From assembly GCA_004764695.1 (NCBI GenBank), contig SMSO01000031.1, positions 1,424,600 to 1,488,599 of the forward strand: 64,000 bases of DNA, written 5' to 3'. A program made the position numbers and the translations under genes. The DNA comes from Schizochytrium sp. TIO01 (taxonomy: Eukaryota; Sar; Bigyra; Thraustochytrida; Thraustochytriidae). Positions 1 through 64,000 of this stretch are shown here, one piece after another. Position 1 is the stretch's first letter. Each line of letters starts with the position of its first letter. Below the pieces are notes generated by a model. The model searched no databases. It was not told the DNA's origin and was given only the letters and a program-made list of their open reading frames with translations.

Positions 1-2036
1 TGGCGTAACGTACGACTAATGGCCATACCAGTTTTTACTGAAGCAGCAACATCATCGTACGCAGTCTGAATATGTGTCAACGTTGCTTGAGCCTTGTCAC
101 GCATGGCTAGCGATTCTGCAGCAATGATTGATTCGACACCAAAATTCTTTGCAAAGCTCTCTATATGTTCATCTGCAAATTCATGAGCTTTGATAAAAGA
201 ATAAGCAATATCGTATGCACGAGCAGCTCGTTGCTTGGTTGTGTACATGTGTTGGAAACATTTCTTCTCGCTCAACTCGCATTCGCGAGCCAAAAAGCCA
301 TCCCATTCATTGAGACGCTGATTAGCATTATCTTGAGCATGCGACGCTGCTTCGTTCAGGGTTTGCAAGGTTGGCCAGGATCCACACATTCCTTCCTCAA
401 ACTGAGCACGATAGTCAGCCTTGACGAATGACAAGTATCGAAAACGAATCTCTTCCATGACCTCATCAGGTCTTGACTTTTTTGCGAATAGACCCTCAGA
501 GACAAAACTTTGGCCATTTGAAGAGGGGTTTAACGGACTGACAACCCCGTGCTTTGCTTCTTGTTTCTCGAGCAGTACAGGCATAAAATTCCACACAACA
601 TTCCAGTCTGCCCCCGTCAAATCAGGGTCCGCACGTGCGTTTGTAATAGAATCGTTAATAGTCTGTGTAAGAGTCTCAAGCGATGCATCGAGATTACGTT
701 TTGCTGTGTGACTACGTCTTGTAATACCTAGTCGGTTTACTAACAATTGCGTTGAGGTACCATTGATAAGGATGGTCAGAATGACGATACCTGACATATA
801 AAACATGATCAAATCCTTAATATCAGCAGGCATACAGACTTCATGTTCCTCAGAACCTTCCACACAAGTTGTGGTCTCGGAAACCTCAATTGCAGCAACA
901 AGGCCAACGGCGCCACGCAAACCAGACCAGGAAACGAGAGCACCTCGTCGCCAATCAAAACCATATCCCCATTTGAGCAATGGGTAATAAAAGAAGCCAA
1001 CCATAATCATGCGAATCACATTCAACGCAACGTAAAGAAAGAATAACCACAACACATGTATGTAATCAAAGTGGTTACTTGAAATAATGGCATCAGCACA
1101 CACAATGCCACTAAAAACAAATACTAGAGTGTTCGCAATGTACTCAAGCATATGCCATACCTCTTTCATGGCATGTTGGACCTCCCCACTCAGATGAGAG
1201 CTTGCTTGGGATGCAAACGTGAGACCAAAAGCTACCACTGCTAAGACCCCTGAAGCCTCCACTGCGTCTCCAATCAGAAATACGCCCCAGGCAACCACAA
1301 TTGTTACTGTAATCTCTAGCACAGGATCATTCCAGATATGGCTCATAGATGCAACACAGATCAAACCACCTACAACACCAATTAGGACTCCAATAACAGA
1401 CATAAAGAGAATCTCCGAAACCATTTCTCCAAATGTTGGGTCCTTTTCTCCAGTCACTTGAGCAAGAAATAAGAGGAAAAGAGCAAATGCAATTCCATCA
1501 TTAAGCAAGCTTTCGCCTTCGATAAGTACACTGAGTGTCTTTGGCGCACCAAGCTCTTGCAAAAGCGCAACAACAGCAACAGGATCTGTTGCTGCAAACA
1601 TTGAACCAAACAGCATACCACTGGTGAATGTAAAGCTGTCCGGGAAAAGGTACACAGGAATAGGGGCTGTGAGCAAAGCCGAGACTAAGACTCCAGGTCC
1701 TGCAAGAAGGATGGCTTGAGCAGCAAGCCGACGAAAGACATGAAAGTCAATTGAAGATGCACTTGCGAACAAAAGTGGGGGCAGAAACATAACCAAAAGT
1801 GATCGAGACTCCATACCTTTCCACACCCCTATAGATTCCGACAAAAAGCCCAAGTTGACACGATTATCTAGGATACCTAGGCAAAACCCAACAATAAGCA
1901 ACAACACTGCATAAGGAGCCTTGAAGCCGAATTTCCGCTGTAAAACTTTAATACTGACACCAACGACAAGAGTGAGAACGAAGAAAATCATGCCAAAATC
2001 ATTCTTTTTCTCCACTTCATTGCTTTCTTCACCCAT
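1..2036 (-). CDS. Na+/H+ antiporter, CPA1/NHE family, SOS1-like (3' end outside window)
   Basis: This gene encodes a membrane cation/proton exchanger. The frame starts at an ATG at 2036-2034 and stays open without a stop to the left edge (about 678 codons), so the C-terminus is missing. Multiple hydrophobic segments fill the first ~430 residues. Family hallmarks are visible: ATDPVAVVALL near residue 150, GESLLNDG near 175, NDPVLEITVTIVVAWG in the following segment, and SWSGLRGAVGL near 365. These match NHE/SOS1-type exchangers, which use proton gradients to export Na+. After the membrane part a long hydrophilic helical tail begins, as in SOS1-type proteins rather than short organellar NHX proteins. 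A marine protist would need such an activity. No intron is seen in this part. Plasma membrane location is inferred from the SOS1 resemblance only; family assignment is secure, subfamily less so. Confidence 0.9.
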   Translation of the reverse strand, partial: MGEESNEVEKKNDFGMIFFVLTLVVGVSIKVLQRKFGFKAPYAVLLLIVGFCLGILDNRVNLGFLSESIGVWKGMESRSLLVMFLPPLLFASASSIDFHVFRRLAAQAILLAGPGVLVSALLTAPIPVYLFPDSFTFTSGMLFGSMFAATDPVAVVALLQELGAPKTLSVLIEGESLLNDGIAFALFLLFLAQVTGEKDPTFGEMVSEILFMSVIGVLIGVVGGLICVASMSHIWNDPVLEITVTIVVAWGVFLIGDAVEASGVLAVVAFGLTFASQASSHLSGEVQHAMKEVWHMLEYIANTLVFVFSGIVCADAIISSNHFDYIHVLWLFFLYVALNVIRMIMVGFFYYPLLKWGYGFDWRRGALVSWSGLRGAVGLVAAIEVSETTTCVEGSEEHEVCMPADIKDLIMFYMSGIVILTILINGTSTQLLVNRLGITRRSHTAKRNLDASLETLTQTINDSITNARADPDLTGADWNVVWNFMPVLLEKQEAKHGVVSPLNPSSNGQSFVSEGLFAKKSRPDEVMEEIRFRYLSFVKADYRAQFEEGMCGSWPTLQTLNEAASHAQDNANQRLNEWDGFLARECELSEKKCFQHMYTTKQRAARAYDIAYSFIKAHEFADEHIESFAKNFGVESIIAAESLAMRDKAQATLTHIQTAYDDVAASVKTGMAISRTLR

Positions 2037-3361
2037 CTTAAGCCTCTGTGCCCTTTCTGGATGGTCGTCGGTAATTGCTCGGTAGACGCTAATTTCAGTA
2101 TCTGTACTTGTGCCTAAGATTCAGTGCGCAGGCAAATACTTTCTGCAGCGTAGGTGTTCAGTTATCGCAAAACCACTAGTGTTTGATTGCTAGCGTGCCT
2201 TGGCTTCGATGCTTAAACTTCGGAGAGAAATAGAGCACGCCCTGCTTGCAGAAACCACCCACGGCACAATGCTGATTTAAGTTCTGCGGAATCATTTATT
2301 CAGGGACACCACCCTGCACACCTTTACCTGTCTCTCACACACAAAAGAGAAACTATTTAAAATCGAGTTGATTTTTAGTTAAAATTAAAAAAAGAGGAAG
2401 ACATAAAGACATCGGTGCCATGCTGTTAGAATAACCCACCCTCTCTAGCTCGCTCAATAGAGCCAAAACACAGTATCCTTGCATCCAATGAATAAAACAA
2501 CCCATGCTAGGTTCGTACCTTCTTCGACAAAAAGTTACTGCGCTCTCGTCTCACCGGATATGCTCATAAATTTGCCCATATGTGCCATCAAGAGTACACT
2601 AGATGGTACCCCTGAAGGATCCGCTATGACTGTATCAAAAGCAATAAAAACGATATACATCTATGCCTACCAGGTCCCGAACCGTCCCTTCTCCCCTCTC
2701 TGAAGGAAGTGTGTGTTAAATCTAAACGGATATATAATCTCGAAATCGTAGTGTTTATCCCCTATAAATGGCATATTATAGTCTGCGAAACTCCAACAGA
2801 GTTAGTAGAAAGCCTATGCAATCCCCTATATAGTCCTGTTCATAGAGTTCGCTTGCGCATCATATTATAGATAGAATATTTTTTCAAAAGATGAAGTTAT
2901 ATATGTCGCTTTGGAAGGACGATCAAATTAGCATAATAATACTCAAGATGTTATGGTGATTCTGATTAACGAGCAGAGAGTACAGATAGCACATATTAAC
3001 TTCAGAGCCAAATTTTTATTCCCAAATGATTTTCAGGACGGAAAACCACATCCTATAAATCAGATGCGATTAAAAGTTTGGAAATATTTTGTGCGAATTG
3101 TTGTAAACTGGGTCCTCAACTTATTTGCCAAATGCAAGTTTTGTAAAATCTCTAGGTTAAATGCTAAGTGCCTAATCGTAGGTAGGTACTTACCAAGTAC
3201 TGTAGTGTAGTATATTGGCAATATGCAGTCGAAAGCCCATCACACTCCGTGCTTTATGAACACAGGCAAACTCAGATTGTCTCGCACCTCGTCACCTACC
3301 AGGGTCAAAACGTTCTGAGAACAACGGGACCACTGACGTTGCGAAGGTGCTTGTGGAGATC
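2037..3361. other. Intergenic region, divergent promoters of the antiporter and VOC genes
   Basis: No coding frame here looks real. The stretch is AT-rich, with short stop-broken frames on both strands. It must hold the promoters of the leftward antiporter and the rightward VOC gene. A 13-base motif TGCTAAGTGCCTA at 3162-3174, followed by GTAGGTAGGTACTTAC, recurs elsewhere in the window (see findings). Confidence 0.5.
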
Positions 3362-3969
3362 ATGAGCGCCCGATTGAGTCGTGTGGTGCTACTTATGCGA
3401 GATGTTAAGGCTGGTGCTAGATTCTATGGTGAACAGGGCGTTGGCCTGACAACCCGTTTTGTTGCGGAGGAATACGCAGAACTCGCTGCTGTGCCTCCCG
3501 CAAAATTCGGAGATGCCTCACTGAAGTCTGCTTCTGCAGATCATTTTGCACTAGTGCTCCAGCAAGTGGAAAGGTAGGTGTTAATTTAAGAGCGTTACTA
3601 CTTGCTTTATGCTGCTTCTTTCCTCGCTGTGCGAGCCCATTCATTGAATCAAACTCTAGAGACGCGTAAACATAGAGGATCCAGGTAATCCCTAATTTTG
3701 AAAATGTGGAGATGGAGATGAGCCTAACAGAGCTGACATCAAAATGTGTATATATTTGTAAGTACAGGGAGGCAGACTGCTCAACAGGATACAGCCCAAT
3801 CTTAAGCTTCGAAGTGGACGACATGGACTCTACTATTCAAAGAATCATGATGCTTGGCGGAAGACTAGATGGCCCCATTAAGTATCCAATTGAAGGCAAA
3901 ATTGCTAGTGTGCGCTCGCCTGATGGCCATATGATTGGCCTCTTTGAAGCAAACTTAGACCTTGTATAA
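3362..3969 (+). CDS. VOC (glyoxalase/bleomycin-resistance fold) family protein, two exons
   Basis: This is a small vicinal-oxygen-chelate fold protein. Exon 1 is 3362-3573, starting at ATG 3362 (MSARLSRVVLLMRDV). The intron is 3574-3767, beginning GTAGGT and ending TACAG. Exon 2 is 3768-3969 and ends with TAA. Joining restores one frame of 137 residues across a phase-2 junction, giving QQVEREADCSTGYSPILSF. The product has the paired beta-alpha-beta-beta-beta layout of VOC proteins: an N-terminal RVVLLMRDVKAGARFYGE module and a C-terminal SFEVDDMDSTIQRIMMLGG module ending in SPDGHMIGLFE. Both halves of the fold need the splice, which supports the intron. Substrate cannot be told: lactoylglutathione lyase, dioxygenase-like and resistance proteins share the fold. 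Length fits single-domain members. Confidence 0.85.
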
Positions 3970-4135
3970 TGAATTGATGAAAAACTAGATACTGGAACTA
4001 TGGAAATAGAAAATAAGATTTATGACCGCTCGTGAAAACGCCTCACTTTTCTTCTCTGACGTAAATCTTGTTATAGAACATTTTTTTTTCTATTGTATCA
4101 CAAAAGAAAGCAATCAAGAAAGAGTGCTTATAATT

Positions 4136-6688
4136 TTAACTATGCGAAAGGGCTTGCAAAAGACCAGAACGAAGGTGTTCTTTAAGCCGAGGAAGCTCAG
4201 CTTCGTGCTGCTCAATATTTGCTACAAGCTTAGATGCAAGTACCTTGGCATATAGAACTTCGGTTAAGCGATCTACAGCTTGTGACCATTCGCACACTAA
4301 AAGTTCACGTGACATATCTTCAGTAGTTGTGCGTAATGGAGGAGCGGGATCAAGAAGGAGCTCTGCGCCGTCAGTTTCTTCTTCTAGTACAATATTATTG
4401 TTTGCTTCATGCGATTCGGAAGGTTTAGGATCTACGTGAGTCTCACTTTCGACACTTCGTGCTGAGTGCTTTGACTGCTGACCTTTCATATCTGTTTTTG
4501 CATCTTTAGAATTGGCATTTTTGGCATTTTTGACATCTTTTCCGTCCTTGCTATCCTTGTTATGTTTTGCGGGTGGTGCGCCTTTCTTTGTAGATGCTTG
4601 TGACCTTGCCGACCCCTTGCTACTCTCTTCAGATTTTTCTTCTTCATTATTGTTTTTTGCTTGCTCAGCTTTCTCTACTGCACTCATGTTCTTTTCGAAA
4701 TTCGAGACAATCTTTTTCATATCTACGGGCATGGCAAGGGCTAATGTAAGTGCTTCTTGAATTGTGAGAATGAGCGGTAAGGGTTTTGGTAGTGGTGAAG
4801 GCTCGGGACTTTCCTTCTCTTCCCGATCCTCTCCGCCATCATGTTCGTCTTCATGGGCGGGAGATTTACCCTTTCCGGAATAGCTCTTTTCGTCTGTATT
4901 CGAGGAACTTTGCGTACTTAAATTATTCGATTCGCCAGTTTCCTTTTCGTCTACATTCTCAACTTCTTCCGCCTCAGCATTGGGTTCTACCGTGGTTTTT
5001 ACAACCTCTGCGATACTGAAAGATTGGATTTTAAGGCAATCTTTTACAGATGGGGCCACGATTGCGGCACGCTTTAAACAATGAATGAGCGAACGGATAT
5101 TCACAACGTGATCATTTGTTTGGTCCTCGATATCTTCACCCATATTGTCATATGCATCTGAAATTGCACTGTACACCTTGGGGCAGCAATCCATGGTGGC
5201 TTGCTTAATGTCACTTTCAAGAGCAACATCAAAGTTGGAAACATGCATATTCATCAGCCGTGCAACAAGTACAGCCAGGCCAAGCTCTGATTCATTAGGA
5301 GCAAATTTGGTGTATGCAATACGTACTAATGCTTCAACAAACTCACGGAAGAGTACTGGTAAGTAGCGATCATGAATGTTCTTCATGGGGCTCTCCCCTG
5401 AACCTCGATATGTGTCACCATGGGCAAAGCGTACATCTCGTAGAACGCGATCAATTTGTGCTAGCGATAGATGCTCATCTGGAATGTGGCATACTTTACA
5501 AAAGGTCCAAAATTGCCAAAGTCGCATGGCAAAGACATGATCTTGCGCAACAGGTTTATTTGATGCTGACTCTGGCTCAATAAGGTGACTGCATGTCATA
5601 TATATGTTTCGTAAGTTTGCATTCCACCTTAAAAGAACATTTTCCACCTCCCGGAGTACCCTTCGACACTTGGGTCCAATTCCTGGAATAAGGTCTTTAA
5701 TTTCAAGTTCGATACCTAATGAACCAAATGCCTTTGTACTGTGGGTTTCGGACATAGGCTCAGGGCCGAGCATACGGTCATTTTCAAAAGATCCATCGTA
5801 GACCCGCCCATCAACAAATGTGTACACTCCCTGGCCATGCTTGAGATCGTCCTTCCATTCACCAGTATATCGAGAGCCATCTGCATAGAAAAAAGTACCA
5901 TGGCCATTGCGCTTGTCTTGAACCCATGCACCCTCGTAATGGTTACACATAATACGTCGCGGCTGAGTTTCGGTTGGCGATTTTGGTGACAGTGGCGCTT
6001 CGGCATTCGTATCCACATCAAGCCAGGCATGCTGGCCTTGGCCCTCGCGCTTGCCCTCACACCAGTGTCCAATGTACCTTTCGTCAAACTTGAACCACTC
6101 CATACGCCCAAAGCCATGAGGTTTATCTGCATACCACTCGCCCTCATATATGTCTCCACTACTATAAACCATCCGTCCATGCCCCTGCCGTAATCCTTCA
6201 TAGAAATCTCCTGTGTAGATTGCTGCATACTGGCCTTTTGTTTGGTGCTGCTGGAGTACGCCATGCCCATGCCTCTTAGACATCCTCCATTCTCCATCAT
6301 ACTCTACAGTTTTACATGCGCTCACGAATTTACCTTGGCCTTCGCGGAGCCCATCCACGAAATTGCCTTCGTACGTCGAGCCATCTTCCCATTCAATCAT
6401 TCCTTGACCATGCGCAATGTTCAACTTAAATTCACCCTCGTACTTGCGGCCATCATTCCAGGAAAGAGTGCCAAAGCCATGGATTTGGCTTCTTAAAAAT
6501 GCACCATGGTATGTGGTGCCATCAAAGAACTTGACTTGAGCCTCGCCTGTGAAACCTAGGCCAAAAGAGGTTTTGGTCTCGGTACCCTCAATGTTAAGTT
6601 TGTCTAAAGTTTCGAAAACAGCAGACTCTAGCAAGCGCGGGTCCACCTCCACACGTCTTGACTCTTCTGCCGATACGAAGTCTGCCAT
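4136..6688 (-). CDS. RSPH10B: MORN-repeat protein, radial spoke head 10 homolog B-like
   Basis: This is a probable flagellar axoneme component. The first in-frame ATG is at 6688; the open frame extends to a GTG at 6745 that I do not take as the start. The product is 850 residues. Residues ~48-310 contain about ten MORN repeats of the type DGTTYHGAFLRSQIHGFGTL and YEGEWYADKPHGFG. A helical region at ~380-470 (LWQFWTFCKVCHIPDEHLS, then FREFVEALVRIAYTKF) resembles the post-MORN part of RSPH10B, which separates it from MORN-containing lipid kinases. Residues ~600-790 are low-complexity, rich in Glu, Lys and Ser, then comes a short helical C-terminus. RSPH10B acts in radial spokes of motile cilia. 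The gene is divergent from IFT144, another ciliary gene, across an 835-bp intergenic region. Repeat class is certain, orthology probable. Confidence 0.78.
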   Translation of the reverse strand: MADFVSAEESRRVEVDPRLLESAVFETLDKLNIEGTETKTSFGLGFTGEAQVKFFDGTTYHGAFLRSQIHGFGTLSWNDGRKYEGEFKLNIAHGQGMIEWEDGSTYEGNFVDGLREGQGKFVSACKTVEYDGEWRMSKRHGHGVLQQHQTKGQYAAIYTGDFYEGLRQGHGRMVYSSGDIYEGEWYADKPHGFGRMEWFKFDERYIGHWCEGKREGQGQHAWLDVDTNAEAPLSPKSPTETQPRRIMCNHYEGAWVQDKRNGHGTFFYADGSRYTGEWKDDLKHGQGVYTFVDGRVYDGSFENDRMLGPEPMSETHSTKAFGSLGIELEIKDLIPGIGPKCRRVLREVENVLLRWNANLRNIYMTCSHLIEPESASNKPVAQDHVFAMRLWQFWTFCKVCHIPDEHLSLAQIDRVLRDVRFAHGDTYRGSGESPMKNIHDRYLPVLFREFVEALVRIAYTKFAPNESELGLAVLVARLMNMHVSNFDVALESDIKQATMDCCPKVYSAISDAYDNMGEDIEDQTNDHVVNIRSLIHCLKRAAIVAPSVKDCLKIQSFSIAEVVKTTVEPNAEAEEVENVDEKETGESNNLSTQSSSNTDEKSYSGKGKSPAHEDEHDGGEDREEKESPEPSPLPKPLPLILTIQEALTLALAMPVDMKKIVSNFEKNMSAVEKAEQAKNNNEEEKSEESSKGSARSQASTKKGAPPAKHNKDSKDGKDVKNAKNANSKDAKTDMKGQQSKHSARSVESETHVDPKPSESHEANNNIVLEEETDGAELLLDPAPPLRTTTEDMSRELLVCEWSQAVDRLTEVLYAKVLASKLVANIEQHEAELPRLKEHLRSGLLQALSHS

Positions 6689-6831
6689 TCTGGCGATGTC
6701 CTCCTCTTCCGTGGGTTCAAGGAGGGGGCGCCGTAGTGACAACACAGCCCGACTTTGCGCTGAGGATTGGACGATTGGCTCTACTTAAGGAATATGCCAG
6801 GCTTCTTGTTCCTATCGATGATACGAATGGT

Positions 6832-6887
6832 GCTGTTGATGTTGATGCTGTTGTTGTTGTTGTTGTTGTTATTGTTGTTGTTATTGT
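6832..6887. repeat. GTT-rich trinucleotide microsatellite
   Basis: An imperfect run of GTT/ATT triplets lies in the shared promoter of the two ciliary genes, 144 bp upstream of the RSPH10B-like ATG. Confidence 0.9.
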
Positions 6888-7007
6888 AGGCGGAGGACAT
6901 AAATAAAAGTTGCACTTTGTGTTAAAAAGGGGTCTATTTAGTGGCCCAACGGTCATATAAGTGCCGGCAAGCTTTGACTTGTTACTTTTGCCATTCTTAC
7001 AGGTAAC

Positions 7008-7020
7008 GTTGCTAAGCAAC
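7008..7020. promoter_or_regulatory. X-box-like inverted repeat in bidirectional ciliary promoter
   Basis: The sequence GTTGCTAAGCAAC has two 6-base arms that are exact reverse complements around one central A. It fits the classical X-box pattern GTNRCY-N(0-3)-RGYAAC bound by RFX factors, which control ciliary genes in animals. It sits 320 bp upstream of the RSPH10B-like ATG and 504 bp upstream of the IFT144 ATG. Whether stramenopiles have a factor reading this site is not known to me, so function is inferred from motif and position. Confidence 0.45.
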
Positions 7021-7523
7021 AATAGCGATGTACAGAATCGATGTCTCTCCAGAGCTAGGGGGTCTCGGAGTCTAGGTTAGGCAGTGCCTAATTGTAGTTA
7101 TGGATGACAGAACATGTTTTACTGCTTTTAAAAGAGGAAACGCCAGACTTTGACAATTCATCCTATGTAGACATATATACTCATTCATTCATCAAACAAT
7201 TAATCAATCGCCCTATCAAGTGAGAGCAAACCGGGCTCTCCATCCTTGACGAGCGAGACGGGAGGACTAGCTAGTCACGTCTTGGCTCAGCAGGAGGTGG
7301 TATCCTGCCAGAACGTGTTCTTTTATAATAGTGGCTGGCTTTTGCGTGTGAATTCTCACAAGAGTGGAGGTTGCTGCTCGAGGGAGAGCAAAGAAACGAT
7401 CAAAAGTTCATCCAATTTCGAAGCGCTTGAGATAGACCCTTGCATCACTTTGAGCAGGGCAATCAAAGCGATCGCTCTTAGTTTGCGTTCGATTCTCCAA
7501 AGTATATTTGAGGAAGTTGATAA

Positions 7524-10500
7524 ATGAAGCCACTGTTCGAACTTGATGAAAGCTGCCATGGCCATGGTCCTGTCCAGGCCTGCTGGCAGCACGATGGAAG
7601 CTACCTTGCATCCTGTGGCCTCAATGGCCTCGTGCAAGTCTATGATCGCCACGGAGAGCAGTACGATGAGATCCGCCTTCCGAGCAAAACTCGTGTACTT
7701 AGCATGGACTGGGACAAAGATGGTGAGCTTCTGGCCGTTCTTCAGGAAAAGGCTCAATCCGTGATGCTTTATAGTCTGCAAAAAAAGCAAATGAGTGCTC
7801 TGGAAGCAAATTTGAAGAATCCACAATTTCTTGCCTGGTCCAAAGTTGGCCCTCAATTGGCCATTGGTGCTGGCAATGGATCCGTTGTGCTATATAGAAA
7901 AGACAACCTTCGTCAAGAGGTGCTTTTTGGGAAACACTCTGGTTCGATTGTCTGTGGCGCCTGGGGTGACGAAGAGAACCTATTGGCATTGGCTGGCGAG
8001 GACAGAACAATCACGATATCCACATGCGAGGGCACAACAGAGGCCCAATTTACAGTCTCAGGTATACCAGGTCGGATTGCGTTTGCTCCTCCGAGGACTG
8101 CGCGCAGCTTAGAAGGAAAGGGTGAAGATTCAAAGGCGTGGACCCTTTGCACATCAGTGAAAAGTGAAGACATCATTCTTTATGCGATGCATGAAGAGCC
8201 AACACGACTTCCATTTGCTCAGAGATATGGTAAGATTGTGGCTTTCGAATGGCTTTCGAACCATATTCTGATCGTTGGATTCACAACAGGACAGCTTGTT
8301 GCTGTTCGTTTGGATGAAGGTCATTTTGGTGAGGAAGTATTTTCTTCAAGGCTACACCGCACTTCCTTAACGAATCTTGTTGTATCGCGCTCTTATCAGC
8401 GAGTCGCCTCCTGTGGAGATAGCTCTGTGCACATCGTAGATACTCAGTCATGGCGGGAGAATACGGAAGACATTATCAACCTTGAAAACGAAGAAGGTAA
8501 TCTTGCCAAAATGTGCTGGACATCAGATGGCCAAATTCTTACCGTAGCTACTAAGACAGGTCGATTGTACAATTTCCTGACCAAAATGCCAATGTTTAAT
8601 GATAGCTATGGTGTAAACGTAGCATACCTATCATCATTGCGTGAAATTGCGATCATTGACGCTCTTGATGCTCAGCGCGGAGTCAGAAGTAGCCCTATCC
8701 GTGTCCCAGTAAACATTGAGCCAGGGTTTGTTGGGCTTGGTGCGGATCATGTTGTTGTAGGAATGAATAACCGGGCGTGGTTCTATCGCTTTCAAGAAAA
8801 TGAAGATCCCAGTCAAACTGACCAACTTGTCAACGAGATGGAGTATCTTGGAAGCGTGGAGACAATTGCTCTGAATGAGCAATTTTGTGCAGCGCTATGC
8901 GGCGGGAAAATTTACCTACACCCCATTGAAGCGTCTCAAGAAGGTGGAAATCAAGTTTTCCCTCCACCTGAGTGTGGCGAAGCCACTAGCGTTGCATTGA
9001 CATCCAATTTTATCATTTTTGCGTCTACAGATGGCACGTTACAGTTTTATTCTCTCTTTGATGGAAGTCCGATCGCCACATCTGAGCTCAGACATGGACA
9101 TACCATTCGTGCAATTTACCCGAATTCTTCAGGAACGCGGGTAATTTTTATCGATGAAACTGGAGCAGGTTTTCTATACAACCCAGTTGATGCCCAGATT
9201 TGTGAAGTGCCTGACCTGAATGCAGATACAAACAAAGTAATTTGGGATGGTCTTGATCCATTCATTTTTGTCACTGCTAACCCCTATGAGCTCAGCACAT
9301 ATGTGTACACCCCACTGACTATCAATGGCCCAGAGGTAACGAAAGTTGGGCCACTAGATGTAAAGGAAAACGGCCAGACTGAGATGCACGCCTTATCCAC
9401 TCAGCTTCCCTCGGGTTTCCAAGCAATTACCTCTTTTGCAGGTATTGTGACCTGCCAAGCTCCTAATTCCCAGCTCAATCGAGTCATGCTTGGATCTCAC
9501 GAAGCCTTGCATAGTCTCGATCGCAGCAGTGAGACAAATCGAATGAAATTCGACCAGAGCCTCGCATTACACAAGCTGCAGGATGCCTGGCACATGGCTC
9601 TCATGCTTGAATCCAGGCCGCACTGGACGGCCTTGTCTCTGCGAGCAATGGCAGAGATGAACATTGACCTTTCCATTCGAGTGTTCCGCCAGCTCAGAGA
9701 TGCAGGCATGGTAATTGCGTTAGAACACTTGAGGTATGTAGAGGACAAACATTTGCTTGCAGGGCATATTGCAGCTCTCTTTTCTGATTATGCGCAGGCT
9801 CAGGAGCTTTACTTGTTGTCTTCGGCTCCAGAGACAGCATTAACACTTCATAAGGATTTGATGAATTGGGAACAGGCCCTCAAAATAGCAGAAAGCGTTG
9901 CACCGCAGGAAATTCCTCTTCTTTCGGTCCAATATGCAAAGCAGCTTGAGTTCAAGGGTGAATATCGACAAGCCCTTCAGGTTTATGAGAAAGCATTCGA
10001 GACACTTGGTCCTCAATGCGTGGAGGAGAAAAGTACAAATTTCTACAACGATCCTACTCTTGACGGTCAAGAGCCACAGGTAGACCTTGAAGCGGAACGC
10101 AACCTGTGCCTGGCAGGTATTGCACGAATGACTCTTCGTGCTGGCAATATCCCAAAAGGTGTGCGACTTGCTATGGACTTGAAGGATAATATTGTTTGTC
10201 GTGAATGCGCTGATATTTTGCTTACGATGAAGCAACTCCCTGATGCAGCTATGCTCTTTGAACAGGCTGGGGAGTTTGAAGAAGCGGCAAGCGTCTATAT
10301 CAGAACCAAGAATTACTCCGCTGCACAACCACTCCTGGACAAGGTCACAGCCCCAAAGCTTCACAGAGAGTTTGCTCGCGCAAAGGAAGCCGAAAAGGAC
10401 TATCGTACCGCTTTGGAAGAGTACGAAAAGGGCGAAGATGGAGATAATGTCATTCGTATTGCTCTTGAGCACTTACGTCAGCCTGAAAAGGCATTTGCCC

Positions 10501-11822
10501 TGGTTCGTTCAACTCAAACCTCAACCGGTGCAGACTTAGCAGCACGATACTGCCAAAGTGTAAGCGACTTTCAAGGTGCTATTGAATTCATGCTCATGGC
10601 AAAACGTGTTGACGATGCCTTCGAATTAGCGACGACTCATGATACCATGGAGGTCTTTGAAACCGCTCTAGGAGGCGATGGAACACCCGAGCAGTATCAA
10701 AACATTGCCAAGTACTACGAGACAAAGCAGCAGCATAGTAAAGCAGCAGAGTTTTATGCACTCTGTGGACAATACAGAGTGGCTCTCGCTTTGTATCAGA
10801 AATGTAACGAAATTGAACGCGCTATTGAAGTAGTTGGCCGTGCAAAAGATGACATGCTGACACATCGTCTTATTGATTACCTCATGGGAGACTCAACGGG
10901 CATTGTACAAGAGCCTATTCACATTTTTAGATTGTATATGGCGTTGGGCAATTACATTCAGGCGGCCCGAACTGCCATGGTTATTGCGCATCAGGAATGT
11001 GAGAATGGAAACTACAAGGCTGCACATAGTGTCTTGTACGAAACGTACCATGAGCTAGAGGCTCGTAGTATTCGGATTCCCCAACAGTTACGCTCAACAT
11101 TTATTCTACTTCATAGTTACTTACTTGTGAAGAAGCGCATCAAGGTTGGTGACCATTCCGGCGCAGCTCGTCTTCTTGTTCGAGTGGTGAAGAATATATC
11201 CAGCTTCCCTTCTCATACCGTGCCCATTCTTACCAGCGCTGTTATTGAGTGCCACCGTGCGGGCTTGAAGAAAACCGCTTTTGAATACGCTTCTCAGCTT
11301 ATGAGCTCTGAGTACCGTGCGCAACTCGACCCTAATTATCGCACTCGCATCGAGACCATCGTGCGGCGTCGGGGTCGCTCTGAGCTTGCTGACACAGATG
11401 AGGGGCGCTCTGAGTGTCCGTACACTACAGAGATGATTCCTAACTTTGAGCTCATTTGCCCCCGCACGAAGAATCAGATTCCATTTTGCGTTGTGACTGG
11501 CCGACACATGGTTCTCGATGATTGGTGCATATGCCCAGTCTCGAAAATGCCTGCCCTGTATTCAGAGTATGTCAAATACTTACAGGATGTGAAAACTTCA
11601 GAGGAGCGACTTGATCCGGTCTGTGGCCAACCAATAAGTATTGGAGAATTGCGAAAGCTCGAGAATCCCAAACCTTACCTTGACATTTACTCCTCGTCAG
11701 GGGCTGATGATGAAGACGAAGATGACGAAGATGATGATGACCGGGAGGATGGCGGCGATTTGGAAGTACGAATCAGCAAGGGTACTCACGGAAGCAGGAA
11801 CAGCGAGGATAATGAGGAATGA
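7524..11822 (+). CDS. IFT144: Intraflagellar transport protein 144 (WDR19 homolog), IFT-A subunit
   Basis: This gene encodes a core subunit of the IFT-A complex, which drives retrograde transport in flagella. It is a single exon of 1432 residues from ATG 7524; human WDR19 is about 1340. The N-terminus (MKPLFELDE, then YDRHGEQYDEIRLPSKTR, SMDWDKDGELLAV) follows WDR19 closely. Residues 1-~620 form WD40 propellers, with GEDRTITIS and VGMNNRAWFY as family landmarks. Residues ~650-1250 are TPR-like helices (LYLLSSAPETALTLHKDL, FRLYMALGNYIQAA). FPSHTVPILTSAVIECHRAG and a Cys-containing segment with FCVVTGRHMVLDDWCICP near 1315-1340 match the conserved C-terminal part. The last ~40 residues add an acidic Asp/Glu tract not expected from animal homologs. 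It is divergent from the RSPH10B-like gene and probably co-regulated with it for zoospore formation. Confidence 0.95.
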   Translation: MKPLFELDESCHGHGPVQACWQHDGSYLASCGLNGLVQVYDRHGEQYDEIRLPSKTRVLSMDWDKDGELLAVLQEKAQSVMLYSLQKKQMSALEANLKNPQFLAWSKVGPQLAIGAGNGSVVLYRKDNLRQEVLFGKHSGSIVCGAWGDEENLLALAGEDRTITISTCEGTTEAQFTVSGIPGRIAFAPPRTARSLEGKGEDSKAWTLCTSVKSEDIILYAMHEEPTRLPFAQRYGKIVAFEWLSNHILIVGFTTGQLVAVRLDEGHFGEEVFSSRLHRTSLTNLVVSRSYQRVASCGDSSVHIVDTQSWRENTEDIINLENEEGNLAKMCWTSDGQILTVATKTGRLYNFLTKMPMFNDSYGVNVAYLSSLREIAIIDALDAQRGVRSSPIRVPVNIEPGFVGLGADHVVVGMNNRAWFYRFQENEDPSQTDQLVNEMEYLGSVETIALNEQFCAALCGGKIYLHPIEASQEGGNQVFPPPECGEATSVALTSNFIIFASTDGTLQFYSLFDGSPIATSELRHGHTIRAIYPNSSGTRVIFIDETGAGFLYNPVDAQICEVPDLNADTNKVIWDGLDPFIFVTANPYELSTYVYTPLTINGPEVTKVGPLDVKENGQTEMHALSTQLPSGFQAITSFAGIVTCQAPNSQLNRVMLGSHEALHSLDRSSETNRMKFDQSLALHKLQDAWHMALMLESRPHWTALSLRAMAEMNIDLSIRVFRQLRDAGMVIALEHLRYVEDKHLLAGHIAALFSDYAQAQELYLLSSAPETALTLHKDLMNWEQALKIAESVAPQEIPLLSVQYAKQLEFKGEYRQALQVYEKAFETLGPQCVEEKSTNFYNDPTLDGQEPQVDLEAERNLCLAGIARMTLRAGNIPKGVRLAMDLKDNIVCRECADILLTMKQLPDAAMLFEQAGEFEEAASVYIRTKNYSAAQPLLDKVTAPKLHREFARAKEAEKDYRTALEEYEKGEDGDNVIRIALEHLRQPEKAFALVRSTQTSTGADLAARYCQSVSDFQGAIEFMLMAKRVDDAFELATTHDTMEVFETALGGDGTPEQYQNIAKYYETKQQHSKAAEFYALCGQYRVALALYQKCNEIERAIEVVGRAKDDMLTHRLIDYLMGDSTGIVQEPIHIFRLYMALGNYIQAARTAMVIAHQECENGNYKAAHSVLYETYHELEARSIRIPQQLRSTFILLHSYLLVKKRIKVGDHSGAARLLVRVVKNISSFPSHTVPILTSAVIECHRAGLKKTAFEYASQLMSSEYRAQLDPNYRTRIETIVRRRGRSELADTDEGRSECPYTTEMIPNFELICPRTKNQIPFCVVTGRHMVLDDWCICPVSKMPALYSEYVKYLQDVKTSEERLDPVCGQPISIGELRKLENPKPYLDIYSSSGADDEDEDDEDDDDREDGGDLEVRISKGTHGSRNSEDNEE

Positions 11823-12334
11823 GTTGAAGTCGTTTAGGAAATATCTACTGTGCTAAGGAGTCAATTGGTCAATTTGATGGAATGATGTCAGCTCGCTTTT
11901 TCTTTTCTACAAATATTAGATTTTAATTCAATTCATTTCCTGTTTTTGTTCTTCATTTGAAGCAATTTGTTATCGAATGTTGAGATTATACAAATGCCAA
12001 CTCCGCCCAGGCTCTAGAAGTAGATAGGCATAAAACTATTCAAGTGTACAGAAACACAAAACCTGTTAATGATTCTTTGTTTTATCCTCTTCAAACACTC
12101 TCAGACGATTACGTCTGGTTTGCCTATCAATAGAAAACAAACTAAATAACAATTGCAGTATAACAAGAGCCTTGCAAAGATGAAGTTTATATCGTTCGGA
12201 CTAGTAAAAAGGTAAGAAAGAAAGGATGAGACTTAGTGGTGGTGTGACGGGTAAGAAAACACGCTTCTTCAATGTGAAAAGGGTGCAGGCAAGTCACAAT
12301 AAGCAGGATTTGGGTGTAATAATAAGCATGCAAT
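11823..12334. other. Convergent 3' intergenic region
   Basis: This stretch between the converging IFT144 and histidine-biosynthesis genes holds only AT-rich 3'-flanking sequence. I see no coding frame, repeat array or RNA gene in it. Confidence 0.6.
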
Positions 12335-13747
12335 TTAGGCCTGGTCCTTGGGAGCTGCTGGGGGCTCCTCTGCAGACTTTTTCTGCTGCTGAGCCTGGAG
12401 AACTGCCTCACCAGCAGCGATGCGATCTGCCTTTGCATTGCCTGGCCTCCGCTTGACCTTGAGGGAACGCATGTCAAGCTGCCGTGTAACGTCCTCGAGC
12501 GACGCATTTCCGCACGTGCACGCGGCAAAGAGGAAGTATGCGAGGTCTGCGACCTCGCGGGCAACATGCTCTGGGTCATTCTCCTCAATAGCCTCAATTA
12601 CCTCTTGTGCCTCCTCAATGAGCTTGTTACGCAGCAATGCCTTGTCCTCAAAAAGACGTTTTGTGTATGATCCTTCTGGGGCGTTAAGCTTGCGGGACTC
12701 AAGAGTGCGAAAGAGGTGGGGGATGCCACCGTCATAACCCCAGCATGTGCGGGTCTGTTGATGGCAAAATGCAGGAGGGTTTCCACGCTGGCGCACCTTG
12801 AACCTCATCGCGTCGGCATCACAGTCAAATGCGATAGACACAAGCTCCTGAAAGGCACCGCTTGTGTCGCCCTTGCGCCACAGACTCTGCCTGGATCTTG
12901 ACCAGTACACGCCGCGGCCACACGCCAACGAGGCAACCACAGACTGTTCGCTGGAGTACACGAGGCCAAGTGCCACGCCATTCTCATCGGTGACGACCGT
13001 CGCAAAGAGACCATCTGTACGGTCGGTGCGAAGGCACGCTACAAAAGACCTTGCCACGCAAAAGGCAGCCTCTGAGTCAGTATCTGTCGCAAGAGACCCT
13101 TCTGTTGGCATGGAAACGTTCTTAGACACAACGTTCACAGGAAAGTCTGTGGAGTGGAGTCCATGGAGCTTACCAACGAGCTGGTTGTTAATCTTCTGCG
13201 CCTCGCCTCCGGCCTCGATCTCGGGGACCTCTAATGTGATAGCAAGGCGTTTTCCCAAAAGCTGCCATGCCCTCTCTGCGACCTTGACGACTTCTTCAGA
13301 ATTTTTGGCCTCAGAAATAATTGAAACGCCCCCAACGCTGCCAGAAAGTTTGCTCAGGAGACCGTCGTCTTCAAGGGCCTTCTCGGAAAATCTGGCAACA
13401 AGACGTTCACGAGGAAGCTGCGAAGCAATGTCCTCGAGGTCGTCGAAAGAACCCTCAACAATGACTTGGACAGCGCCTTCGTTGAGCCATTGCGTCACTT
13501 CCTCAACGCTTGTAGCGGCGATGGGACCAACTTGGCAAGGGTACGAACACAAAGCTTTGCCCCACTTGCGAACAGCAGATTTCCAGAAGTCCTTCTCCTC
13601 AGGGGCACCCACACTTGGTGCGGAGACAGAGTCAAGTGAAGGGATGATGCGAAGGGGGCCGCACCAACTCAGGCGTTTGAGGAGATCAAACTTCTCAGAG
13701 GACGCCACAGCACCGCCCACGGCCACGTCCACAGCGGGAATGAGCAT
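12335..13747 (-). CDS. Histidine biosynthesis bifunctional PRA-CH/PRA-PH (HisI-HisE) with His4-like N-terminal domain
   Basis: This enzyme should catalyse two early steps of histidine synthesis: hydrolysis of phosphoribosyl-ATP and ring opening of phosphoribosyl-AMP. I take the ATG at 13747 (MLIPAVDVAVGG), giving 470 residues; the open frame extends upstream only from a TTG. Residues 1-~210 form an alpha/beta domain like the N-terminal part of fungal His4, itself HisA-like. Residues ~240-340 are the cyclohydrolase, with the metal-site pattern FDCDADA and CHQQTRTCW. Residues ~345-440 are the pyrophosphohydrolase, with LIEEAQEVIEAIEENDPEH and EVADLAYFL. The protein then stops after a short Lys/Ala/Pro tail, with no histidinol dehydrogenase domain, unlike fungal His4. 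It converges on IFT144 with no functional link. No plastid or mitochondrial presequence is required by this start. Confidence 0.9.
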   Translation of the reverse strand: MLIPAVDVAVGGAVASSEKFDLLKRLSWCGPLRIIPSLDSVSAPSVGAPEEKDFWKSAVRKWGKALCSYPCQVGPIAATSVEEVTQWLNEGAVQVIVEGSFDDLEDIASQLPRERLVARFSEKALEDDGLLSKLSGSVGGVSIISEAKNSEEVVKVAERAWQLLGKRLAITLEVPEIEAGGEAQKINNQLVGKLHGLHSTDFPVNVVSKNVSMPTEGSLATDTDSEAAFCVARSFVACLRTDRTDGLFATVVTDENGVALGLVYSSEQSVVASLACGRGVYWSRSRQSLWRKGDTSGAFQELVSIAFDCDADAMRFKVRQRGNPPAFCHQQTRTCWGYDGGIPHLFRTLESRKLNAPEGSYTKRLFEDKALLRNKLIEEAQEVIEAIEENDPEHVAREVADLAYFLFAACTCGNASLEDVTRQLDMRSLKVKRRPGNAKADRIAAGEAVLQAQQQKKSAEEPPAAPKDQA

Positions 13748-15415
13748 GATGCCAAGTCTTCTGCTGGTTGCAACGCAACTGCTTTGGCTGGTGCTAAAGC
13801 TCCTGTTATTACAGACTGACTGAAGTTGTGCGAGACCGCCTCGCGAAGATGCTGGAAGACTGCGATAGAGCAATGCAGGTTTACTCGCAAAGGTCTTGCT
13901 CTGATTGACTTGCTACTTATAACTGTAGTGTTACGAGTAGAAAGGTGAAGTTTTACTCTATTTGTACAGCAGCCATAAGAGCTTTTGCTTTTGTTCTATT
14001 GACGCAGGAGTGGCTTTAGTGGGAACAGAGACCTACGTCTACGTAGGGATAAGCGCCTTCGAGGCAGAATTGTTGCGATCGTTGTCTGTCGCAGGCCTTC
14101 ATTTCGTAAAGACCAAGCTCAAAAAATATGTCTCACCACACAAGCGCTGTAGCACATGGAGAGCAAACTTGGTGGTCCTCATAGGTGGAGCAGACCTACT
14201 CATACCCACTCATAGGTGGAGCAAACCCACACACTACAGCAGTCAGCTCTCAGAAGCAGCACTTGCAACCGACGCTGACTTGGTGTCTAAGCCGACAGTT
14301 GCATCCCTGAGCTCGGCAGAGAAAGCTGTGACCATGGTGTAGTTGGCAAGGACCTTCATTTGTAATCAGAAAACGAGCCAAAATTAGGGTCTTATCTCAT
14401 GCTGGAAAAGGGCCACTTGCTGAACAAAAGCGACTACGGTGCCGGTAACTAGCTCTTATTATAGAGAATAGCAAGCTCTTTGCGATGAAGGGGATCAAGG
14501 AAACAACTGTAGCATTTGTTTCCACTGCCACACGATATCAAGACTCTGCAACATTGCAAATACGAAAATATCGTGTAATACCTCGGGAGAAAACACACAC
14601 GGAAGATCCATGAGCATCTTCCTCAAGTATGCTCATTACTTGAGCGTCTCCACACACTTGAAGAATTGGTGGATTCAAATATGGTAACTTCTCCTCTATC
14701 TCTATTTTGATGGAAACCTGCATGGTGGCGTCAAAGATGGCAGTTGCTTGGTTTACCACCTAGGCGCAGTCAAAGTAGCAGAGTTTGGCGTGTCCAAATG
14801 CTTCTGTGAAAGTATATCAAGCAACTTGTAAGCCTTGCCCAGAAAGCAAGCTTTGGAGCCTTGCTGACAGGTTTATTCCCAAAGGTTTATTCTCTCTTCC
14901 TTTGCTATTTACATAGCTCTCATTGGTTACCAGCCTAGCCCGCTCTTCCGAGGCTCACATTTCTCTTTGGAGGGCGGCAGCCAAGATAGGATGATGTCAC
15001 AACAGGGCAGGTCACCAGACAAGCCTTTCTCTCAAGTTTGGCGGATTTGGCACGATCTTTGACTTTATTTATTTTTTATTTGTGTTCCAAAGACAACGGT
15101 TCATATAGCACATTGTTTCCTCATTTTGATTCATTATTTGCAGTAGGTAAATGCGAATTTGCCATTTTTAGGAGTAAAAAAATATCGCTGATGTATTTAC
15201 ACATGCTCCAAACACGACGAGAAGTCTAACTCAATGTGCAGAAAGCTTCGGAGAGAATACACGAGACGACGATGCTCTAGTCAAACTATCAGGGCCTGAG
15301 CTAGAGGAGCAGACAGACCAAGATTCGAGATATAGTGTCTGTTTGTTCCAGAAATGCCAAGTTCAATACGCACCTACAACCTTGAAAGTGTACAACTTTG
15401 TGATCGAAGCCTGTC

Positions 15416-15625
15416 ATGAGAAAAGGATTTAAGGCGTCACCCTTTGCAATGTTCTGTTACACCAAACAGCTCCACATTTATTCATGGACTCCCCAAACAT
15501 CCACAGGTTGTCAAATTTTCCGAACCAAAAAGGCCATTGTGCGATTGACCGGTGACCTGGTTATTACCCTGTTGCTAGAAACTCGATTGCTGCTTAAAGC
15601 AAGCATACCAGCAAATATTATGTAG
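15416..15625 (+). pseudogene. Possible N-terminal fragment of an SMP-30-like beta-propeller
   Basis: A short open frame on the plus strand includes LHIYSWTPQTSTGCQIF followed by AIVRLTGDLVITLLLETR. This resembles, weakly, the first propeller blades of SMP-30/gluconolactonase proteins (a dipeptide-rich strand, then 'dp-tG', then 'G-lvv-l'). It lies next to better fragments of that family on the opposite strand. Identification is tentative and it could be chance. Confidence 0.2.
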
Positions 15626-15790
15626 TTGGGGATTACCCGCAGATATGCTGACATATAGGTTTTATTCCAGTCACACTTCCGTTCTAAACAAGTGGTGCAA
15701 GTTCATAGAACATGCTTCATGATCATCCCTGACGAAGCGCTCTGTCCCAACTTCTCAAATGGGGGGCAAATACACTTCCCACATGTGGCC

Positions 15791-16535
15791 TCATGTCGGG
15801 GAAGCCTTGGGTAGTTTGAAACATTTTGGGCCATACTTTGGGGCAAACACTCTTAGAATCATTGATTTGGCACCCCAGTTCACTGCGTACACAGCCTCGC
15901 CACATTTTGCGCGTCCAGCAATCTCATAGCATGCGCCAGTGCCCCGACCAGGTCTAGGCCGCGCGCCAACCAGCACACGAGTCTTTGGAAGTAGGTTCAT
16001 CTCGTTCGTCGGATGTGTTGCATACAGCGCGAAGAGCGTCATCCAAACTGTGCGTAGCCTCAAAATGTGACAGATCACCAATGGGTACTAAGCGCTCTCT
16101 GATGAGATTAGATCTTGAACTGCAGACTACATCACACTTCATGTAAACCAGGCTTTCTGGGGAGCGGAGGTGCTTGGCAGAGCTCTTCAGGTGCGCAGTG
16201 TCAACATGTCTACCATTTGATAGTCCAGTAAGCTCTCTGATAACTCCTGACGCAGATACAACTCATCTGCCAATTACGAGCTGCTGGCTTGGAGCGTACA
16301 AGATTTGATTCTCGTAGAACAAGTTGTACGATACAACCTTTGTCACCTCCAGGGATCCGTCAATCTTATAGAGACCAGCGTCGCTCGGGTTTTCCTCTTG
16401 ACTTATATAACTTACCACGTAAAGGCGACCTGCCAGGGAAGGTGAGCTCCAATGCCTAGCTCGCCTAAATAAGTCTTTGATGAGAAAGATGTTTGCATCG
16501 AAATGCCTCGGGTGCCCTAGTCTCGGTCCAAATTA
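15791..16535 (-). pseudogene. Decayed SMP-30/gluconolactonase/LRE-like gene fragments
   Basis: Two stretches in the order expected of an SMP-30-type six-bladed propeller are visible on the minus strand. The upstream piece (16535-16263) reads AGRLYVVSYISQEENPSDAG, then LYKIDGSLEVTKVV, and is closed by TGA at 16263-16265. It fits the family pattern 'aGrlwvgt-...-GaLYrid-dGsv--v'. The downstream piece, near 16000-15791 in another frame, reads GEAVYAVNWGAKSMILRVF then PKCFKLPKASPT, fitting 'G-lyvA-wGg--v-rf-P-G----i-lP--~pT'. About 180 bases between them have no clear match. The stop and frame change imply a broken gene rather than a working lactonase; introns could explain part of it. The family call rests on pattern similarity only. 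Confidence 0.38.
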
Positions 16536-18408
16536 AAAGACTGTACCGTGATTTGAGTGTTAGCTTATTGCATTTGCATGCATCACGATTGATACAGAGC
16601 GATGCAAAGCAAACAAACTAGGAGTTTCATGGGTCTCAGAAAGGCGCTTCAACACCCTGTGCCAAGCCTATGTTTTGAGGCTCAATGCCACATCCTTGCT
16701 TCCAGCAACTTGCATGTTCGCCTGTCTGCCTGGCTACGATGTTGGTCGTCGTCTCTGTCCTTCTCGCAGAGCCAAAAATCCCTCGCCGTTAGCGCGCAAG
16801 AGGGTTCTCAGGGGCTGTTTTTGCAGACCTTTGCTGGCGACCTAGTCTTCTCCTCCTGGGAGCATCGGCAGCCAGCTAAAGGACTGGGCTTGCTTGGCCT
16901 CCCCCCGAGGCCTTTCAAGTGTCTCTATCTCGAAGTCTGACAGCAACACGAGTGAGCATCGAAGATCTTAATCTAAGCAATTAATCATTTGGACAGCTGA
17001 AAATCTATATTATCTGCAGTGCGCATACTCGGCGTTTCACTAAAGGTCTTTGAGGGGGGGGAAAGCTCTACGGAGCAATTCGCAATTATCCAACATCATA
17101 TGAAGGGCGGGCGGCATATACAGAACCACATTCTTAATTCTACCAGCAGGTAGTAAGTAGTAAAATATTGTTAGCTTTAAGTATCAAGAGAACAGCTTCG
17201 TGACAAGTCTATATACCAACAGTTGTTTCATTTAACCCTAGCTTATCCTTAAAAAAACACACACACAACAGTTCTTCTCGATTCTTGCAGATATTTATAT
17301 GAACTTGGAGGGCATTCACAAAGTTCTGTAGGAAGCATTAAATGCATGTTTGTATGGGTAGACTAAATTTCTACGAAGCACCATCATACTTGGTTCTTAA
17401 ATTCAGCCGTTTTCTATTTTTTTTTGTTGAGCTGTCCTGGCATTATAAACATCAATACTTGCTTCAATTACGTATTAATACTTTTAAAGTCCAGAATATA
17501 CTCCACACCAGCACTCTGAATTTCCCATATTGTAAAATAAACATGAGGTAAATTGAACTTGTGCATCAATAAAAATACTAAAAGAAACCTCCTACCGTGG
17601 CTATTAGTTACGGACTAGGTTCAACCTATATTTATTCATACTGTTCCTCTTAACTTTATGTTATTGACTTACTTAATGTTCTTTGATACTGTCTTTCTTT
17701 GGCGCACGCTTTACTAATACTTAATTACAGACTACGCTCACTAAGATGAAACATTAATGCTCACATAGTTCTTCCGTTCTAATTACGTTCTTCAAATTTT
17801 ATACTTAAAGGTTCTTTCCTACTTAAGAGCTCTATGGAACCGTTCTATTCTCATTGGGCTCAGAATCAGGCACGCTAAAATTCGACATTTAGACGAGCGA
17901 AGAAGGCTATTCTCAACCCAATGCTCAGCCACAATATCATGCAAGATAATAAGACTGTTCGATATTCATTCTAGTTTTCAATTCATTCACATGCCGTGAG
18001 CGATATAGTAGCAGAAGAAACAATTCCTGAAAATTGAGAGCGAAAACGCGCACCTCGGACTGTGGAGCTGCTACGCACGTCTATAATTATGGCATACACT
18101 TTTGCACACGCTTAGCAACTAACATCCAATGACGTGTGCTTTTGCCCTTCTAAAGTCGAAGAGAAATGCATCTCTCCTTCCGTTTGTGAGTAGGGATAGA
18201 ATAAGTCTAATATTACAAGAATAAACACCACCTTGAGTTGGCTAATAAATGCTGATAGGGATTCAAGAAAAGAGGAAGGGGCAAAATAGCAGATTGTTCT
18301 CGGATCACTCTTAAGAATTTGTGAAACTTGGCGACGTCGGCGCTTGAGCAATCGAAATAAGGCGAGGTAAGACAAGTGAATGAAAAGGGTTTTGAATAGA
18401 TAAATATT

Positions 18409-18693
18409 TCATGGTTCTCTGATATGGGCCTGTAGACTTCGTAACTTCATAAAGGAAGAATCAATCTTGGAAAGCAAGCTTTGAGCAACCTCTAAAAACT
18501 TTCGGCGCCAAGTAGGAGAAATAGCCTCGAGTTTTGAGCTACCCAATAATAATGGAACATCTATCATCTCACCAATCAAAACGACTATTTGAAGTTCCAA
18601 CTTTAGATCATATTCGTAGTTGGGATAAGGAACACCACCCAAATATACTAAAGTTACTACAATCTGTTGGGTGATTTGCAACAGCTTGTGCAT
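18409..18693 (-). CDS. Orphan open frame, possibly a gene remnant
   Basis: A 94-residue frame from ATG 18693 has protein-like composition: a hydrophobic start (VVTLVYLGGVPYPNYEYDL), then LQIVVLIGEMIDVPLLLG and an amphipathic helix (RRKFLEVAQSLLSKIDSSF). I do not recognise it. It is followed downstream, in another frame, by a second open stretch (18375-18112) with KRRRRQVSQILK. Together they could be a frameshifted or spliced gene of about 180 residues. The 16-bp minisatellite lies just upstream of its start. It could also be chance. Confidence 0.25.
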   Translation of the reverse strand: MHKLLQITQQIVVTLVYLGGVPYPNYEYDLKLELQIVVLIGEMIDVPLLLGSSKLEAISPTWRRKFLEVAQSLLSKIDSSFMKLRSLQAHIREP

Positions 18694-18749
18694 ATTTCGT
18701 GGACATGACTATAATGTAGCTCCAGCCTCCCTTCGGAGTTTGTAAGTTT

Positions 18750-18886
18750 GTAAAATAGTAAGTAAGTAAAATAGTAAGTATGTAAAATAGTAAGTAAGTA
18801 AAATAGTAAGTGTGTAAAATAGTAAGTGTGTAAAATAGTAAGTTTGTAAAATAGTAAGTGAGTAAAATAGTAAGTATGTAAAATAG
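18750..18886. repeat. 16-bp minisatellite, about 8.6 units
   Basis: The unit is GTAAAATAGTAAGTNN, repeated eight times in full with a ninth partial copy. The first 14 bases are identical in every full copy, while the last two vary (AA, AT, AA, GT, GT, TT, GA, AT). Open frames across it are artefacts of the repeat. Confidence 0.95.
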
Positions 18887-20550
18887 CAACTAAGATACTT
18901 TAACATCACTTTTTCTAATTTAGCTAGTGGAGGTGATCCTATTTTGAAGCAGCGGTCTTCCTGAAGTTTACATTCTTATTGCTCCCGGTTTGGGTATTGT
19001 ATTTAACCAACTGTCTAACTAACCAATTAATTGACTAACTAACTAACTGATCAACCAACTAAGAAACTAAGAATCTGCGCCCCCCCTCGATAAGGTGAAA
19101 GATTAAATAAACACTAAAACGTTAAATTACAAACTTTGTTGCTTAAATAATTTGTTCTACTTATTCTCATAGAGCTACTCTGAAATTCATTCAAGATTTA
19201 GACGTCCTCAACTCAGTGCATGCGCAAGAATGAGAATGCTTACTCCTTGTCTCACTTCTTATAGGTTGTTCACTGTCCATTTACCGTAGCAGGAACAAAC
19301 AAATACTGAAACCTGCAAGTGGGGCGCTTCAAACTGTGGCGCCCGACCCGATTGTTAGAATAAGAATATAATTAGATTAAAATCTGATCTCTTCCGAGCT
19401 GAAGTTTTAAGCACTCACAAATCTTACATCGAGAAATGCTCGACACTGATTCAACAACACAAGCTCGAGCAAGATTTCGCGGAATCCTGAGTTTCTAAAA
19501 GTTGGAATAGGCTGTGCTTCGGAGCTTTCTTGCACTTTTCTCTTGCCCAGACGTTGAGCGTTGCTTTGCGATGATCGACCACTATGTTGCCAAAAAAGCT
19601 GAGGTCTTGCGCGAACTCAAAAATGTTCTTACTGACCGCCTCGAAACCAGCGATATCTCTCGTTTTCAACCAGGCTCAACAATCCCCATGTGTGCAAGGG
19701 CCATTTCTACACATCAGCTATCCACAGACAATCTCTAAAAGAATTTTGAGGCTGCTAGAAATAGTACAATTGACCCTTTCGACAAGAGGTATACGCAAAG
19801 GAGGCGTTCTGCTTCGAAACCTATTGGTTCAAGTTGTCTTTAACCAGTCCCCTGGGTAGTACTGAGTGCATATCTTTTACTTTCCTACGATCCAAAAGTA
19901 CTTATTTTTTGATTTGATTTTCAAAGTTATTTGATTCTCAAGTTTTAATTTAAAAGGGAACAAATTAATAAATTTTACTAGTATACCTAGCTAGAACGGT
20001 GGATCTAGATCTTCGTAGCATTCTCAAGCAACTTCAGTAGGTAGTGCTGTCTAAAACGTAAACTATTCAGAACATACACTGCTCTACATGCAAGCAGTAA
20101 GAGGATGAGGGAAGAACTGTGCTTCAGAAAGCATTTATATAACTCCTTCTTCAACTTTAAATTGGTGATTGATTTCATGGTTAAGACTGAATGACGAGAA
20201 ACCAATAAATTCCTTTACCAGAAAATTAATTAAAGGAATACCTAGAAAAAGGTTGCATTGAACTATTGGAATAGTTTTTTTTATACTAAGAAAGTCAGTA
20301 CGTAATGCATAGTCAGTCAGTACTGCTTAGTTTATTATACATTACATTCGCGTACCCCTCTGGTATACTGTGCATCTGTCAGAGTAGCCAGGGCAAAGCG
20401 AGCGATCTTCATAATAGTAGGACAGTCGCGAAATCGAAACGGCACGCTTCTTAAAAAGGACCAAGAGTATATATATTTATAATATATACTATCTTATGTA
20501 CTCTGCAATTTTTTTTAATTTTTTTTTAATTAAATAAAAGATTTATTAAA

Positions 20551-23037
20551 ATGGAACGAAGTCAGGTGGCTCTGGTCGATTGCAGCATGCAAGATAATTT
20601 GGTGTGGCAAAGTCAAAATACAATTAACTTGAAGGCGGTAGTATACGGGGTCATACACTATATACACGTCACTGATGTCATGAGCTCGAATCGCAAATCC
20701 GAAGTACTTTCCGAGGACGAAAACCGAGACGAGAAGAAGGATGTTGCCAAGATCGTTGTTCTGACAGCTGTGTGGTGGATAGGAAGCTCTGTATTTTCAG
20801 CATCGTCGAAAAATGCTCTTTTAGCGACAGATCTTGAGTATGTGCCAATTATTGTTGGTGTCTCGTTTGTCACATTCATCCAGCTCTTTATTGCAGCAAT
20901 GCTTTCGCTTGCATTCCTCGCTGCCAAAGGCCAAGTGGAGAAGTGTTTCAACATCTTACGCCCATGCATAAAAATCGGAGTACTTCATGGTATTGGAAAC
21001 CAAGCAACCAATTTCTTGGTTGTAACTGCCGGTGTCAGCGGGGCTCTTACATACAAGGCTGCCGAGCCTCTCTTTGTCATGCTTGTTCTCCGTGTTCTCG
21101 CGCCCCAACGCTTCAGTCAGGAAGCCACCACCTTGGGGCTTTCTTTCATGGGCTTAGTCTGTATCGGAGTTGCGATTGCAAGTTACCACCCGCCCTTTGT
21201 GTATACGGTATTGCTCGCTGCAGCCGCTTGCAATCTCATGTTTGGTGCGCGAACTGTGTACATCAAGGAACTTCGTTCTTCTCAACAAAACGAAGGAATG
21301 TACAGTATGATTAATATTTTTTTCATGACGTGTATCATCGGGTGCCTCGTAACGGGTGTATTTTCGTTTATGGTCTTTATTGCTTTAGATTCTGGTGCAC
21401 AAATGGCTGCTGTTTCTGCAGCATGCTCGAAATCTGCACTGGTCTCTTCACTCTTCTACTTTGTGTACAATTTGGTATCGTTTCTTGCACTCGATTTAGT
21501 ATCAACACCTACGCATACACTTCTAAAATCAGGAAAAGGTCTAACGGTATTGGTAATGGCAGGATTTTTCCTCAAGGAAGAGTACAGCGTTCTACAGTGG
21601 TTCGGCCTTTATGTCGCAATGCTCGGCGTGACGCTTTTTTCCCATTCAAAGAGTACGAGTTCCACAGAGATAGGTGCATATGTGCGCGAAGCTGGTTTTC
21701 GAGTTCTCGCGCTTTCGCTTACTACAGTTACTTTTTTTGCAGTATCACGATTTCTTGACCAGGCGGACATGAGTACAATCACAGGGATGGATGCCTCCAC
21801 CGTCTATGTAGAACCAGAGAGTTCTTTGTTGAGTCCGGGTGGTGTCGACAATATGGCAGGGAAGCAATACAAGCCCGAGTCAAGCTACTTGACTCCTTAT
21901 GAACGTCGAGGTGACGCAGCAGCCTGGTTAACATGTCTGGGAGCAATCCAAGAGTTGCAATACGATTTACTCGAGGACATTTTCCAGATCAAAGAGGTTC
22001 GGGACAACCGCGTTCTCTACCTCGACCCAGCGCACCACACGAATTTTGGTGACAATGCCCTGGCCGAAGGAGTACACCAGTTTCTGGGCCGTATGGGGTA
22101 CGGATCTAGCACGACAACACAGTGCCGCTTGCATCAAGCTTCCAATGTCCTTCCTAATTGTAAAGAAGTCAATTTGGACAATCATTTTCTTGCGGTATGG
22201 CACCCTGGAGGAAATTTTGGCGACTTATGGTACACTAACCAAGTCAAAAGAATAGAGAGCTTTGAGTACCTTCTAGCTCGCAATATGACTGTGGTAAGCT
22301 TTCCCCAAAGCTACGAATATGGAAACAAGGAAACTGAAAAGAGCGATGCTTTGAAACTACAGGGATACATCGAAAAGACAGTTGGGCTGGAGAGAGCCAA
22401 GGAAAAAGTCATCCTCTTGTGGCGATCGCAACGAAGTCTAGACAAGGCATCTCAAGCATTCCCCTTCGTGCAGCACCGTCTCGTCCCTGACATGGCATTC
22501 GCTCTTCGCCCGATGTTACCTCGAAGAAAGTTTCTAGGCGGGCCGAAGGAGCAAGTGGATATTCTTTTCATCTGGCGCACTGACAAAGAAGGCCTCAATA
22601 GGAAGCAACGAAACTCTAATTGGGTAAACGATGCGCTCAGCACTATGGAAGGTGGAGAGTCGATAACATTTAAGATCGTAGACTGGCCTGATACTAATAA
22701 GTTCGCTCCTGCGAGTGGAAGCGGCCATATCAAAAATGCGTGCGACAAGGATTTTGAACGAACATTTTCATCTAACCAAGCTTTGATCTCGCATGGCAAA
22801 GTCGTAATTTCGGACCGATTGCATGGTACTATCGTGTCCTTGCTGCATCGGATTCCTCATATTGCGCTGGAAAATACATATGGCAAGGTACGAGCAACAC
22901 GTGACGCTGCCTTTGCTGCGCATGAAGCATGTCGTGACGATGATGCAATGAACTATCGTTACACGGATGACATGTTAGAGGCCATGAGGCTTGCAATACA
23001 TTTCCTTAAGTACAACGAATTCCCAGCAGTTGTTTAG
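20551..23037 (+). CDS. Fusion protein: TPT/PEP-phosphate-translocator-like transporter + polysaccharide pyruvyl transferase
   Basis: One uninterrupted frame of 828 residues joins two proteins. Residues ~65-370 are a ten-helix drug/metabolite-superfamily transporter of the triose-phosphate/nucleotide-sugar type: HGIGNQATNFLVVTAGVSG with YKAAEPLFVMLVLRVL, then THTLLKSGKGLTVLVMAGFF and GLYVAMLGVTLFS. A separate hydrophobic helix follows at ~383-402 (FRVLALSLTTVTFFAVSRFL). Residues ~480-800 are a polysaccharide pyruvyl transferase domain: NFGDNALAEGVHQFLGRMGY, WHPGGNFGDLW, VVSFPQS and VISDRLHGTIVSLLHRIPHI. That family adds pyruvate ketals from phosphoenolpyruvate to sugars. The extra helix would place the catalytic part in the lumen if the transporter ends are cytosolic (inference). 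The ATG at 20551 gives the longest frame; Met44 at 20680 (MSSNRKSEV) may be the real start, since the intervening 43 residues look unlike either family. Confidence 0.88.
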   Translation: MERSQVALVDCSMQDNLVWQSQNTINLKAVVYGVIHYIHVTDVMSSNRKSEVLSEDENRDEKKDVAKIVVLTAVWWIGSSVFSASSKNALLATDLEYVPIIVGVSFVTFIQLFIAAMLSLAFLAAKGQVEKCFNILRPCIKIGVLHGIGNQATNFLVVTAGVSGALTYKAAEPLFVMLVLRVLAPQRFSQEATTLGLSFMGLVCIGVAIASYHPPFVYTVLLAAAACNLMFGARTVYIKELRSSQQNEGMYSMINIFFMTCIIGCLVTGVFSFMVFIALDSGAQMAAVSAACSKSALVSSLFYFVYNLVSFLALDLVSTPTHTLLKSGKGLTVLVMAGFFLKEEYSVLQWFGLYVAMLGVTLFSHSKSTSSTEIGAYVREAGFRVLALSLTTVTFFAVSRFLDQADMSTITGMDASTVYVEPESSLLSPGGVDNMAGKQYKPESSYLTPYERRGDAAAWLTCLGAIQELQYDLLEDIFQIKEVRDNRVLYLDPAHHTNFGDNALAEGVHQFLGRMGYGSSTTTQCRLHQASNVLPNCKEVNLDNHFLAVWHPGGNFGDLWYTNQVKRIESFEYLLARNMTVVSFPQSYEYGNKETEKSDALKLQGYIEKTVGLERAKEKVILLWRSQRSLDKASQAFPFVQHRLVPDMAFALRPMLPRRKFLGGPKEQVDILFIWRTDKEGLNRKQRNSNWVNDALSTMEGGESITFKIVDWPDTNKFAPASGSGHIKNACDKDFERTFSSNQALISHGKVVISDRLHGTIVSLLHRIPHIALENTYGKVRATRDAAFAAHEACRDDDAMNYRYTDDMLEAMRLAIHFLKYNEFPAVV

Positions 23038-23529
23038 AAAAGACAGAAACCCCCAGGCCAAATACTTTTGCAACCCTCATTATCCAGCCCGGAAAAAAGA
23101 GCTCAAACAAATTTCGATGATTTATAATAAACTTTTTTCATAAAATGTATTTCATGCGCACTGATGATTAACTGGTAGTAGTTGACTGTCGAGGCTTGCA
23201 ACAAAATCTACATGCCAGACGTGTAATGCAGCATCAGTGGTAAATTGTTTCACGGTTTTGTGATGGCTTGTGAAAAACAAAATCAATATAAGAAAATACC
23301 ACTACTGCAAATATGGGAGGAAGCATCAAAGTTCTCATGATGTCTGAAGGAGTGGTGTTTTACTGCAAATATCTGGCCCGCTGGGGTGCGTGTTGGGGGG
23401 TGGGGTTGAAAGTCAAGAAGAGACACCGACGATTTGCGTGTCTTGCGCAATTCGAAATTCAAAGTTCACCATAAAGAGCATCCAGGTGCAAGATGAAGAA
23501 TGACTGGGCGGAGGTTGACGTCCACATTT
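23038..23529. other. Convergent 3' intergenic region
   Basis: This is AT-rich 3'-flanking DNA between two converging genes, with a short G-rich run near 23390-23405. No gene is seen. Confidence 0.6.
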
Positions 23530-25629
23530 TTATTGAAGACTGCGGAGTAAGCGGCGACGCTGACGAGCTCGGGGTGAACAACTTTGATCATTGGCATGAT
23601 TCTCTTCCATTTCATGGGAGAAAGGACGTTTTCTTGAAAGTCCATGCCGAGAGCACTGTCGTTCAAGCGCAGCGACTCTAGAACTTTGTTCATGACAGCA
23701 GCTAGAGCAAGCCGCGAATGCGCAGTTTTTTGCAGCTTCTCCACCTTGACAGCCATAACATTTGAACTTTATCCTGCCGTTGTGGTGGAAGCAGTCTACG
23801 AGCCTTTGCCGAAGTACAAAACACGCACGACCTAGTTCAGCAATGGAGAACCCACTTAAAGCCCCCTCGTGAGGCAAAAGTCTATCGCGATAGCTGAGCG
23901 CCAATCTTTGGCGATAGGGAGTGAGCTGGATTGTCTGAAATGCAACACACCAGAGTGATTCTCGGTAAGGCTGGTGCGCGAGGGGGCGGCTCATTATTTC
24001 GAGTTCAACTCTTTCACCAAGCTCACCTAGCTCGTTACTTGTCAAGAGCGACCAAAATGTTTTGCCTTTTGGCAATTTATCGCCTAGGAAGATGTCGAGG
24101 TCACCTTTTTTACGAAAGTCTCCCTTGGTTTCGAGAATCTCGTGCAAGATTGCTCCCAGACTAGATCTATGCGACGAACCATTGCATGTTCTCAAACCCT
24201 CGTTCCCTTTTGACTGGACCGGTGGTATATTTGTTTCTCGACAGATGAAAGGATGTTCAACTTCTGTCAACAGAGAGCGCGTAAGATCATCTTGAAGATC
24301 TCCAGCCCAGGCAACTGGGGACGATGTCGTTTCACCATCTCTGTGTGCTGTAATAGGGTTGCTATCTTGTAAAAGCTCATGTTGTAAGAGATCAAACTGC
24401 GGGATCCTATGGTGATCGTCAAGCCCTTCACCATGTTTTTCATCAATTTGGTTACCAAGTACAGTGTCAAGCCCGCAACGAGGAGAGCCCAGCTCTGTGC
24501 ATGGAGATACCGTGACACAGTTCGGGGTGCTTGATCGACTTGACTGCAAGCTTCGCGATGCTCCACTGCTCGTGTTGGCGCTGGAAAAGTAATGATGTTT
24601 GGTAGTAGGTGTTCCCAAACTTTCAGAAACTACTTGTTGGGCCTGAGTAGGCAGATCTTCAAGCAACCTCATAAACATTTCATTATCACTTTCTTGCGAT
24701 TCTTGATTTGCATGTTCTTCAACAATGTCTTTGATATTACTTCCGCCTTCGGTTCCAATCTGTTTGCCCAATTCTCCGGAATTCTCCTTAATAAAACTTA
24801 GAGTTTTCTCGGCTGCATACATGACAGACGAAGTCAACACAGCGTGCTCCACTTCGTTTTGGGTTTCCAGTTCCGTCATCGAAAGTGAAGCATCAAACGT
24901 CATTGATCGTGGGCGACTAACGTGTTCTTCCTCAAGTAGAGCGTTATTTACCAGCCCTATATTCTCCTTCTCCTCATCAAGGCTAGCTTCTGATTCAGGG
25001 GAGCATGCAGGTGTTGTTCGGCTCGAAGAGTCAGGAAAAGTATTCATTGAAGTACTTGGCGAGAAAGAAGACAAATCGCGAAGAGCTTCGCGAACAGCGT
25101 CTGCTCGGCGGTACTTCTCGGCTCGAGAGTGCCGCTGCGATTGGATAACCGAGCCTGGTGCTTGATGACTTTCTTTCGCCTTGAGATCAACATAACTAGA
25201 GCCAATAACAACATCAGAGATGTTGAGTTTGTCTCTAACAACTCCATCATGAAGAGTCGCCTTGCCCCGCGTCATATCTTCTTTGCCGACTTCATGGCCG
25301 ACATCGACGTCTTCGCCAACGTCTAGAGAAATTCGGACTTTGTTGTCCATGACCTCGTCGGGTTCTGCAAGCGTGCCTTTGCCCGCGCTACATCGAGGGC
25401 TTTGACAACATCGTGAGCCCATTACCTTTTCAACGTGACTTTTTGGGCCTACAACCCGAGATTGTACGCAAGAACAACGAAAAGGTGCCTGGCTATGCTC
25501 AGAAGGCTCAAGAGAAGGGACATCCTTGTCCTCTACATAATCATGTGCCCCGACACCCATCCACCCAGAGGAGCAGCCAGCCTTGGATACATGCATGGCA
25601 TTCATCGTGGAGTTGAGTGCCTGTCCCAT
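23530..25629 (-). CDS. Unrecognised protein with C-terminal SHI/LRP1-like Cys cluster
   Basis: I do not recognise this as a named protein. From ATG 25629 it is 699 residues; the open frame extends 24 codons further only to a GTG. Residues 1-~480 are Ser/Glu-rich and probably disordered, with RSMTFDASLSMTELE and short helical pieces such as EMFMRLLEDLPTQAQQV. A more ordered part follows at ~530-620 (LGAILHEILETKGDF, FWSLLTSNELGELGERVELE). The striking part is a Cys cluster at 624-662, C-x2-C-x8-C-x4-C-x2-C-C-x13-C-x2-H (CYGCQGGEAAKNC then ACSSCC). It resembles the RING-like finger of plant SHI/STY/LRP1 proteins with altered spacing. The C-terminus is basic (SRKRPFSHE, RARQRRRLLRSLQ), suggesting nuclear localisation. 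A zinc-binding or DNA-binding role is inference. Confidence 0.6.
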   Translation of the reverse strand: MGQALNSTMNAMHVSKAGCSSGWMGVGAHDYVEDKDVPSLEPSEHSQAPFRCSCVQSRVVGPKSHVEKVMGSRCCQSPRCSAGKGTLAEPDEVMDNKVRISLDVGEDVDVGHEVGKEDMTRGKATLHDGVVRDKLNISDVVIGSSYVDLKAKESHQAPGSVIQSQRHSRAEKYRRADAVREALRDLSSFSPSTSMNTFPDSSSRTTPACSPESEASLDEEKENIGLVNNALLEEEHVSRPRSMTFDASLSMTELETQNEVEHAVLTSSVMYAAEKTLSFIKENSGELGKQIGTEGGSNIKDIVEEHANQESQESDNEMFMRLLEDLPTQAQQVVSESLGTPTTKHHYFSSANTSSGASRSLQSSRSSTPNCVTVSPCTELGSPRCGLDTVLGNQIDEKHGEGLDDHHRIPQFDLLQHELLQDSNPITAHRDGETTSSPVAWAGDLQDDLTRSLLTEVEHPFICRETNIPPVQSKGNEGLRTCNGSSHRSSLGAILHEILETKGDFRKKGDLDIFLGDKLPKGKTFWSLLTSNELGELGERVELEIMSRPLAHQPYRESLWCVAFQTIQLTPYRQRLALSYRDRLLPHEGALSGFSIAELGRACFVLRQRLVDCFHHNGRIKFKCYGCQGGEAAKNCAFAACSSCCHEQSSRVAALERQCSRHGLSRKRPFSHEMEENHANDQSCSPRARQRRRLLRSLQ

Positions 25630-26885
25630 AACTTTCTTAGACTCCCCTCGCTTAACCTCAATGCTCCGTTCGGTGCTCTCGTATCGATCAAACTGCACCA
25701 CAAGGTAATGTCTTCAAAATAGTTACTTTTCAGGTTTGGTGTTGCAATTATGCTTCTCAATTGTGCTTGGTTTGGATCCTTGTCCATTATCCCAAAATAC
25801 TATACGGAATAACAAGCACTGGCCAACCAAGAACTTGTGTTCTCTTGAGAACCAAAGTGTTGTGTCACAGTCGTTGCACAATTCAGATCTTATATGTTAT
25901 TTAGCGAAAACTATAGTTTTAAAAATAAGACTGAGAACTTCAAATTTGAACACGACTACACATTTCTGACTTGAAAAGGCTCAGTAATAACTTTTATTGC
26001 TCTCTTGAGATGGGATATAGTCGAGACAAAATGCAATCTAAGATGTTTCGTTTTAGTCTGTTTGGTCTTATGCTGAGGTAAGGATGCATCTTCGTTTTCT
26101 ATCTTATTATTCAGGTGATAAGGTTATTATAACAATATAATTGTTTTTACAAAATTAGCTTAACTAAAAACATTAAAAATAAATTATTTTAAAAAATAAT
26201 AAAAAGAAGGTGACGGATTCAAAGATAATCAGATTACAATCTAAATTGAATTTCGAATTTCGAATTTCGAATTTTTGAATTTTTGAATTTTGAATTTTAT
26301 ATTTTGAATTTTGAATTTTGAATTTTGAATATAAGTACTAAAAAATTAATTTTTTAAAAGTTATAAACATATGACAATAAAGTACGGCATCTATCGCAGG
26401 ACCATCAAACAACGCATAATAAGTAAAGGAACCGTCAGACATGATTGAAGATTAAAGAAAAAGTAGATAGAAGGAACGCCGTACAAACAAAGCAAGTTAT
26501 TTTGGGAGGGAGGGAGGAGGGAGGGAAGGGAAACAATGGTGGTGGTTGCTCTACAAAAAGGTGTTATCTGTTTTTTGTTTATCGGTATAAGGCGCGATGG
26601 AGGAGAGAAAAGGTGCAGTGCTCATGATGCACGGTAGAATAAACGGCCTTCATTTACGTAATTGTTATGGTTGTTTTGGGGGGGATGTTGATATGAACTG
26701 TATTTTTCTTGTCGTGGGCGCAAGAGAGAGGGCGGGTGCAGCTAGGAGAAACGGTGAATGCATTGTTGAATGCAAGAAAGAGACAGGCGAGCCAGCTTGC
26801 CCAGTCTCTAGCAACACAGGGCAAGCGCTGCGGAAACCCGGGCTCGCAATGCAAGTGATAAGGGCTGATTAAGGTAGGTAGGCAC
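25630..26885. other. AT-rich intergenic region
   Basis: This region lies between the start of the Cys-cluster gene and the stop of the helicase gene. It holds a GAATTT-type array (26249-26331), a G-rich stretch near 26505-26545 and no convincing gene. TAGGCACTTA at 26879-26888, preceded by GGTAGG, overlaps the helicase stop and is the reverse complement of a motif found elsewhere in the window. Confidence 0.5.
26249..26331. repeat. GAATTT/TTTGAA-type hexamer array
   Basis: Imperfect tandem copies of GAATTTC and GAATTTT. Related arrays occur near 29250, 55797, 56560 and 59047. Confidence 0.85.
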
Positions 26886-28460
26886 TTAGTTGTATGCTTC
26901 AAGAGCAGAAATGATCTTGCTCTCAAGGTTGGAGAGATCATCGACGGGGATAAGCGGACGGTTTACCTCTGCATTAGCGAAGAGTGCACGCTCAATGTCC
27001 TTCATGAGGCCAAGGTCACGGAAGGCAGGGCTGCGAGCCACAAGAGAAACAGAAGCACCCTTCTTAGTCCAACGTCCCGAGCGGCCTATCCTGTGCACAA
27101 AATTCTCCGGGTCAGCTTCCTGCTCGCGGTTAACAGGAAGGTCGACATTAATAACTAAAGTCACATTGGGGTTGTCAATACCGCGCGAGGTGACATCAGT
27201 AGAAACGAGAGCCTTGCGCTCACCGCGCTTGAACTCACTGAGCACAATGTCACGCTCGGCCTTATCCATGTCACCATGGATCTGACCGACCGGGAAGTTT
27301 AGCCCGCGAAGATAATCCGCGAGGCGTTGTACACGATCTTTACGATTGCAAAAGATAACGGACTGCCCCTCGCTGAGCTGAGAGAGGTTCTCCCAGATCT
27401 CATTAATGGCCTCAAACTTCTTCTTATAGATTTCCTCTTCGTTGCGCTCATTCTCATCTCCAATATAGACAACGAAGTTGACGACTTTGTCGAGAGTGAC
27501 ATCCTCCTTGCGCAGCGTGATCTCGTGGTACTTGGACTCGTCCATGTCATGTCCACCAACGAACTGGCGGGCAATCTGTCGTACATTTTCGGTGAAGGTG
27601 GCCGAAAAGAGCAAAATTTGGCACGGCTTGTCCTTGCGCTTCTTGAGAATAATGTCGCGAATCTCCTGAACGTCCTGTCCAAATCCGTGAGGTGGCTGCT
27701 GCACCATCTTGTCAGCTTCATCAAGAATAAGAACGCGGCACTCAGACGGATCGATCATAGGCTTGCGCTTCTTGCGTCCCATGGCATTTTTGAGGTAGTT
27801 CTTGACCATTCCAGGTGTTCCCACAACGACCTGCTCATCAAAGTCTTCACCTTCACTAAGTGCCCACGGCGCCGCCGCGCTCCCTTCCGCGAGGGGTCCA
27901 TTTTTGGACCTAGCAGACATAACTCTGCGTGCTTTAATGCCCTTGTCGGATCCCAGTGCGTTGACCTCCTGTGCAATCTGCGTGCACAGCTCCTGAGTGA
28001 CAGCCAAGATAATAGCCTGAGGCGTGCTGGGCTTCTTATCTGCAGAGATCCTTGCAAGCATAGAGATGACAAAGGTACCGGTCTTACCCGTGCCGGCTTG
28101 AGCCTGTCCGATAAGGTTTCGTGGAGGGTCGCTGATCACAAGCGGAAGTCCAATTTGCTGGATCTTAGACATAGTGCTCCAGCCCTTGACGTTCGCGATA
28201 GACTTCTTGAGGTCGTCATCAATCGCAAGGGCTGAGAAACTTGTCACTGCCTGCGTCTTGGGCTCGTCCACGGGGCACCCGGCCTCGCGTACTACAAGAG
28301 CACCGCTGTGCAGGTCTGGAGCTCCGTGGACGTCGAGGTCCAACTTAGCCGCATGTTCGCTCAGAGCGGCCACAGCGTCTCCCTCCGTGTCATTTTCGAC
28401 ATCATCCGCCCACGACGACTTGGGCTCGGCCGGTGGTGCGGCTGCGGCAGGTTCAGACAT
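26886..28460 (-). CDS. DEAD-box RNA helicase, Dbp5/DDX19-like
   Basis: This ATP-dependent RNA helicase most resembles Dbp5/DDX19, which remodels mRNPs at the nuclear pore during mRNA export. It is a single exon of 524 residues from ATG 28460. Helicase motifs in order: Q-motif region SKIQQIGLPLVI, Walker A AQAGTGKT (~118-125), VLILDEADKM (~245), SAT (~285), VIFCNRKDRVQRLADYL, STDVTSRGIDNPNVTLVIN and HRIGRSGR (~458-465). Motif Ia reads AVTQELCTQ rather than the usual PTRELA, a departure worth noting. The N-terminal ~80 residues are Ala/Glu/Asp-rich, as in Dbp5. It has a GRKKRKP-containing insertion before motif II. Helicase class is certain; Dbp5 orthology is likely from the domain lengths and the IINVDLP-like VINVDLPVNREQEADPENF segment. 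Confidence 0.9.
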   Translation of the reverse strand: MSEPAAAAPPAEPKSSWADDVENDTEGDAVAALSEHAAKLDLDVHGAPDLHSGALVVREAGCPVDEPKTQAVTSFSALAIDDDLKKSIANVKGWSTMSKIQQIGLPLVISDPPRNLIGQAQAGTGKTGTFVISMLARISADKKPSTPQAIILAVTQELCTQIAQEVNALGSDKGIKARRVMSARSKNGPLAEGSAAAPWALSEGEDFDEQVVVGTPGMVKNYLKNAMGRKKRKPMIDPSECRVLILDEADKMVQQPPHGFGQDVQEIRDIILKKRKDKPCQILLFSATFTENVRQIARQFVGGHDMDESKYHEITLRKEDVTLDKVVNFVVYIGDENERNEEEIYKKKFEAINEIWENLSQLSEGQSVIFCNRKDRVQRLADYLRGLNFPVGQIHGDMDKAERDIVLSEFKRGERKALVSTDVTSRGIDNPNVTLVINVDLPVNREQEADPENFVHRIGRSGRWTKKGASVSLVARSPAFRDLGLMKDIERALFANAEVNRPLIPVDDLSNLESKIISALEAYN

Positions 28461-28917
28461 AGTAATATCTCAGAGTGAGGGCCAGAGCAGCAATAGGCGG
28501 AGCAGTCAGCAAAGAGGCGAGAGCGTCCTCGCTTCGCTTCAATCCGTTCGAGGTTTGCTTTGACTGCTTCCGTCAACTAACTATCTTATATCTCTTTATC
28601 TGCTATCTGACGTTCCAGACGCAGGAACGAAAGCACACAGCGCGAGCAAGGCCACTGAGGAGGTTTTGCACCGGCAGCGACCGGGCCCGGGGTGCGAGGG
28701 AAGATCCTCGAGGCGTCCACGTGGATCAGACTCGACACAAGAGACCTCCTTCCCACGGGGGTAGCGAGAGAAGGTAGTCGAGAGAAAGAACAACAGACAT
28801 AGTAAAATAAAACTACGGCTTGCTTCCTTAGTCTCGGCTATCCTCTCCTCCTAACTCTACCTGGTAGGTAAGGTACCTAGCTAGCTAGAGACAGATAAAC
28901 GCCACTGCTGTTCATTC

Positions 28918-28963
28918 CCTTCTTCTCCGTCTTCTCCGTCTTCTCCGTCTTCTCCTTCTCCTT
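28918..28963. repeat. TTCTCCGTC 9-bp tandem repeat
   Basis: About four to five copies of TTCTCCGTC, ending in TTCTCC runs, upstream of the helicase gene. Confidence 0.85.
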
Positions 28964-29247
28964 CAAGCTACAACAAACTAATGACGAACCACAGAAACAA
29001 AGAGAGTGTTCCTTCTTGATGATTCTTGATCCTTCCTTCTTCTTCTGCTCGTCCTCCTTCTGCCCGCGAGAAGTGGAGACACTGGCAAGCAAGCCGCAGC
29101 AGGACAGAGACGCGAGCACACTTGGACGCGGCAGGAGCGAGGAGAGAGCGCCGGCGATGCGATGGGGAGTGCGTGCCTCAGCTGGATGCGACTGCGGAGT
29201 TTGAACTTCTTCGAGAGCGTGAATTGAGTTTTTGAAAAGATGGATTC

Positions 29248-29375
29248 TCGAATTTGAGTTTGAATTCGAAGAATTTGAATTTGAAGAATTTGAATTTTGA
29301 ACTCAAACTCAAACTCAAACTCAAAAGCAAAAGCAAAAGCAAAAGCAAAAGCAAAAGCAAAAGCAAGACCAAGCT
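29248..29375. repeat. Compound array: GAATTT, CTCAAA and GCAAAA hexamers
   Basis: Three adjacent hexamer runs, GAATTT-like, then CTCAAA, then GCAAAA, follow each other without spacers. Confidence 0.9.
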
Positions 29376-29521
29376 CGAAACTGAAAGTTGCGGGCCCGTT
29401 GCGCTGGAGCATGGGCCGACGCCTGCTCGAGCTTGAGACGAAACAGGCCGCATGAGAAGGCCGTGTTTCGATGGGCGGGCATATCTTGAGAGCGAGAGTG
29501 CGCTGCGATTGGTCGCCTGCC

Positions 29522-29633
<112 letters not shown>

Positions 29634-30305
29634 GTGAGTCCATTTTTATCTTGAGTGGATGGTAGCCTGTCGTAGATGACTCTTAAGAGCGGTTGTGCCA
29701 AGACCAATCGACCGCAGAAGCTAAATTTGAGCAGCTCTGCTCTCCATGAACTGAAATTTGCGGCCAGAGTTCTTGGGTGCGTCTTGATCATGGATGGGCA
29801 GGGTTAGCTCGAGCATTGTCAGACCTCCATCTACCCGAGGAATAGCTGTGGTCATTCTATGAATAAGTCCAAGGTGAAGTCCAGCCATACTATGCAATAC
29901 AGTTCCAAAGATGCACAACCCTTTCCCATGTCCTCATGATGTCTCAATATGATATGTTCTTTCCGTTCTAAAGAGAAGGACTTTAGTACAAAAGAGGCGT
30001 CCTAAATTAATTTACCAGAGTTGCTGTCGTAAATTCCCTGCCGCACGCAATTCAAAGGACTACTAGTACTACCACCTACTACGTGATACTACGAAGGTAT
30101 ACCTAGTTGTAGAAAAATTGCAAACTCCGAACTTGAGTTCAATCAAGTTCGGACTCGGATCGTGCTGTGCGCTTCTCCGCATCTCTACCGATCATCCATT
30201 TTGCTCTCGAGCATCTTTTGCAAAAGTCTCTTCTGTGGTTCACAGTACAGCTGGTTAGTTAGCTGGCTGCCTTTCTACAGATACATTGACATACAGACCA
30301 CCACC

Positions 30306-31739
30306 ATGACGGCGCTGGGCTCCCTAACAGGTGCCAAGCGGATGCTTAGCTCTTCTGCCGGAACCGCCCTTCGCGGCGTATGGGCTCGAGGCATTGGTAT
30401 CAACGGTGCCCTCGGTACAGGTAGTCTCGATAACGCTGACAGCCCTACACAGATCCACGGCGACCTCGACACCAAGCAGGCCCAGCCTGTAAAACTTGCA
30501 GCGGGCTTTGGCCACAGCGCCGTTCTTGACGACCAAGGTCGCGTTTATCTCTTTGGTCGCACCCACGATACCCGGCTTACTGTGCGTCTGGGTCGCTATG
30601 CGAAATCAAGCATGGTGATGCAGTATGTCATGCGGATGATGGGTGTGGAGACATCTGTGGATGCGATTGAGCCAAAGGAGGTATTGAGCTACAAGGTGTA
30701 CAAGGACCTTGGTGAGGACGATATTGAGCAGGACTCACGGAAAAGGGGTCTTGAGACAAAGTTTGAGGGTTACTCGACAGAACCTATTCGGGAAGTTGTG
30801 TGTGGTGCCGGTGTGACAGCTTTCATTACGAAGGAAACGGACACGCTTTTTGTATTTGGCGAGAATGTCTATGGACAGTGCGCGACGGGAACCACAGACT
30901 CGTACTTCTGGGACCCGAGGACTACAATTGGTCTTCCTGAAGATGATGATGCCGTGGCCAGCGTTGCGTTGGGATTCAGACACGGAGTTGTGGCTACGAA
31001 AGTGAGCGGCAAAGTCTTCGCGTGGGGCAAGGGACAGCGCGGTCAACTCGGAATCGGTCTGCGCGGTATTGACGACTTCTTCGTCATGCAAGAGGTCAGA
31101 GATCTACCTGGACCGGCCATCAAGGTTGCTGCTGGCATGAACAGCAGCGCAGCCTTGCTCAAGGATGGTCGTGTCTTTGTGTGGGGCAAGATGCAATCTC
31201 GCCAGTTGGACGAGGCCAAAAGCAACTACGAGGACCAGGTTTCACCAAGAGAGGTCGAGTTCGGCCCTGAGGCAGGCCCGGTGCTTGACATTTGGGCAGG
31301 CCCGCAGAGTTATGTCGCTTTAGTTAAAGATTCTCAGGGCCACGGCTGCAAGCTTTACCAGTGGGGTCTCATGTCCGACAAGGAAACTTCAAGCTCCGAG
31401 GCTGTGACCAAGCAGATTGAACCATTCATGGAGGAGGGATTTTGGAAGTCCACCAACAAATACAAGGCCACAGCTCGCACAGTCCTTGACCCTGTACCTG
31501 TTTTTACCCCTTTCGAGCTTTCCGCCGAGCACAAGACTCCTCAGCTTGAAGTTACAATTGGAACTGAGGGCATTTGCGTGGTTGGTGAGGATCTTGCTGT
31601 TCCTTATGTCTGGGACTGGAATCTACGCCCAGTGCCTCTGCAGTTACATGACCCGACCTTGGCAAGCTTTATCTCAACGCACGGGATCAAATCTATTGCC
31701 CAGGGATGGCAACATACTTTGTTCCTGAGTGCCAAGTAA
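30306..31739 (+). CDS. RCC1-repeat protein with probable mitochondrial presequence (RCC1L-like)
   Basis: This encodes a seven-bladed RCC1-type propeller. I choose ATG 30306, in the context CACCATGA, giving 477 residues; an in-frame extension to 30162 gives a hydrophobic, non-conserved leader. The N-terminus (GAKRMLSSSAGTALRGVWAR) is Arg/Ser/Ala-rich without acids, like a mitochondrial targeting peptide. RCC1 units include FGHSAVLDDQGRVYLFGR, DTLFVFGENVYGQCATG, GKVFAWGKGQRGQLGIG and AALLKDGRVFVWGK, ending with GWQHTLFLS. The presequence plus RCC1 fold recalls mitochondrial RCC1L/WBSCR16, which works with mitoribosome assembly in animals. This function is inferred. A 60-residue non-repeat insert containing MVMQYVMRMMGVETSVD follows the first blade. 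No intron is seen. Confidence 0.82.
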   Translation: MTALGSLTGAKRMLSSSAGTALRGVWARGIGINGALGTGSLDNADSPTQIHGDLDTKQAQPVKLAAGFGHSAVLDDQGRVYLFGRTHDTRLTVRLGRYAKSSMVMQYVMRMMGVETSVDAIEPKEVLSYKVYKDLGEDDIEQDSRKRGLETKFEGYSTEPIREVVCGAGVTAFITKETDTLFVFGENVYGQCATGTTDSYFWDPRTTIGLPEDDDAVASVALGFRHGVVATKVSGKVFAWGKGQRGQLGIGLRGIDDFFVMQEVRDLPGPAIKVAAGMNSSAALLKDGRVFVWGKMQSRQLDEAKSNYEDQVSPREVEFGPEAGPVLDIWAGPQSYVALVKDSQGHGCKLYQWGLMSDKETSSSEAVTKQIEPFMEEGFWKSTNKYKATARTVLDPVPVFTPFELSAEHKTPQLEVTIGTEGICVVGEDLAVPYVWDWNLRPVPLQLHDPTLASFISTHGIKSIAQGWQHTLFLSAK

Positions 31740-32206
31740 ATCAAGAAACTGACTAGTTGTTTATGAGCCATGATTAACGACTAGTCCTAATTACAACTGA
31801 CTGAGTCGATCGGCTCTTCTATTTAGATTTTGCTAGATGAACACATACATAATACTCTCTCTGTGCTACTACTTACTCGCTATAAACTTTGCCCTTCCAA
31901 GATTTTGCCAACTCTGTTCTCTCCCTCCTTGAATGGATGAGTTTTCTATAGCAGTAACAGTGCTAAGTGCCTATTAAGTATGTGTTTTAAAAAGGATAAA
32001 CATATGTCTGAGACATATATGTATAACATACCCATCATGAGAACATGGTGGTAATGGATTGATTTGATTGTTTGTCTTTCGAGAATGAGTTTGTCTCCAT
32101 GAAGGAAATAGTGTGGAGATAAAGAGGACAAAAAAAGTGGGTGGTTCATACCTGACACAGAGTCTACGAGGCGGTTTTCGACGCTACGCGAGGTGTTCTA
32201 TTATTT

Positions 32207-33284
32207 TCACCCATGTACGTAGCCACCGCAGGTCGCATACTCTGCTTCTACTATCTGATAGAACCTAATCACTCCATTGTGATCTCCGGTATGATAAATT
32301 GCTTCTTGTGTCACTAGTTTAAGTAGCTCATAGCGTATGCTCTCTTTCCTTGTTTCCCCAAAACACAAAACCATGTTAAAGTTGGTGGCATCTATACGGC
32401 TGTCCCCGCATCCCCTTTCTTCCTGCATGTAATACCATACCTGAACCAAGAAGAAAACTTAACTGAGGAAAACAGATGTGTGCCGAAGCGTGATGATCAC
32501 TTTCCTTCTAGACAAAGTCGAATGTGCCTTAGCTTGCAAAAGAAAAATCGCAGGTATAAGTACCAATAGATCATCAAAAAACAAAATAAAAGGACCGTGT
32601 CAACAAAACACGCGCAGCTTTCAGGTCAGCGTTTTTCATCAAGATACTGACTATTGGAAGTTAATGAGGTATTTCTTTCAAAATTCTCTCACTCTTCATC
32701 ATCGATACCAAATCTCAAATCACTTCAGAAAAGTGGCCAGTGTCATAATCTACCGAAAGATACCTGAACGGTACCATTGATTGTGAGTCAGACCCACCAC
32801 CCAAAAGTTGACACTGGGCAATTATACACTCTTCCGTCTCTGCAGGCGAGCGCTAGAGCTGCGAGCGAAGGCAGCGGCTACATGCTGTCGGTTATGTTCG
32901 TACCAACTTCACTCTCTCGCTATCTATCCCAAGCTATGCAGCTAAGTTCAAGACAGAGAAATTGCAAAGCCACCAAACATGCCAGCCTTGCATGATGCAA
33001 ATACCTGCTCATCTAGTTCTAGAAGTCATTAAAGACCTATTGCTTGCTACTAAAAACTGCTCGGCAAGCGTGATTGAGAGAGAAACTGATCCCAAGAGCG
33101 CTGCATCTCTTCCCAGAGGAAAGAGGAATCAGGTGCCACCTACTTACAAATTGGCGACAAGAACAATGAGCTCTCCTTCGTCAGCGACTTCAGCAGCAAC
33201 CATTGCCTCGAATTTGAACTTAAAGCGAGTATCCCGTGAAGCATACCCACCAGTCAGCATATACGAGTCCACCTGATCTTCCAT
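32207..33284 (-). CDS. Candidate spliced gene of unknown function (model unresolved)
   Basis: An ATG at 33284 opens a 45-codon coding-like stretch (MEDQVDSYMLTGGYASRD to GELIVLVAN) that runs into a strong GTAAGT donor at 33147-33142. Some 700 bases further along the minus strand, a pyrimidine-rich tract ending TTCTTCTTGGTTCAG precedes a 77-codon open frame (32440-32207: VWYYMQEERGCGDSRID, LCFGETRKESIRYELL, to CGGYVHG and stop). Exon 1 ends in phase 2 while the frame after the first AG is phase 0, so the simplest junction does not keep frame. A downstream AG (AAAG before GGGATGC) or a middle exon would. I do not recognise the product. Composition and splice signals suggest a real gene, but the exon structure is uncertain. 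Confidence 0.35.
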
Positions 33285-34072
33285 AAATCTATAATACACA
33301 CTGCGTAATAACTTTCTATCCTACATAATTATGATACAGGCAAAACACATTTACGAGCGAACAAACAGCAAACACAGAGACAGACGAGGGAAAGTGCTGC
33401 TGCGAACCCCTGGGGATTCATAAGGCAGCGTGAAACATACGCACTCCAGTCCGATACTCGGGTCATTTACTGCATTCTTTCAACACAGCGGGACAGCGAA
33501 ACACATTGATCAAGAAAATCAAACTGTCTGCCATCCCTTCTTCTCAGCAAAAGTTGCCACAGATTCATAGTATAATCGAACAAAAAGTTACATGGCATGC
33601 AAAATAGAGTACAGTCGACCAAATCAGACCCATATCATACAATCAGGCAGTCATGCGAAATAGAATACACAAAAAAGAAGTCAGATTCACAAGAATTGTT
33701 GCTTCTGTCACGTCAGTAGTAGTAGATCACATTCATCACCAAAAGCTATAGGTACAAACCCTGAAGGATTTTAATTTTCACTACCGAACTATACGCCAAC
33801 AGTATTGTAAACACTGACGCGCTTTAGTATGACGGCGTGGGATTTTTTTGCATCATGATCAGCATATAAATAGATATATATATATGTATACATGAGAGGC
33901 CGGGTGGTGGTAGATTACATTGGAGCTCCCGCATGAGCCCCTTGACCACGGCCTCTCGCTACTGAAGAGACAAAAGAGAGCATGCCAGCAAGTTTGCTTG
34001 CATAACCATGCTTTGCTTCTGTGTAAGACAGTAGTCGAAAGTGAATTAACCGGACAAGGGAAGGGGGGAAAC
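33285..34072. other. Intergenic region
   Basis: AT-rich DNA with no convincing coding frame. It should hold the upstream region of the candidate spliced gene and the 3' flank of CDC20, including a short TA run near 33872-33892. Confidence 0.5.
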
Positions 34073-35578
34073 TTACCGGATGCTCATGCGGGCGAGGCCA
34101 CCGTGAGAGGCAGTGGCAGCTCCAGCGGCGCGCTTGTTGCGCTTGACCGGGTTAGCTGCCTCGAAGACCTTCCAGAATCGAAGGGTCTCGTCAGCAGCAG
34201 CGGAGCAGACAGTGGTTCCGTCCGGAGACATCGCCAAGTGGAGAACGCGAGCGGAGTGGCTGCGAAGATCCTTGACACGAGCCATGGAAGGGAACTTCCA
34301 GAGACTGAGCTGGTTCTCACTGAAGCCGTGAGAAGACAGAAGCTCCTTCTCGTGCGGGTTCCAGAGGAGGGAGCACACCTGGGATCCAGTGTCGACGCTG
34401 TTGAGGCAGGCGCCATTGGCAGCGTTCCAGATCTTAATCGTGCGATCGGCAGTACCACCTCCGCTGGCAAGGACATTGCGCTGGTGCGGGCACCAGGCAA
34501 GAGCCTTCACAGCAGCGAGGTGGTCAGCGATCTTAAGACGCGGGGTCTGCACGGTCTGCTGGGAGCGACCGTCGCCAGAGTAACGAGCGTCCCAGAGGCA
34601 CAGCAGGTTGTCGTTGCCTCCGGAGGCCAAGGTCTGGCCATCCGGGGACCATGAAAGCCCACAGACCTCCTGCACGTGACCCTCAAGAACACCGACCTTG
34701 TGGCTGGCCACGCGAACGTCGTGGTGCACAATAGTCGAGTCGCGGCTGCCACTGGAAAGGATGTGCTGGTTCCACGAGAGCGAGGACACGCGAGAGCTGT
34801 GACCGTCCATGTTGCGGAGAAGCTTGCAGGTCTCCACATCAAAGAGCTTGGTCTCGCTGAAGTTCGTGCCCACAGCCAAGTAGCCACCGCCCTCCTGAAC
34901 AAACTTAACCGAGGTGATGTAGTCATCCTCGGCATCACACTGGCAGAGCTCCTCAATGCCGCCGGTCTCGGCGTTCCACAAGTACACCGTCTGGCCAAGG
35001 GCCACGGCGAGCATGTTGGAGGCGCCCCAGTCGACAAGGTTGAGGTAGTAGTCGTCCAAGAGGTCGGGTGCGTCGAGGATACGCTCCGGTGCCGAAGGAA
35101 TGTGACGAACGGGCTTCTGAGTGCGCGCCATCTTCTCCTTGTTCTGCGTGTACAAAACCTTGAGGGAGTTTTCATATCCCTCAGGCGGTGCCGGAGCCTT
35201 CTTCTTGAAGGCCAAAACACGGGACTCACCCGCACCCATGCTGGACGCCAAAGCCTTGTTGAATTCAGCACGAGTAGGGGACTCGCACTGGTTAGAGGCG
35301 GAGCTGCTGTTCTCCTTCATGAGGTTGAAGTGAGCGTTAGCAAGGTCCATGGCGCCACGGTTGGGGATGAATCGGTCGTGCTGGGGCGTAGACTTGCCCT
35401 TGCTCGGGGTCTTGCCGGTGCGGCTACGCTTGCGGCTAGACTTGGGAGTGCGAGCGGCCAAGGCCTTGCGCTGCCACCGAGGCTCAACAGAGCTGCTCAC
35501 TTCTTCGCCAAAGTTGTTGAAGCATTCGTCCAACTCAATCTGCTCCTGCACGTAGTTGTGTGCTGTACCGTAGGTCAT
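34073..35578 (-). CDS. CDC20: CDC20, anaphase-promoting complex activator
   Basis: This WD40 protein recruits substrates to the anaphase-promoting complex in mitosis. It is a single exon of 501 residues from ATG 35578. The N-terminal tail holds the C-box DRFIPNR at 68-74 and a KEN sequence at 88-90. The linker RILDAPDLLDDYYLNLVDW is characteristic of CDC20 rather than CDH1/FZR. Seven WD40 repeats follow (~165-475): LSWNQHILSSGSRDSTI, LSWSPDGQTLASGGNDN, ALAWCPHQRNVLASGGGT, and others. The protein ends in Ile-Arg (MSIR), the IR tail that docks on APC3. All three APC-binding elements are intact. Codon use is strongly biased to C/G in third positions, which leaves long open antisense frames. Confidence 0.95.
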   Translation of the reverse strand: MTYGTAHNYVQEQIELDECFNNFGEEVSSSVEPRWQRKALAARTPKSSRKRSRTGKTPSKGKSTPQHDRFIPNRGAMDLANAHFNLMKENSSSASNQCESPTRAEFNKALASSMGAGESRVLAFKKKAPAPPEGYENSLKVLYTQNKEKMARTQKPVRHIPSAPERILDAPDLLDDYYLNLVDWGASNMLAVALGQTVYLWNAETGGIEELCQCDAEDDYITSVKFVQEGGGYLAVGTNFSETKLFDVETCKLLRNMDGHSSRVSSLSWNQHILSSGSRDSTIVHHDVRVASHKVGVLEGHVQEVCGLSWSPDGQTLASGGNDNLLCLWDARYSGDGRSQQTVQTPRLKIADHLAAVKALAWCPHQRNVLASGGGTADRTIKIWNAANGACLNSVDTGSQVCSLLWNPHEKELLSSHGFSENQLSLWKFPSMARVKDLRSHSARVLHLAMSPDGTTVCSAAADETLRFWKVFEAANPVKRNKRAAGAATASHGGLARMSIR

Positions 35579-37340
35579 TGTGATTATGTGTGCTGTGTGA
35601 TTATGTGTTTACAAGAATGCAGAACGGGTCTGCAAGTTTGGGAGGTTTTTGTGTGGGTTAGCAAGTTGTTTGTGGACTGTGCTCACTCCCAATATATCAA
35701 TTACAAGCCCAGTTAGTCGACCGTTCATCACACAGTTTATTTATTTCAAAAGGTCCCAGGATCTATCTCTCTTGGTACCAACGCGCTGCTGTACTATCTC
35801 GCTTAAAGATGTTTCGTCAAATCTAAAGGCACATTACAAAACAAAGTCTCGTTGCGAGGCGCAAAGTTAAAGTTGAAGACGGCGAAGCAGATACCATAAT
35901 CAATTCCAAAGACTTACGGTGCAAGTTGATTGCGGAGTGCGTGTGTTTTGTTGATTGCAGGATAGTTTGGGGTTTGCTTGCCCGCCCAGATTTATGCTTC
36001 TCGCCAACTCCGCCGTGCCCTCATTTCCCCACCTAACTACCGCTTCTCGGAAGAAACCATGGCCGTTTCGGGGAGTTTGAAAATTCGAAAATTTTCAAAC
36101 CCCCAAAATGCGTTCCGCAGACCCCCAGCTTGCCGTCCTTCCTCTACTAAATACATAGCAAACAGAGCTTAGGAGGGGGGGCATCCTGCTGAGGTCGAGG
36201 ATGATTAGTGAAAAGTTCGTGTTTGAGGACTTCGAAGACAGCAACGCCAAGCGCCAAATCGAGGGAGAAGACCATGCATGCTTGGGGAGCCAGAGAGCGG
36301 ATGGCTGCGAGGTGGTTTGTGCGTCCAGCGGAGAGCCTGCCTAGGCTCAAGCGTTGCTCGTGTGCGTCTTTTGGGAGTGCTGTTTCGAGATGGGGAAGTT
36401 TTCAAAGTTTCGCTGGGCAGTCTGGGAGTCGGCGAGGGTGGCGCGGATTGAACATATGTGTGTTTGTGTGTGTTGATGGATGAGGTCGATCGATGCCCAG
36501 ATAGGCTCGCGTGAAGGACCTCAATTCAACAGAGCGAGTCATCCCACAAGCCCTGCACTCGGAGTGAACGGAGGACAGATCGACCACCCAGGTACTAGGC
36601 GGGACGTCTGGTTGTTGTCTCGGCATCCACCGAACCAGAGTAGAAAAGGAAAGACCTGTCTCTCATACCCCCCAAAACATGGCCTTCCAGGATGGCATAT
36701 CATAGGAGCCAAGTTTCCTGCTCCTTCAAGACTTGAGGTGTTAATTGTTTATTCACTGCGAACTCAGCCAGCTAAACTAGCTAGCTTGCTTGCTTGCTTG
36801 GCACTTAGATGATCGTTGCATCATATAACAACAAGGGAGAGCCTAAGAGCGAGCGCCCAACAAGGGTATCATGACGTGAAACGATCACTGTGAGGCGAAG
36901 CTATTGCGAGCTAATTATGTATTTTGATTGATGGACCGTGCTCTGTTCTATTATCTCACAGTCAGCTTCTAAAGCTCGAGAAGAGAAGAGTCGTTGAGTG
37001 GATTCGCTGGTAATGTGATCCAAAATGACGCTCATTACTTTCACCTTTTGTCACCTGCATGGCCGAAATTCATACAAACTACTACTTTGTGCAATGAGTT
37101 TGTTATATTTTATTTAAAAAATACATAGAAAAGAAAAATGAAGAAAATATGTATGTATGAGAATTGTTAAAAGATAATCTATTGCAATGTGGAACACAGA
37201 AATGGCTGCTTGGTTCCACTTGGTCTCTTTCAAAGGTAGAGAGAGAAGTGAGTAAGAAAAAAGGAGGACATGGTACTAGGGTTGCCGCTACTCGAGCAGC
37301 AAAAGAGCACGTCTATTGCATTAAAACAAAGTCTTCATGT
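35579..37340. other. Intergenic region between CDC20 and HDAC genes
   Basis: No convincing gene is seen. Several short stop-broken frames exist on both strands. The segment to about 35.75 kb is likely the CDC20 promoter; 37.02-37.34 kb is the AT-rich 3' flank of the deacetylase. Confidence 0.55.
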
Positions 37341-39451
37341 TTAGGCCTTGGCATCCGAGGGGGAGGCAGCAGACTCAGCAGCAGGAGCATCCTCAGTCTT
37401 GATAGCAGAATCTGAAGCAGGAGCAGTCTCCTTGGGCGCTTCGTTGGAGTCCACTTCCATGACAGCCTCGTCAATTTCAAGTAGACCACCGCATTCAGTG
37501 CCCTTTTTGTAAGGCTTTCTGGATCCGGTCTCCGCTTCGTCCGCAGCTCCATCGCCTGAGGATTTTTCAGACTTTACCTTTGAGTCGGCACCACCATCAG
37601 CCGGATTGGGACGGTCCGAGTCTTGGTGTTTCTCGTCTTCGTAATATTCGGCCTCGTGCTGAGGACGTTGAATGTAATCCTTTTCATCAGGGTCAGCGTT
37701 GTCAAGAGCAATACGAGCACGCTCATCTGGGTTTGCAAAGTCGTTAGGGCGATCTTGGAACTGTACACTGGGCACCGCTTCAAGCTTCGAAAGGTTCTCG
37801 AGAATAATGTTGGTGTACTTGTCCATGTAGGTGCGTGAATTGGCGTTCTTCATCTGCGGGTCAGGAGTAATGTGAAGAAGATGGTTAGGGCCAAAGTAGT
37901 TGTGGTAGTTGTTCCATGGAATATCATTCTGCATATCCTCATGCTTGCCGAGTGCAATGCCGGTTTCGTAAGCCCAGCAGCGAGCCACGTTACGCGGGGT
38001 GTAACCTCCACCACCAAGAAGCACAACAGGTACGCCAAAGGATTTCACGTACTGTACAGCGTAGCCATGGCCTCGCAATGACATGTTCCAGCACCCAAGG
38101 CGATCACCAGAGATGGAATCAGCACCACAGCACATCACCACAGCACCGGGCTGAAAGTGCTTCATGATGCCATCAAGAACAGGCTTGAAGATGCTCTCAA
38201 AGCTGGCATCGTCAAGACCGTCCTTGAGCGGAAAGTTTACGGCGTAGTTCTTACCAGCGCGAGCGCCGGTATCTGTGTAGGCACCACTACCGGGAAAGAA
38301 GTCACCATACTTGTGAAAAGAGCAGGTCATCACACGATTGGTTGTGTAAAACGCTTCCTCAACTCCGTCACCATGGTGAATGTCGATATCCACATAGAGT
38401 ACACGAGGGTGATACTTGAGGAGCTCAACAATACAGAGAACAATATCGTTGATGTAGCAAAAACCAGAAGCTTCACCCTTCTTTGCGTGGTGAAGACCAC
38501 CAGACCAGTTGACACAAACATCGGCCTGTCCGTGGTTGATCTTAATTGCGGCATCCAACGATGCGCCGGAGCAGCTAGACATAAAATTGTATAAGCCGTC
38601 AAAAATAGGGCAATCAGAATAGGGACCAACGTTGAAACGGGTCATTTGCTTCTCGAACTCTTGCTCGGTGTCGGGAGAAATGCGCTTTAGAAAGTCAACA
38701 TATTCGTGCGAGTGGAAACGCTCCATGTCTTCCGCAGTCGCGTCGTGCGGGCGCAGAACTTCCATGTGTCGGAAGAGTCCGTATGTAAGAAGCAGGTTGT
38801 GAGTCAGTTTCAGGCGGTGAGGCTTCATCGGATGGGACGGGCTGTAAATAATGAAAAAAAGTGAGCAAAGACAAACCAAGATCCAAAACAAACCGAGGTG
38901 AGTTTTCAAGAGGAAGGTTTCATCACATGAATGTTTCTAGTTAGTTTTCTGCACATCCTTATGCATCTTATATCCTTTGCCTTGTTTCTTTACTTTCATA
39001 TCATCTTGTGCAATCACAAATAGCATGAGAGATGGTAGGCTGGAACCTGCGAAAATTTGACATAAAGACTAGATTATAAAAGATTCCCATGCAAGCCTCC
39101 TTATCCTGGGTCGAAAGACAGATTTATTTGTCTCCTTAAACCGGATGGTGGTAGTTGGGTAGAATATATTCACTATCTCGTTTTTGTTTAAAAGCAATGT
39201 TCCGCCAAACAGAACGATCGTTGAACAATGCCACTCAAGACATGTACATCCTGCAGATCGAGTGTGCGCAGGAAGCAAATACCTTCTAACTACCGTGAAT
39301 AAACGGTGGCGATACAGTTGCTTTTTTTTATTATCGCCAATTTTCCCATACTAACTTACCCATAGTAGTAGCTGCCAATCTCAGGTTTGTAAAAGTACGC
39401 CACGCGTGACTTGCGCTGCTCCGAAGTAGATTGCGAGGAAGAGGCCGACAT
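37341..39451 (-). CDS. Class I histone deacetylase (RPD3/HDAC1-like), two exons
   Basis: This is a zinc-dependent lysine deacetylase of nuclear co-repressor complexes. Exon 1 is 39451-39360 ([20 protein letters not shown] to IGSYYYG). The intron is 39359-38842, starting GTAAGT and ending TTTACAG. Exon 2 is 38841-37341. The join rebuilds [18 protein letters not shown], the conserved class I sequence, giving 530 residues. Starting instead at the in-frame ATG inside the intron (38909) would lose this segment. Catalytic features: [19 protein letters not shown] (~145), [14 protein letters not shown] (~183), [12 protein letters not shown] (~268), [15 protein letters not shown]. The C-terminal ~130 residues are acidic and Lys-rich, and end in an Ala/Ser/Asp-rich tail. 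Core identity is certain. Confidence 0.96.
38842..39359 (-). other. Intron of the histone deacetylase gene
   Basis: A 518-base intron with GTAAGT donor and a T-rich tract before TTTACAG. It interrupts the Gly codon of the [11 protein letters not shown] motif in phase 2. It holds a 5'-proximal position, in the 31st codon. Confidence 0.9.
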
Positions 39452-40452
39452 TTTGGATCTTCACTTTCTCTACTGAGCTTGCAAAGTCTGTATATTTATT
39501 TCTATTTGCTAATAATTAGCAAATAATATGTATGAAATATCTCGGTTGAACACAGAATCGCCAATCCGCCCGCCACGCGAGTGCCTCAAGGTCGCCGCGG
39601 CCTCTATTTGGAGAGGGTCGCCGCACCTGCTGGCTTCCCGCCTCCCACACGGAGATAGAGCTCAGAGCCCGGCCGCGAGCAGCCGCAGCGGAGATCGCAG
39701 TTGGGCACCTTGAAAAGCTCCGGTGAAGAGCAATTCAATGATTGAATGTCCAAAGGAACGAATGAAATCACATCAACAAAGGATTTTTATTTTATTGCTA
39801 AAACTGCAGCAAATAACCCCCCTGCATTCCTCAATTGATTTTTGATTAGTTTTTCCCCTCTGAAAGGAACCGTTCCAAACATGTCTATGTTCTTTCAATA
39901 GAAAACTCCATTGTTGGAACTGGAGATGCTTGGCATGATCAAATACGAGAATAGTGAGGGACCTCATATCTGGACAGAGCGTCTCAACGGAGACAACGCT
40001 GCGTAGATTCGTCGTTCTACACCCATTCACATGCGGTCTTCTCTCCAGCGAGGCTCCACTCAGATATACGAAGACTTTGCATGGCTTCGTGATTGCAGTT
40101 TCGCCCAAACTCACACGGAGTGCCGAAGAATTCTTTCTTCTCGATGTAGTCTATATTTGTTACTTATTTATAACATTGTCCCCACATCTAGGTTTTTAAT
40201 ATGACGTATATTGTTATAAAATGTTTACAATATGACACCGCGGGGCAACTCTGGTTTAAGGTAGGTGACCTAGCTTAAGGGGCAAAGGCGCGGGTGGCCA
40301 GGATGACTTGAGCACCAGACTTGCATTTGGAGACGTCTTGGCGCGAGATCCTGCGGCGACGTTGTGCCGCAAGCTCGCGATCGAGGGTTGACTCTTGCAG
40401 CTTAGACTTTGGGCGGCTGCCGCAACCTGTTTCGGCGGTCCTGTAGGCCAGG
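39452..40452. other. Divergent promoter region of HDAC and TTC27 genes
   Basis: About 1 kb between the two ATGs. A minus-strand frame ending at 39773 (110 codons, GTG start) has a fairly protein-like composition (SVVSVETLCPDMRSLTILVF) but no recognised identity, and is not called. TATTTATAACA near 40165 is a TATA-like sequence about 290 bp before the TTC27 ATG. Confidence 0.45.
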
Positions 40453-43400
40453 ATGGCGGACTACGCGTCGGATTCGAGCTCTGACGCAGACCTGAACGAG
40501 TTCCTAGGCCTTCCACAGGACTTTGAGCTCCCTGACGGTCCTGATGATGAGATCGACGAGGCTGACGATGGTGATCTTAACGGCGCTGGTGTCTTCAACT
40601 CCAAAAAGGGCTCTGGAGTTGCGAAACCTCTTTACTCGCTGCGACTTGTCGAGCGTCTCGCTCTCGAGAGCAATGCCGAGGGTCTCGAAGATGTTCTTGT
40701 GGCTGCATCGGCTGCTGCAGATGACCGCGAGGAGCTCCGTGACGAGCCTGAAGTGAAAGAGCTCCAACTTGAGGTCCTTCGCATGGCGTGCGCTCTTGCC
40801 CAAGGCGATTTCTTCGAGGTCCTCGCCTCTCCTGCGGCGCAAGGCCTCTTTGCCGCAGAAGATCTTAAGAAGGGATACTCTGTAAGTCGCGTTAAAAACC
40901 GTGAAGGTCGTTTTCTTCATGAGCGTGTTGTTGAGCACATCGAGACTGGTATTGGCCCCTGCACAGGTCGCAGCTCCTTCAAGGACCCGAGTGTCTCGAG
41001 TCCTGAGGACCACGTAAACCAACGTGCTCTGCGAGCTATGGCCTGCATGTTCGCAGGTGTTGCTTGTCTTCACATCTTCGTCCAGGCCAACTGGACAGGT
41101 CCTCCTGTCTCTAGCCATGGTATTGACAAGTTCTACCCCCTCCCTTTTGTTCGCGGCGTCTACGACAACCCCAATGCCCCCAAGAATTCTGTAGATACTA
41201 GCTCCAAGTCTGCCTCTGAGCCGGGTCTCAGGTATGTGGAGACTGCTCTCTCCGCTCTCGCCTCCGATGCTAAGGCTGCTGCCGCTGTGTCTGGCAAGGA
41301 TGCCAGCTTCCACGAGTCACAGTTGGACGCGTATCCGGAGCTCCACGCAAGAACAGCTCTTATGCTTGGCGCGAACGGTGAGGAGGTTTACCGTGATGCC
41401 AAGTACCTTCACTTCTTGCTTGTTGCTCGCGTCATTCTTCGCGTCGTCGCTAATCCGACAGTAACCCCTGGTGCTGTGGACCCAACTGATATGCTCGCTG
41501 AGGCTCGCCTTGTGGACGAGAACGGGGCTGTCATTGGCGCTGATGAAGATGAAGAAGATGGCGAGGACGATCTTCCCGGAAAGACCAACGGCGGCATGAG
41601 CGCTAACCCTCATGAGCAGATCTCCAACACAGTCCGCGGAGCTCTTCGGCATTTGCTGACACCTAGCTGGTGGGCAGCACGATCTGCTGTTGTTCACCAG
41701 GAGACCCTTGAAGCCAAGGAGGCAGCGGCTCCTAGCCTCGAGCAGGAGGCAGAGAGAGGATTTGCTCGCACGGTCCGAGCAGTGCAGATCATGTACCCAG
41801 ATGATAAACTTCTGGAGTCCCTCGTGTGGGTTGAATGCGGTGTAGCACGGCACAAGTTCAAGGCTGCAGATGGAGCTAAGCGTGCTTTTGCAAAGGCAAA
41901 GGAAACAGCACAGCTGAATATTCAGATGACTGGTGTAATGGGAAAGCGTACCAAGTTTCAGAAACAAGAGAAGACCCAGCTTATTCTTCTTGCATCGTCA
42001 GCTACCACCAAAGACCCAGAAACTCGCGAGCAAGACACTGAAGCTCCTAAGAATTCTAATTCCCCTGCAGTCAAGGCCATCGAGACCGAGGTACCCAACG
42101 AGATTGTGGCAGAGGATGATAATGATGCAACTGAGGAAGAGAACGGTGGCGAGATTGTAGGATCCACTTCTGTTCTCGGTATCCCCAAGGTGCGCCTCGA
42201 AGAAGTTGACGCTGAGACTCCACTTCACGAGGAGATCCAGTACGCAAAGGAGACCAGTGATGAGGAGGCTCGCATGCGCCGCGGAACGTTGAGCCTTTTG
42301 GACCAATGTATCGTGCTCGGCTTGTGTATGGATGTGAAGAACAGCTACGCTATGGAGGCTCTCACTGCAGAGGAGATGCTTGCTTACGTGGAGCGTGTCC
42401 TCCAGAGTCCTGAAAACTGGATGGTATACTCCACTGCACTTCTAATTAAGTCTCAGCTTGAGTTTGAGCGCAACAAGACCAAGGAGCGTGCCATTTTACA
42501 GATGCAAGTCCTCGTTGACCAGCAGACTGACCGGCTCACACCAACACAGCCTCGCCAGCGTGACGTGGACAACGCTGCCCCAGTGACCGAGCGTCTCGCC
42601 TTTCTGCACGCGCTATCCTGGCCCGCAGTTTGGGAGCTCAAGCGCGGCCTCGCGCAATTGTACTATGAAGTGGGCGCTGCTGGTAGTGCGTTGCAGATCT
42701 TTGAGGAGGTTCGTCTTTGGGAAGAGGCTGTGGACTGCCTTGTGATCATGGACAAGCGCGCTCGTGCTGAGAAGTTGATCCGTGAGCGCCTTGCGGTTGA
42801 GCCCACTGCACACCTTATGTGCGTTTTGGGCTCTTTGCTTCAGGATGAGGACTGGTTCAGCAAGGCGTGGAAGTTTTCTGGCAAGCGCCATGCGCGTGCT
42901 AAGCGTGAATTGGCCCTCATGGCATTTGACCGCGGTGATTTGCAGGAGAGTATTGACCATCTTCAGGATGCCCTTAAGATCAACCCGTTGTACCCGGAGT
43001 CGTGGTTCCGCCTTGGCTCATGCGCTATGCGCCTTGAACAGTGGACCTTGGCCCGTACAGCCTTTGCGCATGTGACTCGCCAGGATCCGGATAGCGGTGA
43101 TGCTTGGGCTAACTTGAGTTCGATTTTGATTCAGCTCAACGACTACCCTGCTGCCTTGAAGGCTGTTATTGAGGCCGTTCGTCAGTCACGTTCCAACTGG
43201 CGTATTTGGGAGAACTACATTATGTTGGCTGTCAACACTCATCAGTGGGGTATGGCCATTGATGGTATGAGCAACCTTGTGGATGTGCGCGCTGGCACTC
43301 GTGAGGCCATTGCTGAGATGGTTGACTTACAGAGTCTCCTTGTAGTTGTAGATGCCTTGGTCTCTGTCCGTAAGTCGGATTCTCAGACCTCTAGTGAAGA

Positions 43401-43863
43401 CCCGCACACGCCGGAGGCCCCTCGTAAGGAGATGAGCCCTGAACTTGTGTCTAGTTTGCGCGCACAATTGGAGGAACTCTTTGACAAAATGCGTTCTAAG
43501 TGTAAGAGTGAGCCCAACATGTGGAAGGTCATGAGTATTTATTACGATGGTATTAATGACCTGCCCAAGGTCCGCGACTGCCTTGTAAAGCGCATCCGTT
43601 CGCTTATGCAACAGGAAGTTGAGTGGGACCGTGATGAGCTCAAGGCTGAGCGCATCATTGCTGTAGCTCTTGATTTGCACGCTCGCTTCACCGACCACCT
43701 CGAGCGCGACCCTACACTTGTCAACGATGAGCAGGCCCGTAAGGCTGTGATTGACCAGGCAATCCAGTTTCCCCGCATTATCTTGGACAAGCTCAAGGCC
43801 AATGAAGACTTGCCGGCCACCGTGTACGCGTCCTTGGAGGACTTCGTTACATCGTCGCAGTAA
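40453..43863 (+). CDS. TTC27: Tetratricopeptide repeat protein 27 (TTC27/Emw1) homolog
   Basis: This is a large TPR protein, 1136 residues in one exon from ATG 40453 (ACAGGATGGCGG context); human TTC27 is about 840. The N-terminus is acidic (SDSSSDADLNEFLG). The C-terminal half carries TPR units, clearest at ~840-960: INPLYPESWFRLGSCAMRL, DPDSGDAWANLSSILIQL, then SNWRIWENYIMLAVNTHQWG. This last block is the signature of TTC27, and the upstream LAQLYYEVGAAGSALQIFEE fits too. Acidic inserts near 360 (EDEEDGEDDLPG) and 540-580 account for extra length. Family members are essential and linked to protein-complex assembly and cell-wall integrity in yeast; the role here is inferred. Codon use is biased to C-ending codons. 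Confidence 0.9.
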   Translation: MADYASDSSSDADLNEFLGLPQDFELPDGPDDEIDEADDGDLNGAGVFNSKKGSGVAKPLYSLRLVERLALESNAEGLEDVLVAASAAADDREELRDEPEVKELQLEVLRMACALAQGDFFEVLASPAAQGLFAAEDLKKGYSVSRVKNREGRFLHERVVEHIETGIGPCTGRSSFKDPSVSSPEDHVNQRALRAMACMFAGVACLHIFVQANWTGPPVSSHGIDKFYPLPFVRGVYDNPNAPKNSVDTSSKSASEPGLRYVETALSALASDAKAAAAVSGKDASFHESQLDAYPELHARTALMLGANGEEVYRDAKYLHFLLVARVILRVVANPTVTPGAVDPTDMLAEARLVDENGAVIGADEDEEDGEDDLPGKTNGGMSANPHEQISNTVRGALRHLLTPSWWAARSAVVHQETLEAKEAAAPSLEQEAERGFARTVRAVQIMYPDDKLLESLVWVECGVARHKFKAADGAKRAFAKAKETAQLNIQMTGVMGKRTKFQKQEKTQLILLASSATTKDPETREQDTEAPKNSNSPAVKAIETEVPNEIVAEDDNDATEEENGGEIVGSTSVLGIPKVRLEEVDAETPLHEEIQYAKETSDEEARMRRGTLSLLDQCIVLGLCMDVKNSYAMEALTAEEMLAYVERVLQSPENWMVYSTALLIKSQLEFERNKTKERAILQMQVLVDQQTDRLTPTQPRQRDVDNAAPVTERLAFLHALSWPAVWELKRGLAQLYYEVGAAGSALQIFEEVRLWEEAVDCLVIMDKRARAEKLIRERLAVEPTAHLMCVLGSLLQDEDWFSKAWKFSGKRHARAKRELALMAFDRGDLQESIDHLQDALKINPLYPESWFRLGSCAMRLEQWTLARTAFAHVTRQDPDSGDAWANLSSILIQLNDYPAALKAVIEAVRQSRSNWRIWENYIMLAVNTHQWGMAIDGMSNLVDVRAGTREAIAEMVDLQSLLVVVDALVSVRKSDSQTSSEDPHTPEAPRKEMSPELVSSLRAQLEELFDKMRSKCKSEPNMWKVMSIYYDGINDLPKVRDCLVKRIRSLMQQEVEWDRDELKAERIIAVALDLHARFTDHLERDPTLVNDEQARKAVIDQAIQFPRIILDKLKANEDLPATVYASLEDFVTSSQ

Positions 43864-46097
43864 ATAGCTAGTACGCTGGCTGCACTAATTTGCTCGTTGA
43901 CCAATTGATGGATGCGGTGCACCTATTTGCAAGCCACTCTTTACTACGACTACACTGGTTTCACCGTCATCCCTTTTCACTTCTCTAATCTCTCTGTTCT
44001 TGCCCTACTAATACTTTCTAATCAATCCTGCAATTTCTCACGTTTCTGTATTGCATTACACTCGATTCTCATGCATTCATAGACACTCATTGTTCTTTTC
44101 TAACTCTTCTAGCCCGCACGTTGTTCACCCTGCTGACGAGCTGAAGCAACATCATGATGTTGATGCAGCTAGTCATGGAATGAAGGAATGGAAATTATTT
44201 TCTGCCTTCCACTCACTCATATTACTAGATTGACTATTCCATAATTGACCAGGCACTCACTGCCTGCCTGGGCAAACACTGCAATTCCTGGGATGCTCGA
44301 GGTGCGTCGTGTCACTTCCACATGATCATCGCTGATCTTCACCTCTGCGGAAAGTCCATGAAGGTATATCTTCCGGCACCTGGCCCGCATCTTTCTCTGA
44401 CGCTCAGCATTACGCAGTATGGAAGATCCAAGGTCATGCGAGCTGGCAATCTTCCTCTGCCTGAGCCGAAGCTCGTGCATGCACAGCACATCCTTCGCTT
44501 TTGTTTGCTTGTTCTTTCAGACTTGAGAACTCAATTTTAGTTTTCTTCATTTTTAATTAAAAGCAAACTAGCCAACTGGCTAACTAACTTGAGCTAAGCA
44601 ACTAGAAAAATTAAAACAAGAGTTTCTGTCCTGAGTGACCACAAGAACTTCGAGGCCCCTTTCCTCTGCGTCCAAGCTGTCGCTCCTTCGGCACAGAGGC
44701 CCGCGATGGTCGATCGGCGAGTCGGCATGTGCTTACCTCATCGCAAGCCTTCTTGCAACCAGGGATGCGAATGCGATACCATCGTTCTGCGGATTCCCGA
44801 GGCCACCCATATTCAAGACGCTCATTTCATGGTTCTCGACAAACAGCGCCTTCGCTCAACGACCGCCAAGAAGAAGAAGAACAACAACAAGAACAACACA
44901 AGAACAACAAGTGGCAGCTCGTGCACCCAATCATCCAATCATCCAAGCATCCCGAGCGAGAGCGAATCGTCACCTCTTCGGTCGCTCGTCTCCAGCTTGT
45001 GCACGGAGTGCAGCTTGTGCACGGAGTGGATGGGTCGATGGGTTGATCGATGTCGATGTCGATGGACGGAGTTCGCATTCCAAGCCATCGATCGCCCTCT
45101 TCGTTTGTCCACTCACTCAGTTCTGCGCATCGTAATGTGCGACGCGAGAAAAGAGCGACAGCTTCAAAAACGGTGCGCACCATATTGGATCCCGGCACAC
45201 CCGGCAGGGCCAAGATCACGAACCAAGGCCGTGCATGCCTCGCGACCTGGCAGCCCTGGAGCCTCGAGCCGATGCCCTCGCTGGGCGTGCCCTCCGCCGC
45301 TGCCTCCGCCTGCGCTGCTTTGAGCCACTCTTCAGAAGGTCCTTCCTGAGATCGAAGGAAGTCTCGCGGAGGTCGGCGCTGGTGCAGGCCTGGTTCGCTG
45401 CCTGCTTTTCAGAGGCCCTTCGCGCGGGACCCCGTTTCTCCGCCGCGGTCTCGCGCGGGCTCGTATAAAAAATATCCAGCTGTAGCCTGCGACGCGTGCG
45501 TGCAGCTCTGCGGATTCACATGACCGTCGCCGCCGCAGAGGCGGCGCTGCATTTTGCCAAAGTTGGGCAGATTTGGGCTCTGCGCATGAGCCTCTCGGGT
45601 CAGCGCTGTTTCTCTCTCTCTTTTTTCTTCTTGTTTTCTCTTTTCTTCCCACGAGGCGGTCTTAGACGTACCTCCTAAGTGCCTACTAAGAGCCCTGAGA
45701 AAGAACTTTTATCTCTACCTCGCTTTACTACTTTAAAAGCTTTATTATTTTTATTTTTTTATTTCATTTTTTACTTACTTATTTTTACATGAAGGAAGAA
45801 GAAGGACCATGTTTTTCTTGTTACTAAACTTTTAAATAAATAAAAACGTTTCTTTTCATCCCAAATTCTCTTCACAGAGCTGAGAGGAATAAATAAAGAA
45901 AACGGCTCAGGTCAGAAACACTAACTTACTGTTACTGGTTTACTTAGCAATTAACTCCGTCTATTCTGGGGTACCATTGTTCGTTCGTTCGATGGTTCGT
46001 TCGATGGTTTGTTTATTTGTTTATGAAAAAGCAAACGCTCGAAGAGCGACCGTGAAAGGCTTTGAGCTGAAGAGGCACTAACTAACTAACCAACCAA

Positions 46098-46126
46098 CTC
46101 ACTCACTCACTCACTCACTCACTCAA
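46098..46126. repeat. CACT/ACTC tetranucleotide array
   Basis: Seven or so CACT units in tandem. Confidence 0.9.
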
Positions 46127-46206
46127 TTCACAGAGAGGCGGCACTGACTGCAGCGGACCACGACATGGTGGCTCAATGAAGGCTTTCGTGCGGACTCTGC
46201 TGAGGC

Positions 46207-46375
46207 TTTCCTTCTTTCTTTCTTTCTTTCTTTCTTTGCCACAATCGTAGATATGTGAGCGGTCGATGAGGAAACCGATTGAGAAAAGCTCTTCTTTCTT
46301 TCTCTCTCTCTTTCTTTCTTTCTTTCTCTCTTTCTTTCTCTCTTTCTCTCTTTCTTTTGTTTTTCTTTTGTGTTT
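46207..46375. repeat. TTTC/TCTC pyrimidine tetranucleotide arrays
   Basis: Two TTTC-type blocks (46207-46237 and about 46290-46375), the second mixed with TCTC. Open frames of Lys/Arg/Glu on the other strand are artefacts. Confidence 0.85.
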
Positions 46376-46481
46376 CTTTCTGCATGGCATCATAGCAGTA
46401 TCTGTAACAGATATATACAGACAGAGCTTTCCTTTTAAATCGAAAGGTTTCCTCGATTAAAGGGGTTATTAGATAGGAAAA

Positions 46482-46512
46482 CAGAAAGAAAGAAAGAAAG
46501 AAAGAAAGAAAA
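46482..46512. repeat. GAAA tetranucleotide array
   Basis: About seven GAAA units, the reverse complement of the preceding TTTC blocks, so the two could pair as an imperfect inverted repeat. Confidence 0.85.
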
Positions 46513-47446
46513 ACTGGTCATTCGCTCTATAGAGCAGTTGATCGCTCGCGGAACAATAGGTTATAGGGTAAAACCCACTGTGTGTTTTTTTTGTTGTATA
46601 GTGGAGAGGATAATAGTTCACTTCAGAGGTGCTTCATAATGCATTGATTGATTGGAATTGATAAATGATAGTTATTTTCTTCGAGTTCAATTCAAATCTC
46701 TTGGGCTCGCAGCGTGGCGACCAGCAGCAGCAGCAGGCCACTAAGGCGCCCTTGCCGGCGTGTCGCACGCGTGAGCGCGCACACGTACACGCTTCAAGAC
46801 GTGGAGTCGAGCCTTCTCTCCCCTGCCTCTCGCCCGCTTGTGAAGGGCGCCCGCACCTCCCCTGGTCGATTCCGGAGTAGTCGGTCGAGCTCCATCATCA
46901 CTCCGCTGGAGATTACCTTCTTCACCACCTGGTCCGTTGCTGCCGTCCTGCGCAATTGACTTCAATATCAATCGCGAGGCACACCAAGCCCTCTGAGCTC
47001 AAACTGTGGTCAGCGCCTGCCTTCACGCTGCTGAGCTTGGTGCTTGCTGAAGGTCCCGTGGACAAATTGAAGTTGAGCCCAGGGCTTCGCACGGTTTCTA
47101 AGGACTGTGAGTTCCGGTTGCGACCCTAGGATTCTGCGTGGAGAGGTTGGCCTATTTGCTCAAACCTTCACTTGCTTGCCTGCTCTCTTGCACTTCTTGT
47201 CTGCAGCGGCTGCTGGTAAATTCTGTGCTATTTTCTGGACGTTTGGAGGACGGTCCATATTGACTAATAGAAAAAGGAGCAGTTGCAGTCTTAAAACAAG
47301 AAACACGCTTGTCGTTGGGACTGAGCGATTGCAACGTTTTGTGGATATCATTAGGTGAAAAGATTAATTGGAGAGATTCTGTGAATCCTTAACTCGCATT
47401 ACCGTATACTCTGGCAACGATATTAATCTCGTGAGTGACAAACACA

Positions 47447-48817
47447 ATGGCGGAGAATGCTGCTGCGCTATTGCGCAAAGCTGAGACAGAGGAGGCGCTT
47501 GCGAGCGAGGTCCTGGAGGGCGGTTTGAACCCTGCTCTTCAAGTCTCTGGAGAGCGCAAGACACCTGCAGAGCTTGAGGAAGCTGAAGATGATGAATCAG
47601 ATGAGGTATTTGTGCAAATCAAAATGTTGCTCAAGTCTGCCATGAACAGCGGTCAACTGAGGTCACTTGCGCGTGCCATCGTGCTAGCGTGGCAAGCTGG
47701 CTACGACTCGAAACTTCTGCGACAGGCAGAACCGAAGATGGTGCGCAAGGCTCAAGAAGTGCGTTTGAGCGTAGACTTGCAAAAGGCTGTTTCTGATAGG
47801 GACCGGCTGCGACTTTCCGACTGTCTTGGACTAGCAACAGAGCTTGGCTTGACTCAGGCTAATTACCCGCCCCTTGGACCAGCCCTTCGTCTAAATCGAG
47901 AACTAGAGGAGGAGATCCGAAGAACGCAGGATGAGGCGCGTCCAGGCCATACCGAAAAGATGCATGGGGTGATTGCCGAGCTGCATCGCAAGTTAATTGG
48001 CCATGATGTTGTAGAGCTGCAGAAAATTGTAATCGAAGAAGCCGAAGTAGCTGAAGCCTCCATGAAGGTAAATAATGCCAAACTTGATGATGCACTTGCA
48101 CGTCTTAAAAAGTGCAGAGCGATGCACACTTGCTCTGCCAAGCTTTCTGAGCTTCGAGACCTTCAAGAAATTTTTCACGAAGTGAACCCCCGTAATCTTG
48201 AGCAGGCAGTCAAACTTTTATCAGAACAGGTGGATGATCTGCGTGAGGATAATGCGCGCCTTATGCTGTCTATGCGCCAGCAGGGTTGCGAGCGAGATAC
48301 CGGTGAACCTGGCACCAAGGCTGATGTTGTCATTCAAGACTCGGGAAGTGAAATAATGATCAATGGCGAGGCTGTCTCGGAGGAGATCAACGGCTTACAC
48401 GCGCGTATCGCAGAACTTGAGGAGAACGAAGAAGTTCTCAAGGGCCGCATCGATCAAGCTGCCAAACTCGGTGCCAAATGGATGGAGGAGAAAAAGAACG
48501 CGGAGATGGAGGAGCTGCGAAAGGAGCTCGCAAACAACGCACAGGCCGCACAAGACGCACAGGCCGCTGCAAAGACCACGGATGCTGCAGAAATTGAGCT
48601 CCAGGTGAAACGAAGAGTTATGGAGATTCAGCAAAAGGAACGCAAGCTCAAGGTTGCGGCTCTTGAGGGTCTCGAGCGTAGTTTGAACAAAAGACATGAA
48701 GAAAATCTGGCGCATCAGCGCGCTCAGTTTGAGCAGCAAGCCTACGCTATGCAAATGGAGCTTGAAAATGCCTTTGCAAAGATTCGGCAGATGGAGAAAC
48801 TCATGCGCATGCGATGA
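47447..48817 (+). CDS. Coiled-coil protein of unknown function
   Basis: I do not recognise this protein. The first ATG is 47447 (MAENAAALLRK); the frame extends four codons upstream only to a GTG. It has 456 residues, almost all helical. Residues ~50-150 look like a packed helical domain (FVQIKMLLKSAMNSGQLRSL, ARAIVLAWQAGYDSKLLRQA). Heptad-rich coiled coils occupy ~155-290 (LEQAVKLLSEQVDDLREDNA) and ~320-456 (LHARIAELEENEEVLKGRID to AFAKIRQMEKLMRMR). The duplicated pattern 'aL-ka---~L--al--A--lgl' in 60-130 resembles helical repeats seen in flagellar and cytoskeletal proteins, but no family match is claimed. No signal peptide or membrane segment. A structural role is inference. Confidence 0.7.
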   Translation: MAENAAALLRKAETEEALASEVLEGGLNPALQVSGERKTPAELEEAEDDESDEVFVQIKMLLKSAMNSGQLRSLARAIVLAWQAGYDSKLLRQAEPKMVRKAQEVRLSVDLQKAVSDRDRLRLSDCLGLATELGLTQANYPPLGPALRLNRELEEEIRRTQDEARPGHTEKMHGVIAELHRKLIGHDVVELQKIVIEEAEVAEASMKVNNAKLDDALARLKKCRAMHTCSAKLSELRDLQEIFHEVNPRNLEQAVKLLSEQVDDLREDNARLMLSMRQQGCERDTGEPGTKADVVIQDSGSEIMINGEAVSEEINGLHARIAELEENEEVLKGRIDQAAKLGAKWMEEKKNAEMEELRKELANNAQAAQDAQAAAKTTDAAEIELQVKRRVMEIQQKERKLKVAALEGLERSLNKRHEENLAHQRAQFEQQAYAMQMELENAFAKIRQMEKLMRMR

Positions 48818-50188
48818 TTTCCCCCAAATGCATGCCTCCATAATCGCCCTACACACGTATTATCTTTTTGTGCATTTCTCTCTACTGAATCTTTTTGCCG
48901 CAAACAATACTCACAAACTCAAACATCCTTTTGTTTAGAACCTTGACAGCAACTTTCACTCGCCCATTCAATCAATCACATAAAGCGTACCCTACTCTAA
49001 CAATCTACTCATTCTACTATGTGGCGCCCTCCTGTATAAGGGCCCCCTCGTTTTTGTTTTCCAATCATGTTTGCCTCCTTGCACAGCTATTTTCAGCTCG
49101 TTTTTGTTTGTCACACCATGCAGGTAAAGAAGACTATTTTTTTTTGTAAGGCGAACGTACCCCATCTATGTCCTCTGATTCTTCAGTAAAGGCTCCAGTA
49201 CTTTAAAACTTGTGCAGACAAGTTTTAATGGTGCAATTAGGAAGACTACGAAACATTATTAATCGTTAGCTCAGTAACCCCTGGACTAGCATGACGTTTT
49301 GTTCTTGGACATCATTTACAATCTTACTGCTGAAGTTTTTACTCACGTGGAGAGATTCTTAGATTAGTGAAGGTGAACTTTTGCTACCATCTCTGTTTCT
49401 TCGCTATACATGTATGCAAAGTATTCGTAATCGTCTCTTTTACATTTGTGGATATATAATATATATATAATAAGTAGGAAGGGAAGCACTTGAACGAAAG
49501 AAATAGATATGAATTTGATGGAACCAAATAGTATGATGACCTGCTATGTCCGTAACATCCTTTTTCAACAATTAGTAGGAAAGGAGATACCTATGGACTC
49601 TGATGAGAGCATTAAATAAGCTCGAAATAAAATTAATTCAAATTATCATTAGGCTTCTGTGCTATGCATTTGGAGTCGGCCAAGGCAAGGAATATCTTAA
49701 ACAACACGTTGTGTTGCACTTCAATCAACCCCCACGCCTCCTCCTCCGTCAACCTGCGTCAGAGGAGGTGTAGGAAGATAGCTGGAAAGGAGGTTACAAG
49801 TAAGCAGCTGCTGTGGATTTTACAAGTAAGCACATTGTTCTTTTGAGAAAAAACAACTTAACACCAGAAACGTACTTACTAGTACAGTAGGGAAAGTAAT
49901 GCATATTTGAATGTTTGTTTTCTTTTTAATTTCTTTGATGTATGATATGTTATGTACTCGAGGAATGTAAGTAAATAGCGACATGCGAGTAAAGAAACCA
50001 AGAGACCTTTTGAAGTATTGATTTCATGGTAGCCAAGGCCCCTTTCATTTTGTTCTGCTGATGTCAGTGTATTGTGAGACAACAACCAAAAGAGCTATAA
50101 CTAACAGGCTACTGGCATTACCGTGTGTATGGAATAGCTAGACATAAATTGCTAGCCATGCCAAGTTTTCTAGACAGATATAACTCGC
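48818..50188. other. Intergenic region
   Basis: AT-rich DNA lies between the coiled-coil and PUFA-synthase genes. A pyrimidine tract followed by GACGCAG precedes a short minus-strand open stretch near 49755-49640 (LTEEEAWGLIEVQHNVLFKI), which looks like a terminal exon but has no visible partner. A TA-rich run is at 49450-49472. Confidence 0.45.
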
Positions 50189-53100
50189 TTAGAGGGCGTT
50201 GGTGGGCTCGTAGACGAACTCAGCATCCTCGACCTCAATGCTGACACGCGGGTCGTTGCGGATGGCATTGAGACGGCGGAGGTAGCAGGCACCGCGAAGG
50301 ATCTGCAAGTTGATCTGCACGACGTCCGGGTACTCACCAGAGACGGCCGGGTCAAGGTAGGAGCCCTTGATGAAGTCGTTGAAGGCTCCAATGGCAGGGC
50401 CACACCAGACCTGGTAGTCCATGACGCGTCCAGCCTCACCGGTGTTGGCCCAGCGAGAGGCAAGACCAAGGTACCAGCGGAAGCAGAGAGACATCTTGAG
50501 CTTGGGGTCACGCTCGGCACGGGTGATCTTCTCCGGGTTGTGGAGGCGGTTGATGTAGAAGTCGGAGGTCTCAGCCCAGACATCAGCAAGAGGGCACTGG
50601 AAGATGCGCTTCTCAACACGCTCGAGCTCTGTGGCAGGCATGGACTCGAAGGAGTCGTACTTGCAGAAGAGCTCGTAGAGCTTGTTAGCCCTGGACGGGA
50701 ACATGGTTCCCTTCTTGAGGACCTGGAGCTTGACGCCCTCCTCGAACATGTCAGCAGCGGGAGCCATGCAGACGTCAGAGTAGGTGGCCATGCAGAGCTG
50801 CTTGCGGACATTGTCGCAGGTGCCGGACTGCTTGGCGACCTGGTTGACAGTGCCGGTAACAAGGAAGGCAGCACCCATAGCGAGAGCAGCGGCAGCGGCC
50901 TGGGGGCATCCAACACCACCACCAGCTCCAACGCGCACGCGGAGGTGAGCGGGGTAGCCGCACTCCTTGTGGAGGCGGTTGCGGAGGTTGATGATAAGGG
51001 GGAGGATGACGTGGATGGGGCGGTTGTCGGTGTGGCCACCAGAGTCGGCCTCGACGGCGATATCGTCGGCGACGGGGACGAGCTTGGCAAGCTCAGCCTG
51101 CTCCTTGGTAATCTCACCAGACTGGATGAGCTTGTCGAGGAGGTTCTGCGGGGCAGGGCGGATGAACATCTCAGCGAGCTCGGTACGGGAGACCTTACCG
51201 ATGATGCGGTTCTTGATGTTAATGGAGCCATCAGCGTTACGGGAAAGACCAGCAGCACGGTAGCGGACGACTTGCGGGGTCAAGGTCATGAAGGCGGAGG
51301 CCTCGACGACAGTGACGCCCTTCTCGAGGAAGAGGTCAACGTTGCCCTTCTCAAGGTTGCTATCGAAGGGGGAGTGGATGAGGTTGACGGCGAAGGGGCC
51401 GTTCGGGAGCTCAGCCTGGATCTTCTCAACAGCGGCACGGACAATGTGCATGGGGAGACCACCAGCACCGAAGGAACCGAGGATCTTACGCTTACCAGTG
51501 GCAATCACAAGGTCAGCAGAGGCAATACCCTTGGCCATGGCACCGGTGTAAAGAGGAGCCACAACACCGTAGGTCTTCATGAAGCCTTCATCACCGAGGT
51601 CACTGAGGCTGCAAGCCTGCACAATGGTGGCCTGGCCACCAGCCACATCGGCGTGCTTCTTGACCTGGCCGTTGCTGGAGGAGATGTAGAGAGGCTTCTC
51701 AACGTCAAGAAGCTCAGCCTTGAGCTGCTTGAGGGTGATGGTCTGGGCAGGGCCAGATGCAGCAACCGGAGCAGGGGCGGCAGCCGGAGCAGCAACAGCA
51801 GCAGCAGCAGGGGCGGCGCCAGCAACAATGCGAACACGGATGTTGCTGACGTTGTAGACGCGGAGGCCATCAGCCCAGAGGTTACCATTGGCAACGATGT
51901 CGACGACGCCGTCGTGGGCCTCGATGGAGACAATGTGGGCCTCGGAGTCCATGAACTTGGAGGTGGGGGTGAGCTGACCACGGTACTTCCAGGAGATCTT
52001 GCCCGGAGCATGAGCGAAGGTCGGGTTGGTGATGCCGTACTTGCCGGCGAGGTCCTGCTTGACAGCGATGGACTCGACGAGCTGGAACATAGACTCCACA
52101 CCGAGCGAGCCGGGCATGACGGAGTCGAACCAGAAGTGGCACGAGAAGAACCAGTCCTTGGGGTTCACCTGCTTGCGGCCATGACCGTAGCCAAGACCGG
52201 CGGAGCCACCGGCGACCACAAGGTCGATGGTGTCAAGGTACTGGCACTGGTTCCAGCGGCGAGTGAGCTGAGCACCCTTGGGGGCGTTGGCGTAGAGCTG
52301 GGTGCGACCGGCACCGTTGGGGGTAACGTCGTAGGTGAGGACCTGGGCGGAAGGCACCTTGGACTCAATGTGCCAGGGCTGGGTGCGGCGACCGTTGTCG
52401 AGACCAGTCTGGGAGATGAAGACCTCAGGGACGAACCAGCCGAAGGAGGTGGTACCCTTGTAGAAGACTACACCATCAACAGAGAGCTCGAAGCTGAAGC
52501 GGTGGACACCCATGTCTCCGAGCATGCTGTAGCCGGTACACTTGGTGAGGTTGTGGATGGTCTTGCCGCGGAGGTCAATATCAGAGCGAACCATCTCGGC
52601 GTTGGCGTCAAGGTTGCGGAAGAGAATGTCCTTCTTCTCCATGGTGAGCGGGGCCTTGAGCACAGAGGTGAGGACACCAGAGGTCTGGAGGGCGATCTCC
52701 ATGAGGATGGAGTACGGCATGTGGCCGTCGTTACAAGATCCCTGGAAGAACCAGGCGTCGATGGGGCAGTCGAACTCGCCAACCATGGTTCCCTTGGACG
52801 GGTTGCAGTCCACGTTCTTCCACTGGACCCACTCCATGTCAGAAACGGAGACCACACGAGTCACAAGAGCAAGGTCCCATGCAGGGCTGCGGCTGGTGTT
52901 GGAGTCATCGAACTTGGCGAACTCAGGGCCGAGGCAGAGGCTGACCTTGCCGGCCATGAACTCAGCCATGTTGTACCACGAGAGCGGCATCTCGCCGGGC
53001 ACGTGGTTGTTGTCGTTCTTGTTGCCGGGGAACGGGGTGAAGGTGATGGGACGGGGAGGGTAGGCCGAGGGAGAGAACGAGGGCGTGGGGTTGCCAGCGA

Positions 53101-54574
53101 TCTTGGCCATCGGGTGCCAGGTCATCTGGTTAGGGGCAAGAGCATCGCCCTTGAGGATGTGCTCAGGGATGGCCTCAACAGCCGGGGCGCAAAGGTCCTT
53201 GTTGAGAGCGAGGGGCTTCTCGGGAGCGACAACGGCAGGGCCAGAGCGCTTCTGGAGCTTGAGGGCAATACCCTTGAAGTCGACGACGATCTTCTTGTTG
53301 AGGTCGCCCTTGCCGTACTCGTGGAGGTTGGCAAGGTCGAAAGTCTGGCCCTTCTCGAAGTCAATGTCGAGAATGTTGACATCGGCAATGGCGTACGGGT
53401 CACCAGCCTCGTCGTAGCCCATCTCCTTGATCTCCATGACGTAGACGAGCTTACCCTTGTGCGGGGAGATCTGGCCACGGCAGCGGACCTTGTTGGGGTG
53501 GCCGTTGACGGGGCGGAAGTCGAAGGGACCGGTCTTAAGGTGGAGGCCGAGCCAGAGCATGTACATCTTGAGGAGCTGGCTGCAGCCGTCAGACACGAGG
53601 GATCCAGCCATGACCTGGTCTCCGACGAAGTGGCACGGGAAGTACCAGTGGTCGCGCTCGAGGATCTTCTCACCAACGAGGAGACCAAGGCCGTAGGGGC
53701 CACCGGTGTAGTCAATCTTGGTGACGCGGTCAATCATGAGCATCTTACGGGCGCAGAGTTTGTAGTTGATCTGGTCCATGCCGTTCTCGGGGCCGAAAAC
53801 CTTGGTCCAGTTCTTGTCCACGAGGGACTGCATCTCAGTCTCGTTGAGAACGGTCTTGTTAAGACGCGGGGCAATGGCGTACGGGGTGATGTCCTGCTTC
53901 TTGGTCTTCTCGCGGGCGAGGAGATCAGCGCGGGTAAAGACGACACCCTTGCCGGCGGCGAGCTCCTCGTTGGTGAAGAAACCGGCACAGCCGTCGCGCA
54001 TCTCGATGAGGAGACGGCCGTTGACGTAGCAGTCGTACTCGAAGAAGAACATGGAGATGTCACCGTCGAGACGCTTGGCGAAGCCGGTCACGCGGATGTC
54101 GTACTCCAGGGTCTCGCCCTCCTGGGCAACACCGTAGAAGGTGAGGGTGGTGTTGAGCAGACGGTAGACGCGGTCGCTCTTGTTCTGGAAGTCAATACCC
54201 ATGTAGGAGATGAGCATGAGATCACACTGACCACTCTCGACGAGCACGGCCCAGGGGCAGTCACCACCCTCAGAGAGCTCACCGTTGACGGGGAGGTCGT
54301 ACTCAGTGACCATGCGGGCACCGACGCGGTAGTTGTTGACCTCGGCGTCCATGAGGGTGACGCGGGTGACGAGGAGGTACTCGCGGGCGGGGAGACGAAC
54401 GCGACGCTTGTACTGGTCGATCTGGCTGAATTCGGGGCCGAAGACCTTGCTGATGTCACCCTCGGCGAACTCAAGGAGCTCGTCATAGTCGAAAACGACG
54501 TTCTTGCCGCTGGTGAGCTCCTCCTTGGTCATCTCCCAGCATGGTTTCTTGTTGGTCTTCACGCGAGTGGCCAT
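50189..54574 (-). CDS. PUFA synthase subunit C (DH-DH-ER), polyketide-synthase-like
   Basis: This is one of three subunits of the thraustochytrid PUFA synthase that makes DHA and DPA from malonyl units without aerobic desaturases. From ATG 54574 (CAACCATGGCC context; MATRVKTNKKPCWEMTKEEL) it has 1461 residues, close to the ~1500 usual for Schizochytrium OrfC. Residues ~1-450 are a FabA-like dehydratase/isomerase with CHFVGDQVMAGS near 315. Residues ~560-960 are a second one, with CHFWFDSVMPGS near 813. An Ala/Pro linker follows (AAPAAAPAPVAAS), then residues ~1020-1461 are a PfaD-type FMN enoyl reductase: GSFGAGGLPMHIVRA, VEADSGGHTDNRP (~1175), GAGGGVGCPQ (~1217), ending YEPTNAL. It stands alone, as expected since orfA/orfB lie elsewhere. 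Third positions are almost all C/G, consistent with high expression. An upstream in-frame ATG (55114) is discussed in the findings. Confidence 0.97.
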   Translation of the reverse strand: MATRVKTNKKPCWEMTKEELTSGKNVVFDYDELLEFAEGDISKVFGPEFSQIDQYKRRVRLPAREYLLVTRVTLMDAEVNNYRVGARMVTEYDLPVNGELSEGGDCPWAVLVESGQCDLMLISYMGIDFQNKSDRVYRLLNTTLTFYGVAQEGETLEYDIRVTGFAKRLDGDISMFFFEYDCYVNGRLLIEMRDGCAGFFTNEELAAGKGVVFTRADLLAREKTKKQDITPYAIAPRLNKTVLNETEMQSLVDKNWTKVFGPENGMDQINYKLCARKMLMIDRVTKIDYTGGPYGLGLLVGEKILERDHWYFPCHFVGDQVMAGSLVSDGCSQLLKMYMLWLGLHLKTGPFDFRPVNGHPNKVRCRGQISPHKGKLVYVMEIKEMGYDEAGDPYAIADVNILDIDFEKGQTFDLANLHEYGKGDLNKKIVVDFKGIALKLQKRSGPAVVAPEKPLALNKDLCAPAVEAIPEHILKGDALAPNQMTWHPMAKIAGNPTPSFSPSAYPPRPITFTPFPGNKNDNNHVPGEMPLSWYNMAEFMAGKVSLCLGPEFAKFDDSNTSRSPAWDLALVTRVVSVSDMEWVQWKNVDCNPSKGTMVGEFDCPIDAWFFQGSCNDGHMPYSILMEIALQTSGVLTSVLKAPLTMEKKDILFRNLDANAEMVRSDIDLRGKTIHNLTKCTGYSMLGDMGVHRFSFELSVDGVVFYKGTTSFGWFVPEVFISQTGLDNGRRTQPWHIESKVPSAQVLTYDVTPNGAGRTQLYANAPKGAQLTRRWNQCQYLDTIDLVVAGGSAGLGYGHGRKQVNPKDWFFSCHFWFDSVMPGSLGVESMFQLVESIAVKQDLAGKYGITNPTFAHAPGKISWKYRGQLTPTSKFMDSEAHIVSIEAHDGVVDIVANGNLWADGLRVYNVSNIRVRIVAGAAPAAAAVAAPAAAPAPVAASGPAQTITLKQLKAELLDVEKPLYISSSNGQVKKHADVAGGQATIVQACSLSDLGDEGFMKTYGVVAPLYTGAMAKGIASADLVIATGKRKILGSFGAGGLPMHIVRAAVEKIQAELPNGPFAVNLIHSPFDSNLEKGNVDLFLEKGVTVVEASAFMTLTPQVVRYRAAGLSRNADGSINIKNRIIGKVSRTELAEMFIRPAPQNLLDKLIQSGEITKEQAELAKLVPVADDIAVEADSGGHTDNRPIHVILPLIINLRNRLHKECGYPAHLRVRVGAGGGVGCPQAAAAALAMGAAFLVTGTVNQVAKQSGTCDNVRKQLCMATYSDVCMAPAADMFEEGVKLQVLKKGTMFPSRANKLYELFCKYDSFESMPATELERVEKRIFQCPLADVWAETSDFYINRLHNPEKITRAERDPKLKMSLCFRWYLGLASRWANTGEAGRVMDYQVWCGPAIGAFNDFIKGSYLDPAVSGEYPDVVQINLQILRGACYLRRLNAIRNDPRVSIEVEDAEFVYEPTNAL

Positions 54575-55017
54575 GGTTGCAAGTTGCGACTCGATAATTT
54601 CTCTTCTAGTCGTAGCTTTTTCTGGACCTGTTTGATTATCTGCTAGAGCTGTTGCTGCTTCTAGACTTGTGGAGTTCTCGAACCTAGTTGTATCTGAAGG
54701 TGGTTCTTGTGTTGTGGCGAGCAGTTGTAAGTTTTCTGCTCTTGCGTCTGTGGATCTAAGAATTGCAGTGGTAGCGCTCTCGGCTAGTCCTGCAACTTCT
54801 GTTGTTCCTGACAACAAGCGGACCTCGTCCTCGTCCACCTGGTCGGGCTCTTGTTCTTGCTGCGGCTCGACGGGGTCGAGTTCGAGGTTTGCTGTCGCCT
54901 CCGCCTGCTCCACTGCTACTGCCTCCGTTCCCCTCTTACAACAACTACTTCTTCTTCTGCCGCTGTCGCTGCTTCTTCCTCCTTCTCCTTTTTCAACTAA
55001 ACAACTTTTTAAATCTC

Positions 55018-55085
55018 CTTTTTCTTTTTCTTTTTCTTTTTCTTTTTCTTTTTCTTTTTCTTTTTCTTTTTCTTTTTCTTTCTCT
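55018..55085. repeat. TTTTTC hexamer array (GAAAAA on PUFA gene strand)
   Basis: About eleven TTTTTC units, grading into shorter TCTTTC units, 450-510 bases upstream of the PUFA-synthase ATG. On the gene strand it is a purine tract that stays in frame with the gene. Confidence 0.95.
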
Positions 55086-55796
55086 TTCTCTTTCTCTTTT
55101 CTTTTCTTTCTCATTCTCTTTTTTTTTCTTTCTCACTTTCAACTAAACTTTCTTTCCGTAAGTTTTCTTTCAAATTCAAACTCAAATTCAACCCCTCGTT
55201 CTCCACATTCAAATTCAAATTCAAACCAAAGTTCAAGCCCAAATTCACATTCTCTTGTTTTCCCGCCGCGAGTCCTTTCTCCATCTTTCCCGCCTGCCCG
55301 TCCTCCTCTTCTTCTTCAATTTCTTCTTCTTCTTCTATTTCTTCTTCTCTGCTACCAATCCGCGGCCCTTCTACCATCTCCTCTGCAGACGGCTTCGACT
55401 CACGTCCGAGGTCCCTGCTGCTGCACCGCGCAGCAGCACCTAGGTCGCCCCGCGCATCGCAAAGCACGCCTTCTCCCTCCCTCTCAGCACCTCCAAGCAG
55501 CGCCTCCCGGGAACCCGTCCCCTCTCTCGCCCTGCCCGTGCATCGCCAAGCACCGTACAGAGCCCGCGCCAGAGCCCCTATCACAAGCATGCAAAACCCT
55601 CCCAAACACGCCACCACCAGAGCGCCCGTCAGGGGGGACGCGCCCCGTGCGTCCAGTGGGCTCAGCTTGCCTGCGCGAGTTGTCTCCCTCCCTCTCTCTC
55701 TGCCTCTCTCTTGTGTGGATTTACTCGCCGCTCTTACGTCGGCGCTTCGCTTAGTAAGTCTTATCTCCAAACCCAGCTATTCCAATATTCCAAAAT

Positions 55797-55890
55797 TCCA
55801 AAATTCAAATATTCAAATATTCAAATATTCAAATATTCAAACTTTCGAAATTCAAATATTCAGATATTCAAATATTCAGATACTCAACGA
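55797..55890. repeat. ATTCAAAT-type array
   Basis: Imperfect 8-base ATTCAAAT units with ATTCAGAT variants, related to the AATTCAAA hexamer arrays. Confidence 0.85.
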
Positions 55891-56376
55891 AGTTCGAAGT
55901 TCAAATATTCAAATGCCCAGGTACTAGGCAGAGCCTACCTACTCCTGCAAGTACGTACTCTCGCGAGCAAATCTATTTTTGAGCAAAGCAAAGACCCGCT
56001 TTGCCCAATGCTAACGCCGTTTGACTGACCACGCAAAGAATAAATGAGTCAATGAATCAATCAGTGATCAATCAGTGCCCTATAAAGCGCTCGAAGGACT
56101 CGAATAATCGAATGACAGTTGGTCGATCGCTTTCTCTCGCGACGCGACGCGAGGCGAGCGAGCCGCCAGCCAGCTGGCCTCAGCTGCTGCTGCTGCTCCT
56201 GCTGCCCGGGCTGAGTGCAGCAGCAGCGGGGCCTGCTGCTGCTGCTGCTGTGCCGACGCAGTGCGAGCGAGCGCTGGCACTCCGAAGAACACTGCTGCGA
56301 GTTCGAGTTGTTATTGGTTGCGGGACTGACTGAGAAACAGAGTGACTGCGAAGAAGAGTTCTCTCCGCTATCATCT

Positions 56377-56382
<6 letters not shown>

Positions 56383-56410
<28 letters not shown>
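56383..56410. repeat. TC dinucleotide array
   Basis: About 14 uninterrupted TC units. Confidence 0.95.
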
Positions 56411-56414
<4 letters not shown>

Positions 56415-56559
56415 GTTCTTTCTTTCATTCTTTCTTGCTCTACGTGCACTAGATACGTAGCAGGTGCAAAGAAGATCGAAACTCGGGACCTCCTTTTGCA
56501 CTGCATATCCTCTGCTTCCTCTCAAAATGTTTTGCTGATCTTATTTTATTGTCTACCTG

Positions 56560-56611
56560 AATTCAAATTCAAATTCAAATTCAAATTCAAATTCAAATTC
56601 AAATTCAATTC
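56560..56611. repeat. ATTCAA hexamer array
   Basis: Eight ATTCAA units, perfect apart from the last. Confidence 0.95.
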
Positions 56612-56730
56612 AAGTATAGCAATAGCAATTACTATTATTATCATCACTACCTTCTCATAGTTGTGAGGCAAATAAGCAACTTTCAGGAACATTTGCAATG
56701 AGATCGATACCAAATAAGCGGGGCTCTTTC

Positions 56731-56845
56731 TTTCATTCATTTATCTATTTCATTCTATCATTCATTTATTCATTCATTCTTTCTTTCATTCATTCTTTCA
56801 TTCATTCTTTCATTCTTTCATTCTTTCATTCCTTCTTTCTTGATC
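56731..56845. repeat. CATT/TTTC mixed tetranucleotide array
   Basis: Interleaved CATT and CTTT units over about 115 bases. Confidence 0.85.
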
Positions 56846-57016
56846 CACCGATTGCACTTAGTTACGTAAGTATGCGCCTCCCTACGTATGAATGGATGTA
56901 GTTTCTCCCTCTGCACTGTTGTTATGCTCTGCAATTCGCCATCATCGCCTCCAAACTATGGACTCCTTTCCTTCGTACCTCACCTACGCATGGCCTCTCC
57001 TCGAGAATGCTGGCAT

Positions 57017-57117
57017 GAGTGAGTGAATGAGTGATTGAGTGATTGAGTGCGTGAGTGCGTGAGTGTGCGTGCGTGCGTACGCGAGTGAGTGAGTGAGTGA
57101 GTGAGTGAGTGAGTGAG
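57017..57117. repeat. GAGT/GCGT tetranucleotide array
   Basis: Mixed GAGT, GATT and GCGT units ending in a pure GAGT block. Confidence 0.9.
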
Positions 57118-57651
57118 CGCCAATGCATGAGTCAACGCCTTCGTTGCATGCACGCCTGAGCTGCCTGCTGTCACAGGTGTCACGCTGGCCTGCCTGCGAT
57201 AGAGGGAGGGAGGGAGGGAGGTGCCTGGCGCCTGAGGAACTCACTCGCTTTGAAGATCAGATTCGAATTCAAGTTGGCTCAAGAGAGAAAGAAAGCTTTG
57301 CGAGGAAGGGCTCTTTTCAAAAGAAACAAAGAAACAAAGAAACAAAGGCGCTGCTTTCTTGCCGTCTTGAACTTGCTTGTTTTCCGCCTCTGTTGTCCTC
57401 CCTCTTGTTTATTTAGGTCTATAAAACTAGGCGTCTCCGCTCTGTAACGCAAAGGCCAAAAGAAAGAGAATGAAAGAAGAAAAAGCCTTTCGAAAAGAAC
57501 TTGCAGCGCATAATAATAGGTGAAGAGCGAAAGGAAGAGCTGTAGGTAGAAGGAACCTCGTGCACTTCGAATCCTCAAGCACCAAAACAGCGACGAAGCC
57601 AACGACGACGCCACGATCTATCTAACTGTCTATCCAGCTGGCTGACTTGCG

Positions 57652-57682
<31 letters not shown>
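57652..57682. repeat. GCTT tetranucleotide array
   Basis: Seven to eight GCTT units. The reverse-complement type (AAGC) recurs at 58249-58288, about 600 bases away. Confidence 0.9.
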
Positions 57683-58045
57683 CTGTTAATCGATTAACTG
57701 ACTGTCTGACTGACTGGCCAGCTGTAAACAAAAGGATCCGAGAGGCAAAGAGCACAGCAGCAGCAACGAGAAGAAGGATAAGAAAGACCGCCATCTTATC
57801 GCCATCAATCTCTAAGACTAGGGCACTCTTAGCGCCCGATAATGACAGGATGCAGCAGTCCCGACGACGAAGAGCGAGAACGAATAGTAGGTAGCTATAG
57901 CTTGCTCTCTAGAGAGGCGAAAACAAAAGAGTTTTCAATTTCATTTTCTATTTGATTTTAATTGTCTGTTTACTTTAAAACGTTTTTTAAGTTTCATCCC
58001 TTTGGTTTGTTGAATTAAGAGATGCTTGCATTGAAAGAAAAAGAC

Positions 58046-58083
58046 AAAACAAAACAAAACAAACAAAACAAAACAAAACAAAC
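58046..58083. repeat. AAAAC pentanucleotide array
   Basis: Seven or so AAAAC/AAAC units. Confidence 0.85.
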
Positions 58084-58248
58084 GAATTGGATAAAGAAGA
58101 AAGAACGATGATGCTGATGTCATACATTGTTAGTTTCAGGAAGAGCAACTAACTAACGAGCTAGCTAACTAACTACCTGATGGCGCCTCTAGCTAGAGCA
58201 TTGAAGATTGCACGCTCTACGATGGATGGCCTCTTTTGCCGATCAATT

Positions 58249-58288
<40 letters not shown>
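58249..58288. repeat. AAGC tetranucleotide array
   Basis: Ten AAGC units, complementary in type to the GCTT array at 57652, followed by GATTGATCAATCAATC. Confidence 0.9.
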
Positions 58289-59046
58289 AGCGATTGATCA
58301 ATCAATCAATCAGTCAACCGATTGATTGCCCGAAGCACCAATCTGCCTGCACAAAGAGTTGACGAAGATTGATGATGCCATCGGGTGTGCTGACTTGAAT
58401 GGATGGATTTCTTATTCTTGCTCCAAGTTCATCAGATCCACCACCATTCGAGAACTTCTGCTTCGCTTGCTTGCTTACTTACTCAGATACAGCGCATTTC
58501 GATCATGGCACAGCGTTGATTGCTTCATTTATCGATTGATTGATCGATCGATCGATCGAAGACAGACGCAGAAAGAAGACAGAAAGAAGCCGAAGATTGG
58601 CAGCGGCTCTTGCGCAATCTCTCTCTCAGTGCGGTGCCGACGATGAGTGCTGCGATGAGCCTTCGAAGGGATCAGTCACTTTGTTTGTATGTATATATGA
58701 TGATGATGAACGATGATGATGAATGATGATGTCATACACGCGATGCCATCATCATCTTCCTCAAACAGACTACCTACCTACCCTCTTATCTACCTTCTCG
58801 TACTGAGTAGCACCTGCCTATCTGACCGTAGGCGCTTTCTTCTTTTTAAAACACGAGTGAGATGCTTTCTTTCTTTTTATTTTAAAGAAAAATCAGCAGC
58901 ATCGATAGCACTGATTCAATTTCCTTCTTCCCCTCTGTCCCTTAAGGATGACTTAGTACCTCCGGTAGAACTGCCATTGATTCTGCATCATTCAAAGTTT
59001 CTGTTCAAGTCTTTAAAATACTGTAAAAGATTAGATGAAAATTAAC

Positions 59047-59108
59047 TTTTTGAATTTGAATTTGAATTTGAATTTGAATTTGAATTTTGAATTTGAATTT
59101 TGAATTTG
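59047..59108. repeat. TTTGAA hexamer array
   Basis: Nine or so TTTGAA/TTTTGAA units, reverse complementary in type to the array at 56560. Confidence 0.95.
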
Positions 59109-60869
59109 TAGCTAATTTAAAATAAAACTAAATATGGAAAGATACACTGAGGAATCGGTGTCCCTTCATTGTTTGAATTCGTAGAACTTGAAGGATGATG
59201 CCAATAGGATATTGCGAAGAAGAAGAAGACGACGTCGTGCAAGATTCCCTCCCGCTTCAAGTAGCAGCAGTGCTCCTCAAGTTGGTCGTATGATAACGAG
59301 CTTCTTCGTAGTTGAGAATTGACGGGTGAGATTGCAAAACTGCACGAGCATTGCTTGCTTGCTTGCTTGCGCAGGCACCAAGCCAAGCCAAGGTCTTCCT
59401 TCAGCCAACGCGGAGCTTCGATTTGGACAACGACAACGACGACACGAGCGGCACAAGTCATTTCACATTTCAAGGGGTGACGGCTGACACGCGCGTGCGT
59501 GACCCAATGGAGAAGCTCGCCCGCCCCCAGGTCGCAGGTGGCTCCTTGGACCACGATCGACGACGATGATTCGGTCGCAAGCAATCTCAGGAGGCCAGGA
59601 TGTCCAGGTATCCCGAAGGACCTCAGATCAAAGTACGTCACTCGCAGCCCCTGAAAGCGATCGAAGCAATCCACCATCGTCATGACCAGTTGAGTGAAGT
59701 ACAAAGATCCTTTCTCGCGCTCCGAATGGGTTACAGGTTCCCAGGTGCCAGGCAGAAGTAGTGTAGATGGGCTGTAAACGGATGACCAGAACGAACCATC
59801 CGTGCCAGATTAGACAGCACACATCGGTGATCGTTGAAGAGTCACAGTCGTCTGCGAATGTGATCATCAGCAACGACTGACTTATTCACTCCCTTCAAAG
59901 TTCACCTCCTGCAAATCAACATCTCGTTGGCCATCTAATGCGAATCCAGCCAGGCTCATCACGATGATAATTTATGATTCGCAATTCGTGATCGTTAACT
60001 CATGCTTCTTCATAAGTCAAGATTCATAAGCCATGCTGCTGGTAGGCGGTGGTGGTGATGCTGACGATGATGCTGCTGCTGCTGCTGGTGATGATGATGA
60101 TGCGCTGGAAACAGCTCGTCGAAGGACGAATCCGATGAGTGCTGAGACTGTGTGCTGGCCTTCCTCTGCTTAGTTTCCCAGGGAGCCCAATTCGCCTGTT
60201 TTCTGTTGTTCTTTTCAGATGCAGAAAACAGTAACCCGAGCAGCAGTGAGTGGTATTCGCAAACCGCAATGATGATGCATTTTGTGATGATCTCAATGGC
60301 AACGGCCAAAGCGGTGGCGGCAAAAGCAGCGGCCCCCAAAGTTCGACTACTAAGAGCTCCTTCAACCTATCCAGTCTTGGAGAGCCTGCTGGAAGCGCCA
60401 CCACGACGATCCTGACCGACGGAGTCCTCGAGGTCTTCGAAAAAGGATACGAAACCCGCTGTTTGTTTGACTGACTTCCTAAGGGCCTTGGAGCCTACCC
60501 TAGCTAGGTGGGTAGGTAGCAGTATACCTCCAATCTTTCATCTGTTACTGCAAACAAAAACTTCTAATCTCTTCGAGATCTCTTCTCGTTTCCACTTCGA
60601 CCTTCAAAGTACCAACCATTACTTTCGTGATCTTTTTCTCTGGAGCTCTTTTCTTTTAAAGTGTCTTCAAGGAAATGAAAAGGCCGCTCCTTTCCCAAGA
60701 TCAGAGGTTATCAGTCAAATGCATGTATATATAAGTATATAGACGCGCTGGCCATCGAGTTCAACTCAGTGCGAACGTGCCCATAATAGGCGGGCCAGCG
60801 AGCCTTTATCTCTTTTCTCAGCTCTTATCTTGTCCCATCCTCGAACAACTGGCAGCCTATCTTTTTTCT

Positions 60870-60922
60870 CTTTTCTTTTCTTTTCTTTTCTTTTCCTTTT
60901 TTTTTTTTTTTTTTTTTTTTTA
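60870..60922. repeat. TTTTC array and poly-T tract
   Basis: Five TTTTC units run into an uninterrupted tract of over 20 T. Confidence 0.9.
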
Positions 60923-61952
60923 ATATTAGAATTAAAATACAATTTTAATTTTAAATATTTTTACAAAATTGTGAGATGAAGCAATGGAGAAAGAAGAAGG
61001 AAACGAATATCGCCATCATTCATTCACCTCTTCAACTAAGCCTTTTCTTTCTATCATATTTGCAAATACTATATTTAAAAAATAATTATTTTATTTTATT
61101 TTATTTTTTAACACATGTTTGAATGTGTACATAGAAAGAATTTGAAAGTTTTTTCTTTTAAAGCAAGACGCCGCACGCCTCCGTCGCAGAGCAACAGACG
61201 TCGTCTCCTTTGCCAATGGACCCACACTGGTACTCAGGCTATGAGTCCCTTCAGTCTCACATGGACCACAGCAAGGAGTCGCACTGGGGAGGCTACAGTG
61301 GAGAGCTTGTGCAATAGTCCCCTCGGAGGGAGACTATGGATACTGCTTACGTCGTCGGCACCATCATCTCGAACTTGTGCTCCTGAAAACAAGAGAGCAC
61401 ACGACAGATTGGTGGTGTCCTTTGGATCCAATATGGAAGAGGGCACCGATTCTGAAAACTTGTATGTGGCTGTGGAGCGCAGGGTAGAAAGGGGGGGTAG
61501 ACACTGTTGGAAAGTGTGAGGGGCTACGGGGACAGCATGGGAGTTAGTGCCGAATCGAAGGCCGCAGAGTGGAGGAAGAGCGGCGCAAAGTAGACTTTGG
61601 GGGCACCTCAAGTGGAGCATTCGTGTCCGCAAGTAGACTATAGCAGCGGCAAGTAGAGTATCCGCGACCCATAGAAGCCGTCTTCTGAGCATGCTCTGTT
61701 CCTTCGTACAATCGAGAACGAGAGAACGAAAGAAGATAGAACGGATCGTTTGTTGTAAAATAATGAAACTAAGGGTGAGAAAAACAAAGAATCAAAGAAT
61801 CAAAGTGGATCTCTCGAATCTCGAGTGTTTGGAGGCCGCTCATTGAGAAGGGAAGAGCGCAGAAGAGACACAGACACACACAGAGAGTGCCGCTCCTTCC
61901 GAGTCCAGTCTGCCAATCCTCACTTTTCCCTCTGCCTTTATGCCTTTCATCG

Positions 61953-61954
<2 letters not shown>

Positions 61955-61994
<40 letters not shown>
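61955..61994. repeat. TC dinucleotide array
   Basis: About 20 uninterrupted TC units, the longest dinucleotide run in the window. Confidence 0.97.
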
Positions 61995-61998
<4 letters not shown>

Positions 61999-64000
61999 CG
62001 ATGGTTACGCAATGCGATTGCATCTGCCAAAGAGAGGGCACAAAGGGCCTTAAAGGCGACGTCGCATGCTGACGAAAGCACGGCAATAGGGAGTAAGGAG
62101 GAGGAAGAGGATATCCTGGAAGGTCGCAGGGGACCCGCGAAGGCCTGATGACGAAAGCATGCTAGGCCGGCCAGCTAAGGGAAATGGTGCTTCTGCTTCT
62201 CATGTTTGGTTTTAGTTTACTTTGTTTCGTGTGCAATGCAATGCTTTTATTGTAAGTTCAGCTTTTCTGTTTTAGTTTAATTAAATTAAAATCGATAGAA
62301 TAATCATCGCTTCTTTTTCACTTTAAACATTATTGAATTTTTGAATTTAATGATAAAAAGTTGTCCGGCACTGTGAGTGATAGAGCACGGACATATTATG
62401 TATGATTGAATTGTAGATGGCGTCTTTCTTTTTTGTCTTTCGTTCGCTTATTCATTCATTCGCTCGTCCACTCTTTCTGCTCCTTCAAGTTGAAGAGTCT
62501 TGCGAGCGAAAGCATTTGACAGAGGGAAAATCGTTGCTTGCTTGTTTGCAGCTAGCGAAGGAAGCAAGAGGAATTAAACGTGGCAGTGGCTTGAAGAGCT
62601 GCCACTCTGGGTATGATGAAGATCCATCCATCTTGATGCCTTCTTGGTTGGGTTTTAGTTGTTTATAAATTCTCTTCCAAGTTTCGCAGATCGCTGAAAG
62701 CTTTGATTTGAAGATGCCACATACAACATCTTGTATACTAGCCATCAAGAATGGGTGCTTAGTTTAGTTTGGTTTGGTTTTCAGGATTCTAAATCATTCA
62801 ACGCAAGTCGCAATTTTCCGGAAGCAGGATCAGGTTGTTCTGCTTCAAACGGATCAAATCCCCCACGTGCAGATTGCATCGTGAAGGAGTGAACTTACAT
62901 CCACAAGGTTTCTGAGGCTAAAAGCAAATATTTTCAGTTCCGATTTTGTGCAGATCAGATGATTGTAATGTTTCGTTTTTATCTCTTCTTCTGTCTCCAC
63001 ACCATTTACTATGAAATCGAAAAGCCACTATGGCTTCATAGAAACCCCGAATCAGGGTCCAATCCTCTTGATTAAATCAAGTATCTACTCAGAACGTATA
63101 AACAGTTGCCGCCATTTCATGAAAGAATATGACTTTGTTTAATGATGAACGAGGATGCCTTGGAGAGTGTGCTTGAAGTTTGGAATTCTTAACCTTTCGA
63201 GCCCAGTAACTCCCCTTATAAGAGCAAGACTATTAACAACGTATAGCTCAAAAATTGCCACGGCAAGAAGGTCCACCGATTTCCTTTATAAAGGACCCAT
63301 TAATTGTATTTCCGCTCATTGCATTTGTGCTTCCATTCTAGCTTCAATAATGATGCGCTACGCTGCTCAGGTAGAATTATAGGGAATATTACTTTTAAGA
63401 CACCAAAACAAGATCTGATCTGCTTTTTGATGTCGTCAGGTGTTCGCGCGAAGGATTTCTCCTATCTCAATTGATATTTTTCCTTATTTGAAGAAAGAGC
63501 GCAGAGGCATGAAGGATTTAGAACAACCAAGCAAATGAGCCGATGATCACAGTCACATGTCCCCACACAGGTTCTGAAGGAATCAATGAATTAGAGTGGA
63601 TTGCAGGAGTTACAACAGGAATTACCTACCTATAATATATCTAGTGGAGGAAAGGGAAGATAAGCAGCGCGGAAACTGGCATTTTCTATGCTACAAAGTA
63701 AGAAATTGTGCAGTGCTAGCGAAAGGTGACAGAAAGGAATTTATACTTGAGAAAGATAATGTTGGTCAGCTGGAACCTGAATGTAAAGATGCAAGCAAGA
63801 GTCTTGATGCAAGCTTTAAGAAAGTTGATTTTAAGAGTTAGCGAACTGCTCTGCTATACAGGAAATGAATCCCAGAGCAGACTGATTCATTAATCAAACT
63901 AACCCCACCAAGTATCTCTAACACAGCTCAAGAAGGACTTGGCCTCCTAATTACTACAACCCCTTCAACCATCAACCCAAGCTACACCATACTTGGCTCT

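Follow-up and report, generated by a model that had tools for sequence, protein, structure and literature searches.

One open frame of the window, by which we mean the whole 64,000-nucleotide stretch of DNA analysed here, joins a transporter of the TPT family to a polysaccharide pyruvyltransferase, and the sequence evidence indicates that this fusion is real and unusual, and very unlikely to be an artefact. Our reading of its product, to which we give a probability of roughly 0.58, is a single endomembrane protein, probably of the Golgi, whose TPT half would import phosphoenolpyruvate (PEP) into the lumen, most likely against phosphate, and whose Pvg1-like half would pyruvylate a glycan there.

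As the earlier note had claimed, transporter and pyruvyltransferase lie in one frame, and both domains of the encoded protein (P0001; P0002 is the window's own copy) score above their curated Pfam cut-offs: TPT at residues 67-364 (E 3.2e-20, 73.1 bits against a cut-off of 30, profile positions 2-291 of 291) and PS_pyruv_trans (PF04230) at residues 498-775 (E 8.7e-15, 55.8 bits against 25.3, profile positions 1-278 of 280). The motifs that had been quoted for a complete-looking transferase domain start at residues 498 (NFGDNA), 553 (GGNFGDLW) and 754 (SDRLHG). The ten-helix, TPT/DMT-type architecture proposed for the transporter also holds, with one helix assigned by hand: a hydropathy scan at a threshold of 1.2 gave 10 segments, the extra helix included, and missed the third transporter helix, which was then drawn in. 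The extra hydrophobic helix itself, claimed at about residues 383-402, was found at 381-399, the most hydrophobic stretch between transporter and enzyme (mean Kyte-Doolittle 1.54). Positions are collected in Table 1.

Table 1. Positions of the features discussed, numbered along the window unless another contig is given
Feature	Residues	Position	Strand	Basis or remark
Fusion gene		20551..23037	+	Single open frame of 828 aa without internal stop
TPT-family transporter half, ten helices	65-364	20743..21642	+	Pfam TPT, GsGPT 5y78, hydropathy (third helix by hand)
Eleventh helix	381-399	21691..21747	+	Top hydrophobic stretch of linker; predicted to turn enzyme across membrane
Linker / enzyme neck	400-485	21748..22005	+	Alignment to P0003
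Polysaccharide pyruvyltransferase half	486-795	22006..22935	+	Pfam PS_pyruv_trans, Pvg1 5ax7
Places of His185 and Thr188 of GsGPT	N150-T153	20998..21009	+	GsGPT alignment
Place of phosphate-site Lys204 of GsGPT	K169	21055..21057	+	GsGPT alignment, offset of 89 counted
Places of Lys362 and Arg363 of GsGPT	K329-G330	21535..21540	+	Lys kept, Arg lost
Place of Pvg1 D106	D501	22051..22053	+	Asp in 36/38 rows, Ser in P0003, gap in one fragment
Sole N-glycosylation sequon of P0001 (N578-M-T), enzyme half	N578	22282..22284	+	Conserved in P0003
Place of Pvg1 R217	R625	22423..22425	+	38/38 rows
Place of Pvg1 R337	R756	22816..22818	+	38/38 rows
Second fusion gene		G000:C33:3564583-3568683 (L014:1584-5684)		TPT-like ten-helix part, eleventh helix, PF04230 stretch, then C-terminal stretch

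By protein search, the fusion layout was seen only in P0001 and P0003, the latter from a second eukaryote (sources include ncbi and eukprot), among the best candidates scored. The whole-protein search (8000 best candidates scored) matched only P0002 and P0003. With the transporter half nothing was found at E ≤ 1e-3 among 8000 candidates scored, and the enzyme half (1769 candidates of whole-protein length scored) matched P0002, P0004 and P0005, with P0003 absent. Viral contigs gave no match, and the enzyme half run against prokaryote genomes gave 13 pattern-matching stretches, none of them a relative. No description of a transporter-pyruvyltransferase fusion was found in the literature searched.

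The transporter half and its candidate cargo

Among solved structures the transporter half is closest to GsGPT, a sugar-phosphate translocator of the plastid type (5y78; E 1e-6, residues 75-368), which ranks ahead of SLC35B1 and the CMP-sialate transporters. According to passages of PMC11661312, the phosphate site of the plant translocator consists of Lys204, Lys362 and Arg363. Two of these three residues are kept in P0001, and the third, Arg363, is replaced by Gly330; the same place is Gly in P0003 too, where the K-G motif and its neighbourhood are kept. N150 and T153 stand at the places of His185 and Thr188, which presumably have a functional role in GsGPT, and Asn at the His185 place is a feature of PEP/phosphate translocators. 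On the phosphate/PEP translocator model TIGR00817, P0001 scores 58.6 bits, far below the curated cut-off of 317.9. Three of the four own paralogues scanned outscore it (L003 with 133, L004 with 96.2 and L005 with 92.9 bits; L010 has 32.2), and L003 is also below the cut-off.

A carrier tree of 15 rows was built from own-genome carriers, with L009 and L012 left out and no named outside sequences, together with the P0003 half. In this tree the transporter halves of P0001 and P0003 join with support of 100/99, and they group with L003 and the long-branched membrane part of the second fusion gene at 89/93, which falls short of the 95/80 that the tool marks with a star. The pair L008 and L011, which we take to be VRG4-like, falls outside the L003 group, and UAA and CMP-sialate-type members lie further off (96/94); the P0001 half is grouped with none of L008/L011, L013/L099 or L112-L114. 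The earlier note had held that firm grouping with nucleotide-sugar transporters would remove the PEP idea, and within this own-genome tree no such grouping was found. Its interpretation is supported in part. The fusion, the intact-looking transferase, the eleventh helix and the predicted lumenal orientation are borne out; for PEP as a putative cargo, the L003 grouping and the kept K169 and K329 are in favour, and Gly330 in place of Arg363 and the low TIGR00817 score are against.

The loss of this arginine, and a TIGR00817 score lower than those of L003, L004 and L005, would also suit a real fusion whose transporter half carries other cargo. Such cargo could be a nucleotide sugar (e.g. UDP-galactose) or some other phosphate ester; either would supply the acceptor side of this glycan pathway, and PEP would enter through a different carrier, for instance one of the L003 type. 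Moreover, a carrier of wider role could explain why P0003 has a conserved transporter half next to a transferase half that lacks catalytic residues. However, the P0001 half sits in the tree with L003 and apart from the VRG4-like, UAA and CMP-sialate-type members, and the places of Lys204 and Lys362 are kept, so that we regard other cargo as unlikely. From the nature of the fusion partner and the Pet1/Pvg1 precedent, we infer that PEP is the substrate of the transporter half.

It is improbable that the TPT half transports nothing and only serves, as a dead or structural part, to anchor a pyruvyltransferase in the Golgi membrane. Pvg1 is described in part of PMC4872226 as a type II protein with an N-terminal transmembrane anchor, so another membrane part could serve the same end. 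A mere anchor would nevertheless be expected to drift, whereas the transporter half is better conserved between P0001 and P0003 than the transferase (alignment A3: 96/182 identical in the second transporter part and 73/289 in the transferase, with 9/35 around helix 11), and the K-G motif is kept.

The pyruvyltransferase half and its side of the membrane

The enzyme half finds its best solved relative in fission-yeast Pvg1 (5ax7; E 4e-14, residues 487-780), and the profile of alignment A3 reached the same structure at E 7e-71 in a PDB profile search. This alignment has 38 rows, namely P0001, P0003, P0004, P0005 and 34 of 80 bacterial loci, the 80 being the best taken from at least 480 relatives among at least 593 stretches found with alignment A2. 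Its profile matched 43 PDB sequences, many of them E2 acyltransferases, because the P0003 row includes a DLST gene.

For Pvg1, passages of PMC4872226 propose D106, R217 and R337 as catalytic; the D106A mutant was almost inactive, and both Arg mutants could not be expressed. When positions are shifted by a constant 53, as counted along the alignment, all three proposed residues are kept in P0001 (Table 1). The search patterns included GGNFGD and PD[MT]AFA, and these motifs were consequently selected for in the bacterial loci; D501, R625 and R756 lie outside the patterns. H758 is His in 37 of the 38 rows and Gly in P0003. We predict from sequence that the P0001 half is a Pvg1-type pyruvyltransferase, which would pass pyruvyl from PEP to a sugar.

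P0003 differs in this half. The counterparts of D501, Q586, R676, D678 and H758 are lost, which indicates that an active enzyme half was not kept in that lineage, and the P0003 branch is very long (7.29 changes per column). The P0003-lineage enzyme half is probably inactive or changed, with the transporter half kept. If the same held for the lineage studied here, the transferase half would not be a sugar ketal-pyruvyltransferase, its activity being altered or lost. Against this, P0001 retains the three Pvg1 residues and SDRLHG, with R625 and R756 invariant across the alignment, and we consider such a change in P0001 very improbable. The active Pvg1-type enzyme is the reading followed below.

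The earlier note had suggested that the extra helix flips this enzyme into the lumen, and the charges of the loops predict the same. Lys and Arg residues number 8 in the cytosolic and 2 in the lumenal loops of P0001, and the N-terminus has 7 Lys and Arg against 11 Asp and Glu; this pattern makes the loop before helix 11 cytosolic and hence the enzyme lumenal. In addition, the counterpart of the N578 sequon is the only sequon of P0003 up to residue 705. Against this orientation, helix 11 has only a weakly hydrophobic counterpart in P0003 (0.95). Cys462, Cys525 and Cys537 of P0001 are conserved in P0003 as well, but cysteines of the transporter half are also conserved, and Cys525 occurs in the bacterial P0004 too, so the cysteines say little about the compartment. 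Charge, hydropathy and one conserved sequon are thus what predicts a lumenal enzyme half.

One gene and a second PF04230 gene

For a run of 120 codons of this base composition, the chance of an uninterrupted, in-frame reading across the junction is about 0.0005. A single gapped alignment (34%) matches P0003 to residues 189-794 of P0001, through the junction, and in the linker, residues 406-485, 18 of 55 aligned residues are identical, with 25 gaps. P0003 lacks 70 of the 75 residues that would match P0001 114-188. Its gene model is a chimera that continues as a DLST gene from about residue 700 (1-700 and 701-1099); the counterpart of this DLST part in the studied genome is 83% identical and lies on a different contig. 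Since this model is chimeric, P0003 backs the fusion at the protein level and not at the transcript level. In the genome searched (G000; 64.06 Mb, 37 contigs), a PF04230 profile search gave 2 candidates, both scored and both matches, and no free-standing pyruvyltransferase.

The second match is also a fusion gene, with a frame of 1366 codons that opens with GTG and has its first ATG at codon 13. By profile comparison its membrane part is a TPT homologue: with a TPT profile of 7 rows it scored 94% over 278 columns, none of 15 shuffles exceeded 0.21%, and eight further DMT carriers from the genome gave 12-98% on the same test. Its loops have 10 Lys and Arg on the cytosolic and 4 on the lumenal side. 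Compared with P0001 this membrane part is very diverged, yet it has Lys-Arg at the 362/363 places; its PF04230 match is limited to profile positions 123-276, the C-terminal half, and the similarity of its transferase part to the Pvg1-type profile is weak (27% over 65 columns). No paralogue of this gene besides itself was found in the genome. The C-terminal stretch has no Pfam match, and two weak PDB matches to retroviral integrase (E 0.47) were taken as chance. By eye, this stretch recalls a GT32-like sugar transferase.

A survey for transporter-enzyme fusions by frame length covered at least 11 TPT, 15 UAA, 3 Nuc_sug_transp and 20 EamA matches, with overlapping counts. Besides the studied gene, frames above 500 aa were of 789, 634 and 575 aa, and no further transporter-enzyme fusion was present among the matches listed. 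The 575-aa frame is by eye a carrier alone. The other two belong to carriers with long low-complexity C-terminal tails, at L123:2915-5158 (+; 747 aa) and L124:1038-2930 (-; 630 aa), which by eye we take to be NIPA-like. None of the four profiles picked up the second fusion gene through its membrane part, so such a survey could miss other fusions as well.

The open junction, P0003, the second PF04230 gene and the lack of a free-standing pyruvyltransferase in the genome are four lines that agree on a real fusion, very unlikely to be an artefact. That two adjacent genes are read as one through a cryptic intron or an assembly error is scarcely credible, for although the homologue's own gene model is chimeric with a DLST gene, the frame is open across the junction, the linker is partly aligned in P0003 and the second gene has the same layout.

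The window has 22 frames of at least 220 aa, of which the fusion gene and ten others were scanned with Pfam. Matches among the scanned neighbours include WDR19/IFT, histone deacetylase, DEAD helicase, RCC1, MORN, TPR and PRA-CH/PRA-PH, and no glycan-related domain was found in these ten of the 22 frames. The frame at 12338-13873 (-) has the PRA-CH and PRA-PH domains of histidine biosynthesis in one chain, preceded by about 300 residues that match nothing in Pfam. At 50192-55114 (-), 27 kb from the fusion gene, one gene encodes FabA-like domains and a PfaD-type reductase, and its best solved match is subunit C of a polyunsaturated fatty acid (PUFA) synthase (9sdd). This architecture is characteristic of thraustochytrids, and the gene content of the window thus points to a thraustochytrid, probably a marine one, in line with a labyrinthulomycete origin. 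A long antisense frame at 50540-54646 (+) overlaps this gene and has no Pfam match at E 0.001, and beside the gene, at 55778-55914, lies a tandem array of about 17 copies of the 8-base unit TATTCAAA.

Proposed mechanism and its meaning

According to our model, the TPT-family antiporter would move PEP from the cytosol to the lumen, with phosphate as the most likely counter-substrate, and the eleventh helix would hang the Pvg1-like domain in the lumen. This domain would transfer pyruvyl from PEP to a glycan, probably to galactose, as a ketal, and the phosphate released by pyruvylation would exit through the same carrier. Because pyruvylation frees phosphate in the lumen, a joined PEP/Pi antiporter would both feed the enzyme and clear its product, and coupling of PEP import to pyruvylation in one chain is plausible. 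Of this model, our results support the enzyme family and the fusion. PEP as substrate, antiport with Pi and the acceptor sugar are suggested by the fusion partner and the Pet1/Pvg1 precedent, and the compartment too is a proposal.

In S. pombe, according to passages of PMC4872226, the two activities are split between Pet1p/Pet2p for PEP transport and Pvg1p. The fusion resembles this system in enzyme family and in its kept proposed catalytic residues, and the pairing of PEP import with lumenal pyruvylation would be a further likeness. The yeast proteins are separate, and Pvg1 sits on an N-terminal transmembrane domain, whereas in the fusion a single chain combines the enzyme with eleven membrane helices; Pet1/Pet2 are compared here by function and not by sequence. 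With the TPT family (plastid TPT/PPT/GPT, GsGPT 5y78), P0001 has in common a whole-length profile match, ten helices and the kept Lys204 and Lys362; it departs from the family in the Gly for Arg363, in a C-terminal eleventh helix with an enzyme, and in its TIGR00817 score (58.6/317.9 bits). Bacterial EpsI/CsaB-type pyruvyltransferases have PF04230 in common with it, and P0004 is 35% identical to P0001 over 245 aa. The 34 aligned bacterial loci have the active-site residues of P0001, save one fragment without the D501 stretch. Unlike P0001, the bacterial P0004 has 492 aa and PF04230 as its sole Pfam match.

The layout is common to both PF04230 genes found in the genome, and on this ground a wider class may be proposed. 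Thraustochytrids may have one-chain 'import-and-transfer' machines, made of a PEP/phosphate antiporter, a flipping helix and a lumenal pyruvyltransferase, in which PEP would be handed over at the membrane and phosphate would leave by the same carrier; the enzyme half of the P0003 lineage would then be a pseudoenzyme on a conserved carrier. This generalization is tentative, and we put it at clearly less than even odds.

To our knowledge, donor-substrate carriers for lumenal glycan-modifying enzymes mostly exist as proteins in their own right. Where carrier and enzyme are naturally fused, the partner would hint at what the carrier transports, and coupling or channelling across an endomembrane could be tested directly. 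The fusion could also serve as a tool for pyruvylating glycans in other hosts. According to passages of a 2019 review (PMC6801904), information on pyruvylated glycoconjugates of eukaryotes is scarce, and none of the terms 'fusion', 'thraustochytr' and 'protist' occurs in its main text. The fusion described here would show ketal-pyruvylation machinery in stramenopiles.
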